Virus record (IMG/VR): IMGVR_UViG_3300017963_000513
Coordinates: 1-35,831 of that record
DNA length: 35,831 bases
DNA from: a virus
Reading direction: 5' to 3' (one strand)
Shown here: positions 1 through 35,831 of the stretch, one piece after another
How the letters are laid out: the number at the start of each line of letters is the position of its first letter
How positions within the stretch are numbered: the first letter of the stretch is position 1
Program-made: the position numbers and the translations under genes
Notes under the pieces: model-generated
What the model was told of the DNA's origin: nothing
Database searches by the model: none
The model's input: only the letters and a program-made list of their open reading frames with translations

Positions 1-85
1 CGACGAGACCCGCGTTTGAGAACTCCCAGGAGGACCCGCAACGCCAAACAGGCCACGCCACGCCCACAACATGAAACAAATTCAT
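1..85 (-). CDS. Small ORF running off the left window edge (partial)
   Basis: An ATG at 85 overlaps the stop of the upstream gene as ATGA, and the frame stays open for 28 codons to the edge. The visible product contains CGSSWEFSN, which closely matches CGPTWEYSN near the C-terminus of the 874-aa tail protein at 426-3050. The underlying DNA is clearly diverged while the residues are kept, which argues for coding. If the window ends join into a circle, the frame closes after about 33 codons (if the shared terminal cgac is collapsed to one copy) or 40 codons (if it is not). Function unknown; probably a small appendage-module protein. Confidence 0.45.
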   Translation of the reverse strand, partial: MNLFHVVGVAWPVWRCGSSWEFSNAGLV

Positions 86-444
86 GCGGAGCCATCGACA
101 GCAACCAACAACAGCTTGCGGTCCGAGCCCTTGCCATCAATCCAAACATGGCCATCAGCATTACCCATGTACTCGATTGCCAGGCGCAAATACTCTTGAG
201 TATTCGCAGCCATTACGCCACCCAGGGCCAGGGTGACAATTCCAGCAATGCCAACCTCGTTTTCAACCTCCGCCTCATACTTAATGACCCCGGGGTTTGC
301 ATCAGACCGGTACTCCCCCGATTCAAGCACGGCGACAGCAGCAGTAACTGCGGTAAAATCGAATCCAGGCTCGGCCAGCAATCGGACAGAAAAGGAATTC
401 CCATATCCCGGATAAACCGGGACGCTTACGACTTCTGAACGCAT
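82..444 (-). CDS. Small appendage-module protein, 120 aa
   Basis: Unrecognised 120-aa protein, last complete gene of the leftward appendage module. The ATG at 444 has a GGGGGA Shine-Dalgarno four bases upstream; an ATG at 456 has GAGG only two bases away, so 444 is preferred. Either start lies inside the 3' end of the large tail protein gene. The chain alternates short beta-like stretches (VVSVPVYPGYGNSFSVRLL, then IAGIVTLALGGVM) and has no clear membrane segment or signal peptide, so a beta-sandwich virion protein or fibre chaperone is plausible. That is inference from position and composition only. Confidence 0.7.
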   Translation of the reverse strand: MRSEVVSVPVYPGYGNSFSVRLLAEPGFDFTAVTAAVAVLESGEYRSDANPGVIKYEAEVENEVGIAGIVTLALGGVMAANTQEYLRLAIEYMGNADGHVWIDGKGSDRKLLLVAVDGSA

Positions 445-3050
445 GTTATCCCCCATGTCCTCGGGTTGCTATATTCCCACGTCGGACCACACAACACCTG
501 ATCGCCAACCACGACAGGCGCACCCCATACTGAGCCAACGCCATCAACCTGGCCGGACAAAAGGCGCGTAACTTGCGGGCTGCCAGCAACCGCGCCGACG
601 CCATCTGCCTGACCAGACAGCAGGCGCAAAACTTCGGGCAAGCCAGACACAGACCCGACGCCATCCACTTGGCCAGCCAGCCAAACGGTTGTGTCAAGCG
701 AAGGCTCGCCCTCAACAGACCCGACGCCATCCACTTGGCCAGATAGCAGGCGGGAGACTTCAGGCGAGCCCGCAACCGATCCCTCGCCATCTACCTGCCC
801 AGACAGCAGGCGGGAAACTTCCAGCGACCCGGAAACCGCGCCGACGCCATCCACTCGGCCAGATAATGAAGAAGAAACCTCAGGCGAACCGGAGACAGCG
901 CCGACACCGTCCACCTGCCCAGATAGCAAACGCGAGACTTCAGGCGAACCGGAAACAGAACCGACGCCATCAACCTGACCGGGCAACTCGACCGGCAGCA
1001 GCGTCTCCTGCGCAACATCAGACCACGGGCCGATATCTGTGGCATTCTCCGCCCGGACGCGATATTCGCGCCTTGCGCCACCCGCGTGATTGTCCGTGAA
1101 CGAAGTTCCAACAACAGCAGCGGCCACCACCTGCCACTGATCCGTATCCCCGACTAGCTGCTGCTGGACCTCATAGGTGACAGCATCAGGCTCCAATTGC
1201 CATTCGATCAGCGTGCTTACGTCGCCGGCCTGACGGGTCGCGGTAACACCCGTCACCTGCCCAGGCGGGGGCGGACCTACGGGACCACCAAACCATTCAC
1301 CGCTTCCAAGAATTAAGGTGCCGTGCGCGTCACCGACCAGGTCATCAATCTGACCGCCATCCAGAGCATTATCGTCCAGCACCCACCAGTGTTGCAGCAC
1401 ATTATTGGTATATAACCGGAGATGTTGAATTACGCCATTGATAGGCACGCCATTAGGCAGCGCATGGCCAATGACAAGCCCACTAGCCGCTTGTGCGTTA
1501 CCGTTTATAAATTGATAATTATTCCCAGACTCAACACGATAACGCGGGTTTGTGTTGGAGACAGCTTCTTCGTAGAAGAATGTTTCTACATTTGCAGGAA
1601 CAGGAAGAATGCTTCCAACCAAAGCACCACGATAACTCGAATAATTATCGCCTTCTAACTTTAACACTCTGTTGACGCTATTATTTATGGAACCCCATAT
1701 GTTTCTGATCGCACCGGAGCCTTCGCCATCCCAATCAATATAGAATTCGTGCTGATTCCCAACGTTTGTTTGGCTCCAGGAAATTGTAGGCACTTCTACC
1801 CACGTATCATTCCCCTGCTGTCTGAGCCTATAAGGCCGGATCTCGTACCCTACTTCCGTAGGACCAACATTGCCGCCGCCCGTAACAGCCGTGACCCTAT
1901 AAGCACGTCTATTTTCATTCGGCTTGTTGTCCGTGTAGCTTAGCTGCGATGTCGTTGCAAGCTCTGTCCAGGCACCCGAGCCTGTTATGTCCCGGTACTC
2001 AATAATATAACTGGTGGCATCAGTGACAGCGTCCCATTCAATGGTGTTCCGGGTTGCGCTGACCCAGGTCACACGCACATCTTGCAGGGTTTCCTGCGTT
2101 ACAGCCGACCAGTCACCGAACGTCCCTCCATCCTTTCCTCGGACCCTGTACTCCCGTTGTGCGCCTCCGTCATAGTGGTGCCACCATCTTGTGCCAACCG
2201 TGGAAGAAACAACTAACGTTTGCCACTGATCGACCTCGCCGACAAACTGGAACTCGACTTCATATGTGACCGAGTCCGGATCTTCGTCCCACGTGATAAG
2301 CGTGCTTTTGTCTGTTGACTGACGCTTTGCCACTACACCAGTAATGACGCCAATCGCTTGAGCTGTTATTTGATCCGATTCAAACAGATCAGCAACACCG
2401 GAATTTAAATCTACATAATCCGCCTCTGATAACTGTACTGGATTATCGGAGTAAAACAGCAAATGCGCCAGACTACCCGCCGTTTGAGCGGAAACCGACA
2501 TATTCCCGGCAGGCGTGTATGGATCAAAAGCACTTAAAGCTGAAGTTTCGCTCAGAGCGCCATTCAGGTAAGCACGTGCGCTCCTGGCATCAGCTCCGCC
2601 ATGCGAATTGACACCGGCAATAAAAGAGTGTGCAACGCTTAAATCAGCCGTATCTGCGCGGCTCAAAGCGCCGGATGATGTGAACCTATACCTAGTGTCG
2701 GCCCCCAAGCCCCAAAGATTGCCACCGAAACCGGGGTTGCCATTTAACGTATCAAAAGCTGCGGACGGAGCACTGGAATCGTTAAACCAATAACCAACCA
2801 CTCCCTCAGTGTCGCCCGCTGCGGGCAGGAGAGACGCAGACCCGGTGTAATTGATCGGATTGCCCGAGTCAAAACCGGCCCCGTCACCCCAGCCACCAGA
2901 CACAAGCCCGAGACTTGCCGTATAGGTTTGCGTACCGTCCAGCAGAACAGAGTTGTCCAGCGGCTGCCCCGGAACCGAGTACGCGAACGAATACGCGCCA
3001 ACTAATCCAACTGTTAGCGGATTGCTTGTGTTTAATGTAGGTGCTGACAT
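426..3050 (-). CDS. Large tail fibre/adhesin-like protein with lectin, FnIII and C-terminal tandem repeats
   Basis: An 874-aa modular virion surface protein. Residues about 1-230 look like a concanavalin/LamG-type domain (LVGAYSFAY, GYWFNDSS, RAYLNGAL). About 235-405 hold two fibronectin type III-like domains with the pattern STLITWDEDPDSVTYEVE and REYRVRGKDGG. About 405-600 form a second lectin-like region (QHLRLYTNNVLQHWWVL). After a PPPPGQ linker a third FnIII domain follows (STLIEWQLEPDAVTYEV). The C-terminus is eight repeats of about 20 residues ending in a Cys-containing CGPTWEYSN tail. There is no signal peptide. It starts 12 bases after the upstream stop with only a weak Shine-Dalgarno. 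The architecture fits host-surface binding; the receptor cannot be inferred. Confidence 0.85.
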   Translation of the reverse strand: MSAPTLNTSNPLTVGLVGAYSFAYSVPGQPLDNSVLLDGTQTYTASLGLVSGGWGDGAGFDSGNPINYTGSASLLPAAGDTEGVVGYWFNDSSAPSAAFDTLNGNPGFGGNLWGLGADTRYRFTSSGALSRADTADLSVAHSFIAGVNSHGGADARSARAYLNGALSETSALSAFDPYTPAGNMSVSAQTAGSLAHLLFYSDNPVQLSEADYVDLNSGVADLFESDQITAQAIGVITGVVAKRQSTDKSTLITWDEDPDSVTYEVEFQFVGEVDQWQTLVVSSTVGTRWWHHYDGGAQREYRVRGKDGGTFGDWSAVTQETLQDVRVTWVSATRNTIEWDAVTDATSYIIEYRDITGSGAWTELATTSQLSYTDNKPNENRRAYRVTAVTGGGNVGPTEVGYEIRPYRLRQQGNDTWVEVPTISWSQTNVGNQHEFYIDWDGEGSGAIRNIWGSINNSVNRVLKLEGDNYSSYRGALVGSILPVPANVETFFYEEAVSNTNPRYRVESGNNYQFINGNAQAASGLVIGHALPNGVPINGVIQHLRLYTNNVLQHWWVLDDNALDGGQIDDLVGDAHGTLILGSGEWFGGPVGPPPPGQVTGVTATRQAGDVSTLIEWQLEPDAVTYEVQQQLVGDTDQWQVVAAAVVGTSFTDNHAGGARREYRVRAENATDIGPWSDVAQETLLPVELPGQVDGVGSVSGSPEVSRLLSGQVDGVGAVSGSPEVSSSLSGRVDGVGAVSGSLEVSRLLSGQVDGEGSVAGSPEVSRLLSGQVDGVGSVEGEPSLDTTVWLAGQVDGVGSVSGLPEVLRLLSGQADGVGAVAGSPQVTRLLSGQVDGVGSVWGAPVVVGDQVLCGPTWEYSNPRTWGITCVQKS
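505..990 (-). repeat. Eight tandem 60-bp coding repeats (20-aa units)
   Basis: In-frame tandem units of about 60 bases encode variants of SGQVDGVGSVSGSPEVSRLL at the C-terminus of the large tail protein. One unit is two residues longer (EPSLDTTVW). Variable positions include GQ/GR, GVGS/GVGA/GEGS and SRLL/SSSL/TRLL. The regular Gly/Val/Ser pattern suggests a repetitive beta structure or flexible stalk. Copy number could change by recombination. Confidence 0.9.
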
Positions 3051-3062
3051 GGGAAGTCTGGT

Positions 3063-3986
3063 TTACTGAATTCCAGACACGACAATCCCGGTCAGTCCAG
3101 GCATGCCATCCCGCCACCCCTTCCAGCGCAGCACTTGCGTTTTTCCTGGCGCTGCCGCCTCGCTTCGAATGGAGAATTCATACTCACCTGCCCCCTGTAA
3201 CGGGCGCAGCGTCTTGGCTGGGCCGTTATCGACCCACGCATAGACCAGCAACTCACCAAGCTCAGCAGCAACGTCATTTGGCAAACTCAGGCGCACTACA
3301 ATGGTTTTAGACCCATTGCTCACAAACGAATGCTCGCGGGCAGGCGAGCCATACTCAGCCGGCAAACCATCTCCGAGATCCGCTGCCGTTTTCCCGCGGG
3401 CAAACCCGACGCAACGTCCATCTACATTCGGCACGCCGACAGAATCCGCAATGGTCTGCGTTACATCGGCGCCCGCTTCGTCGACAAACTTCTGAACATG
3501 CTGGTTACTGATCCAACCTTGCGTCTTCATCTGGTCGATCATCCAGAAAACGGCGGATTTGGTCCCGGTGTTCGGGTCGTTATCGATAAAGCTCTGCTCG
3601 ATCCCGTCTGCGATACGCTCCAGAATCCAGTTAGCCTCCCAAGCAACCAGCAGACCGTTGGCGACATTCGCGTCACCCAGGCCAATTACCTTTGCGACCG
3701 CCTGCCGGTATTCGTCGCGCATCTGCAGTATCGGCGGAACCTGAGGATTCGCGCCGGCATCGGGCTCATTCAGCATCGTAAACAGTGCTGTCCGGCTGAT
3801 AACCCGGCGCGTCACCGTCCCGGCTGCAGCCGTTGTCCTCAGATATGTTGACGCTTCCAGATCCGACAGGCCTTCAGTGGCGCCGCCGGCGCCATCGTCC
3901 AGCACACCCGCAATAGCGGCGATCTGCTCATCGGACCAGTACTGCGTTTGCGCCTTGGCGATGTCTTTCGTGTAGGTGTTAGCCAT
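3063..3986 (-). CDS. Unknown structural-type protein, 307 aa
   Basis: Not recognised. The start at 3986 is chosen for its excellent upstream AGGAAGGG at five bases; the same frame also opens at 4019, where TAATG overlaps the previous stop, giving 11 extra residues. The N-terminal half is helical (TKDIAKAQTQYWSDEQIAAI; LLVAWEANWILERIADGIEQ). The C-terminal part looks like a beta domain of about 100 residues (KTIVVRLSLPNDVAAELGEL; ALRPLQG-like YEFSI; VLRWKGWRDG). There is no signal peptide or membrane segment. It lies between the Gp80-like fibre gene and the large lectin/FnIII gene, so a tail-appendage subunit or connector is likely, but this is inference. Confidence 0.8.
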   Translation of the reverse strand: MANTYTKDIAKAQTQYWSDEQIAAIAGVLDDGAGGATEGLSDLEASTYLRTTAAAGTVTRRVISRTALFTMLNEPDAGANPQVPPILQMRDEYRQAVAKVIGLGDANVANGLLVAWEANWILERIADGIEQSFIDNDPNTGTKSAVFWMIDQMKTQGWISNQHVQKFVDEAGADVTQTIADSVGVPNVDGRCVGFARGKTAADLGDGLPAEYGSPAREHSFVSNGSKTIVVRLSLPNDVAAELGELLVYAWVDNGPAKTLRPLQGAGEYEFSIRSEAAAPGKTQVLRWKGWRDGMPGLTGIVVSGIQ

Positions 3987-4018
3987 CGTTGCCCTTCCTC
4001 GAACTGGACGCGCAGCCA

Positions 4019-4414
4019 TTAGTTAAGCGTCACAACCAACGAGCCAACCGCAAATTTAATCGGGTTGCCGGTCTGCACGCTGATCGGTGCCGGGAAGTTG
4101 TAAACGCCGCGCGTGCGCCCGTTGGCCTTGTCGTACAAGATCCAGCCAACCAGCGAAACATCCTCGTCGCTGTTGCCGTAGTCGATCTCCGCCGTGTTGC
4201 TGATCGTGCGCGGCTTATTGCCGGTCGCATTACCAAACGCGACATCCTTGGCCCCATACCATGTACCGCCTGGCTCAGTAAGCCCGGTACCATCCGGCGA
4301 GACAGTTGTCGTGCTCAGCTTAATCTCGACAGTCGTGGTCGCCGTGCTCCCGCCCAGACCGAACAGCAGCGCGAGCCCGTCTTGTTCCGCATCGTTGCTA
4401 TATGTTCCCGCCAT
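4019..4414 (-). CDS. Gp80-like phage tail fibre/virion surface protein
   Basis: A 131-aa beta-rich protein. Its C-terminal half follows the pattern of the small phage tail fibre (Gp80-like) family: a polar strand with ISNTAEIDYG, then VGWILYDKANGRTRGVYNF, then the closing FAVGSLVVTLN, equivalent to the F-x-x-G-x-L-x-V-T-L ending typical of that family. The ATG overlaps the preceding stop as TAATG, and the next gene begins at or just after its own stop. Probably a small appendage or surface subunit. The family assignment is from remembered pattern, so moderately confident. Confidence 0.7.
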   Translation of the reverse strand: MAGTYSNDAEQDGLALLFGLGGSTATTTVEIKLSTTTVSPDGTGLTEPGGTWYGAKDVAFGNATGNKPRTISNTAEIDYGNSDEDVSLVGWILYDKANGRTRGVYNFPAPISVQTGNPIKFAVGSLVVTLN

Positions 4415-4986
4415 TACCTAATCCTCCTGTTTGCAAATTTGCTCGCCATCATCGCAACAATACCACCCACGACAAGCGCGCCACTGCCTACGGTTGGCAC
4501 GTCAACAGACACCGAAGTAAGCGCCATATCCTGCGCGAACCGCTCCATGCCTAAGTCTAGCCTCACCGTGGTGATATGTGAAAGAACGACGCCCGAAAAC
4601 GAAGGAATATCCCAAGCATGGGAGAATTCGCCCTCGACATGGACCGGATGCTCAGACTTTCCGATGCCATCATACAGCGCCAACGTTGCCAGCATCTGGC
4701 CATGGTCAAGCTTGCCGGTGATCGCGAACCGCTCGAACTCCGAGAAATCGAAGACACCGACCTTCGGCGCCCATTCGATAAACCCGTCGCCCTTGCTGTA
4801 TGCGTCAGCACTCAGGGTGAACACGCCAGCAGGCGGAACCACAGCCGCGGTGACGTCCCCAAAGCCCATACTGTGGTCTATGCCGATCGAGCGGATCATG
4901 TCACGCACCGGGCCGGAATCCACGCCAGGCCCCGGTGCGCGCACGCGCTGAGCAAGCTCGGTGAAGTCATCCCACACCATGCTCAT
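4414..4986 (-). CDS. Putative virion protein with C-terminal membrane anchor, 190 aa
   Basis: Unrecognised protein. Residues about 1-160 form a soluble, mixed domain rich in beta-like segments (AVVPPAGVFTLSADAY; KVGVFDFSEFERFAITGKL). Near the C-terminus the run SGALVVGGIVAMMASKF followed by ANRRIR looks like one transmembrane helix with a basic cytoplasmic end, a tail-anchored arrangement. The start overlaps the preceding gene as ATGA, and the stop overlaps the next start as TAATG. It is paired with another single-pass protein just upstream. A membrane-associated assembly or entry role is possible; no family is recognised. Confidence 0.8.
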   Translation of the reverse strand: MSMVWDDFTELAQRVRAPGPGVDSGPVRDMIRSIGIDHSMGFGDVTAAVVPPAGVFTLSADAYSKGDGFIEWAPKVGVFDFSEFERFAITGKLDHGQMLATLALYDGIGKSEHPVHVEGEFSHAWDIPSFSGVVLSHITTVRLDLGMERFAQDMALTSVSVDVPTVGSGALVVGGIVAMMASKFANRRIR

Positions 4987-5573
4987 GAGTCACCCCCGCG
5001 CAAACCACCGGACGGCGCAGATTGCGAGGGCTCCGAGAAAATCAGAGCACCGGAACCAGGCGCTGGGATGTCGGCAGGCTCAACCGGCAGCACATCAGGC
5101 AGCAAAACATGCTGGTCTTCATTCGGACGAAGCTCAGGTATAAACGGGGCATGGTCCAGGAGATCATCCAGCCCGGAGAAATCGCCGGGACCGTGCTGCT
5201 TAAACTGCGGGGACGGTGGTGTGAACTCAACCGACTGGATCTGGCCACCGTTACCGACAACCTCGATCCTCAGGCGCATGTCGGCGAGCAAGCCGCGCAG
5301 GGAATCCGCAGAAGCCTGCTGCTCTATAAGCCTGTCTTCCAGCTCCTGGAGCGGACCCTGGATTGTCTGCGTAATCGAACGCTGAGCCAGCGCCGGACCG
5401 AACACAATCAGCGCCACGACCGCGACGATAACCGCTCCGATGACTGCGATTGTGTCTTTGCTGAGCCCGGCGCCGGCAACCCTGATGTTCTTGCCGCTGA
5501 GCTGCGCGTACAGCCGCGCGTGCTCTGACTCAGCAGGCTTGAGGGGATCAAACCCCCGGAAATCGTCTGTCAT
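4983..5573 (-). CDS. Single-pass membrane protein with coiled coil, 196 aa
   Basis: First gene of the leftward appendage module, with a good AGGGAG Shine-Dalgarno seven bases before the ATG. Residues about 1-37 are soluble; about 40-63 form a strong transmembrane helix (IAVIGAVIVAVVALIVFGPA). A coiled-coil-like segment follows (LQELEDRLIEQQASADSLRG), then a Pro/Asp-rich C-terminal region with no predicted fold. The end overlaps the next gene as ATGA. Candidate roles are a lysis-related protein (holin or spanin-like), a virion-associated entry protein or a membrane scaffold. None is proven; the coupling to surface-protein genes favours a virion or entry role. Confidence 0.8.
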   Translation of the reverse strand: MTDDFRGFDPLKPAESEHARLYAQLSGKNIRVAGAGLSKDTIAVIGAVIVAVVALIVFGPALAQRSITQTIQGPLQELEDRLIEQQASADSLRGLLADMRLRIEVVGNGGQIQSVEFTPPSPQFKQHGPGDFSGLDDLLDHAPFIPELRPNEDQHVLLPDVLPVEPADIPAPGSGALIFSEPSQSAPSGGLRGGDS

Positions 5574-5685
5574 AATCCGTCTCCCTTGCTAAACTTAACG
5601 CCGGCGTCGGGTGGCTCCCTTGGCTCGGCGCCCGGGGCCGGGTGATCACGCCCGGCCCCATCCTTGACAGTGTAGCATGTTGCGG
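5574..5685 (-). other. Intergenic region with strong hairpin between ParB-like operon and appendage module
   Basis: A 112-base gap. It holds a perfect 9-bp inverted repeat, GGGGCCGGG at 5634-5642 and CCCGGCCCC at 5651-5659, around TGATCACG, plus the 10-bp palindrome ACGCCGGCGT at 5598-5607. No T-run follows the hairpin on either strand, so it is not a classical intrinsic terminator. It may be an RNA processing or pausing element, or a protein site, at the boundary between the replication and surface modules. Confidence 0.5.
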
Positions 5686-6147
5686 TTATGCGGCGGCTCT
5701 TGCCTCCATGAGCGCTATTGCCTCGCCGGTCGTTTCGACTTTGTGCTCATCCATAAAATCCGCCAGCGCCCCAAGTTGCTCCCGCTTTTTCTTCGCTCGC
5801 TCAGCGCATGCCCTGGCGTTTTCCTCGCAATGCTCAATATGAGCACGCAGAACCTCCGCAGTACACGTGAGCCCGTTGTAATAAATGCCTCCAAGCAAAA
5901 TCATCCGGGGCAGCTCGGGGAACATGCCCAACGTGCCGCACGACTTTAGGCGCGCCCGAGTCTGCTTGCGCAACTCCGACTCCATCCACGCATCCAGGCC
6001 AATCCGCTGATGCTGCTCTAGCTGCTCTGGGGTGGCTTTGGAAATAACGCGATCCAAAAGTTCCCTTGGTGTTATTGATGCTTCGCCGCCCTCAAGAAAC
6101 CGGCAAATTTCCTGCTCGGCAATTCGCGCCACGTCTGTCTTAGCCAT
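5686..6147 (-). CDS. Unknown protein, 153 aa, coupled to ParB-like gene
   Basis: Not recognised. The ATG at 6147 overlaps the end of the ParB-like gene by eight bases, so the two are probably translationally coupled; a GGGAG lies about ten bases upstream. The protein is mostly helical and charged. It starts with a helical segment (ARIAEQEICRFLEGG) and has a central hydrophobic patch (FPELPRMILLGGIYYNGLTC). The Lys/Glu/Arg-rich helix near the C-terminus (HCEENARACAERAKKKREQL) could be a coiled coil. No catalytic motif is evident. By position it may work with the ParB-like protein in DNA binding or regulation. Confidence 0.75.
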   Translation of the reverse strand: MAKTDVARIAEQEICRFLEGGEASITPRELLDRVISKATPEQLEQHQRIGLDAWMESELRKQTRARLKSCGTLGMFPELPRMILLGGIYYNGLTCTAEVLRAHIEHCEENARACAERAKKKREQLGALADFMDEHKVETTGEAIALMEARAAA

Positions 6148-7087
6148 TTTCCACAAACTCCCGTAATACCTGATCGCAAAAATCGCGCATAAACGTCAGC
6201 GCGCCTATATTACCGGCTGCCTCCTCTCGATTGCTCACGCTGTGCCAATACTCGGCCACATTCTCCAACTCAAACGTGGCGCTGAACCCTGTATGAAACT
6301 GGCGCAGCTTCTCGAAACACAGCTTCCAGGTCACGCACATAGATTTGCGCTTCTCCATGCGCCGCTGCATCTCCTCGCGAGCATATTCCAGCGTAACAAC
6401 CCCGGACTGCTCAGCCTCGGCAAGCTCTGGGCATTCGGCCCGAAGCTCTGCGCGCCATTGCGCCTTCAGCGCGCGCATCTCAGCCGCGTCCCGCTCAACC
6501 TTCTCATCCTCTGAGGCGGTCTCTTCCGCCAAACGCTGCGCCACCGCCGCTTGCGCCGCCTGCTCGCGCGCCGCCTTATCGCGCGCCACACGTTTACGCC
6601 TGGCGGCTTCTGTGTAAGCCGATGCCAACGGCTCCTCCCCAGCCATAACACCATCGACCAAGTCCGGAGCCCACTTCAGGACGACGCGGGCACGCTTCAG
6701 CGTAGTGACGCTTGGCTCTAAATTCTGGCCATTATGGCCGGAAACTCCGCCGTTCGGCCCTCGCTTCCGCCCCTCCGGTGCCAGCCTGGCATGGGTTAGC
6801 GCTCTCTGGCCTTGGTTCATGTGCCTGCGGTTGTTGTTTAGAGCCAGAATGTACGCCCCTATCGCGTCGTCATCGGTCGGCCCCTGGTACTCAACAAACG
6901 CTGGCTCAACCTTGGCAAGCTCGCAGGCCGCCAGGCGATTGCGACCATCAATAAGCACTTCCTCGCCGTCGATGCGCGCAAACTCCAGCGGATGAAGAAG
7001 CCCGTTCTCTGCGATGTCGGCGGCAAGTGCCTCCATCTCGTCAGCCGGGATCATCGGGTAGATTGCTGCGAATGGGTGAACTTTCAT
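6140..7087 (-). CDS. ParB-like N-terminal domain protein, 315 aa
   Basis: DNA-binding protein with a ParB/sulfiredoxin-like N-terminal domain. Residues 1-90 carry the expected pattern HPFAAIYPMIPADEMEALAA, then ENGLLHPLEF and the diagnostic LIDGRNRLAACE, then an NNNRRHMNQGQRAL helix segment. About residues 105-150 fit a helix-turn-helix-like partner region (NLEPSVTTLKRARVVLKWA). A long Arg/Glu/Ala-rich helical stretch follows (about 150-240). The ATG at 7087 has GGAG eight bases upstream, immediately after a strong hairpin and U-run. No ParA gene is present, so chromosome-style partition is unlikely; phage ParB-like proteins can act in regulation or as nucleases, which is undecided here. Confidence 0.85.
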   Translation of the reverse strand: MKVHPFAAIYPMIPADEMEALAADIAENGLLHPLEFARIDGEEVLIDGRNRLAACELAKVEPAFVEYQGPTDDDAIGAYILALNNNRRHMNQGQRALTHARLAPEGRKRGPNGGVSGHNGQNLEPSVTTLKRARVVLKWAPDLVDGVMAGEEPLASAYTEAARRKRVARDKAAREQAAQAAVAQRLAEETASEDEKVERDAAEMRALKAQWRAELRAECPELAEAEQSGVVTLEYAREEMQRRMEKRKSMCVTWKLCFEKLRQFHTGFSATFELENVAEYWHSVSNREEAAGNIGALTFMRDFCDQVLREFVENG

Positions 7088-7099
7088 TCTCACATCTCC

Positions 7100-7169
7100 A
7101 AAAAAAAGGTCTGCTGCTGACTTCGGGTGACACGGGGCGGAAGTTCCCCACCGAAGCCAGCAACAGACC
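7100..7169 (-). terminator. Strong terminator/attenuator directly upstream of the ParB-like gene
   Basis: On the minus strand, arms 7169-7151 and 7126-7108 pair over 19 bp, with two positions that become G-U pairs in RNA. The loop contains a smaller GGGG/CCCC helix. The structure is followed at once by eight T residues (7107-7100) and then the GGAG of the ParB-like gene. This is a textbook intrinsic terminator for leftward transcription, but it sits right on the ribosome site of the next gene, so expression beyond it would need readthrough or antitermination. Confidence 0.85.
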
Positions 7170-7207
7170 TGTTTCCACTTCCGCATAGCGTGTCACTGCT
7201 TCGGGCA

Positions 7208-7468
7208 TTATACCTCCTTCTTGACATGAACCGCACCACCAAACCTATCCCGCAGTGCCTTCCAGTTCTCGTCGTGCTTGAGCATGTCTGCCGTTTCCGG
7301 CCTGGACTGCTCCAGCCTGGACCATACGGCGGCTCTCTTGTCTTTCGGCACCGCGCTCAGGTTTACCCACCGCTCCGGCTCATGCTTCGATGCTGAGCAT
7401 GGCAGGGGCGTTGGCAGCTTGGCACGGCGCTTCTCCTTGACCGTCTGACTGGCGTGTCCCTTAGGCAT
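7208..7468 (-). CDS. Small basic protein, 86 aa, unknown
   Basis: Unrecognised protein between the candidate origin and the terminator before the ParB-like gene. The ATG at 7468 is chosen over an upstream in-frame ATG at 7483; it has GGGG seven bases upstream. The N-terminus is basic (MPKGHASQTVKEKRRAKLP), followed by a polar helical part (DKRAAVWSRLEQSRPETADM) and WKALRDRFGG. There is no Cys cluster and no membrane segment. Its basic N-terminus and position beside the repeats could suit a DNA- or replication-associated role, but this is inference. Confidence 0.7.
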   Translation of the reverse strand: MPKGHASQTVKEKRRAKLPTPLPCSASKHEPERWVNLSAVPKDKRAAVWSRLEQSRPETADMLKHDENWKALRDRFGGAVHVKKEV

Positions 7469-7489
7469 AAAATAACCCCACAAAAAGTG

Positions 7490-7671
7490 TAATCCGCCAA
7501 TCCGCCGCTAATCCGCCGTGCCCCGCCGGCGGGTTGGAAGAAACCAAGAAATAGACGGGCGGCTTAATCCGCCGCCGTCTTGTATTTCTTAGGCGGCGGC
7601 GGATTAGGCGGCCCGGCGGCTTAGGCAGTGAAAATCGACCCATCAAAATCTAATCCGCCGTTAATCCGCCG
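7490..7671 (-). other. Iteron cluster with dyads: candidate replication origin
   Basis: Six direct copies of TAATCCGCC(G) or a near match start at 7490, 7499 (AATCCGCCG), 7509, 7565, 7651 and 7662. An inverted copy, CGGCGGATTA, lies at 7597-7606. The last two copies overlap the end of the RepA-like ATPase gene. Between them are the 12-bp palindrome CCCGCCGGCGGG (7522-7533) and a long inverted repeat (7546-7590). The stretch 7484-7649 holds no convincing gene. Iterons plus dyads beside a RepA-like helicase gene resemble plasmid and phage origins. No initiator binding is proven. Confidence 0.6.
7546..7590. repeat. Long interrupted inverted repeat within the candidate origin
   Basis: Outer arms AAGAAATA (7546-7553) and TATTTCTT (7583-7590) are perfect complements. 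Inner arms GACGGGCGGC (7554-7563) and GCCGCCGTC (7571-7579) pair with one bulged G. The loop contains the TAAT of one iteron. An A/T-rich outer stem on a G/C-rich inner stem could extrude as a cruciform or fold as single-stranded DNA, as for priming sites. Confidence 0.75.
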
Positions 7672-9026
7672 ACCGCAGCGGCTTCGATTTTTTCTGCCAG
7701 ATGCGGTGAGGCCAGAGCGACAGCATCCCGGGACGGCATCAGGAATGAGCGCAACTGCCCGTGGCGCTGGTGCTCCGGAAGATCCCGCTGGTACAGGCCG
7801 CCAGAACTCATCAGCGTAGCCACAGCCGCGCGCAGTTCCTTTCGGGTAAGGCCATCTCCTATCTGGTCGGCGAGCGCGTCCAGGCTCGACTTGGAATGCT
7901 TGCGGCCATCCATAAGCTGGCCAATGACAAACTGCAGAACGTCCCCCACATCCCGCGCGGCTTTCTCGGCGACGCTCGGTTGCGGTTCCTCTATAAATGA
8001 CTCGTAGCTAAATCCGGTGCGGCGCAACCAGATCCGGGGCAGGTTGGGTGGTGAGTAGGACAGCTTCGGCCGGCTGAGCCTGACTATCCCGACATCGGCT
8101 CCAGGCTCGCATGCTTGCGGTGGAGTGGGTTTCTCTCCTGGCTGCCACGAGTGCGCTACCGCCGTCATTCTGGACCCGTCAGCGAGCGCTGAGCCACCCC
8201 TGCCGCTGTACTGGTCGTCTGTTTTCTCTCTGGCGTTGCCCTTGCCGGTATGGTGTATGAATCGCACGCAGCAATTTAGCCCGTTCATGATGCGCCGGGC
8301 CGCCATTACGCAGCCCTGTTCGTTTCCGTTAATGCGATCCTCGCCGACGCCGAACGATACCAGCGGGTCGAAGATAACCACGACCGGCGGTTCGTCGCTG
8401 AACGCTGAGACAATATTGTCAGCCAGTTCGGTAAGGCGAATATTTCCGTCATCAGCCTGAATCAGCTTCAGGTCCGCGCCGGTTACGTCCCAGATGAGCA
8501 ACCCGGCCATGGCTGTGGCTAGGTCTTTGCCGGACAGGTTCAGCGCTTTACAGATCTCGCGGAAGCGTGCCACCAAGCGTTCGCGCTGATCCTCGGCCGT
8601 AACTATCAGGGTGGCGCCTTGCTTGACTACCTCCAGGCCCCACACATCGCGTCCTAGCGCGATCTGAATAGACTCGTGCAACACAAGCGTCGTTTTCCCG
8701 ACGCCGCCGGGTGCGATTAGTTGGGCCACGTCCGCATAAAGGTAGTCCCGCACAATGCAGTCGGGCGTTAGTTCCGCTGACTCCATTTCCGCGGCGTTGA
8801 TCGCGAGCACCGACCGCGCGGGCGGTTTATATGCGCGTTCCTGCGCCTCTGCTCCGAGCGTTGTGTTTAGCTCGGCATCTGAGACAACGTGCTCGGCTAT
8901 AGCGTCCTGGAACGCTTTTGAAGCGCGCTGCATGTCAAACTTCGTGGGCTTGCCACAGTAGCGGGCTGCGTCTTCGGCGTAGACGTCCACGCCGGGGAGT
9001 TCTCCGTTGGGTGGTTTTTCTTTCAC
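7650..9026 (-). CDS. RepA-like AAA ATPase (replicative helicase family)
   Basis: A RecA-fold ATPase of the plasmid RepA / AAA_25 type, 458 aa from the start chosen. Walker A APGGVGKTTL is near residue 105-114 and Walker B VVVIFDPLVSF near 215-225. A conserved RFIHHTGKG segment follows near 255, typical of RSF1010-RepA-like hexameric helicases. The C-terminal 90 residues look like a winged-helix region (ADQIGDGLTRKELRAAVATL). The GTG at 9026 overlaps the upstream stop as GTGA and has GGGGGA close by; a GTG at 9059 would add 11 residues. It follows a primase-like gene and precedes iterons, so it is the likely replication helicase. Confidence 0.88.
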   Translation of the reverse strand: MKEKPPNGELPGVDVYAEDAARYCGKPTKFDMQRASKAFQDAIAEHVVSDAELNTTLGAEAQERAYKPPARSVLAINAAEMESAELTPDCIVRDYLYADVAQLIAPGGVGKTTLVLHESIQIALGRDVWGLEVVKQGATLIVTAEDQRERLVARFREICKALNLSGKDLATAMAGLLIWDVTGADLKLIQADDGNIRLTELADNIVSAFSDEPPVVVIFDPLVSFGVGEDRINGNEQGCVMAARRIMNGLNCCVRFIHHTGKGNAREKTDDQYSGRGGSALADGSRMTAVAHSWQPGEKPTPPQACEPGADVGIVRLSRPKLSYSPPNLPRIWLRRTGFSYESFIEEPQPSVAEKAARDVGDVLQFVIGQLMDGRKHSKSSLDALADQIGDGLTRKELRAAVATLMSSGGLYQRDLPEHQRHGQLRSFLMPSRDAVALASPHLAEKIEAAAVGGLTAD

Positions 9027-9445
9027 GATTCCCCCATCAGGCGATTTAGTGTCTGCCACGTGCGCGTTTCCAGATCAGCATCCACCGGCCTGCCTGCGTC
9101 GCGGTCTGCCTGTATTAACATAAGTATGGTTGCGGCCCTGCGCCGCTCGGTTTCGGTTTTCTCGCGTGCGCGCGCGACGCGCGCCCGCTCTCGTGCCGCT
9201 GGGTCTTTGGGATTCTCCCAACCCCGATCCTCAAGCCACTTGAACGCATCCGGCCACTCGCAGCCTAGATGGCGCTTGACCAGCCCCGGAAGATCCCCTC
9301 CCTCGGACTGGCTGAAATCATGCCACGTGCCTGCATAATCTACTTTCAGCTTGTGATCTGCGTAGAAACGTGCGCCACCGCTACAGCGTTTCGGTTGCTG
9401 TCCGATAAGCTCCGCTGCCAACCGGATTGGCAGGGACCATGTCAC
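9023..9445 (-). CDS. Primase-type N-terminal domain protein, 140 aa
   Basis: A short protein resembling only the N-terminal recognition part of phage/plasmid primases. CSGGARFYADHKLKV, GTWHDFSQSEGGDLPGLVKR and HLGCEWPDAFKWLEDRGW match the usual pattern of a strand, WHDFS-x-x-GGD and a GC-x-x-x-DA-x-x-WL helix. The classical zinc-binding Cys/His set is reduced, and no TOPRIM or polymerase domain follows. The C-terminal half is a basic helix (RERARVARAREKTETERRRA). The GTG start overlaps the HTH gene stop as GTGA. Probably loads or targets the adjacent ATPase at the origin or primes DNA with host help; exact activity is uncertain. Confidence 0.75.
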   Translation of the reverse strand: MTWSLPIRLAAELIGQQPKRCSGGARFYADHKLKVDYAGTWHDFSQSEGGDLPGLVKRHLGCEWPDAFKWLEDRGWENPKDPAARERARVARAREKTETERRRAATILMLIQADRDAGRPVDADLETRTWQTLNRLMGES

Positions 9446-9684
9446 GCCTCGCTCTCCGCCGGCTTGTCGAGCGACTGTTTCCGCAGATGATCTTTAATCT
9501 CTTCCGCCAGCTTGTAGCGAAGCAGGTCCAGCAGGTTGTTCGGGATATGACGCGGCGTTGTAGGCGATGCCCACGCCCGCACGGTCTGTGGCTTTACGCC
9601 GAGCAGGCGGGCCACGTCTGGAGATTTCAGGTTGTGCTCGGCCATCAGTTCGCGCAGGTTTGTCATGGTCTGGTCCGGTTGCAT
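9442..9684 (-). CDS. Helix-turn-helix regulator (Cro-like)
   Basis: An 80-aa protein with a compact helix-turn-helix. From the internal Met at 9666 it reads LRELMAEHNLKSPDVARLLG then VKPQTVRAWAS, the usual pattern of a lambda-type or HTH_3 DNA-binding domain. Start choice is between ATG 9684 (AGG six bases upstream) and ATG 9666. The C-terminal 40 residues are helical and charged. It is the first gene of the leftward replication operon and lies beside two operator-like dyads and a divergent promoter, so it probably represses one or both promoters. No dimerisation or RecA-cleavage domain of a full CI repressor is present. Confidence 0.8.
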   Translation of the reverse strand: MQPDQTMTNLRELMAEHNLKSPDVARLLGVKPQTVRAWASPTTPRHIPNNLLDLLRYKLAEEIKDHLRKQSLDKPAESEA

Positions 9685-9717
9685 ATCGGGCCTAAAAGTC
9701 TAGTCTAGGAAGTGACT

Positions 9718-9766
9718 GTAGACAACCGTCAACATTTATCGCCTCAAAGTGTTGACGACCGTCAAC
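9718..9766. promoter_or_regulatory. Pair of operator-like dyads in the divergent control region
   Basis: A perfect inverted repeat GTTGACGACCGTCAAC occupies 9751-9766, and a degenerate copy GTAGACAACCGTCAAC occupies 9718-9733. Their spacing of 33 bases is about three helical turns, so two dimers could bind on the same face. The right site overlaps the -35 of the rightward promoter. The left site overlaps a possible leftward -35 (TTGACG, minus strand 9732-9727). The adjacent HTH protein is the obvious candidate ligand. Confidence 0.65.
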
Positions 9767-9779
9767 AGTCCTGTATAAT
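9752..9779 (+). promoter_or_regulatory. Rightward early promoter
   Basis: TTGACG at 9752-9757 and a perfect TATAAT at 9774-9779 are separated by 16 bases, a strong sigma70-type promoter. It points into the small-gene operon starting at 9819. The -35 box lies inside the perfect operator dyad, so binding there would block RNA polymerase. Confidence 0.85.
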
Positions 9780-9818
9780 TACAACCATCGAAGCACACAA
9801 CACACCGGAGACGCAGAC

Positions 9819-10148
9819 ATGAAACCGACCGCCCGCAAGAGTTACGGCGAATACAAACCGGTAATCCGCTTCCCGGACGGATCAACGAAAATTTGCGGCC
9901 AGAGTTACACATATTGCGATGTCACTAACAAGCGGTTTCACAGGCGCGGCGTCGCGTTCGCGACGCGAGATGAGGCCATCCAATACGCTCGCGACTGCAT
10001 TGATGAGCGTAGGCGGCAATGGCGCGACCTTCGCAGCGCGATAGTTCGTGACTTAAAGAATCCCGCCAGCCCAGAGCACGCCAAAAGGCTGCGGCGATCA
10101 ATGGAGCGCCTAGACGCAGAGCGCGACGCGCTGGAAGGCTGGCAGTAA
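9819..10148 (+). CDS. Small early protein, 109 aa, unknown
   Basis: First gene behind the rightward promoter; CGGAG lies about ten bases before the ATG. The N-terminal half looks beta-rich and reads like a compact domain (YKPVIRFPDGSTKICGQSYT, then VAFATRDEAIQYARDCID). The C-terminal half is a strongly basic, probably coiled-coil helix (RRRQWRDLRSAIVRDL; RLRRSMERLDAERDALEG). The N-terminal pattern could be a small substrate-sensing or nucleic-acid-binding fold, but no family is recognised. Being first in the early operon suggests an early takeover or regulatory role. Confidence 0.75.
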   Translation: MKPTARKSYGEYKPVIRFPDGSTKICGQSYTYCDVTNKRFHRRGVAFATRDEAIQYARDCIDERRRQWRDLRSAIVRDLKNPASPEHAKRLRRSMERLDAERDALEGWQ

Positions 10149-10198
10149 CACCCCACAAGCCCCGCTCCGGCGGGGCAAGACACATAACGGAGAAAGAC
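10148..10198 (+). repeat. Hairpin/Shine-Dalgarno cassette, copy 1
   Basis: Intergenic module carrying GCCCCGC-TCCG-GCGGGGC (10159-10176), then CAAGACACATAACGGAGAAAGAC directly before the next ATG (10199). The loop is of the extra-stable C(UNCG)G type. The upstream gene stops just before the module. Near-identical modules recur at 10486-10537 and 10742-10795. No U-run follows, so it is not an ordinary terminator. Confidence 0.85.
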
Positions 10199-10741
10199 AT
10201 GACTCACAAAGCTGATGCCCCACTGTTTGCGGATTATGTGCAGTGTCAAAAAATCAAAGCACTGGAAAAGGAACTGCAGACAAAAGACAAAAAAATCGAG
10301 AAGCTAGAATCAGACATCCAGTGGATGGTGAAGAAAGCCGCCGACAAAAGCCTGGAAGGTTATCGTGAGCTTGGGCAGAAATGCGCGGAACTCGAATCAA
10401 TGTACGTACAAATGTGCATCGAATACGGCAAGGCCAAGGATGAAATTCGGCGAATGAAAGAACTCAGAATCGCCGATGGAGCCGAACCACCCACAAGCCC
10501 CGCTCCGGCGGGGCAAGACACACACAAGGAGAAAGACATGACCAGCACCACTAATAGCATCATTGCAATCCTCAGCGCTGCCGGTTACTCCGACGATCAG
10601 GTAGCGCATGGCATCGAATACGCCATGCAGCGTGGCGCGACTACTGATGATGAGTTGATTCAGTTGGCACTGAACCGCATTGTCCTGACGGATGAACAGT
10701 TAGCGAACGGCGACAGCGTTCCCTGGGAGCCGCTGAACTGA
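10199..10741 (+). CDS. Coiled-coil protein fused in frame to a second small protein, 180 aa
   Basis: Residues about 15-90 form a charged coiled coil (KIKALEKELQTKDKKIEKLE; ELGQKCAELESMYVQMCIEY). Residues about 97-113 (PPTSPAPAGQDTHKEKD) are simply the in-frame translation of cassette copy 2, which lacks the stop codon that separates genes at the other two cassettes. From Met114 a distinct small helical domain follows (IIAILSAAGYSDDQVAHGIE). The gene therefore looks like two ancestral genes joined by loss of a stop codon, with a proline-rich linker made from regulatory DNA. Function is unknown. Confidence 0.75.
   Translation: MTHKADAPLFADYVQCQKIKALEKELQTKDKKIEKLESDIQWMVKKAADKSLEGYRELGQKCAELESMYVQMCIEYGKAKDEIRRMKELRIADGAEPPTSPAPAGQDTHKEKDMTSTTNSIIAILSAAGYSDDQVAHGIEYAMQRGATTDDELIQLALNRIVLTDEQLANGDSVPWEPLN
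10486..10537 (+). repeat. Hairpin/Shine-Dalgarno cassette, copy 2 (inside an open frame)
   Basis: Same module as copy 1: hairpin GCCCCGC-TCCG-GCGGGGC at 10497-10514, then an AAGGAGAAAGAC ribosome site before an ATG at 10538. Here no stop codon precedes the hairpin in the frame of the upstream gene, so the module is translated as a linker. Confidence 0.85.
10538..10741 (+). CDS. Probable separate 67-aa product from an internal start
   Basis: The ATG at 10538 follows AAGGAG at a good spacing, the same ribosome site that serves genes behind the other two cassettes, so independent initiation is expected inside the 180-aa frame. The product is helical and acidic: an N-terminal helix (IIAILSAAGYSDDQVAHGIE) and a second one (TTDDELIQLALNRIVLTDEQ). 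It resembles a small UBA-like or three-helix bundle in outline only; no family is recognised. It may be made both alone and as the C-terminal part of the larger protein. Confidence 0.6.
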   Translation: MTSTTNSIIAILSAAGYSDDQVAHGIEYAMQRGATTDDELIQLALNRIVLTDEQLANGDSVPWEPLN

Positions 10742-10795
10742 AACACCCACCAGCCCCGCTCCGGCGGGGCAAGACACACAACGGAGAACGCAAAC
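10742..10795 (+). repeat. Hairpin/Shine-Dalgarno cassette, copy 3
   Basis: Third copy: GCCCCGC-TCCG-GCGGGGC at 10753-10770, then CAAGACACACAACGGAGAAC before the ATG at 10796. The preceding gene ends with TGA at its left border. The hairpin core is identical in all three copies, while the last bases before the ATG vary. Confidence 0.85.
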
Positions 10796-10984
10796 ATGAA
10801 CGACTATGAAGTATTACGCACAGCCATCTTGACCGCCGACGACAACGACGCGCGGTCAATAACTTCGGCCCTGCTGCTGGCGACCGCACCGGACGCAACC
10901 GAGTCCGAGCGCGAAACCGCGCGCGGCATGGTTAACAGCGTACTGCGTAGGTACAGGCTTAACGAGTTGGGGGTTGCGGCATGA
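10796..10984 (+). CDS. Small early protein, 62 aa, unknown
   Basis: Begins behind the third cassette with CGGAG before the ATG. A short helical protein: YEVLRTAILTADDNDARSIT, then LLLATAPDATESERETARGM and an Arg/Tyr-containing end (LRRYRLNELGVAA). No cysteines, no membrane segment, no recognised motif. Its stop overlaps a following 17-codon ORF as ATGA. Function unknown. Confidence 0.7.
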   Translation: MNDYEVLRTAILTADDNDARSITSALLLATAPDATESERETARGMVNSVLRRYRLNELGVAA

Positions 10985-11034
10985 GATGGCTGCCCGGAGA
11001 CTGGGCAGATAAACAATGCCGCCCGCATGATTAA
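10981..11034 (+). CDS. Possible 17-aa coupled peptide
   Basis: Seventeen codons (MRWLPGDWADKQCRPHD) whose ATG overlaps the preceding stop as ATGA, with GGGGG about seven bases upstream. Its DNA contains the small hairpin CTGCCC-GGAGACT-GGGCAG. Such a short ORF can arise by chance; it may be a leader peptide or only intergenic sequence before the next gene at 11069. Confidence 0.25.
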   Translation: MRWLPGDWADKQCRPHD

Positions 11035-11068
11035 AACCAGCCACGCTCATAAGACGGAGTATCACACA

Positions 11069-11269
11069 ATGAGAACAGACGACTGGACATCGCAGCAGCT
11101 CAAACAGGCTGCCGACATGCTGGCGAAATGGGAAGGCGACAAGCCTCGGATACTGCAGGAGCTGGAGAAAACCATTGTCGAGCAACAGGCATTCAACCGC
11201 ATGACGGCGGAGTTTCTGCCGCCGTGGTTTAAAGATTTTTACGGGAACATGCGAAATGCTGACAGATAA
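11069..11269 (+). CDS. Small early protein, 66 aa, unknown
   Basis: The ATG at 11069 with CGGAG nine bases upstream is preferred to an in-frame ATG at 11027, which lacks a ribosome site. The protein is helical (WTSQQLKQAADMLAKWEGDK; LQELEKTIVEQQAFNRM) and ends in an aromatic segment (LPPWFKDFYGNM). No recognised family. It overlaps the next gene by 14 bases, so the two are probably co-translated. Confidence 0.65.
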   Translation: MRTDDWTSQQLKQAADMLAKWEGDKPRILQELEKTIVEQQAFNRMTAEFLPPWFKDFYGNMRNADR

Positions 11270-11708
11270 TGACATCAAAGCCATTCGCGAAATCGTTCGC
11301 GATGAATTGCGCGAGCAGGAAGGATTAGAAACTTGGGATTTGCCAGACCCGTCTGAGCTAACCAACATTTTTGAGATGCCGGCCAATACACACCCGGCCA
11401 AGCTAACCGGCATCCCAAAGCCAGGAAAAACATACGCCGCATTTCTGTCGGACGGGGTTAACATATGCAGCGACTCGTTTTCGTTAACAGTTGAGTCAGC
11501 GTCAAGCGACGGCCATATGCCCGACATATGCGCGCGCATAAATGCAACCGCCATAGAAACTAATGTGCATCACTGGTTTGATAGGGTTCGCATTATGGTA
11601 TCAGACAGCGCCGTTTGTGACATGCTGCTAAACCAAACATTCCTGCCAAGTGAAGTTCGGGACAGCCAGCTTGTATTTTCTGGCGATATCAACATCGAAA
11701 TGGAGTAA
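11256..11708 (+). CDS. Early protein, 150 aa, unknown
   Basis: Starts within the end of the preceding gene; ACGGG lies about nine bases upstream of the ATG. The N-terminus is an acidic helix (DNDIKAIREIVRDELREQEG), then a Pro-rich linker (WDLPDPSEL). From about residue 48 a mixed alpha/beta domain follows (KLTGIPKPGKTYAAFLSDGV; HHWFDRVRIMVSDSAVCDML) ending in acidic residues. No signal, membrane segment or metal motif. Function unknown. The sequence is more A/T-rich than the morphogenesis genes, as for the neighbouring early genes. Confidence 0.7.
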   Translation: MLTDNDIKAIREIVRDELREQEGLETWDLPDPSELTNIFEMPANTHPAKLTGIPKPGKTYAAFLSDGVNICSDSFSLTVESASSDGHMPDICARINATAIETNVHHWFDRVRIMVSDSAVCDMLLNQTFLPSEVRDSQLVFSGDINIEME

Positions 11709-11712
11709 AAAA

Positions 11713-11880
11713 ATGGATTACTACCCGGACGACTGTCAACTAGGCTCCATAAATTGGGAGCTGGCACCCTGGAATCAGGACGATATCGAAGTAATGTGCC
11801 CGATCTGCCCTGATCAGGAAATGACCGAAACAACAGATGGGCGCTGGATCTGCCCGGAATGTGGCGAGGAGATAGAGTAA
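11713..11880 (+). CDS. Small zinc-ribbon protein, 55 aa
   Basis: The ATG at 11713 has GGAG seven bases upstream. The 55-aa product is acidic and carries two Cys pairs, CPICP near residue 29 and CPECG near residue 48, spaced as in a zinc ribbon (C-x2-C, then about 15 residues, then C-x2-C). Zinc ribbons of this size in phages are often regulators of transcription or adaptor proteins; here that is inference. Its stop overlaps the next start as TAATG. Confidence 0.75.
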   Translation: MDYYPDDCQLGSINWELAPWNQDDIEVMCPICPDQEMTETTDGRWICPECGEEIE

Positions 11881-12128
11881 TGATGACCACTGAATTTCTG
11901 TATGGGTTGTTTCTGATGCTGGCTGGTGGCTCGCTGGTCCTGCTGATCCAGTCATATCGCGCATGGAAACGGGAGCGCGACGCCGAGCGCAGGATGAGAG
12001 AGCGCATAGCGCAGCACATCTACAGCATGCGCGCGCCCGGCCTGCCTCGCAGTATGGCGAGAATCAAGCGCGACCAGACAGCAGCGCTTCGGCGAGGGAT
12101 CGAGCGCGCCGGCGGACAAGCCAACTGA
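11880..12128 (+). CDS. Small membrane protein with basic tail, 82 aa
   Basis: The ATG at 11880 overlaps the zinc-ribbon stop as TAATG and has GAGGAG eight bases upstream. Residues about 5-24 form one transmembrane helix (FLYGLFLMLAGGSLVLLIQS). A strongly basic cytoplasmic helix follows (RAWKRERDAERRMRERIAQH) with an Arg-rich end. An inner-membrane, N-out/C-in topology is expected from the positive charges. It is last in the rightward operon. It could be an early membrane effector, such as a superinfection-exclusion protein, or a holin-like protein; nothing proves either. Confidence 0.7.
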   Translation: MMTTEFLYGLFLMLAGGSLVLLIQSYRAWKRERDAERRMRERIAQHIYSMRAPGLPRSMARIKRDQTAALRRGIERAGGQAN

Positions 12129-12129
12129 C

Positions 12130-12158
12130 AAAAAAATGGCCTCAGGGGGACTGAGGCC
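12130..12158 (-). terminator. Intrinsic terminator of the leftward 15.5-12.2 kb operon
   Basis: On the minus strand a perfect 8-bp stem, GGCCTCAG and CTGAGGCC (12158-12151 and 12145-12138), with a TCCCC loop, is followed by A and seven T residues. It lies 30 bases beyond the VRR-NUC gene stop and also meets the converging rightward operon. On the plus strand the same stem lacks a T-run. Confidence 0.9.
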
Positions 12159-12187
12159 AAGCACACACAAGGAGATAGGGGATTACG

Positions 12188-12556
12188 TCAACGCTTTAAT
12201 GATAGCAGATCCTCAAAATCCTGGACACTTCGACAGACGCCGGCAACTCCGCCGGCTCTGTTGATTGTGTTAATCATGTTCTGCTGCTCCTTGCTGACCC
12301 GTCCGCGCGGGCCCTTAACCTCCACAGCCATAAAGCGCCCGGTTGCAGTCCAGCCCACCAGATCCAGCCAGCCAACTGGCAGACCGGTGGAAAACCGGCG
12401 CGCGTGTTCGATCAGCAATGCGCCGCCTCCCTTCCAGGTAATATCGCCAGTCCACGCGCTCCCGACATTGCTTCGAAACAAACGGCAGCCGGCGGCCGTG
12501 GCCGCCAGCATTATTTCCTTTTGGATTTCAGACTCCCGCACGGGGCAGCCTGACAT
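12188..12556 (-). CDS. VRR-NUC domain nuclease
   Basis: A 122-aa PD-(D/E)XK nuclease of the VRR-NUC family, known for structure-specific DNA cleavage. The catalytic pattern is visible: GWLDLVGW with Asp65, then FMAVEVKGPRG with Glu79 and Lys81, then SKEQQNMI with Gln91. An N-terminal SEIQKEIMLAATAAGCRLFR helix and RSNVG are also typical. Family members of this size are usually stand-alone phage enzymes. It is the last gene of its operon and overlaps the previous gene by 29 bases. A role in processing recombination or replication branches before packaging fits its position after the helicase. Confidence 0.9.
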   Translation of the reverse strand: MSGCPVRESEIQKEIMLAATAAGCRLFRSNVGSAWTGDITWKGGGALLIEHARRFSTGLPVGWLDLVGWTATGRFMAVEVKGPRGRVSKEQQNMINTINRAGGVAGVCRSVQDFEDLLSLKR

Positions 12557-12857
12557 ACAAAATCTTACCCTTCAGCCCATTACGGCCGCGCGGCCTGGTC
12601 CGGACCTGACACTCTATAAGCCCGTCCCGTTCCATGCGGCGCAGAATTTTAGGCGCCCCGCGCGGGTCGTAGTCGTCCAGTTGGTTGGCAATCCAACGGC
12701 ATTCTCGCCACTCGTCGGTGATAAACGCCATAAATCGCGCCTGCACTGTCGTCAGACCGCCGGCCGGCTTGCGCGATTCAAGCATTTTCTGCGCAGCTTC
12801 GCGCGTTTTGTTACGGTTGCTTGTGTGTGCGTGCTGAATAAATGCGGCTGAAAACAT
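12528..12857 (-). CDS. Winged-helix DNA-binding protein A, 109 aa
   Basis: The ATG at 12857 has GGGAG five bases upstream and starts just after the stop of the preceding gene. The N-terminus is polar and basic (MFSAAFIQHAHTSNRNKTRE). From about residue 40 a winged helix-turn-helix follows: RFMAFITDEWRECRWIANQL, then GAPKILRRMERDGLIECQV, then a basic wing (RTRPRGRNGLKGKILYVRL). The MFSA start is shared with the preceding gene, whose product also carries a winged helix. Likely a transcriptional regulator or replication accessory factor. Confidence 0.75.
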   Translation of the reverse strand: MFSAAFIQHAHTSNRNKTREAAQKMLESRKPAGGLTTVQARFMAFITDEWRECRWIANQLDDYDPRGAPKILRRMERDGLIECQVRTRPRGRNGLKGKILYVRLPRAGV

Positions 12858-12858
12858 G

Positions 12859-13140
12859 CTATCTCCCTTGGATTTTCCGGACTTCGGTGCATCTGCCGGT
12901 TTTGCGGGTCTCGACATGTCCCAGCTCGGACATGGTGCGGACCCTGCGCGTAACCTCGCCAGTCCGAACACCGATGCGCGCGGCTATGGTTTTTGTCTCG
13001 ATCCATTCGCGCCGGATGAGGTTGCTGATTTGCCGATACAGCGAACCGACGCCGCGCCGCCGATTTCTCTGCTGTGACATCAGGCGCACCGGGGCTATCC
13101 TGCCCCCGCTGACTGTTGTGTCGTGTTTGGCGCTGAACAT
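12859..13140 (-). CDS. Winged-helix DNA-binding protein B, 93 aa
   Basis: Starts with TAATG overlap to the preceding gene and MFSA at its N-terminus. A basic linker (RLMSQQRNRRRG) precedes a winged helix: SNLIRREWIETKTIAARIGV, TGEVTRRVRTMSELGHVETR, then a basic end. Length and layout mirror its downstream neighbour, so the pair may be a tandem duplication. Likely DNA binding; target unknown. Both lie in the operon that begins with a ribbon-helix-helix protein. Confidence 0.75.
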   Translation of the reverse strand: MFSAKHDTTVSGGRIAPVRLMSQQRNRRRGVGSLYRQISNLIRREWIETKTIAARIGVRTGEVTRRVRTMSELGHVETRKTGRCTEVRKIQGR

Positions 13141-13400
13141 TATTTCCCTCCTCCGTTGTTGTATTCCCGGGCCATGCGCCGCAATTGATGTTCTGCCCGT
13201 ATGAGCTGGACCTTGGCGTCCGACACCAGATCCCAGGCGCGCTCGATCCGGTTTAGCGGATGGTCTGCGTGATCCCCGAGCATCACGGCGGCCCGGTCTA
13301 TCTCGCCGCGCGCCTCAGTCAGTAGCCGCACAGCACATCCCTCCAGACCGGTTAGGGTTGCTGATTTTTCCGGGTTATCGGTTTTCCGGCGATTAAACAT
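13140..13400 (-). CDS. Small helical protein, 86 aa, unknown
   Basis: The ATG at 13400 overlaps the end of the DUF5664-type gene by eight bases; the longer in-frame extension to 13583 lies wholly inside that gene and is unlikely. The protein is nearly all helical: LTGLEGCAVRLLTEARGEID, then LNRIERAWDLVSDAKVQLIR and AEHQLRRMAREYNNGGGK. No cysteine pair, no membrane segment and no known motif. The stop is shared with the next ATG as TAATG. It may be a small helical partner of the neighbouring enzyme or DNA-binding proteins; function unknown. Confidence 0.65.
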   Translation of the reverse strand: MFNRRKTDNPEKSATLTGLEGCAVRLLTEARGEIDRAAVMLGDHADHPLNRIERAWDLVSDAKVQLIRAEHQLRRMAREYNNGGGK

Positions 13401-13722
13401 CGGTCTTGTCCCTCGCAACCTGAAACAACAGCCGCGCCGCAGCGTGAGAGCCCGGGTGCAGCTTGCTTTCCTGGTCCTCCAGAAAGTGTGTAATACCCTC
13501 GACCCGCCCGGTAAATGCCATGTCCAGATGCCCCATGATCGAACCGAAATTCTGCCGCGCGTCCAGTGTTCGCCAGCGTTCATCTGGGTATTTCTCGGCG
13601 CCCATGGCCAGCACAGCGGCTAATTCCTCCAGCGCTTCGGCTGGCATGTATTTTCCGATGGTGTATAGCGCTTTGCGCGTTTTCTTGCCGAACTCTGCCT
13701 CTATGCCGTGCTTAGGCATCAT
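13393..13722 (-). CDS. DUF5664-type (dATP/dGTP diphosphohydrolase N-terminal family) protein, 109 aa
   Basis: A small helical protein with the pattern of the DUF5664 family: ALEELAAVLAMGAEKYPDER, RTLDARQNFGSIMGHLDMAF, then HFLEDQESKLHPGSHAAARL. Family members carry a conserved Gly-x-x-KY motif followed by a W and then an H and E/D-rich helix set. The family name links it to nucleotide hydrolysis, and it may adjust the dNTP pool. Metal ligands would be the Glu/Asp/His residues in those helices. The start is ATG at 13722, overlapping the helicase stop (ATGA), or ATG at 13719. No other nucleotide-modification gene is present nearby. Confidence 0.7.
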   Translation of the reverse strand: MMPKHGIEAEFGKKTRKALYTIGKYMPAEALEELAAVLAMGAEKYPDERWRTLDARQNFGSIMGHLDMAFTGRVEGITHFLEDQESKLHPGSHAAARLLFQVARDKTDV

Positions 13723-15086
13723 CGTCTTCCCTGTCTTACCTTCCAAACATGACGCGCCCAGCCTGGTTTGTAGCCGCGCGCCTCGCCTAGTGCGATCAAC
13801 TGCGCCAGCGTTTGCGCCTGGCGCTGCTGCTGCTTCCTCTCGCGTTTCCTGTCTAGCTCCTGCAACTCTCCTTCAATCTCGTTAATCTGTCGCTGAGTAA
13901 TCGGGTATTCGTAGCCACATTCCGGGCACGCCGGCGCCGGCTCATGGCACGCATAACAGCGGTCGCATTGCTTCATCGGTACTCGGTCTGCTGGATTCCG
14001 TTTTTTCCGATCATGCTCTAGCGTCCATTCGCGCGGCTCGCACGGCAGACCATGGCGCCCAGCGTTCCCCGCATGATCCAGAATCACAGCGCGCGATTCC
14101 TGCGGCCTGAGAGCTCGCCCGCACCGCTGGAGCCAAATTGATTCAGAATCGGTCGGGGCAGCATCAACGACACAGCCGACTTGCACATTTAATCCGGCAT
14201 TCGCCGCCAGATCGTAGCCCTCGCCGAACAGCCCGACATTCCAGACCATGTCGAGCCGCCCGCGCGCCAGATCCTGAAGGATCTGCTTGCGTTCAGCCCG
14301 CTTCGTGGTTGCGTCTAAATGCGCCGCCCGGATTCCGATTGCCTGCATGGCCTGGACTATGTGTTGCGAATGCTGGACGGTTACGGCAAAACCGATTGTC
14401 AGCCGACCACGGGCGTATTCGCTCCAGTGTTTGCCGATGTTCCCCATAATTACTTTGCGATCCATGGCGGCGGCGGATTCGGCCTTGATGAACTCACCGG
14501 CCCTGCGATGCAGCTTGGAAGTGTCGGCGCCGGGAATGGAAAAAATGCGGTACTGAGCCAGAAATCCGTTATCAATGAGCCACGCAACCGGCGGACCCTG
14601 AACCATGGCTTCGAAGTATGCCGCCAGGCCTTTGCCGTCCAGGCGGCGCGGCGTTGCTGACAGCCCTAGGTGGTATGACTCGCCGTAGTGGTTGCGGACC
14701 TTTGCCCAACCGGCTGCGGCGATATGATGAGTTTCGTCCCATATCATCAGCTTGGGTTGTGGCACTACCGCCAGTCGTTTGTCTGACTTCAGGGAATCAA
14801 TCGACGCGACGAAACATGCCGCGCGCGGATCGTATGGGAAGCCTGCTGCGATAAAACTGTGCGGTATCCCGAACCGGGTCAGCGTCAGGCTGGACTGCTC
14901 AACCAATTCGCGCCGATGGCATACGAAAAACGGCACGCCGCCCCGGTCCATGGTGCCAAGCATCACATCGGCAGCAACTACCGTTTTTCCGAAGCCGGTC
15001 GGCGCCTGCAACAACACCGACCGCACCCGCCGGAACTCCTGCCGCACAGATTGCTTGGCTTCGGATTGGTGCGGGTGAAGTTTCAT
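13719..15086 (-). CDS. Superfamily 2 DEAD/DEAH-type helicase with zinc ribbon
   Basis: A 455-aa SF2 DNA helicase, similar in plan to RadD/YejH-type proteins. Walker A is QAPTGFGKT near residue 27-35, motif II is DETH at 117-120, motif III SATP at 143-146, and the C-terminal motif VI contains QRCGRALRPQ. A four-Cys zinc ribbon (CDRCYAC and CPECG) follows near residues 388-406, then a basic helical tail (LDRKRERKQQQRQ). The ATG overlaps the stop of a 20-codon ORF as TAATG. ATP-driven strand separation in replication or recombination is expected; it works beside the nuclease and winged-helix genes. Confidence 0.92.
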   Translation of the reverse strand: MKLHPHQSEAKQSVRQEFRRVRSVLLQAPTGFGKTVVAADVMLGTMDRGGVPFFVCHRRELVEQSSLTLTRFGIPHSFIAAGFPYDPRAACFVASIDSLKSDKRLAVVPQPKLMIWDETHHIAAAGWAKVRNHYGESYHLGLSATPRRLDGKGLAAYFEAMVQGPPVAWLIDNGFLAQYRIFSIPGADTSKLHRRAGEFIKAESAAAMDRKVIMGNIGKHWSEYARGRLTIGFAVTVQHSQHIVQAMQAIGIRAAHLDATTKRAERKQILQDLARGRLDMVWNVGLFGEGYDLAANAGLNVQVGCVVDAAPTDSESIWLQRCGRALRPQESRAVILDHAGNAGRHGLPCEPREWTLEHDRKKRNPADRVPMKQCDRCYACHEPAPACPECGYEYPITQRQINEIEGELQELDRKRERKQQQRQAQTLAQLIALGEARGYKPGWARHVWKVRQGRR

Positions 15087-15148
15087 TACTCGCAGAGCCC
15101 GTACACGGCCTTCGGCGCGGCAGCAATCTGCACAATTTTATCCTTCAT
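15086..15148 (-). CDS. Candidate 20-aa coupled micropeptide
   Basis: Twenty codons (MKDKIVQIAAAPKAVYGLCE). The ATG overlaps the Cys-rich gene's stop as ATGA and the TAA overlaps the helicase start as TAATG, so ribosomes could pass through all three genes in sequence. AAGGA lies nine bases upstream of the ATG. Being bounded by overlaps on both sides makes it more than chance, but its function (leader for helicase translation, or a real peptide) is unknown. Confidence 0.5.
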   Translation of the reverse strand: MKDKIVQIAAAPKAVYGLCE

Positions 15149-15372
15149 TTTTCTGCATCCTTTTCTTCAGCAACATTCTTTTCTGCAGCAACATTACCCT
15201 GCTGCTCATCATCCGAACCGGGCTCGCGCTCGAACTCCGGGCAGTCAAACGGCCTTACTGGACACGCCCAGCCGCGCGTTCCATAGACTGTCTGCATGTT
15301 TGAGCACCGCAGGCCCGGACGCTTCGACGCCGCCTTGTAGTATGACCATTTACAATGCGCGCACCGGTTCAT
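15145..15372 (-). CDS. Cysteine-rich small protein, 75 aa
   Basis: The ATG at 15372 overlaps the stop of the ribbon-helix-helix gene as ATGA. Cysteines lie at positions 4 and 7 (CAHC), 23 (LRCSNM), 37 (WACPVR) and 44 (FDCPEF), a layout that suggests a metal-binding fold. Aromatic and basic residues surround them (KWSYYKAASKRPG). The C-terminal 25 residues are an acidic tail (PGSDDEQQGN, EKNVAEEKDAEK). An adaptor or antagonist of host protein or DNA binding is possible. No family recognised; the longer upstream frame crosses the pentapeptide gene and is an artefact. Confidence 0.7.
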   Translation of the reverse strand: MNRCAHCKWSYYKAASKRPGLRCSNMQTVYGTRGWACPVRPFDCPEFEREPGSDDEQQGNVAAEKNVAEEKDAEK

Positions 15373-15521
15373 CGCTCTGTCCGCTCCAGAGCCTTGCGCC
15401 GCCTCAGTTCCAGCGCTGCAAGGTTCCTCAGCCACGCCGACAGACTCAGCCCGTCCGCGCGTGCCGCCTTCCGTATTTCCCGCTTCAGATCGGCGGGTAA
15501 CCGAACACCTGTAATATCCAC
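15369..15521 (-). CDS. Ribbon-helix-helix DNA-binding protein, 50 aa
   Basis: The GTG at 15521 has a perfect GGAGG eight bases upstream. The product fits the Arc/MetJ/CopG ribbon-helix-helix pattern: strand DITGVRLPADL, helix KREIRKAARADG and helix LSLSAWLRNLAALELRR, ending in a basic tail. Such proteins bind DNA as dimers and often regulate their own operon. It is the first gene of the leftward helicase/nuclease operon, and a dyad lies 33 bases upstream in the gap to the divergent pentapeptide gene. The stop overlaps the next ATG as ATGA. Confidence 0.8.
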   Translation of the reverse strand: MDITGVRLPADLKREIRKAARADGLSLSAWLRNLAALELRRRKALERTER

Positions 15522-15553
15522 TTGTATGTCCTCCGATATCAGCCACGACTACA

Positions 15554-15564
15554 GTATGGCATAC
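15554..15564. promoter_or_regulatory. Operator-like dyad between divergent operons
   Basis: GTATGGCATAC is a perfect 5-bp inverted repeat around one base, flanked by direct TACAG repeats. It lies 33 bases upstream of the ribbon-helix-helix gene and about 50 bases upstream of the pentapeptide gene, and overlaps the -35 position expected for a weak rightward -10 (TATGCT, 15580-15585). A likely autoregulatory site for the ribbon-helix-helix protein. Confidence 0.4.
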
Positions 15565-15615
15565 AGGCAGCGGCTTTGCTATGCTGTTTGTGCACACACC
15601 GACAGAGAGCAAGCA

Positions 15616-16233
15616 ATGAAAATTAACGGTCATGAAATCGCGCCAGGCGCCGACCTCGCTCGCGCCGACCTCAGGGGCGCCGACCTCAGGGACGCCAACC
15701 TCAGGGACGCCTACCTCGGCGACGCCGACCTCTGGGGCGCCGATCTCAGGCGCGCCGATCTCACTGGCGCCAACCTCTGGGGCGCCGATCTCAGGCGCGC
15801 CGATCTCACTGACGCCAACCTCAACGAGGCCGACCTCAGGGACGCCAACCTCAGCGACGCCGACCTCAGGCGCGCCAACCTCAGGGACGCCAACCTCAGG
15901 GGCGCCGACCTCTGGGGCGCCGATCTCAGCGACGCCGACCTCAGGGACGCCAACCTCAGGCGCGCCAACCTCAGGCGCGCCAACCTCAGGGACGCCAACC
16001 TCAGGGGCGCCATAGGCAACATGCGCGAAATACACACCATGTTGTGTGATACATGGACGGTCGCTTGGACTGCCGACATGATGGCCATCGGCTGCGAACA
16101 GCACCCGATCGATGATTGGTGGGAGTTCGATGATGAGCGCATCAATGCCATGGACAGGCATGCGCTCGTATGGTGGAAAGTATGGAAGCCGATTATTAAA
16201 TCTGCCGTGGAGGCGACAACATGCCCCAAATAA
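15616..16233 (+). CDS. Pentapeptide-repeat protein with conserved C-terminal domain, 205 aa
   Basis: The ATG at 15616 follows an AGAG at moderate distance. After MKINGHEIAPG come about 24 pentapeptide repeats of the A(D/N)LXX type (ADLRG, ANLRD, ADLWG), which form a right-handed quadrilateral beta-helix. A C-terminal domain of about 70 residues follows, rich in Trp, Asp and Met (IHTMLCDTWTVAWTADMMAI; CEQHPIDDWWEFDD). Some pentapeptide proteins mimic DNA and inhibit gyrase; whether this one does is unknown. The 15-base DNA repeats also open long false frames on both strands. It overlaps the RecE-like gene by 13 bases. Confidence 0.88.
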   Translation: MKINGHEIAPGADLARADLRGADLRDANLRDAYLGDADLWGADLRRADLTGANLWGADLRRADLTDANLNEADLRDANLSDADLRRANLRDANLRGADLWGADLSDADLRDANLRRANLRRANLRDANLRGAIGNMREIHTMLCDTWTVAWTADMMAIGCEQHPIDDWWEFDDERINAMDRHALVWWKVWKPIIKSAVEATTCPK

Positions 16234-17048
16234 TTTACGACATGCCAGCGGACGAGTACCACGCGCGCCCCGAGATGAGCAACAGCAACCTCAAGTTGTT
16301 CTCGGAATCCCCGGCCCGTCTGGTCTGGGCTCGGACTGCACCGGAAGACCCAGAGAAACGCCGCGCGCTGAACCTGGGGACAGCCATGCACACCATGTTA
16401 CTTGAGCCGCACCGCGCGCATATCGATTACGTGGTAATGCCAAAATTCGGACGTAAAGCAGTCGACCTGCTGGCCAAAAAGGAATGGCTCGACGCGCACG
16501 AACAATGCTGCATCATCACCGATGAGGAGCAGCGCAAGCTGCAGATCATGGCCAAGTCTGTCATGGCGCACCCGGTCGCGCGAGAGATGCTTGAGAGCAA
16601 GGGCGCAGTGAACGAGTCTTCCGTGTTCTGGCGTGACCCTGACTCCGGTGTCGATTGCCGCGCCCGCCCAGATATTTTGACGTGGGACGTAACGCTCGGA
16701 GATATCAAGACTACGCCGGATCTTAAGGGTTTCGGCAATTCTGTGGTCGATTATCGCTATTACGTGCAGGCCGCGTTCTACGAAGACGGGTTGGCTGCGA
16801 ACGACATCCACACCGGTCCCATGCAGTTTATCGTTATCCAGAAAAACGCCAGCGCCGGGCGCTACCCGGTAGACGTTGTCGCGCTGCCGGATGATCTTGT
16901 CGAGTACGGCAGGCGGACCTACAAACGCGAACTATGCGAGTATGCGGAATGGCAGGACCGCTGCGAGCCGGTAGAAGCCACAGAGCAAAGCATCCCAAAC
17001 TGGTTTTACAAGCAGATCGAAGACGAAATGATAGGGGATATCACATGA
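16221..17048 (+). CDS. RecE-like PD-(D/E)XK exonuclease (DUF3799 family)
   Basis: A 275-aa nuclease of the RecE/YqaJ-like group. GTAMHTMLLEP near residue 53-63 gives the conserved His; FWRDPDSGVDCRARPD with Asp151, then GDIKTTPD with Asp161 and Lys163, form the metal-binding core; YYVQAAFY near 180 is the conserved Gln-containing helix. The N-terminal DMPADEYHARPEMSNS segment is typical. Excellent GGAGG seven bases upstream. It should resect double-stranded DNA ends for single-strand annealing. The next gene starts with ATGA overlap and is probably its ssDNA-binding partner. Confidence 0.92.
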   Translation: MPQIIYDMPADEYHARPEMSNSNLKLFSESPARLVWARTAPEDPEKRRALNLGTAMHTMLLEPHRAHIDYVVMPKFGRKAVDLLAKKEWLDAHEQCCIITDEEQRKLQIMAKSVMAHPVAREMLESKGAVNESSVFWRDPDSGVDCRARPDILTWDVTLGDIKTTPDLKGFGNSVVDYRYYVQAAFYEDGLAANDIHTGPMQFIVIQKNASAGRYPVDVVALPDDLVEYGRRTYKRELCEYAEWQDRCEPVEATEQSIPNWFYKQIEDEMIGDIT

Positions 17049-17629
17049 CAGATGTTACGTTTGCGTTGGCGGCAAAGTCTGACCAGTTGAACGCTGCTGA
17101 TCTGGCCGTGCCGCGCGTAATTCGCGTCCGGGACGTGCATGTAGACCCGACTGCCCTGGAACAGCGCGTCTGGGTGTTCTTCGACGGAGACCAAGACAGG
17201 CCCTGGAAGCCCAGCACCGGAATGCTGCGCGTATTGTCCGCATGCTGGGGGACCGAGTCTGATGATTGGATCGGTCAGCACGCAGAAATAATATGCGACC
17301 CGTCTGTGGTCTATGGCGGCAAGGAAGTCGGCGGGATCCGAGTAACCGCCGTCACGGGCATCGACGCGCGCGGCTTGGATATACCGCTATCCATATCGCG
17401 CCAGAAGCGCATCATTTGGCACGTCAAAAACCTGCAGGTACAGACCCGAGAATACCCGGCCGACAAGTTTGACGCCGGATTTGATGCCATGTCGGAAGCA
17501 ATGCAGTCCGGCAAGATGTCGCTCGCGGACGTTATCGCACGATGCCAGAAGACTGGAACACTCACCGCTGAGCAAGTTCAGCGGCTGGAGGATGCCGCGC
17601 CTGCAATTGCTGAGGGAGACGAGGGATAG
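17045..17629 (+). CDS. Conserved RecE-associated phage protein, putative ssDNA-binding
   Basis: A 194-aa protein starting at the ATG that overlaps the RecE stop as ATGA. A beta-rich N-terminal domain of about 130 residues contains the recognisable WKPSTGMLRVLSACWG, then IGQHAEIICDPSVVYGGKEV and GGIRVTAVTGI, a pattern I associate with conserved phage proteins encoded beside RecE-type nucleases. An OB-like fold and ssDNA binding would suit that context but are inferred. The C-terminal region is helical and acidic (FDAMSEAMQSGKMSLADVIA), as in many ssDNA-binding proteins. It is not a typical RecT sequence. Confidence 0.75.
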   Translation: MTDVTFALAAKSDQLNAADLAVPRVIRVRDVHVDPTALEQRVWVFFDGDQDRPWKPSTGMLRVLSACWGTESDDWIGQHAEIICDPSVVYGGKEVGGIRVTAVTGIDARGLDIPLSISRQKRIIWHVKNLQVQTREYPADKFDAGFDAMSEAMQSGKMSLADVIARCQKTGTLTAEQVQRLEDAAPAIAEGDEG

Positions 17630-17634
17630 CAAGA

Positions 17635-17669
17635 CACCCCGGCGCAGTCATACACGCTGCGCCGGGGTG
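17635..17669. terminator. Bidirectional hairpin between convergent operons
   Basis: A perfect 13-bp inverted repeat, CACCCCGGCGCAG and CTGCGCCGGGGTG, around a 9-base loop, lies between the rightward recombination operon (stop 17629) and the leftward morphogenesis operon (stop 17675). No long T-run follows on either strand, so termination may be partial or Rho-assisted. Confidence 0.75.
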
Positions 17670-17674
17670 CTCGG

Positions 17675-18193
17675 CTATGCGGGCGGGGTCGCGCCAGGGT
17701 CCAGCCCCAGGTTCTCCATGGCCGATGTCACCGGCTGATCCAGCGGTTGCACCACCAGCAGATACTTTTCAATCAGTCCCTGCATAGCGTCCCAATAGCT
17801 TTGTTGGCGCTCCAGATCCGCCGGAAATAGGTGCATCGGGATGCCCGCCGAAGCGCTGACCACCAACTCATCGCGTGCGCCCACCACGATGTCAATCAGA
17901 TCCTGAACCGCCACGTTCTCCTTAAACTTCAGGTCCGGATAGATCGGGTTTTTTAGTTCATAGAGCCGGCCCTTGGTCACTGGCAAGTCCAGCATGGCGA
18001 TGCTCTGGAAGTATTCCGAGTATGACCGCGCTGAACTCACATACGAAAGCCACCGACCGGCATCCGCCTCAAGTGTTCCGATCGTGCTCTTGGAAAGGCT
18101 GTTGTTGATTTCCTCCAGCATCTGCTGGTAACTCTCATAAAGCGACCGCACCTGCATGTTGCTGGTCACTACCGGGTATGTCGGTTGTGTCAT
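17675..18193 (-). CDS. Unknown protein at the 3' end of the morphogenesis operon, 172 aa
   Basis: GGAG lies seven bases before the ATG at 18193 (an ATG at 18196 adds one residue). Mostly helical: MQVRSLYESYQQMLEEINNS, then WLSYVSSARSYSEYFQSIAM, then a loop region with DLKFKENVAVQDLIDIVVGA and a helical end. No cysteine or membrane segment. It may be a cytoplasmic assembly chaperone or a lysis-timing factor, by position alone. No recognised family. Confidence 0.7.
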   Translation of the reverse strand: MTQPTYPVVTSNMQVRSLYESYQQMLEEINNSLSKSTIGTLEADAGRWLSYVSSARSYSEYFQSIAMLDLPVTKGRLYELKNPIYPDLKFKENVAVQDLIDIVVGARDELVVSASAGIPMHLFPADLERQQSYWDAMQGLIEKYLLVVQPLDQPVTSAMENLGLDPGATPPA

Positions 18194-18275
18194 CATTACT
18201 CTCCTACTTGTATGACGGCCTCGCCGCCCTCGCCACTACGCACATCAACGCTTGTCTCTTTCATATCCCGCTTGC

Positions 18276-18533
18276 TCATAGATCGCAGGAATTCACCGCC
18301 GGCATGTACCTGCCGCGCGATTCACTGGCTTTGCCTGCGCAACACTTGTATAGCTTGTCGTTTATCTCGATGATGACACGCTGATAACGTTCGTCTAGCT
18401 GCGTCACCTTGGCGGCTGCGGTAGAGACCTCCGCGCTTAGCACTGCTGTCTTAACATAGACCTGCACCCATGACGCGCCAACCGCAGAAACAACACCTAT
18501 TGCCGCGCTGACCATCATCGAGCGATCCATCAC
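18276..18533 (-). CDS. Small membrane protein with coiled coil; lysis-gene candidate, 85 aa
   Basis: The start is a GTG overlapping the preceding stop as GTGA, or the ATG three bases on. Residues about 7-27 form a weak transmembrane helix (MVSAAIGVVSAVGASWVQVY), followed by a helical stretch (LSAEVSTAAAKVTQLDERYQ) and a C-terminus with CC and a further Cys. Single-pass proteins just after tail-tip genes often act in lysis (holin or spanin), but no classical lysis gene is seen to support it. The lambda-like operon position argues for a lysis or adsorption-related role; unproven. Confidence 0.65.
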   Translation of the reverse strand: MMDRSMMVSAAIGVVSAVGASWVQVYVKTAVLSAEVSTAAAKVTQLDERYQRVIIEINDKLYKCCAGKASESRGRYMPAVNSCDL

Positions 18534-19390
18534 GCAGCGTCCACCAGTTCGGCTATGAGCTTTGCGCTTTGCAGCGTCACGCCGGCGAATGTATCAGCAG
18601 AAGACAGCAACCTAAGCTGTAGCGTATCACCCACGCTGGCGGACACGTCCACCATAAAAGAACCGGAAATATTGGCGCCTTCTTGATCCCTGCCGACGAA
18701 CCAAGGGGCAGATGCGGTCCCGGTTGATGTTGTGTCGTTCCAAAGCTGCATTTCAATGGTCCGCCCGGACCCTAGACTTGTAAATTGCAGCGTTGCCGAA
18801 TATTCAAAGCGCCATACACCGGCAACCGCAACAGACAGCCCGTCATTCGCTACATCCTGCGTAACGTTGACCGGCGATGCCACCGCCCCGGCTTCCATGT
18901 CCACAACCTGCGGCGTTGCGGTGATATCTGATAGCGCAGTCGGCGTAGTACGATTCACGCCACCATAGCCACGGATAGGCTCAGGCGTGCCAAAAGCAAT
19001 CTCCTGCACATCGGAACCGGTACTCAGAACTTCTACCTTGGTGCCAGGAGAAATAGAGACAAGCGCCCCGCCAGACTTGCATTGTGCGTCCAGTGTAAAC
19101 GCTGTCTGATTGTCCAGAATCATGCGCCGAACATTACCATTTGGTAACAGGATCTTCCGCGACTGAGTTAGAGCGCCGCCGGTGTCGAGCAACTGCAGCC
19201 ACATATATATAAACGGCATGCGACCGGAAGCCTCTTCCAGTTCCAGGTCATAATCCTGGTCTGCGGTTGCATCAAACTGACCCTGACCGCTTACAGCATA
19301 ATCAAACCAGTCTAACGCCTCGTTGTGCGTGACGTCCGGTTGCGCTTGGTTGGATGCAAGCTCTGGCGCCTCTAGATTTGGCGTAGCCAT
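18530..19390 (-). CDS. DUF2793-like tail structural protein, 286 aa
   Basis: The ATG at 19390 overlaps the large tip-protein stop as TAATG. The N-terminus, PNLEAPELASNQAQPDVTHN then EALDWFDYAV, matches the opening of DUF2793-type phage proteins (ProElementLeu...Gln-x-x-VTHNEAL). Beta-rich segments follow (FIYMWLQLLDTGG; GTKVEVLSTGSDVQEIAFG), then a lectin-like C-terminal domain from about residue 140 (VWRFEYSATLQFTSLGSGRT; TIEMQLWNDTTSTGTASAPW). Likely located at the tail tip, in fibre attachment or host binding. Confidence 0.75.
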   Translation of the reverse strand: MATPNLEAPELASNQAQPDVTHNEALDWFDYAVSGQGQFDATADQDYDLELEEASGRMPFIYMWLQLLDTGGALTQSRKILLPNGNVRRMILDNQTAFTLDAQCKSGGALVSISPGTKVEVLSTGSDVQEIAFGTPEPIRGYGGVNRTTPTALSDITATPQVVDMEAGAVASPVNVTQDVANDGLSVAVAGVWRFEYSATLQFTSLGSGRTIEMQLWNDTTSTGTASAPWFVGRDQEGANISGSFMVDVSASVGDTLQLRLLSSADTFAGVTLQSAKLIAELVDAA

Positions 19391-22300
19391 TAATCGACCC
19401 CTGGTGTTGGTGTTGAAGTATGCAGCGCCGGCGCACCGATGCCGACCCGCGCGCTCATCTGGTAGCACCGCATGTCTATGGCGCTATGCGCTGTAAATCC
19501 GTCCGCAATCAAATCAGCGCGGCGATACAGGTATGACCTCGACGTAAGATCCACGCTGCGTTTCACCGTCTCGCCGTCCAGGAACTCAAGCCTGTACTGC
19601 TCGGATTCCTCGCCTAGCTCAGTATTCCACAGCAGCGGCCCTGGAAACCGGCTGCGACGTATCCAGCGGACCTCTAAATCGTCGCCAGACGTCCACCACG
19701 ACCGCAGCCGGTGAGGACTGTACGGGCGGTCGGACTCGCCGGTATTCGTGAACGCAACAGCCGGCGCCGTTTCGATAAACCCTCCGATGGATACTGCCTT
19801 GTACCAAAACTGGATATTCAGGCTCGCGGCATTCTGGTATGCACGCAGCAGCGAGTTATCAAGCACGACGAAGCCATCATCGGCAACATGCGCCGCCGTT
19901 TTGTGCTCAGTCCCAAGTCTGCCGCGCAACAGATGAGACAGCGTATAGGTTCCGTCCGGCTCAAGCGTCGCGTCTCGCCACTGTATGACTTCCCAGCGAC
20001 CGTGAGCCCCAATTACCGCAGCGTTCGCGCCGTTCAAGACCTCAAGCTCCGTCTTGGATTCCAGCGTGCCACGAACCATCCGCACGCTTAGTGTCTGGTC
20101 ACGGCGCCAGGTTGTGCAGGTATCCTCCGCCAGCGCGTTGATTACAAAACCGTAATCCGCCTCGTTGTTTATCGTGTCAATCAGCGCCCACGCCGACTGA
20201 TCGCTGCTTCGGTATATGTTCCCGGCGCTCCATTCGTCCGAGTACCCGGACGCGCCAATGTAAAACCCCGTCTCGTCGTGGCTGCGAGCCAACAGCGGGA
20301 TGTCCAGATATGCACCGGTCGTGGGACTCTTCGGCAGGATCTCTTGCCCGTTGTCCGGGAGCTCCACGCCGGGCGCATCGCTCACGTATGCGGCGGCAGC
20401 ATCCTGCCTGCCAGAAATCGCAAGCACGCGCTCCGCGCCATACTGGATGCGCTGCAACTGGCAGATATGTGAGGCCTTGTCGGTGTCAATCTGGACCACG
20501 TCAGCCGGATCGAGCGCAGCATACTTGGTGCTCAGTTGCGCCGCATACCCGACGCGCCCGGTCCAGGCTGATTGCAGCAGTATCTCGGCAAGCTGCGCCG
20601 CCTGCTGATCGGTGAGCATTGCCGGCAGTTTGACGACTTCGGTTGTCTTGGTCGTGGTGACCTGCCGCTGGGCACGCTGAGCACCGGCCTGATAGTCCGT
20701 CTCAAAACTCAAATATGTCAGATCAACAGTGCGGGGGAGCTCTGATTCCTGCGCGCGCTCGATGGTCAAATTTGCCGGGCGCCCGCTGCTGCTGTATGCG
20801 GCTAGGTCATCCTGCGGAATCGTAAGCGCCGGCGCGCCTGAGCGCGGCACGCATTTTAGTTTGTTGTCGGTTTCGACGACATCAAACAGTCCGATTCGCT
20901 GCAGTTCCTCCAGGGAATCGCGCGCGGATTTGATGCCGTCCACAACGAAGCCTTGCACGGTCGTGGAGACAGCGCTTGTGTCGATATCCTCAGCCGCCAG
21001 TCCCGAGCGCTGCATCAGGTCGTTGGCAATATCGCCGACGTTTTCACTAACTGACGTGATTGTGTTTCCGTTGCGGCTTAGGACTACCAGCGACCCACCG
21101 GTCCCGGTGTCCACGTAGCACATACCGCCCTCAGCCCAAACGCTGCCGCCGTTTTGCGTTGTCGTGCCGACCCAACTGTCAACTTGGCGGAATACGCTAT
21201 CGTCACCTATTTCATATAGGTAGACAGTGACAGTTGATGACCTGTTGAATGACTGCCACACATGGCGCAAGTCCTCCTCCATGGTGCAGACTTCGCGCAC
21301 ATACAGTGGGTTGACATATCGGTTCGGACATTTTGCGTTATCTGCTGCCGGGTCAATCTGGCCGGACTGTTCTACTAGAATCGTGAAATTAGACCGGCGC
21401 CCCAGATACCAGCCGTCGCCAGTTTGCCAAAATACACGATCGTTTGTTGGGTTGAGCGCGACCAGTCCGATTGATTGGTCTGGAGCGCTTGGGTCTGGCT
21501 CCCACGCTATCACCAGATCTGGGTTGCCGCCTGCTGTTGAGGTTTCAAATGCTAGTTCTGCGCCGGTATGGTAAAGCTTAACCTCCGACAGATACCCGCA
21601 TGAATACGTCGAAAAATAGCTCCAGTCATCTTGAAAACGGTCTAGCTGCGGGTCACGCGTCGTCTCGCCTAGATAGTTTCCATTGACATCAAACAGCTTT
21701 GTTCGTGTTCCATTCTCGTAGACGTGCGTCAAACGCAGAACACCGTCATATAGCCCGGTAAACGCCCACCCGTTGTTGTTGTTACCGTGAGGCGTCTCAC
21801 TAACAAAAAGCGACGTTGTTTCAGTCCCAGCCGCAACAACCTCAAAAGTAAGATTGGGAATCCGGTTGCCATAGTCACCCAATTGCAGGTCATCGAAGAC
21901 AACGTAAGCGCGCCCGGTGTATGCCGGGACATTCCCCACGCCCTCATGCGACTCCATGGTCGGGTCTGGTAGCTGCGTCGTGGTGCCGTAGTAAAACGTC
22001 ACCGGCAGATTGGTATTTGCTGTCTGGCTGCTGCCGCTATAGGCATTCGTGCGGTTGTCGTATATCAAATTCCCGTCTGCCCAAATCCTGGCAAACCCAA
22101 CAATTGGGCCATGGCATACGACTATGGCGAAGCTGCTGCTATACGTGTACGTTGTGGTTTCAGTCTTGGAGCCGCCACCCTTGCCGCCGGAGTCCTCCTT
22201 CTTCTTGCGTTCCTTTAGCCCGCTGGTCCAGATCATATTGCCGCCGATGCGCGACGACCCATAGACCAGCGGCACAGCCTTGCCGTACGACGACGACTGG

Positions 22301-22461
22301 ACGCGCAGTTCGTCAAGTCGCGGCCCGGTTGCCTGGAAAGTATCAGGGAACGCAGCCGCACCGATGGCGCTGCCGACATTCCAGCCGATAGCCGCTCCGG
22401 TCGGCCCGCCGAAGAATCCACCGACAGCCGCGCCGGTTACGCTGAGAGCAAGCCTAGCCAT
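19390..22461 (-). CDS. Large tail tip protein (central fibre/J-like)
   Basis: A 1023-aa protein, the largest in the genome. It begins with a Gly/Ala-rich, membrane-active-looking segment (GAAVGGFFGGPTGAAIGWNV), then AVPLVYGSSRIGGNMIW and the YSSSFAIVVCHGPIVGFARI region typical of tail proteins downstream of NlpC-P60 genes in gene transfer agent-type and lambdoid tails. The middle part contains the recognisable PLVYG / GPI-x-x-I / W-dG pattern, and the last 300 residues hold beta-domains (LSHLLRGRLGTEHKTAAHVA). Expected at the distal tail end, forming the receptor contact. It overlaps the NlpC gene by eight bases. Confidence 0.85.
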   Translation of the reverse strand: MARLALSVTGAAVGGFFGGPTGAAIGWNVGSAIGAAAFPDTFQATGPRLDELRVQSSSYGKAVPLVYGSSRIGGNMIWTSGLKERKKKEDSGGKGGGSKTETTTYTYSSSFAIVVCHGPIVGFARIWADGNLIYDNRTNAYSGSSQTANTNLPVTFYYGTTTQLPDPTMESHEGVGNVPAYTGRAYVVFDDLQLGDYGNRIPNLTFEVVAAGTETTSLFVSETPHGNNNNGWAFTGLYDGVLRLTHVYENGTRTKLFDVNGNYLGETTRDPQLDRFQDDWSYFSTYSCGYLSEVKLYHTGAELAFETSTAGGNPDLVIAWEPDPSAPDQSIGLVALNPTNDRVFWQTGDGWYLGRRSNFTILVEQSGQIDPAADNAKCPNRYVNPLYVREVCTMEEDLRHVWQSFNRSSTVTVYLYEIGDDSVFRQVDSWVGTTTQNGGSVWAEGGMCYVDTGTGGSLVVLSRNGNTITSVSENVGDIANDLMQRSGLAAEDIDTSAVSTTVQGFVVDGIKSARDSLEELQRIGLFDVVETDNKLKCVPRSGAPALTIPQDDLAAYSSSGRPANLTIERAQESELPRTVDLTYLSFETDYQAGAQRAQRQVTTTKTTEVVKLPAMLTDQQAAQLAEILLQSAWTGRVGYAAQLSTKYAALDPADVVQIDTDKASHICQLQRIQYGAERVLAISGRQDAAAAYVSDAPGVELPDNGQEILPKSPTTGAYLDIPLLARSHDETGFYIGASGYSDEWSAGNIYRSSDQSAWALIDTINNEADYGFVINALAEDTCTTWRRDQTLSVRMVRGTLESKTELEVLNGANAAVIGAHGRWEVIQWRDATLEPDGTYTLSHLLRGRLGTEHKTAAHVADDGFVVLDNSLLRAYQNAASLNIQFWYKAVSIGGFIETAPAVAFTNTGESDRPYSPHRLRSWWTSGDDLEVRWIRRSRFPGPLLWNTELGEESEQYRLEFLDGETVKRSVDLTSRSYLYRRADLIADGFTAHSAIDMRCYQMSARVGIGAPALHTSTPTPGVD

Positions 22462-22861
22462 TCATCACTCCGGGCCACCTCCACCATGAAACAACGCGAC
22501 CGCGCCACTTATGGTCTAGTCTATGCTCTATCACCCCGTAAGGCTCATAGCTATGAATGATCGTGTCCCGCTCGGTGAGTATCGCTAAATGTGTAGGCGC
22601 GCGCAGAAATCGTATCAGCGCCACATCACCCGGCGCCGGGTCTGCTACTGGCGTCATATGCTGCGCCACGACAGACTCCAGTTCCCCGTTAAACGGAATC
22701 CGCCCGTACCCGGTGACAATGGCATCGGTCAAGCCCAGACTCCGCGCAACCCCAAGAACCAGCCCTCCGCAATCACACCCGGCATGGACTCGGCCCTGAT
22801 GCACCCATGGCGCGCCGAGCCAGTCACGCGCAGCCCTCGCCAGATCAAGACCGCTAGGCAT
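22454..22861 (-). CDS. NlpC/P60 cysteine peptidase of the tail tip
   Basis: A 135-aa cell wall hydrolase of the NlpC/P60 family. WLGAPWVHQGRVHAGCDCGG places the catalytic Cys in the CDCGG box near residue 34; the His lies in PTHLAILT near 102, followed by HSYEPYG. The ATG at 22861 overlaps the preceding stop by eight bases and has AAGG upstream; the longer frame to 22987 lies inside the DUF2163 gene. It is expected to cut peptidoglycan as the tail contacts the cell wall. No other endolysin is seen. Confidence 0.9.
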   Translation of the reverse strand: MPSGLDLARAARDWLGAPWVHQGRVHAGCDCGGLVLGVARSLGLTDAIVTGYGRIPFNGELESVVAQHMTPVADPAPGDVALIRFLRAPTHLAILTERDTIIHSYEPYGVIEHRLDHKWRGRVVSWWRWPGVMNG

Positions 22862-23705
22862 AACGGAAAGCCTTGTCATTGCCCGGCAGATGCGGATACC
22901 CGCCGAAGCTGTGTGCTGCGTTGAATTTGTCCCTACATGTAGCAAAGGCCTTGTCGCACCCGGCGTAAACCTGATAGGTGTCGCCAACCTGCACAGCCTT
23001 TGGCATCGGCTGAAACAGTGTGAATGTACCGTCCGCCAGATACCGGCTTACCTCCATCCGTTTGCCGGCATTATTTCCCGTCTGCCAAGTCAGCAGACCA
23101 TATGCAAACCAGCGGTCCGCCTCTGTGCGCCCGGTGTCCTGGAATACCTGCCAGTCTGTTACGCCTGTAACAGTGCCAGAAACCAAGAAGTCAGCAGTGC
23201 ATGCTTGGCATCGGTTGCGGACCCCGTCATCCCTGCCCCATTCGTATGGGCATGACGGCGACACTACCGACCCAACCGGATGCTGGAGCGCTTGCATCAT
23301 GCTGCGCTGTTCGGCCACGAAGCCATCGTCGGCGATGGTGATATTCCCGATCGTGCCGCGGCGCAGGTTTATCTTCCCATCGTCGGGGTTTTGCCAGTCA
23401 ACTTGAAAGATGCGAATCTCGGCGCCGTCATACAGGCCGCCGGCGATGTCCGCCTCAGTGATCCGGTTGTCCTCTAGAACCGATTCTACGTCCAAGTTAT
23501 CTACCGCCAGCCCGCTGGAACTGGTGACATTAGTCGGCGTCATGCCGGTGCAGGCGCAGTATGGCTCGCCGTCTACGGTCAGATCCCGGTCGTGGTCGGT
23601 GAACCCCATTATCCCGCCGTCAGTTCTCTGCAAGCGCCAGCATGTCGCAAGACGGGTGACGTCCTCGGCTATGTGCGCCTGCATCTCCGGCGTCAGCGTT
23701 TTCAA
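22854..23705 (-). CDS. DUF2163 / BR0599-family tail protein
   Basis: A 283-aa tail hub-type protein of the DUF2163 family (BR0599), also found in gene transfer agents. The pattern GGIMGFTDHDRDLTVDGEPY, NLDVESVLEDNRITEADIAG and EIRIFQVDWQNPDDG with the later CPYEWGRDDGVRNRCQAC is characteristic; the Cys set near residue 160 and CDKAFATCRDKF near 260 are typical. The start is TTG, overlapping the preceding stop as TTGA, supported by a perfect GGAGG seven bases upstream. Confidence 0.92.
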   Translation of the reverse strand: MKTLTPEMQAHIAEDVTRLATCWRLQRTDGGIMGFTDHDRDLTVDGEPYCACTGMTPTNVTSSSGLAVDNLDVESVLEDNRITEADIAGGLYDGAEIRIFQVDWQNPDDGKINLRRGTIGNITIADDGFVAEQRSMMQALQHPVGSVVSPSCPYEWGRDDGVRNRCQACTADFLVSGTVTGVTDWQVFQDTGRTEADRWFAYGLLTWQTGNNAGKRMEVSRYLADGTFTLFQPMPKAVQVGDTYQVYAGCDKAFATCRDKFNAAHSFGGYPHLPGNDKAFRYA

Positions 23706-25219
23706 ACTCTGACCTCCACGATAGGAACATCTGTCGCGCTGACCTTGTAGTCCGATAGAGCCACGGCTATTTCGTCAGTATCGAACCGGCACGGGACATC
23801 AAACTCATAGCCTGCCTTGACGACGACACCCGGACCCGGCGCAGTGTCGAACGTGACAATCCCCGTAGTCACGTCCACCGTCCACCCGGTTGCCTGCGGA
23901 GCGTCGTCCAGGGAAATCAACACCGACCCGGCAACAGGCTTGCGGATATCGCGCGTACGCGTATTGGCGCCTGCGGCGTAGGTCTTGGTTAGCTGGAAGT
24001 CCACCACGACACCGTCACCCGTCCCGATGGTCTGGTCGGTGCTGGTGATCGCGTCATCCATGTAGAGCGAAGACTTGTAATCGTGGTAGTCCTTCATGCG
24101 GAAGCCATACGCGCGGCCCTGGACAGCATGAAAGAAATGGATTAACTGCTCCAGCCGCTGGCGGTCTAGCGTGCCGTACCCGATCCGGTATCGGTGCCTG
24201 CTCTGCTCCCAATTGACGTTGCGCTGTTCGTGTCCGCTGGCCATGGTAATGACGGTCGTGGAATAACCGGGCCCGCCAGTGGAGCCATAGGCTATGTCCT
24301 CGGGGAATCTGGGAGACTCTAGGAACCCCATTAGTTGAACCTCGCAGGGGATGATAAACGGAACAACCGTTTCCGGCGGGATGGGCTCGCATGGCAACAC
24401 CCGCTCAAAAATCCAAAACGTTGCGGGGCTTGTGGAGAGCGCATAACACTTGGTCCGGGAAACCGGAAAGCAAGTGACTTCGGTGTAATCTGCGCCAACC
24501 ACCTCATGTGACTCTGTTTTGTCGAACTCCTTGTTGTCGTTTATCTCGTAGATTTCCACAAAATGACTTGCGGCACCATCCCAACGAACGACGACCCAAC
24601 AAAAAGAGTCATCAACAAACATAGCGCCAGTCCGGCCTGGGTTACTGTCGCACCAGTTACCAAGCACGGTATTTCTGGAGCCTGCCCAATTAAGCGCCGG
24701 GCCAGAATCGAAAACCTCTAGCGCGTCTGTTTGGGAGTTGTACGATGCTTTCTTCCATACTATGCCAGTGCCGCTATCTGGCCGCTCAATCCAAAAAATC
24801 CAAGAACCATCTTGATTAGCACAAACATGCCGAAACTCCACCGTAGAGTCTACGGCGTCATAGATCGTTACTTTTATCCGCTCACCCTGCGGGTCTTCTA
24901 TACGATAAAAAGAATTTGGCTGGGTTCCTCTTTCAGCGGCTATCACGACCCCTTCCGGAGTTATTGTAATAAAGTATCCGGTGCTGCTGCCAAAAACATA
25001 AGCGCTCACGGATGGCGCCAACTCTTCGCCTATGTAGGCGCCATCCTCATCATATTTAAGGCTTCGCTGCCCAAAATCCCCGCCCGACAGATACCAAGGC
25101 TCATCGCCGTAAACAAAACCATTCTCCACCCTTGATATCCGCGCGTATGCGTTAACCTCGCCCCAGCGCACCTCAACGGGGGATAAAACTTCCGTAAACT
25201 GGAACCCAACGTCAGCCAT
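23702..25219 (-). CDS. DUF2460 tail protein with extra N-terminal domain
   Basis: A 505-aa protein. Residues about 300-505 are a canonical DUF2460 domain, with PRFPEDIAYGSTGGPGY, NWEQSRHRYRIGYGT, VQGRAYGFRMKDYHDYKS and the closing PCRFDTDEI. DUF2460 proteins normally consist of about 200 residues; here some 300 extra precede it. They are beta-rich (YLSGGDFGQRSLKYDEDGAY; GYFITITPEGVVIAAERGT; HFVEIYEINDNKEFD) and read like repeated blades. The added part could be an adsorption or propeller-like domain. The ATG overlaps the tape-measure stop as TAATG. Confidence 0.88.
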   Translation of the reverse strand: MADVGFQFTEVLSPVEVRWGEVNAYARISRVENGFVYGDEPWYLSGGDFGQRSLKYDEDGAYIGEELAPSVSAYVFGSSTGYFITITPEGVVIAAERGTQPNSFYRIEDPQGERIKVTIYDAVDSTVEFRHVCANQDGSWIFWIERPDSGTGIVWKKASYNSQTDALEVFDSGPALNWAGSRNTVLGNWCDSNPGRTGAMFVDDSFCWVVVRWDGAASHFVEIYEINDNKEFDKTESHEVVGADYTEVTCFPVSRTKCYALSTSPATFWIFERVLPCEPIPPETVVPFIIPCEVQLMGFLESPRFPEDIAYGSTGGPGYSTTVITMASGHEQRNVNWEQSRHRYRIGYGTLDRQRLEQLIHFFHAVQGRAYGFRMKDYHDYKSSLYMDDAITSTDQTIGTGDGVVVDFQLTKTYAAGANTRTRDIRKPVAGSVLISLDDAPQATGWTVDVTTGIVTFDTAPGPGVVVKAGYEFDVPCRFDTDEIAVALSDYKVSATDVPIVEVRV

Positions 25220-26889
25220 TACAGATTCCGCCTCGCCGCCATGCTAAGCGCCGCCTGCATTTCCGCCTGGATCTGGCCAGAGCTACGCCTGAAGCTGTCG
25301 GCATCGTTTGTGCTGATGTTCATTACAATGCTTGCGCCGCCGAATGACGCGCCGTTCGGGATTATCTGCCCCGACTGGCTAGGGCTGAATATCTCCGGTC
25401 CATTTTCTCCGACTAAGTATGACTTCCCGGAAGAAACCGGCCCGCCTGATGCGCGCGCACCGCCGAACGAACTCATAAGCTGCCCAATCAGCCCGCCGAA
25501 TCCACCGCCGCCCTGCCCCGGGGATTCACCAAACAACGTTGTTGCCAACTGCGATGCCAGGAACTCGGAAGCCATGCGGTCTACCGTCTCTCGCCACCGG
25601 TCCAGAATCCCATCGAAGTTTCCCGTAATACTGTCGTAGATCGTGTCGCCTAACAGAGTCTGAACATTGCGGGCAGCCTGAACGTAGAACTCGTTTGTTT
25701 CTTGTTCCTGGTCTCGTAGCCATTCCTGGCGCAGCCTGTCCATGTGCTCGAAACCGGCAATATCCTCCTGGGCCATCTCAGACAAAAACTGTTTGCGCAG
25801 TTGCACGTTCCGATCATATGTTTCTTGCGCGGCCTGATAATTTGTTAGCGATCCGAATACGGCAAGCTCTGGCTCAGCAGCGCCAGCGCCAGAAGCTGCC
25901 CCACCAGTCGCGCCAGGAATAACCGGTTCGGTCGCGTCCGCAAGCAATCTTGCCTCACGACCGATGGAAACCAACTCCCGCATATGCCTGTTGGTTTGCG
26001 GCAGAACCTTGTTTGCCTCTACGGCATCGCCGGCAACCTGGTCAATTAGCGACTTGCCAATCTGGCCAACAAACGGATTGATCCCTACGAAATCATAGAA
26101 CTCCTTGAACAGCCCGCCCGTTGTCGCCAAGGCTGCCGCGCCTTCGCGCGCGCGCACTATAAACCCGGTAATGGAGTCCGTTGCTGTAGTGAATGCGGGC
26201 GCCACATTTGTAACAAGCTCATTACTGAGCCCCTTCATCGCCGCGCTCAGGTTCGTCGTAGCGTCTTTTAGCTCTGCGGCCTTGTCTGCGGCATCCCGAT
26301 CAAGCGACAACCCCAGCCGGCGCGCTTCCTCGCGCATCTCGCGCATGGCCTTACTGCCGCCCTCCATGGTCTGCAGCAGCGCCACACCCTCTGTATCGAA
26401 GATTTTCATCGCCAGAGCGACGCGCCGGGACTGAGATTCAACGCCTCGCATCGCATCAGCTATGGCTTCGAACTGCTCATCCGGCTTGAGCGCTTCCAGC
26501 GCTTGCGCCGATAGCCCGAGCTCGCGCAGTGCGTCCTTCGCCTCACCAGTGCCACGCGCTGCCTCGCTGATGCGGCGTGTCATACGCTGCCAGCCGGTCG
26601 TCAACGTCTGGAAAGTGACGCCGGTTCGCTCTGCAACTAGCTGGTATTCAGACAGCGCTTCGGTCGAAGCCCCGAGACGGATTGATAGTTTCTGGATCTG
26701 GTCGGCAGTGTCCACCGCGCCCTTGATGAGCGCGCCAAAGCCGGCAGCGCCACCGATAGCGGCCAACGCGCCACCCATGCGCCGGGCGATGTTCTGCATG
26801 CCACGCATGCGCCGCTCGACGCGATTCATGGCAGCCATGAACTGCGCGTCGTTAGCCGTTATTCTGACTTGAACGTCTTGAATCGCCAC
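25219..26889 (-). CDS. Tape measure protein
   Basis: A 556-aa tail length determinant. It has the typical N-terminal helices (NDAQFMAAMNRVERRMRGMQ), a Gly/Ala hydrophobic stretch (GGALAAIGGAAGFGALIKG), long amphipathic middle helices and the classic C-terminal motif ASGGPVSSGKSYLVGENG followed by PEIFSPSQSG. The start is GTG with GGTGG four bases upstream, 38 bases inside the frameshifted chaperone. At roughly 0.15 nm per residue it predicts a tail of about 80 nm. Relatively short compared with lambda's 853 aa. Confidence 0.92.
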   Translation of the reverse strand: MAIQDVQVRITANDAQFMAAMNRVERRMRGMQNIARRMGGALAAIGGAAGFGALIKGAVDTADQIQKLSIRLGASTEALSEYQLVAERTGVTFQTLTTGWQRMTRRISEAARGTGEAKDALRELGLSAQALEALKPDEQFEAIADAMRGVESQSRRVALAMKIFDTEGVALLQTMEGGSKAMREMREEARRLGLSLDRDAADKAAELKDATTNLSAAMKGLSNELVTNVAPAFTTATDSITGFIVRAREGAAALATTGGLFKEFYDFVGINPFVGQIGKSLIDQVAGDAVEANKVLPQTNRHMRELVSIGREARLLADATEPVIPGATGGAASGAGAAEPELAVFGSLTNYQAAQETYDRNVQLRKQFLSEMAQEDIAGFEHMDRLRQEWLRDQEQETNEFYVQAARNVQTLLGDTIYDSITGNFDGILDRWRETVDRMASEFLASQLATTLFGESPGQGGGGFGGLIGQLMSSFGGARASGGPVSSGKSYLVGENGPEIFSPSQSGQIIPNGASFGGASIVMNISTNDADSFRRSSGQIQAEMQAALSMAARRNL

Positions 26890-27456
26890 GCAGCCACCCT
26901 AAGAGTTTAGACTTTGTTTGCTCGACCGTCTGGGCTTCTGTGGGTCGCGGCTTTAGCGGCTGGAATTCTCCCCATGGGGCGGCGCGATAAAGCACCATCC
27001 ATTCCGTAAGCTCGCGCGACCCCATTCGCTCCAACATCTCGCCAACAGGCATCCCCATTGTCCGCGCCAGGAAAAAACAAAACTGCCTATCCTGGCGCGC
27101 ACTCAGTTTCCCTCGATGTCCTGCTCGGCATCGGCGCCCATGCCGTTTAGCCGTCGCGCTACATCGCAGACCCTGTCCGCCACCGATGCCGGCATGTTGT
27201 CCAGCTCGGAAATATCCTTGCTGTTGAACATTGGCGATCCGTCTTCGTTAACGCAGGTCAGCGCTATCAGCTTAGACCTCATGCCAATAATAGCGCCGGA
27301 ACTGTCGCGCTTGTTGAGCACGAAAGACTCGAAGGCATCGCGCTCCTTGGCGCTCATTTCCTTGACCATGACGGACCCGCCCAACTCAGGCACGGCCACC
27401 GTTTCCCGTTTCCCCTGGAAACCATTCAGAAAGCTCTCCCTTGATAAAGCTTTCAT
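26852..27456 (-). CDS. Tail assembly chaperone, frameshift fusion (gpGT-like), about 201 aa
   Basis: The extended product made when ribosomes slip -1 at GGGAAAC (27112-27106): 117 residues from the first frame, then 84 from the -1 frame. The second part reads on smoothly as SARQDRQFCFFLARTMGMPV then GEMLERMGSRELTEW, the pattern of T-type (DUF4035-like) domains, so the -1 frame is coding from the slip site and not only from its first ATG at 27058. Family knowledge: GT recruits the tape measure and tail tube during assembly. Confidence 0.85.
27103..27456 (-). CDS. Tail assembly chaperone, unshifted form (gpG-like)
   Basis: The 117-aa main product, ending at TGA directly after the slippery site. 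The sequence has the usual features of tail assembly chaperones: VAVPELGGSVMVKEMSAKER, then an AFESFVLNKRD helix, LIALTCVNEDGSPMFNSKDI and an Asp-rich ending SELDNMPASVADRVCDVARR. In lambda-type phages this form is made in large excess over the shifted form. Located between the tail tube and tape measure genes as expected. Confidence 0.9.
   Translation of the reverse strand: MKALSRESFLNGFQGKRETVAVPELGGSVMVKEMSAKERDAFESFVLNKRDSSGAIIGMRSKLIALTCVNEDGSPMFNSKDISELDNMPASVADRVCDVARRLNGMGADAEQDIEGN
27106..27112 (-). promoter_or_regulatory. -1 ribosomal frameshift site GGGAAAC
   Basis: The heptamer G GGA AAC fits X XXY YYZ in the reading frame and is followed at once by the zero-frame TGA. Lambda uses GGGAAAG at the same place in G/T. 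A downstream stem may assist: GCGCGCCAGGA (27099-27089) can pair with TCCTGGCGCG (27072-27063) around a loop. Confidence 0.85.
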
Positions 27457-27458
27457 TG

Positions 27459-27875
27459 CTAGCCACCGGCGGGAGTGATAGTCGGCTCACCAGTGATACG
27501 CAGCGTGCAGGAGCCCTCAAGCGCAGCATCCACGCCACCGCTTGACGGGGTAGCGCGCACACGCGCGTTGAAGTCAATGGTCGCGCCGTCGCTCAGCGTC
27601 ATCTGAAACACACCAGCAGCGCCGGACGCGCGCAACGTCCGCAGCTCATTCTGCCCGGCGTCGTTGAAATCCGGATGCCAGGTCAGCGTAAGCTGCCCGA
27701 AATCCTGCAAACCCAGCAAGTATTCCTTAGCCGTGCTGGTCAGGTTGGTGACGTCAATTTCGTTAGATTCGCCATCGAAGCCGTCGAACGAGACCACGTT
27801 GGCAATCGGTGTGGCGACCGTAGCTACCTCTACCGTAATCGTGGTGCCTTGAGTGATGATCGCTGTGCTAGCCAT
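27459..27875 (-). CDS. Major tail tube protein
   Basis: A 138-aa protein of the tail tube family. It is beta-rich with TTITVEVATVATPIANVVSF, then SNEIDVTNLTSTAKEYLLGL, QDFGQLTLTWHPDF and a Thr/Gly-rich end. The segment DVTNLTSTAKEYLLGLQDFG is the diagnostic central region of this family in siphoviruses. It overlaps the tail terminator gene by eight bases and sits just upstream of the chaperone, as in lambda V to G/T. Expected to form the stacked hexameric tube. Confidence 0.92.
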   Translation of the reverse strand: MASTAIITQGTTITVEVATVATPIANVVSFDGFDGESNEIDVTNLTSTAKEYLLGLQDFGQLTLTWHPDFNDAGQNELRTLRASGAAGVFQMTLSDGATIDFNARVRATPSSGGVDAALEGSCTLRITGEPTITPAGG

Positions 27876-28335
27876 CTGCGGTACTCTCCAGGTAACGGAA
27901 ACTCATAGGAAACTCAGCCCTGACCGTCTCTGCCGACCCTTCCGGTGCATAGATGGTCATGGGCTCGGGAAACTCTACACTGCTCGCAGCGCCGCCTACA
28001 GGCCTCTGTGCCGTTCGCAGTTGCAGCGCTCGGCGTACATCTTGCGCCAACCTGATTAGCTTGCCTTCATAGTCGTCTGTCACGTTGATGACCATCTCCA
28101 CCATGACGGACAGCATGTGCTGAGACTGTTGTTGCGACCATGGCCGAGGCTCCTCGATCTGATCTGCATCCACAGACACAAACAACGCCGGAAGCGCATA
28201 TTGCGCTGATGTCAGCCTCTGCCCTGCGCGACCAGTCAGCACAGACCGCACGCCGGTCCAATATGCCGGCTCCGAAATAGCTTCCAGCGCTTCAACGATG
28301 GCGGCGCGCAGTATGTTTGCCTGAGGCTCGATCAT
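27868..28335 (-). CDS. Tail terminator (gpU-like)
   Basis: A 155-aa protein starting with an ATGA overlap to the Z-like gene. ANILRAAIVEALEAISEPAY, SAQYALPALFVSVDADQIEE and HMLSVMVEMVINVTDDYEG fit a small alpha/beta terminator fold, and the last 40 residues include EPMTIYAPEGSAETVRAEF, typical of the family. Position between a Z-like protein and tail tube matches lambda gene order. It should cap the tube and bind the head connector. Confidence 0.8.
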   Translation of the reverse strand: MIEPQANILRAAIVEALEAISEPAYWTGVRSVLTGRAGQRLTSAQYALPALFVSVDADQIEEPRPWSQQQSQHMLSVMVEMVINVTDDYEGKLIRLAQDVRRALQLRTAQRPVGGAASSVEFPEPMTIYAPEGSAETVRAEFPMSFRYLESTADG

Positions 28336-28949
28336 CGGCGAAACCTGCTGCGCGTGACAGCCGTCCCACGAAATGCGCGGCGCCTAAACTGACGCTCAAT
28401 CTGTTTGCGCATCGTGACCAGTCCGAGTCTGCGGATATATCTCAGCATGGTCTGGTCCACAATTGCGGCGACACTCGGCCCCCACATCGGTTCAAGCTTG
28501 CGGCTGCCGGGGATTTCCCGGTAAATGTGCGCCCATCGCTCACTGCGCAACTTGAACGCGCCTGGATACTTGCGCCACCGACCCTTTAGAACCTGGACCT
28601 CCATAGGTCCGGCCTTGCGTCGCTTCTGATCCCTGCGCGCCAGCCTCGGCTTATGCGGGAACGCAGACAGCTTGATCCCGTCGCTGGTATAGATGATCTC
28701 GGCGTAACCCTTGTATCGGTTCGCCTTCGCCGTCTGAATGCGCCCGACCGTGCTATGTTTGCGGCTTCCCTTCAGCATCGCAGCAGGAATCGCGTAACGC
28801 TTGCGAATGCGTGCGGACGACTTCGAGATAAGCGTCTTTGCCGTCTCGTTCATCGCCTGAGTTTCCGCGATGGCGATCTGCCGGCGCGTCAGCCTAAGCT
28901 GATCCGCCAGCTTTTCGGCGCCTCTGACATCCACGCGCATGGCGACCAT
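28332..28949 (-). CDS. Tail completion protein (gpZ-like)
   Basis: A 205-aa basic protein of the prophage minor tail protein Z type. The start region MRVDVRGAEKLADQLRLTRR, then AIAETQAMNETAKTLISKSS and RIRKRYAIPAAMLKGSRK are characteristic. The middle is very basic (HKPRLARRDQKRRKAG) and a C-terminal helical part ends in Arg-rich FRRRAFRGTAVTRSRFRR. Start 28949 or the Met at 28940; neither has a strong Shine-Dalgarno. Expected at the head-tail joint. Confidence 0.85.
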   Translation of the reverse strand: MVAMRVDVRGAEKLADQLRLTRRQIAIAETQAMNETAKTLISKSSARIRKRYAIPAAMLKGSRKHSTVGRIQTAKANRYKGYAEIIYTSDGIKLSAFPHKPRLARRDQKRRKAGPMEVQVLKGRWRKYPGAFKLRSERWAHIYREIPGSRKLEPMWGPSVAAIVDQTMLRYIRRLGLVTMRKQIERQFRRRAFRGTAVTRSRFRR

Positions 28950-28961
28950 GGTCAGGTTACG

Positions 28962-29282
28962 TCAGTCACGGCTAATCTCCCGCGCGAAAACGCGAACCAC
29001 GACGCCATCTGAATTATCGACGCCATCTATCTCATACGTCCCGCCATCATGCACCACAGTTGCCCCGGTCGCAGGCTCCGGCCCGCAGTCTTCCGCAAGC
29101 AGAGACAACTGCAACCGGGGCTCACTTGGTGCGGCATACTCACCGTCTGCAATCTGCTCAACATCGAGCATTGCCACGGTGGTGACTGGCTCACCGACAG
29201 GCGGGAAATACATAGCAGCGCCCCCGAAAGCCGTTAAGCTCTCACGGGCGCTGACACGCTCATCGGTGAGCCAGGCGGTCAC
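28962..29282 (-). CDS. Head-tail connector/stopper protein, 106 aa (FII-like)
   Basis: A GTG start immediately after the cement protein's stop. The 106-aa protein has helix-then-beta organisation: DERVSARESLTAFGGAAMYF, then VTTVAMLDVEQIADGEYAA, RLQLSLLAEDCGPEPATGAT and a closing beta hairpin (YEIDGVDNSDGVVVRVFAR), a plan like head-tail attachment proteins (lambda FII type). Located between cement protein and Z-like protein. Family match is by pattern and place, so moderate confidence. Confidence 0.7.
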   Translation of the reverse strand: MTAWLTDERVSARESLTAFGGAAMYFPPVGEPVTTVAMLDVEQIADGEYAAPSEPRLQLSLLAEDCGPEPATGATVVHDGGTYEIDGVDNSDGVVVRVFAREISRD

Positions 29283-29609
29283 TTAGGCGCCGCTCGGATT
29301 CAGGCAGACATAGCCCTCCAGCACACCGGCGCCCTTGTCGGCGTAGGCGTACCCGTGGATTGGCCCGGTAGCCGCCAGCAGAGCGGTCCCGTTGAACACC
29401 AGCTTGTCACCCTGCGAAAACGCAGTCGTAGTGGCAGCCAGTTTCCAAACACCGGAAACCGCAACCGCTCCGGATTCGGTGTCGGGGATATCGACCAGAG
29501 CGACACCCAGCATGTCGCCGACTACAACACCAGACCCGCTCGTGATCGTGCTCCCGGTGGTGTTGGTGTACTCGACGACGTTGCCGTCAGCGTATTGATT
29601 AGTTGCCAT
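29283..29609 (-). CDS. DUF2190 capsid cement/decoration protein
   Basis: A 108-aa beta-rich protein of the DUF2190 type. NVVEYTNTTGSTITSGSGVV, VGDMLGVALVDIPDTESGAV and VSGVWKLAATTTAFSQGDKL, then LVFNGTALLAATGPIHGYAY follow the family pattern. AGGAGT lies eight bases before the ATG. It should trim or stabilise the capsid shell and stands right after the capsid gene, as usual. Confidence 0.92.
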   Translation of the reverse strand: MATNQYADGNVVEYTNTTGSTITSGSGVVVGDMLGVALVDIPDTESGAVAVSGVWKLAATTTAFSQGDKLVFNGTALLAATGPIHGYAYADKGAGVLEGYVCLNPSGA

Positions 29610-29634
29610 CTCTTGGACTCCTGTTGGTTAACGC

Positions 29635-31581
29635 TTAGGCGCCGTCATTCGTGGCCATGCCGCGCCAATCCAGCGGGGCAACACCAGCATCGAGCCGGAC
29701 CTTGTACTGAGCTCCGTCCTGGCTCCATCCGTTCTGCGTCTCCATGTACGGCGCCTGCATGCCGTCCAGGAACGCAACCTCAACGGTCGGGAACGTGCCG
29801 GGGCTGGCCGTCATGTACCATTTAGTTGCGCTGGCGCTGCTCAGCCGATGCTCCGAAATCACCTGGAACGTGTTCTGCACAGCGTTCGGGGTCAGCGTTC
29901 CAGCCGTCGCGGCCGGATCGTAGATCGCCTCGCGCAACGTCTGGGCACTGGTTTCCAGCTCCACCGGAACCAGCATCCACATGGGCCGAATGCCCAGGGT
30001 GGCATTGCCGGACGGGTCTTTCTGCAACGCCATAGCGACCCGCATCGCATCAACCGAAGCAACCGCCGGAGCACCAGCGCCACCGGGGTTTAGGTTGTTG
30101 TGCGCGGCGTCAAACAGCGCCACACCGTCCTCAGTCATTTCCGGATTGCTGGTCAGCACCGCATACACCAGATTTCCAACCTGACGGGCAGCAGCGCGAC
30201 CCATGCCGGCGGGGATTCTGGACAGCGCGCCCAGATCATCGTTAATCAACGCCTGCCGGGTGATGCTGAACAGCTTGCCGTAGGTGGCCAGCACGATAGG
30301 CTCATGCTTGTCGCCATACGTGCCGTACGTATACTCGGCGCCCTCCTTGACCTCGTCCAGACTGTCAAACAGGGACAGATTCGGTCGGGTGGCCTGCTTG
30401 AAATCAGGCAGCGAGCCGGTGGCCGTCCACGCCTGCCAAGTCTCATCGGTTTCCTGGTAGGCCTGCAACAGAGCCTTGTTTGCAACGTTTGCCAGCAACG
30501 ACGAGAAATCCGAAGTGCTGTGAGACGCGATGCCGCGACAGGTAAACGCCTCGCCGACGATCTGGACCCGGCTCAGCCCACGGGTGCTAATGCCGACCTG
30601 CCCGAGATACTCACGGGCCAGGTCCACCATGCTGGCGCCCCGGAATTCATTTTCCCCGGCCAGCTTGTCGGCGTCCTGCTTGATGAGTCCGCAGCGCAGT
30701 TCCAGCGATTCCTGGACACCGGAGCGCCACTTGTCGAACCCATCGGCGCCATGCTGCACGGCAACCTGCCGGGTCTGCTGGTCCTCGCTGGCGCCCTGGT
30801 AAGCCTGCCGGAACGAAGTTTGCTGAACCGGCTTTACGCCACCCTTCAGCGCGTCCAGCAGCTTGGCCGTGGCTTCCACGGTTGTGTTGCCCTGGTCGAT
30901 GCAGTCATCCATGAGAGCGCGCAGCGCGGGTCCGTCCTCGCGATCGAGAAACGGCGCAAACTGCTCGCGAATCTCCCGGACTTCCTCAAGTGCGGCAGCG
31001 CGGCCGGCGGTGAGCCCTTCGCGCTTCGCTTGAGCCTGCACGGCCTTGAAATCTGTCACATTGCTGGTGCCATCATCGGCACGCTTCGTCTCGTCTGCCA
31101 TGGGTGGCACTCCTTCATCACTACGAAAAACACCGACCGTATGGTCGGCAGGGACCGATACCATGGAAACCTCAAACGGAGTCCAGCGCGTCGCGCGGAT
31201 ACCATTATCTGTTTCCTCGTACTCATCTATCCGATACCCGACGCTCACATCGGTGATAATCCCGTCCCGGATATCAGACTCAACCTCGCTTGCGGCGGCG
31301 CGCTCACTAAACCGCAGATCCCCACGAGTTTTTCCGTCCGCATCCAGCCGGAAATTCTGCAGCCGACCGATGGGCAGCGAACCGCTGTCATGGCTAACCA
31401 ACACCGGCAGCCCGCGCGCATCCGCCCGCTCCATGTTGATGGCGCCTGGCTCATGGCTCAAAACCTCAGTCCCAAACCAACGATGCACCGGCGTTTCGCT
31501 AGAAACAGCGATGCTAATCGTATCGCCTGCGGCAATCTCAGCCTGCCGCGCGTAACTGTCCCGAATCGTCCTGGCCGTCAT
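29635..31581 (-). CDS. Prohead protease-major capsid protein fusion
   Basis: A 648-aa fusion. Residues about 1-155 are a U35-type prohead protease with catalytic His64 in LPVLVSHDSGSLPIGRL and Ser113 in TDVSVGYRIDE; TPFEVSMVSVPADH follows as in the family. Residues about 160-290 look scaffold-like and charged (AQAKREGLTAGRAAALEEVR). Residues about 290-648 are an HK97-fold capsid protein (LFSITRQALINDDLGALSRI; NLVYAVLTSNPEMTEDGVAL; KVRLDAGVAPLDWRGM). The ATG at 31581 has AGGA seven bases upstream; it overlaps the portal gene by 44 bases. Confidence 0.92.
   Translation of the reverse strand: MTARTIRDSYARQAEIAAGDTISIAVSSETPVHRWFGTEVLSHEPGAINMERADARGLPVLVSHDSGSLPIGRLQNFRLDADGKTRGDLRFSERAAASEVESDIRDGIITDVSVGYRIDEYEETDNGIRATRWTPFEVSMVSVPADHTVGVFRSDEGVPPMADETKRADDGTSNVTDFKAVQAQAKREGLTAGRAAALEEVREIREQFAPFLDREDGPALRALMDDCIDQGNTTVEATAKLLDALKGGVKPVQQTSFRQAYQGASEDQQTRQVAVQHGADGFDKWRSGVQESLELRCGLIKQDADKLAGENEFRGASMVDLAREYLGQVGISTRGLSRVQIVGEAFTCRGIASHSTSDFSSLLANVANKALLQAYQETDETWQAWTATGSLPDFKQATRPNLSLFDSLDEVKEGAEYTYGTYGDKHEPIVLATYGKLFSITRQALINDDLGALSRIPAGMGRAAARQVGNLVYAVLTSNPEMTEDGVALFDAAHNNLNPGGAGAPAVASVDAMRVAMALQKDPSGNATLGIRPMWMLVPVELETSAQTLREAIYDPAATAGTLTPNAVQNTFQVISEHRLSSASATKWYMTASPGTFPTVEVAFLDGMQAPYMETQNGWSQDGAQYKVRLDAGVAPLDWRGMATNDGA
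31090..31116 (-). promoter_or_regulatory. Strong internal ribosome site in the protease-capsid fusion
   Basis: An AAGGAGT eight bases before an in-frame ATG at 31101 (fusion residue 161, MADETKRADD). It lies exactly at the border between the protease and the scaffold/capsid part. Independent initiation here would give a 488-aa scaffold-capsid protein without the protease. Confidence 0.65.
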
Positions 31582-33031
31582 TCGCTTGGTCCTGTTGCTG
31601 CTGTTCCTGCTGTTCCTGCTGGAACGTGTCGCTCGCGCGCTGCGCGTCCACCATATCCGGATCGCCGCCCCGCTTGCGGATAACACCCTTGCGAGACTCG
31701 AACCCGGCTTCTACCGCCATCTGATCGGCGCTGACTTCCTTCGCTGGATCAATCCAAGGCATTGCCGGCCCTCGCAACTCCACGTTGTAGATCGTGTCCC
31801 GGTTTACGTTGCGCGGAACCGTTATGCGTCCAGCCAATACCGCGGCGTCAATAAACCGGCGCCACATCGGGCGCAACAGTTTTTCGTGGTAATACGACCG
31901 CAGCGCCGCATATGCCGGCTGCGATTCCACCAACTCCTGACGCTGCGCGGAATACGTCCCATTGTAGTCCTTCGACACACTGGAATACTTCGCGCCCGTG
32001 CCTGCCGATACCGCACGTAGCATAGCGTTCCTGAAATCCTGCAGACCAGTGTTTGGACGGTTCGCGCCTAGTGTCTCGACCGCCTCACCCGGGTTTAACG
32101 TGAATATCTGCCCCGATGACATCTCGAACGGAACATGCCCGTCCTGATCCTGTTCGTTGGGATACCCGAACGCATCAGACCGAGTGATGGCGGCACACAT
32201 CGACGCAGCCACACGCGCGGCTATGCGCTCGGACTCTTCGTATTCCTTCACGTCGGCGAGGCGGGTCATCACCGCGGCGAATATCGACGACCCGCGCGCT
32301 TGCCTGATACGCTTCGCCAGCTTGAGATGCACAATCCGTTCGGCGGATATGCGCTGCGTCTCGTAGCTGCTGGCCCACATCCCACCCGGGTGCGTCGTGT
32401 AGAAATGATACGCCAGCGGACGCCCGAAGCTGTTGCGCTCAACCCCGTGGATAATCTCGGCGCCACCCTGGACGGTCGGCTCCATGATCGCGCCGGTCGC
32501 CGGCCAATCAAACGGCAGTAAATCCGACTCAATCAGTTCCAGTGAGTACGGCAGAACCGGGCCGGCGTCCAGATGCTGCGCGAAAACCTCGCCGTCCCGA
32601 TACAGGGAACGGCACAGAATCCGCTCCATCTGCGCACCCGGCAACTCTTCGGTGGACTCTGGGCGCTCGTACCACTCGCGAAATATTTGACGGATCTGAC
32701 GATTCAGATCGGTCGCCGGGCGCATGGCTCGCTTGCCGGTCATCACTGCCGGCTCAAACGTTGTGCCAGCGCCAACGGTATTATTCACCAGCTCATCGAG
32801 CACACCGACAGCCAGATCGCTGTTTTCGTCCAGATGCCGCGCCCAGTTTGTTAACCGGGTGCGCGCATGATCCATAACCCGGTCTCCGGACAATCCGCCG
32901 CCGGGCCGGTCTTTCTGGAACCTGGAAGGAATAGCCGCATCGTAGAGCCGCTGCATGTACCGCGCACGCGAACGACGCGCCGACCACTGCGGCGCTATGA
33001 TGCTCAACCAGTCTTTACTGAGGATCGACAT
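31538..33031 (-). CDS. Portal protein (lambda gpB family)
   Basis: A 497-aa lambda-type portal. Typical segments are RARYMQRLYDAAIPSRFQ, DHARTRLTNWARHLDENSDL and VLDELVNNTVGAGTTFEP at the N-terminus, LAYHFYTTHPG and RISAERIVHLKLAKRIRQAR in the middle, and FRNAMLRAVSAGTGAKYSSV near residue 340. The C-terminus is Gln/Asp-rich (QQEQQEQQQQDQANDG) and probably disordered. The start is 17 bases inside the preceding small ORF, with weak Shine-Dalgarno, suggesting coupling. Forms the dodecameric DNA gate. Confidence 0.93.
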   Translation of the reverse strand: MSILSKDWLSIIAPQWSARRSRARYMQRLYDAAIPSRFQKDRPGGGLSGDRVMDHARTRLTNWARHLDENSDLAVGVLDELVNNTVGAGTTFEPAVMTGKRAMRPATDLNRQIRQIFREWYERPESTEELPGAQMERILCRSLYRDGEVFAQHLDAGPVLPYSLELIESDLLPFDWPATGAIMEPTVQGGAEIIHGVERNSFGRPLAYHFYTTHPGGMWASSYETQRISAERIVHLKLAKRIRQARGSSIFAAVMTRLADVKEYEESERIAARVAASMCAAITRSDAFGYPNEQDQDGHVPFEMSSGQIFTLNPGEAVETLGANRPNTGLQDFRNAMLRAVSAGTGAKYSSVSKDYNGTYSAQRQELVESQPAYAALRSYYHEKLLRPMWRRFIDAAVLAGRITVPRNVNRDTIYNVELRGPAMPWIDPAKEVSADQMAVEAGFESRKGVIRKRGGDPDMVDAQRASDTFQQEQQEQQQQDQANDGQDDSGQLRAAG

Positions 33032-33266
33032 TACGATGCTTCGGAATCTCAGGCCGCAGCGCTTCTATGATCTGCTCGGCCAGGTCCAAGGGAACAATCT
33101 TCCACCGCGCGTTTTTCGGCTGCCAGCGCTGCCCACATTCCTGCAACCGCTCAAGCTTCTGCGCCAATTCCGCACGATTCACAGCCACGCGCTGTTCCAG
33201 GTCGCCACGCTGTACGGCTTCGCCTTGCCACTTAGCCGCTGTAGCGTTTCTTCCGCGTCTTGCCAT
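33015..33266 (-). CDS. Small overlapping ORF before the portal, 83 aa
   Basis: The ATG at 33266 has GAGG five bases upstream. It overlaps the gpW-like gene by 88 bases and runs 17 bases into the portal gene, filling the 147-base gap that would otherwise separate gpW-like from portal. The product is basic then helical (QGEAVQRGDLEQRVAVNRAE; LAQKLERLQECGQRWQPKN) and ends WKIVPLDLAEQIIEALRPEI. No family is recognised. The good ribosome site, gap filling and coupling support it; heavy overlap is a caution. Confidence 0.55.
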   Translation of the reverse strand: MARRGRNATAAKWQGEAVQRGDLEQRVAVNRAELAQKLERLQECGQRWQPKNARWKIVPLDLAEQIIEALRPEIPKHRNVDPQ

Positions 33267-33397
33267 TGCTGCCTCAGATCGGTGACATCTTGGTGGGTGA
33301 TCTGCCTATCAGACATGCCGCGCGACTTGGCCTTCAGCGCTTCCATGTATGCGGCTTTTGCTGCATCTCGCCATTCTTGGGCTTCAGTGAGTGTCAC
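33179..33397 (-). CDS. gpW-like head-tail joining protein, 72 aa
   Basis: A short gpW / DUF6148-like protein. The start is GTG overlapping the terminase stop as GTGA, with GAGG upstream. TLTEAQEWRDAAKAAYMEAL, the polar turn SRGMSDRQITHQDVTDLRQQ and WQDAEETLQRLSGKAK give the helix-hairpin-helix plan of this family (lambda W is 68 aa). The C-terminus is unusually extended over the overlapping 83-aa ORF. Plugs the portal after packaging. Confidence 0.8.
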   Translation of the reverse strand: MTLTEAQEWRDAAKAAYMEALKAKSRGMSDRQITHQDVTDLRQQWQDAEETLQRLSGKAKPYSVATWNSAWL

Positions 33398-35220
33398 AAT
33401 TCCCGCCTCTGAAACGCTGAACTCCTCGGACGGCTCGGCCTTGATGGCGCCGTCCGTGGCTGTGATGCAGCAGTGCCTGCACCACGCTCCATTCTAGACA
33501 TTATAGGCTTCATGCTTGACTTTGGAAGCCTTTTGAACGCCGCATAGGCATAAATCCGGCAATCTAACGCCTCATTCCTGGCTCGGGTCTTCACCCATAC
33601 CCGATGAGGAAACCCGTTGCGGAATTTTGTCTGCACCTGCTCGGCCGTAAGCTGGAAATAGTATTCCTCGCCTCGATGCAGCGGGAAATGACAATAACCC
33701 GGGCCCGCTTCGCCCTTGCTGAGCGACTGATATACGGCAGTTTTCGCCGCATCGGTGCCAATCGTCATGAAATGAAACACCCGGCCCGATGCTGTGCGCT
33801 TCTTCTTCGGCAGATCCGCCACCGGCTTACCCTCGCCGGCAACACCCTTGATGGCATACAGGCGCCGCCCAATATGCGACGCGCAGTAATCGTAAACCGT
33901 CTGTGTCTGGTCCCCCGAATCAATGCACACCGAAGAAACCGAGATCAGCGGACCCGACGCATGCGGCCAGGTCTGTTCGATGTACTGCGTCAACTCCTGC
34001 CACGGCGCGGCCTTCGACGTATCGCCAACTATTGCCTGATAGTCGATTGACCACGACTCCCCATCAGCATTCCAGCCCACAAGCTCTAGCTCCAGCCTGT
34101 CGTGCTGTACATCTACTCCCATGGTCAACACACAAACATCAGCCGGAATAACCTCGCCGAAATCATACGCGCGGGCCATGATGCTTGACGGATCTACGCT
34201 ATCGCCCTGCTCTTCGTATGTCTCGCCCAAGCTGGTATTGACGAAGGTCCGCAGCATCTCGCTGTCATCCTTCGCCTCCAGGAAATCCGCCACCATTTCT
34301 TCCCACCGGCGCCATGGGCTGTACAGCTCCGAGATATGAAACCCGGCAGTCTTGCCGCCCGGCTTATCGGCGCGCCACTGCCCGCCCGTCAGCATCTTGT
34401 GTTTGTCACGCTCATGCATCACGCCACCGCAATGCTCGCAAGCATAGTGCGCCGTCTCAGGCTTACCCTTGTCCCAATGAACCTGCCGCCACATCAAAAC
34501 CTGGAACTCTTCACAGTGCGGGCATGGCACCCAATAACGCCGCTGATCGCTAGCCTCGTAAGCGTATTCTATGCGACTGGCACCCTTAACAGTTGGCGTG
34601 CTGGTTAGGAGGATTTTTCTGTTCCAGAATGTTGCCGCGCGCTTTCTTCCAAGACTGACGCTGTCTCCCTCTGCGCCTGCGCTGACCGGGTACCTGTCAA
34701 CCTCATCGAACAGCACAACCCTAACCGGACGGCTCGCCAAACTCGCCGGGCTGTTGGCGCCTGCGAGCGTGATGTGCCCGCCGGGAAACACTTTATGGCG
34801 TAACGTGTTGCCGCTCGACCTCGATTTAACATCGCCGAACACTCCAGTCAGAGACGGACAATCCCGGATCATCGGCGCCAGCCTGTCTTTGGAGACTGTT
34901 TCCGCCATCTCCAGCGTTGGCTGGATCATCAGCATGGGCGCCGGATCTTGGTGAGAGTGGTAGCCCACGATGTTTAACAAAAACTCAGTCTTGCCAATCT
35001 GAGCGCTGGACATGACAACGACCGTTTCCACACCAGCTTCGTTGAAGGCATCCATGATGCCGCGCTGATATGCGGCCCGGTCTGTGCGCCATTGCCCGGG
35101 CTCGCTCGATGCTTCAGAAGACAATCGCCGGTAGCTGTCCGCCCATTCGCTAACCTTCAGCTTAGGCGGCGGCGCCCAGACTTTGCAGGCCTGCGCGTAT
35201 ATCTCGGCAGGGGTTGTCAT
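33394..35220 (-). CDS. Terminase large subunit (GpA family)
   Basis: A 608-aa packaging ATPase-nuclease. The N-terminal part has WADSYRRLSSEASSEPGQW; Walker A-like SSAQIGKTE at 71-79; Walker B VVLFDEVDRYP with Asp172-Glu173; then LLTSTPTVKG. A CPHC and CEHC pair near 225-255 forms a zinc site. Nuclease part: VLTMGVDVQHDRLELELVGW with Asp in GVDVQ. ATG 35220 overlaps the small-subunit stop as ATGA and is preferred to TTG 35235. The GpA class generally cuts at cos sites. Confidence 0.95.
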   Translation of the reverse strand: MTTPAEIYAQACKVWAPPPKLKVSEWADSYRRLSSEASSEPGQWRTDRAAYQRGIMDAFNEAGVETVVVMSSAQIGKTEFLLNIVGYHSHQDPAPMLMIQPTLEMAETVSKDRLAPMIRDCPSLTGVFGDVKSRSSGNTLRHKVFPGGHITLAGANSPASLASRPVRVVLFDEVDRYPVSAGAEGDSVSLGRKRAATFWNRKILLTSTPTVKGASRIEYAYEASDQRRYWVPCPHCEEFQVLMWRQVHWDKGKPETAHYACEHCGGVMHERDKHKMLTGGQWRADKPGGKTAGFHISELYSPWRRWEEMVADFLEAKDDSEMLRTFVNTSLGETYEEQGDSVDPSSIMARAYDFGEVIPADVCVLTMGVDVQHDRLELELVGWNADGESWSIDYQAIVGDTSKAAPWQELTQYIEQTWPHASGPLISVSSVCIDSGDQTQTVYDYCASHIGRRLYAIKGVAGEGKPVADLPKKKRTASGRVFHFMTIGTDAAKTAVYQSLSKGEAGPGYCHFPLHRGEEYYFQLTAEQVQTKFRNGFPHRVWVKTRARNEALDCRIYAYAAFKRLPKSSMKPIMSRMERGAGTAASQPRTAPSRPSRPRSSAFQRREL

Positions 35221-35717
35221 GCCGCCGGCTCCCAAGTAATTACGTCTTCCTCTTCCGGAACCATATGCTCGGGCAAGCCACCAGCATCAGCCATGTCCTG
35301 GAGCGCTTCGTGTATATGCCTGTCTATCTCTTCCTGGACCTCCGGCACCGTCATTAGCGGCGCCACTGTCGGCGCGGCCTTTTGCGCGAGATTCAGCAGT
35401 TTTGCACGACATGCGCCGATAACATCCTGCCAATGCGCCAAAACGTCAGCGGTCTGCACTAACTTCCCTCGCATTTCCTCGACGCGCAATGCCTCCTTAT
35501 CGGCCTGATTGGACGCTAGGCGCGCGCGTTCTTGCTCTAGGTTGTGCTGGCTTGCACGGTTCTGGGCTCCATAAAGGATGGGTAGCGCGTCCTTGGTTTC
35601 GTACTGCATTTCGCGCCCTACGCGCTCAGCCTCATACCCGGCTTTCCGAAGTCTGCCGGTTATGGTCTGAATGCTCATCCCGGTAATTTCGCGCAGCTCT
35701 ATTTGTGAAACATTCAT
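35217..35717 (-). CDS. Terminase small subunit (Nu1-like)
   Basis: A 166-aa DNA-recognition subunit. The N-terminus is a winged-helix-like domain: SQIELREITGMSIQTITGRL then RKAGYEAERVGREMQYETKD. The middle helix LEQERARLASNQADKEALRV then VEEMRGKLVQTADVLAHWQD fits the Nu1/gp1 dimerisation region, and the last part is helical and acidic. It starts 114 bases from the right edge with no clear Shine-Dalgarno. Expected to bind the packaging site just upstream. Confidence 0.88.
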   Translation of the reverse strand: MNVSQIELREITGMSIQTITGRLRKAGYEAERVGREMQYETKDALPILYGAQNRASQHNLEQERARLASNQADKEALRVEEMRGKLVQTADVLAHWQDVIGACRAKLLNLAQKAAPTVAPLMTVPEVQEEIDRHIHEALQDMADAGGLPEHMVPEEEDVITWEPAA

Positions 35718-35831
35718 GTTATACGCCAGCGGTTTACATGAAACACTTTTGTGATGCGATGCCTTGACAAATCAGTTTTCGTAGACTGCTCGCCTATAGG
35801 TTGCTGTTAGCTAGAAAAAAGTTGCAACGAC
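35718..35831. other. Noncoding end upstream of the small terminase; candidate cos/packaging region
   Basis: A 114-base tail with no gene. It includes the palindrome GTTGCAAC (35821-35828) three bases from the edge, and a six-A run before it. The right and left edges share cgac. For GpA terminases the cos site normally lies just upstream of the small subunit gene, so the edge may be close to the true genome end. A TTGACA at 35764 on the plus strand has no convincing -10. No specific recognition motif could be proven. Confidence 0.4.

Follow-up and report, generated by a model that had tools for sequence, protein, structure and literature searches.

A repeated-word array at the 3' end of a RepA-like helicase gene as the likely replication origin of an IMG/VR phage

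The window, the whole stretch of DNA that was analysed, is an entire IMG/VR virus record of 35,831 nucleotides with head and tail genes and a terminase that shares 57% identity with its counterpart in Roseobacter phage CRP-821. Its minus-strand replication operon runs from a small HTH protein through a primase-like protein and a helicase to an array of short repeated words, followed by a small basic protein and a ParB-like protein (Table 1). The primase part of this operon seems reduced, consisting only of a short N-terminal primase-like protein. No TOPRIM domain was matched in that protein or near the helicase, and a Methylomagnum relative carries a fused Toprim_3 domain, itself a weak match. 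The phage may rely on host primase. On the minus strand, positions 7103-7174 form a strong hairpin whose arms are 24 nt long (a 101-nt stretch folds at -48 kcal/mol as RNA), which is followed by eight U and directly precedes the ribosome-binding site of the ParB-like gene. This intrinsic-terminator-like hairpin may be a terminator or attenuator within the operon.

Table 1. Positions of the replication genes and of the word array with its repeats in the window
Feature	Position	Strand	Remark
ParB-like protein	6140-7088		matches phrog_21315 and phrog_4715; two genes downstream
86-aa basic protein	7208-7468	-	downstream of the array; no family match
Word copy TAATCCGCC	7490-7498	+	
Word copy CAATCCGCC	7498-7506	+	one mismatch; one-base overlap with the 7490 copy
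Word copy TAATCCGCC	7509-7517	+	11 bp from the preceding copy
12-bp palindrome CCCGCCGGCGGG	7522-7533		sequence
Hairpin A	7547-7590		G/C inner stem with one word; A/T-rich outer stem AAGAAATA/TATTTCTT
Dyad B	7565-7606		a pair of inverted words; perfect 13-bp arms; 16-nt middle
Word copy TAATCCGCC	7565-7573	+	left arm of dyad B
Inverted word copy TAATCCGCC	7598-7606	-	right arm of dyad B
Word copy TAATCCGCC	7651-7659	+	overlaps the last codons and stop codon of the helicase
Word copy TAATCCGCC	7662-7670	+	within the helicase 3' end; 11 bp from the preceding copy
RepA-like helicase, 469 aa	7650-9059	-	AAA_25 motor at residues 102-275
Predicted winged helix, proposed word reader	7734-7979	-	codons 361-442; structure model; reader role proposed from relatives
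140-aa primase-like protein	9023-9445	-	similarity to phage primases limited to their N-terminal part (phrog_510, positions 51-146)
Small HTH protein	9442-9684	-	first gene of the replication operon

Six exact copies of TAATCCGCC lie between 7490 and 7670, five on the plus strand and one on the minus strand. Together with the one-mismatch copy CAATCCGCC, they confirm the seven copies, one of them inverted, that an earlier sequence-only reading had described. Two more one-mismatch copies, TAAGCCGCC, occur on the minus strand at 7558 and 7615. The words are 9 to 10 bp long, and those on the same strand are spaced 8 to 11 bp apart, about one helical turn. The array exceeds chance: the commonest 9-mer in 7450-7749 is present in six copies, compared with a maximum of three in 2,000 dinucleotide shuffles, and the remainder of the 35.8-kb record holds only two exact copies of TAATCCGCC, at 2416 and 20153. 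The tandem word had no exact match elsewhere when scanned for, consistent with words that are private to their owners. GC skew, which had been recommended as an origin marker, proved uninformative; it is unmarked at the array, and its only change, near 9.5 to 10 kb, coincides with the switch in coding strand.

The palindrome and the interrupted inverted repeat with an A/T-rich outer stem that had been reported for this stretch were both located, the latter as hairpin A (Table 1). Hairpin A and dyad B overlap and are mutually exclusive, with the word at 7565 common to both. Dyad B sits inside a repeat with 25-nt arms (7556-7615), and its middle reads CCTAAGAAATACAAGA on the minus strand. Hairpins similar to hairpin A were found in five relatives (L040, L117, L118, L119 and L039), all of them post-selected sequences; the hairpin z-scores are optimistic because the sequences were hand-picked. 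In relatives, the position of dyad B is that of a CCTATAG-type core. A CCTWWAG-type core, usually placed in a palindrome between inverted words, was present in 20 of 32 array segments versus 3.2% of control segments, and its equivalent in the window, CCTAAG, is an inexact fit to the pattern.

The motor of the helicase scored 95 bits against Pfam AAA_25 (cut-off 27), and residues 99-347 matched RSF1010 RepA (PDB 1g8y, E 1.8e-12). By these matches, the protein is classed as a RecA-fold, RSF1010 RepA-like helicase (AAA_25, SF4). Because the match to RepA is limited to residues 99-347, the domain that follows is an addition. When predicted alone, this C-terminal domain took the order H-H-H-E-E, three helices and then two strands, with a core pLDDT of about 95, and the full-length model displayed the same elements. 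Structure comparison of the predicted domain returned MarR-type winged helices at a Z of about 9, with others, including an MCM C-terminal domain, close behind, a match that names the winged-helix fold and not a function. Two word copies (7651 and 7662) do overlap the coding end of the helicase, as had been noted from the sequence, but the accompanying view that both functions are constrained there did not stand up. The residues encoded across these words, GGLTAD and then the stop, lie outside the modelled winged helix and are not conserved, which leaves a double constraint unsupported; the overlap is probably merely tolerated.

The best helicase relative, from a Methylomagnum plasmid (42% identity), is followed by an array of AACCTCGCGG at its 3' end. 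Arrays at the helicase 3' end, each built from another word, were also found in CRP-821, a Rhodoplanes phage-like plasmid, a Microvirga plasmid and Streptococcus phage Javan74. Helicases with DnaB-type N-termini (BUCT618 and Vibrio 1.123) had no array at their 3' ends. We surveyed 80 viral and 5 genomic loci, using the helicase regions of the window and of the Methylomagnum plasmid as queries; a six-sequence alignment was too diverse for searching. Loci were picked by helicase peptides only, so the presence of an array played no part in the selection. Right at the stop codon, one 8-mer was repeated four or more times in 36 of the 78 loci with an assessable 3' end; of the other gene ends in these loci, 21 of 519 did so. 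This first scoring left about half of the loci free of an array; many arrays were displaced by 0.25 to 1.4 kb, and the count was therefore repeated with an upstream control. Within the 1.7 kb downstream of the helicase, an array was found in 57 of 78 loci versus 1 of 66 upstream controls. After clustering at 80% identity, and requiring at least four word copies within 1.7 kb downstream, arrays were present in 31 of 37 clusters versus 1 of 35 upstream controls and comprised about 30 words. Such counts of distinct words are approximate: for L070 and L073, the best word, CGTGGAAC, is an unrelated repeat, and the local word is CTGGCGCA. The sequence-only reading had made its proposal depend on related phages that share the replication genes also carrying the repeats, and relatives that share the helicase do retain an array.

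Neighbouring words on the same strand were mostly 8 to 12 bp apart in the relatives, among which L037 uses the word AATCCCGCC. Between 0.25 and 1.4 kb of DNA separates helicase and array in L054, L064, L065, L083, L086, L101 and L107-L115; L054 and L064 retain the word of L055 despite 0.8 to 1 kb of intervening DNA. A recognisable array was absent from L048, L050, L053, L072, L075 and L120. The Lamprobacter loci L117 and L118 (contigs, 15-1001) keep an array of AACGCGCC, and their helicase apparently ends without a winged helix; these loci are possibly decayed elements, or the reader is supplied in trans. Beside the array of the Methylomagnum plasmid pRS11DPr4 (L006), an annotated hypothetical gene at 14555-15352 consists of 18-bp units with 33 copies of AACCTCGCGG, and it may be an iteron array for titration or copy control rather than a protein gene.

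Where helicases are near-identical, a difference in the winged helix comes with a difference in every word copy, and the flanks remain unchanged. The motors of L059 and L077-L079 are at a distance of 0.000, their readers at 0.36, and the word is CTGATGCA in the former and CTGGCGCA in the latter. Outside the winged helix and array, the DNA of L059 and L079 is 93 to 100% identical between -2.2 kb and +1.3 kb; only between -300 and +190 relative to the stop codon, the stretch that holds these two elements, does identity fall to 0.62-0.69. Similarly, L091 and L092 have a motor distance of 0 and nearly identical DNA except between about -200 and +200 relative to the helicase stop; in that interval, the words change in concert from ACCGTCGCA to ACTGACGCA with the spacers kept. 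The narrowest contrast is that between L105 and L107/L111. In the last 95 or so residues, their helicases differ only by T615N, S616Q, H618R and M619L, all wing positions (42 further differences lie upstream of the reader), and the word is CTGGAGCA in L105 and CTGTCGCA in L107/L111, with nearly alike spacers visible in both arrays. In a partial Mantel test across 22 loci, word distance correlated with reader distance given the motor (r 0.48, permutation p 0.0002, the p value being indicative only since the loci are related), and its partial correlation with motor distance was negative. Since winged helix and word change together in near-identical helicases, the C-terminal domain of the helicase very probably reads the word; this domain, and not the small basic protein at 7208-7468, is the likely reader. 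In the one case of L105 and L107/L111, the wing loop may set the two central word bases. A one-residue code, with Lys or Arg in the helix for C or G in the word, was considered and rejected: it is broken by L107-L115, which have CTGTCGCA with Ala, Ser or Thr at that position. A search for near DNA relatives of the window found no match among phages, and single-protein peptide scans of viral and genome contigs returned no helicase relatives; the word-reader pairing proposed for the window itself therefore rests on its family.

In SaPI Rep and in SCCmec Cch2, the C-terminal domain reads repeats that lie downstream of the protein's own gene (PMC7581432). Like the window helicase with its proposed reader, they join a helicase to a C-terminal DNA-reading domain and have short repeats directly 3' of their own gene in a mobile-element replicon, but their motors are DUF927 and Primase_Cterm/D5, whereas that of the window is a RecA-fold AAA_25. 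Set against SaPI Rep and P4 alpha, the window has the repeat array directly downstream of the helicase and lacks the SF3/AAA+ motor; the candidate counterpart of their specificity-setting C-terminal domain is the predicted winged helix, for which co-variation in relatives supports such a role. By analogy, the mechanism resembles that of SaPI Rep or P4 alpha driven by a RepA-type motor. The motor of P4 alpha is SF3-type. That of pRN1 ORF904 is also SF3-type, and pRN1 requires a stem-loop 3' of its rep gene, as described in a study that also outlines RSF1010 and P4 (PMC4234260). Both proteins, like the window helicase as modelled, hold motor and winged helix in one chain, but they also include a primase there (TOPRIM in P4, archaeo-eukaryotic in pRN1); P4 has repeats, and pRN1 has its stem-loop without iterons.

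The IncQ plasmid RSF1010 (RepA, RepB', RepC, oriV, ssiA/ssiB) shares with the window a RepA motor and iterons with hairpins at the origin, which in the window is a candidate one. The hairpins of the window are echoed in relatives and might correspond to the single-strand priming hairpins ssiA/ssiB. However, the solved RSF1010 RepA chain has only 279 residues, and its match to the window helicase ends before the winged helix. The window words are also shorter than the roughly 20-bp IncQ iterons, and no RepC-like family, the separate initiator of that system, was found among the neighbouring genes tested. Nor does the locus follow the lambda type, with iterons within the O gene and a DnaB loader: the array lies 3' of the helicase gene and only marginally inside it, and no O or P relatives were found among the tested window genes. 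In Streptococcus phage Sfi21 and Lactobacillus phage A2, the annotated origins (34487-34784, a 302-bp region, and 32208-32717, respectively) lie at the 3' end of the primase-helicase and are rich in a repeated word, but these helicases match D5_N/Pox_D5/DUF5906 (SF3-type) and not AAA_25. In PLE replicons, the initiator's DNA-binding domain is swapped along with the origin iterons as one module, with an origin-directed nuclease as a selective force (PMC8263062); the Vibrio PLE initiator is a RepA_N-type protein with an N-terminal reader rather than an AAA_25 helicase, and PLE is a satellite rather than a phage. We found no description of the AAA_25 and winged-helix layout in the open-access literature. 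Comparison of relatives gives good support to the candidate origin beside a RepA-like helicase, but SaPI Rep, SCCmec Cch2 and the SF3-helicase phages show that its type is not wholly unrecognised, as had been supposed.

Taken together, we consider it likely that 7490-7670 is the replication origin of the phage or, failing that, the sequence-specific site at which its replicative helicase is loaded. The parallels with the annotated origins of Sfi21 and A2 and with SaPI origins make an origin the most likely function of the array. Winged helices would bind the TAATCCGCC words, which stand in same-strand groups on either side of the central dyad, and assembly on the words would load the helicase at the 3' end of its own gene; opening or exposure of the dyad or hairpin might then allow strand opening, or priming by a phage or host primase. 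We infer that the helicase binds the words directly and is loaded there in the window phage, and likewise that the hairpin takes part and that the array acts as an origin. Regulation or partition could be a further function of the array, or could take the place of initiation.

Binding by the reader alone would not prove initiation, and the operon reads through the array toward the 86-aa gene, with the terminator-like hairpin of 7103-7174 following. The array might accordingly be an operator or other regulatory site at which the helicase or another protein autoregulates or controls downstream genes without initiating replication. This is improbable, however, as the array is 3' of the helicase while the operon starts near 9.7 kb, some 2 kb away, relatives with DNA inserted between helicase and array keep word and reader matched, and the annotated origins of Sfi21 and A2 share the layout. 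Centromeres are typically arrays of short words, and the ParB-like gene (6140-7088) is two genes downstream, which would suit a centromere-like partition site for its product; yet the natural swaps change only the helicase C-terminal domain and the array together, and we hold partition to be very unlikely. Slightly less credit still is due to the idea that the words are read by another phage- or host-encoded protein, with the winged helix touching this reader and its co-variation being indirect. Winged helices are able to engage other proteins, and RSF1010 leaves the reading of its iterons to a separate RepC (PMC4234260), but L059 and L079 differ locally only in winged helix and array, so that no other local gene co-varies, and two word bases track four wing residues between L105 and L107/L111. 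Least likely of all, the dyads might form a bidirectional transcription terminator with incidental repeats, as terminator-like matches on both strands at 7558-7576 and the G/C stem of L040 flanked by A and T runs could suggest, but terminator-like sites in the region are no commoner than in shuffles, the long T runs are lost in L039, L117 and L119 while complementary outer stems are kept, and the words would be left unexplained.

Beyond the origin of this one phage, the relatives may represent a class of replicon, widespread in phages and plasmids, in which a RepA-type helicase with its own reader recognises a word private to each lineage, reader and word are exchanged as a cassette driven by incompatibility or origin-directed attack, and the word is predictable from the reader; this broader proposal could as easily hold as fail. 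The helicase end and the word's spelling vary in step, much as though every virus began replication with a password of its own. A private word just downstream of the helicase would offer an origin finder for many uncultured phages with RepA-like helicases, and natural minimal pairs, such as four wing residues and two bases, bear on how a winged helix chooses its DNA. It also becomes testable whether origins diversify as an escape from incompatibility or from nucleases that cut origins, of which one acts against PLE (PMC8263062).

Two further repeat families were observed in the window. A 46-nt element with a CCCCGCTCCGGCGGGG hairpin occurs in three copies (10141-10186, 10479-10524 and 10735-10780), each located between small plus-strand genes or at the end of one. 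A pentapeptide-repeat gene at 15355-16233 (Pfam E 6.5e-42) contains 15-bp coding repeats that are unrelated to the origin word.
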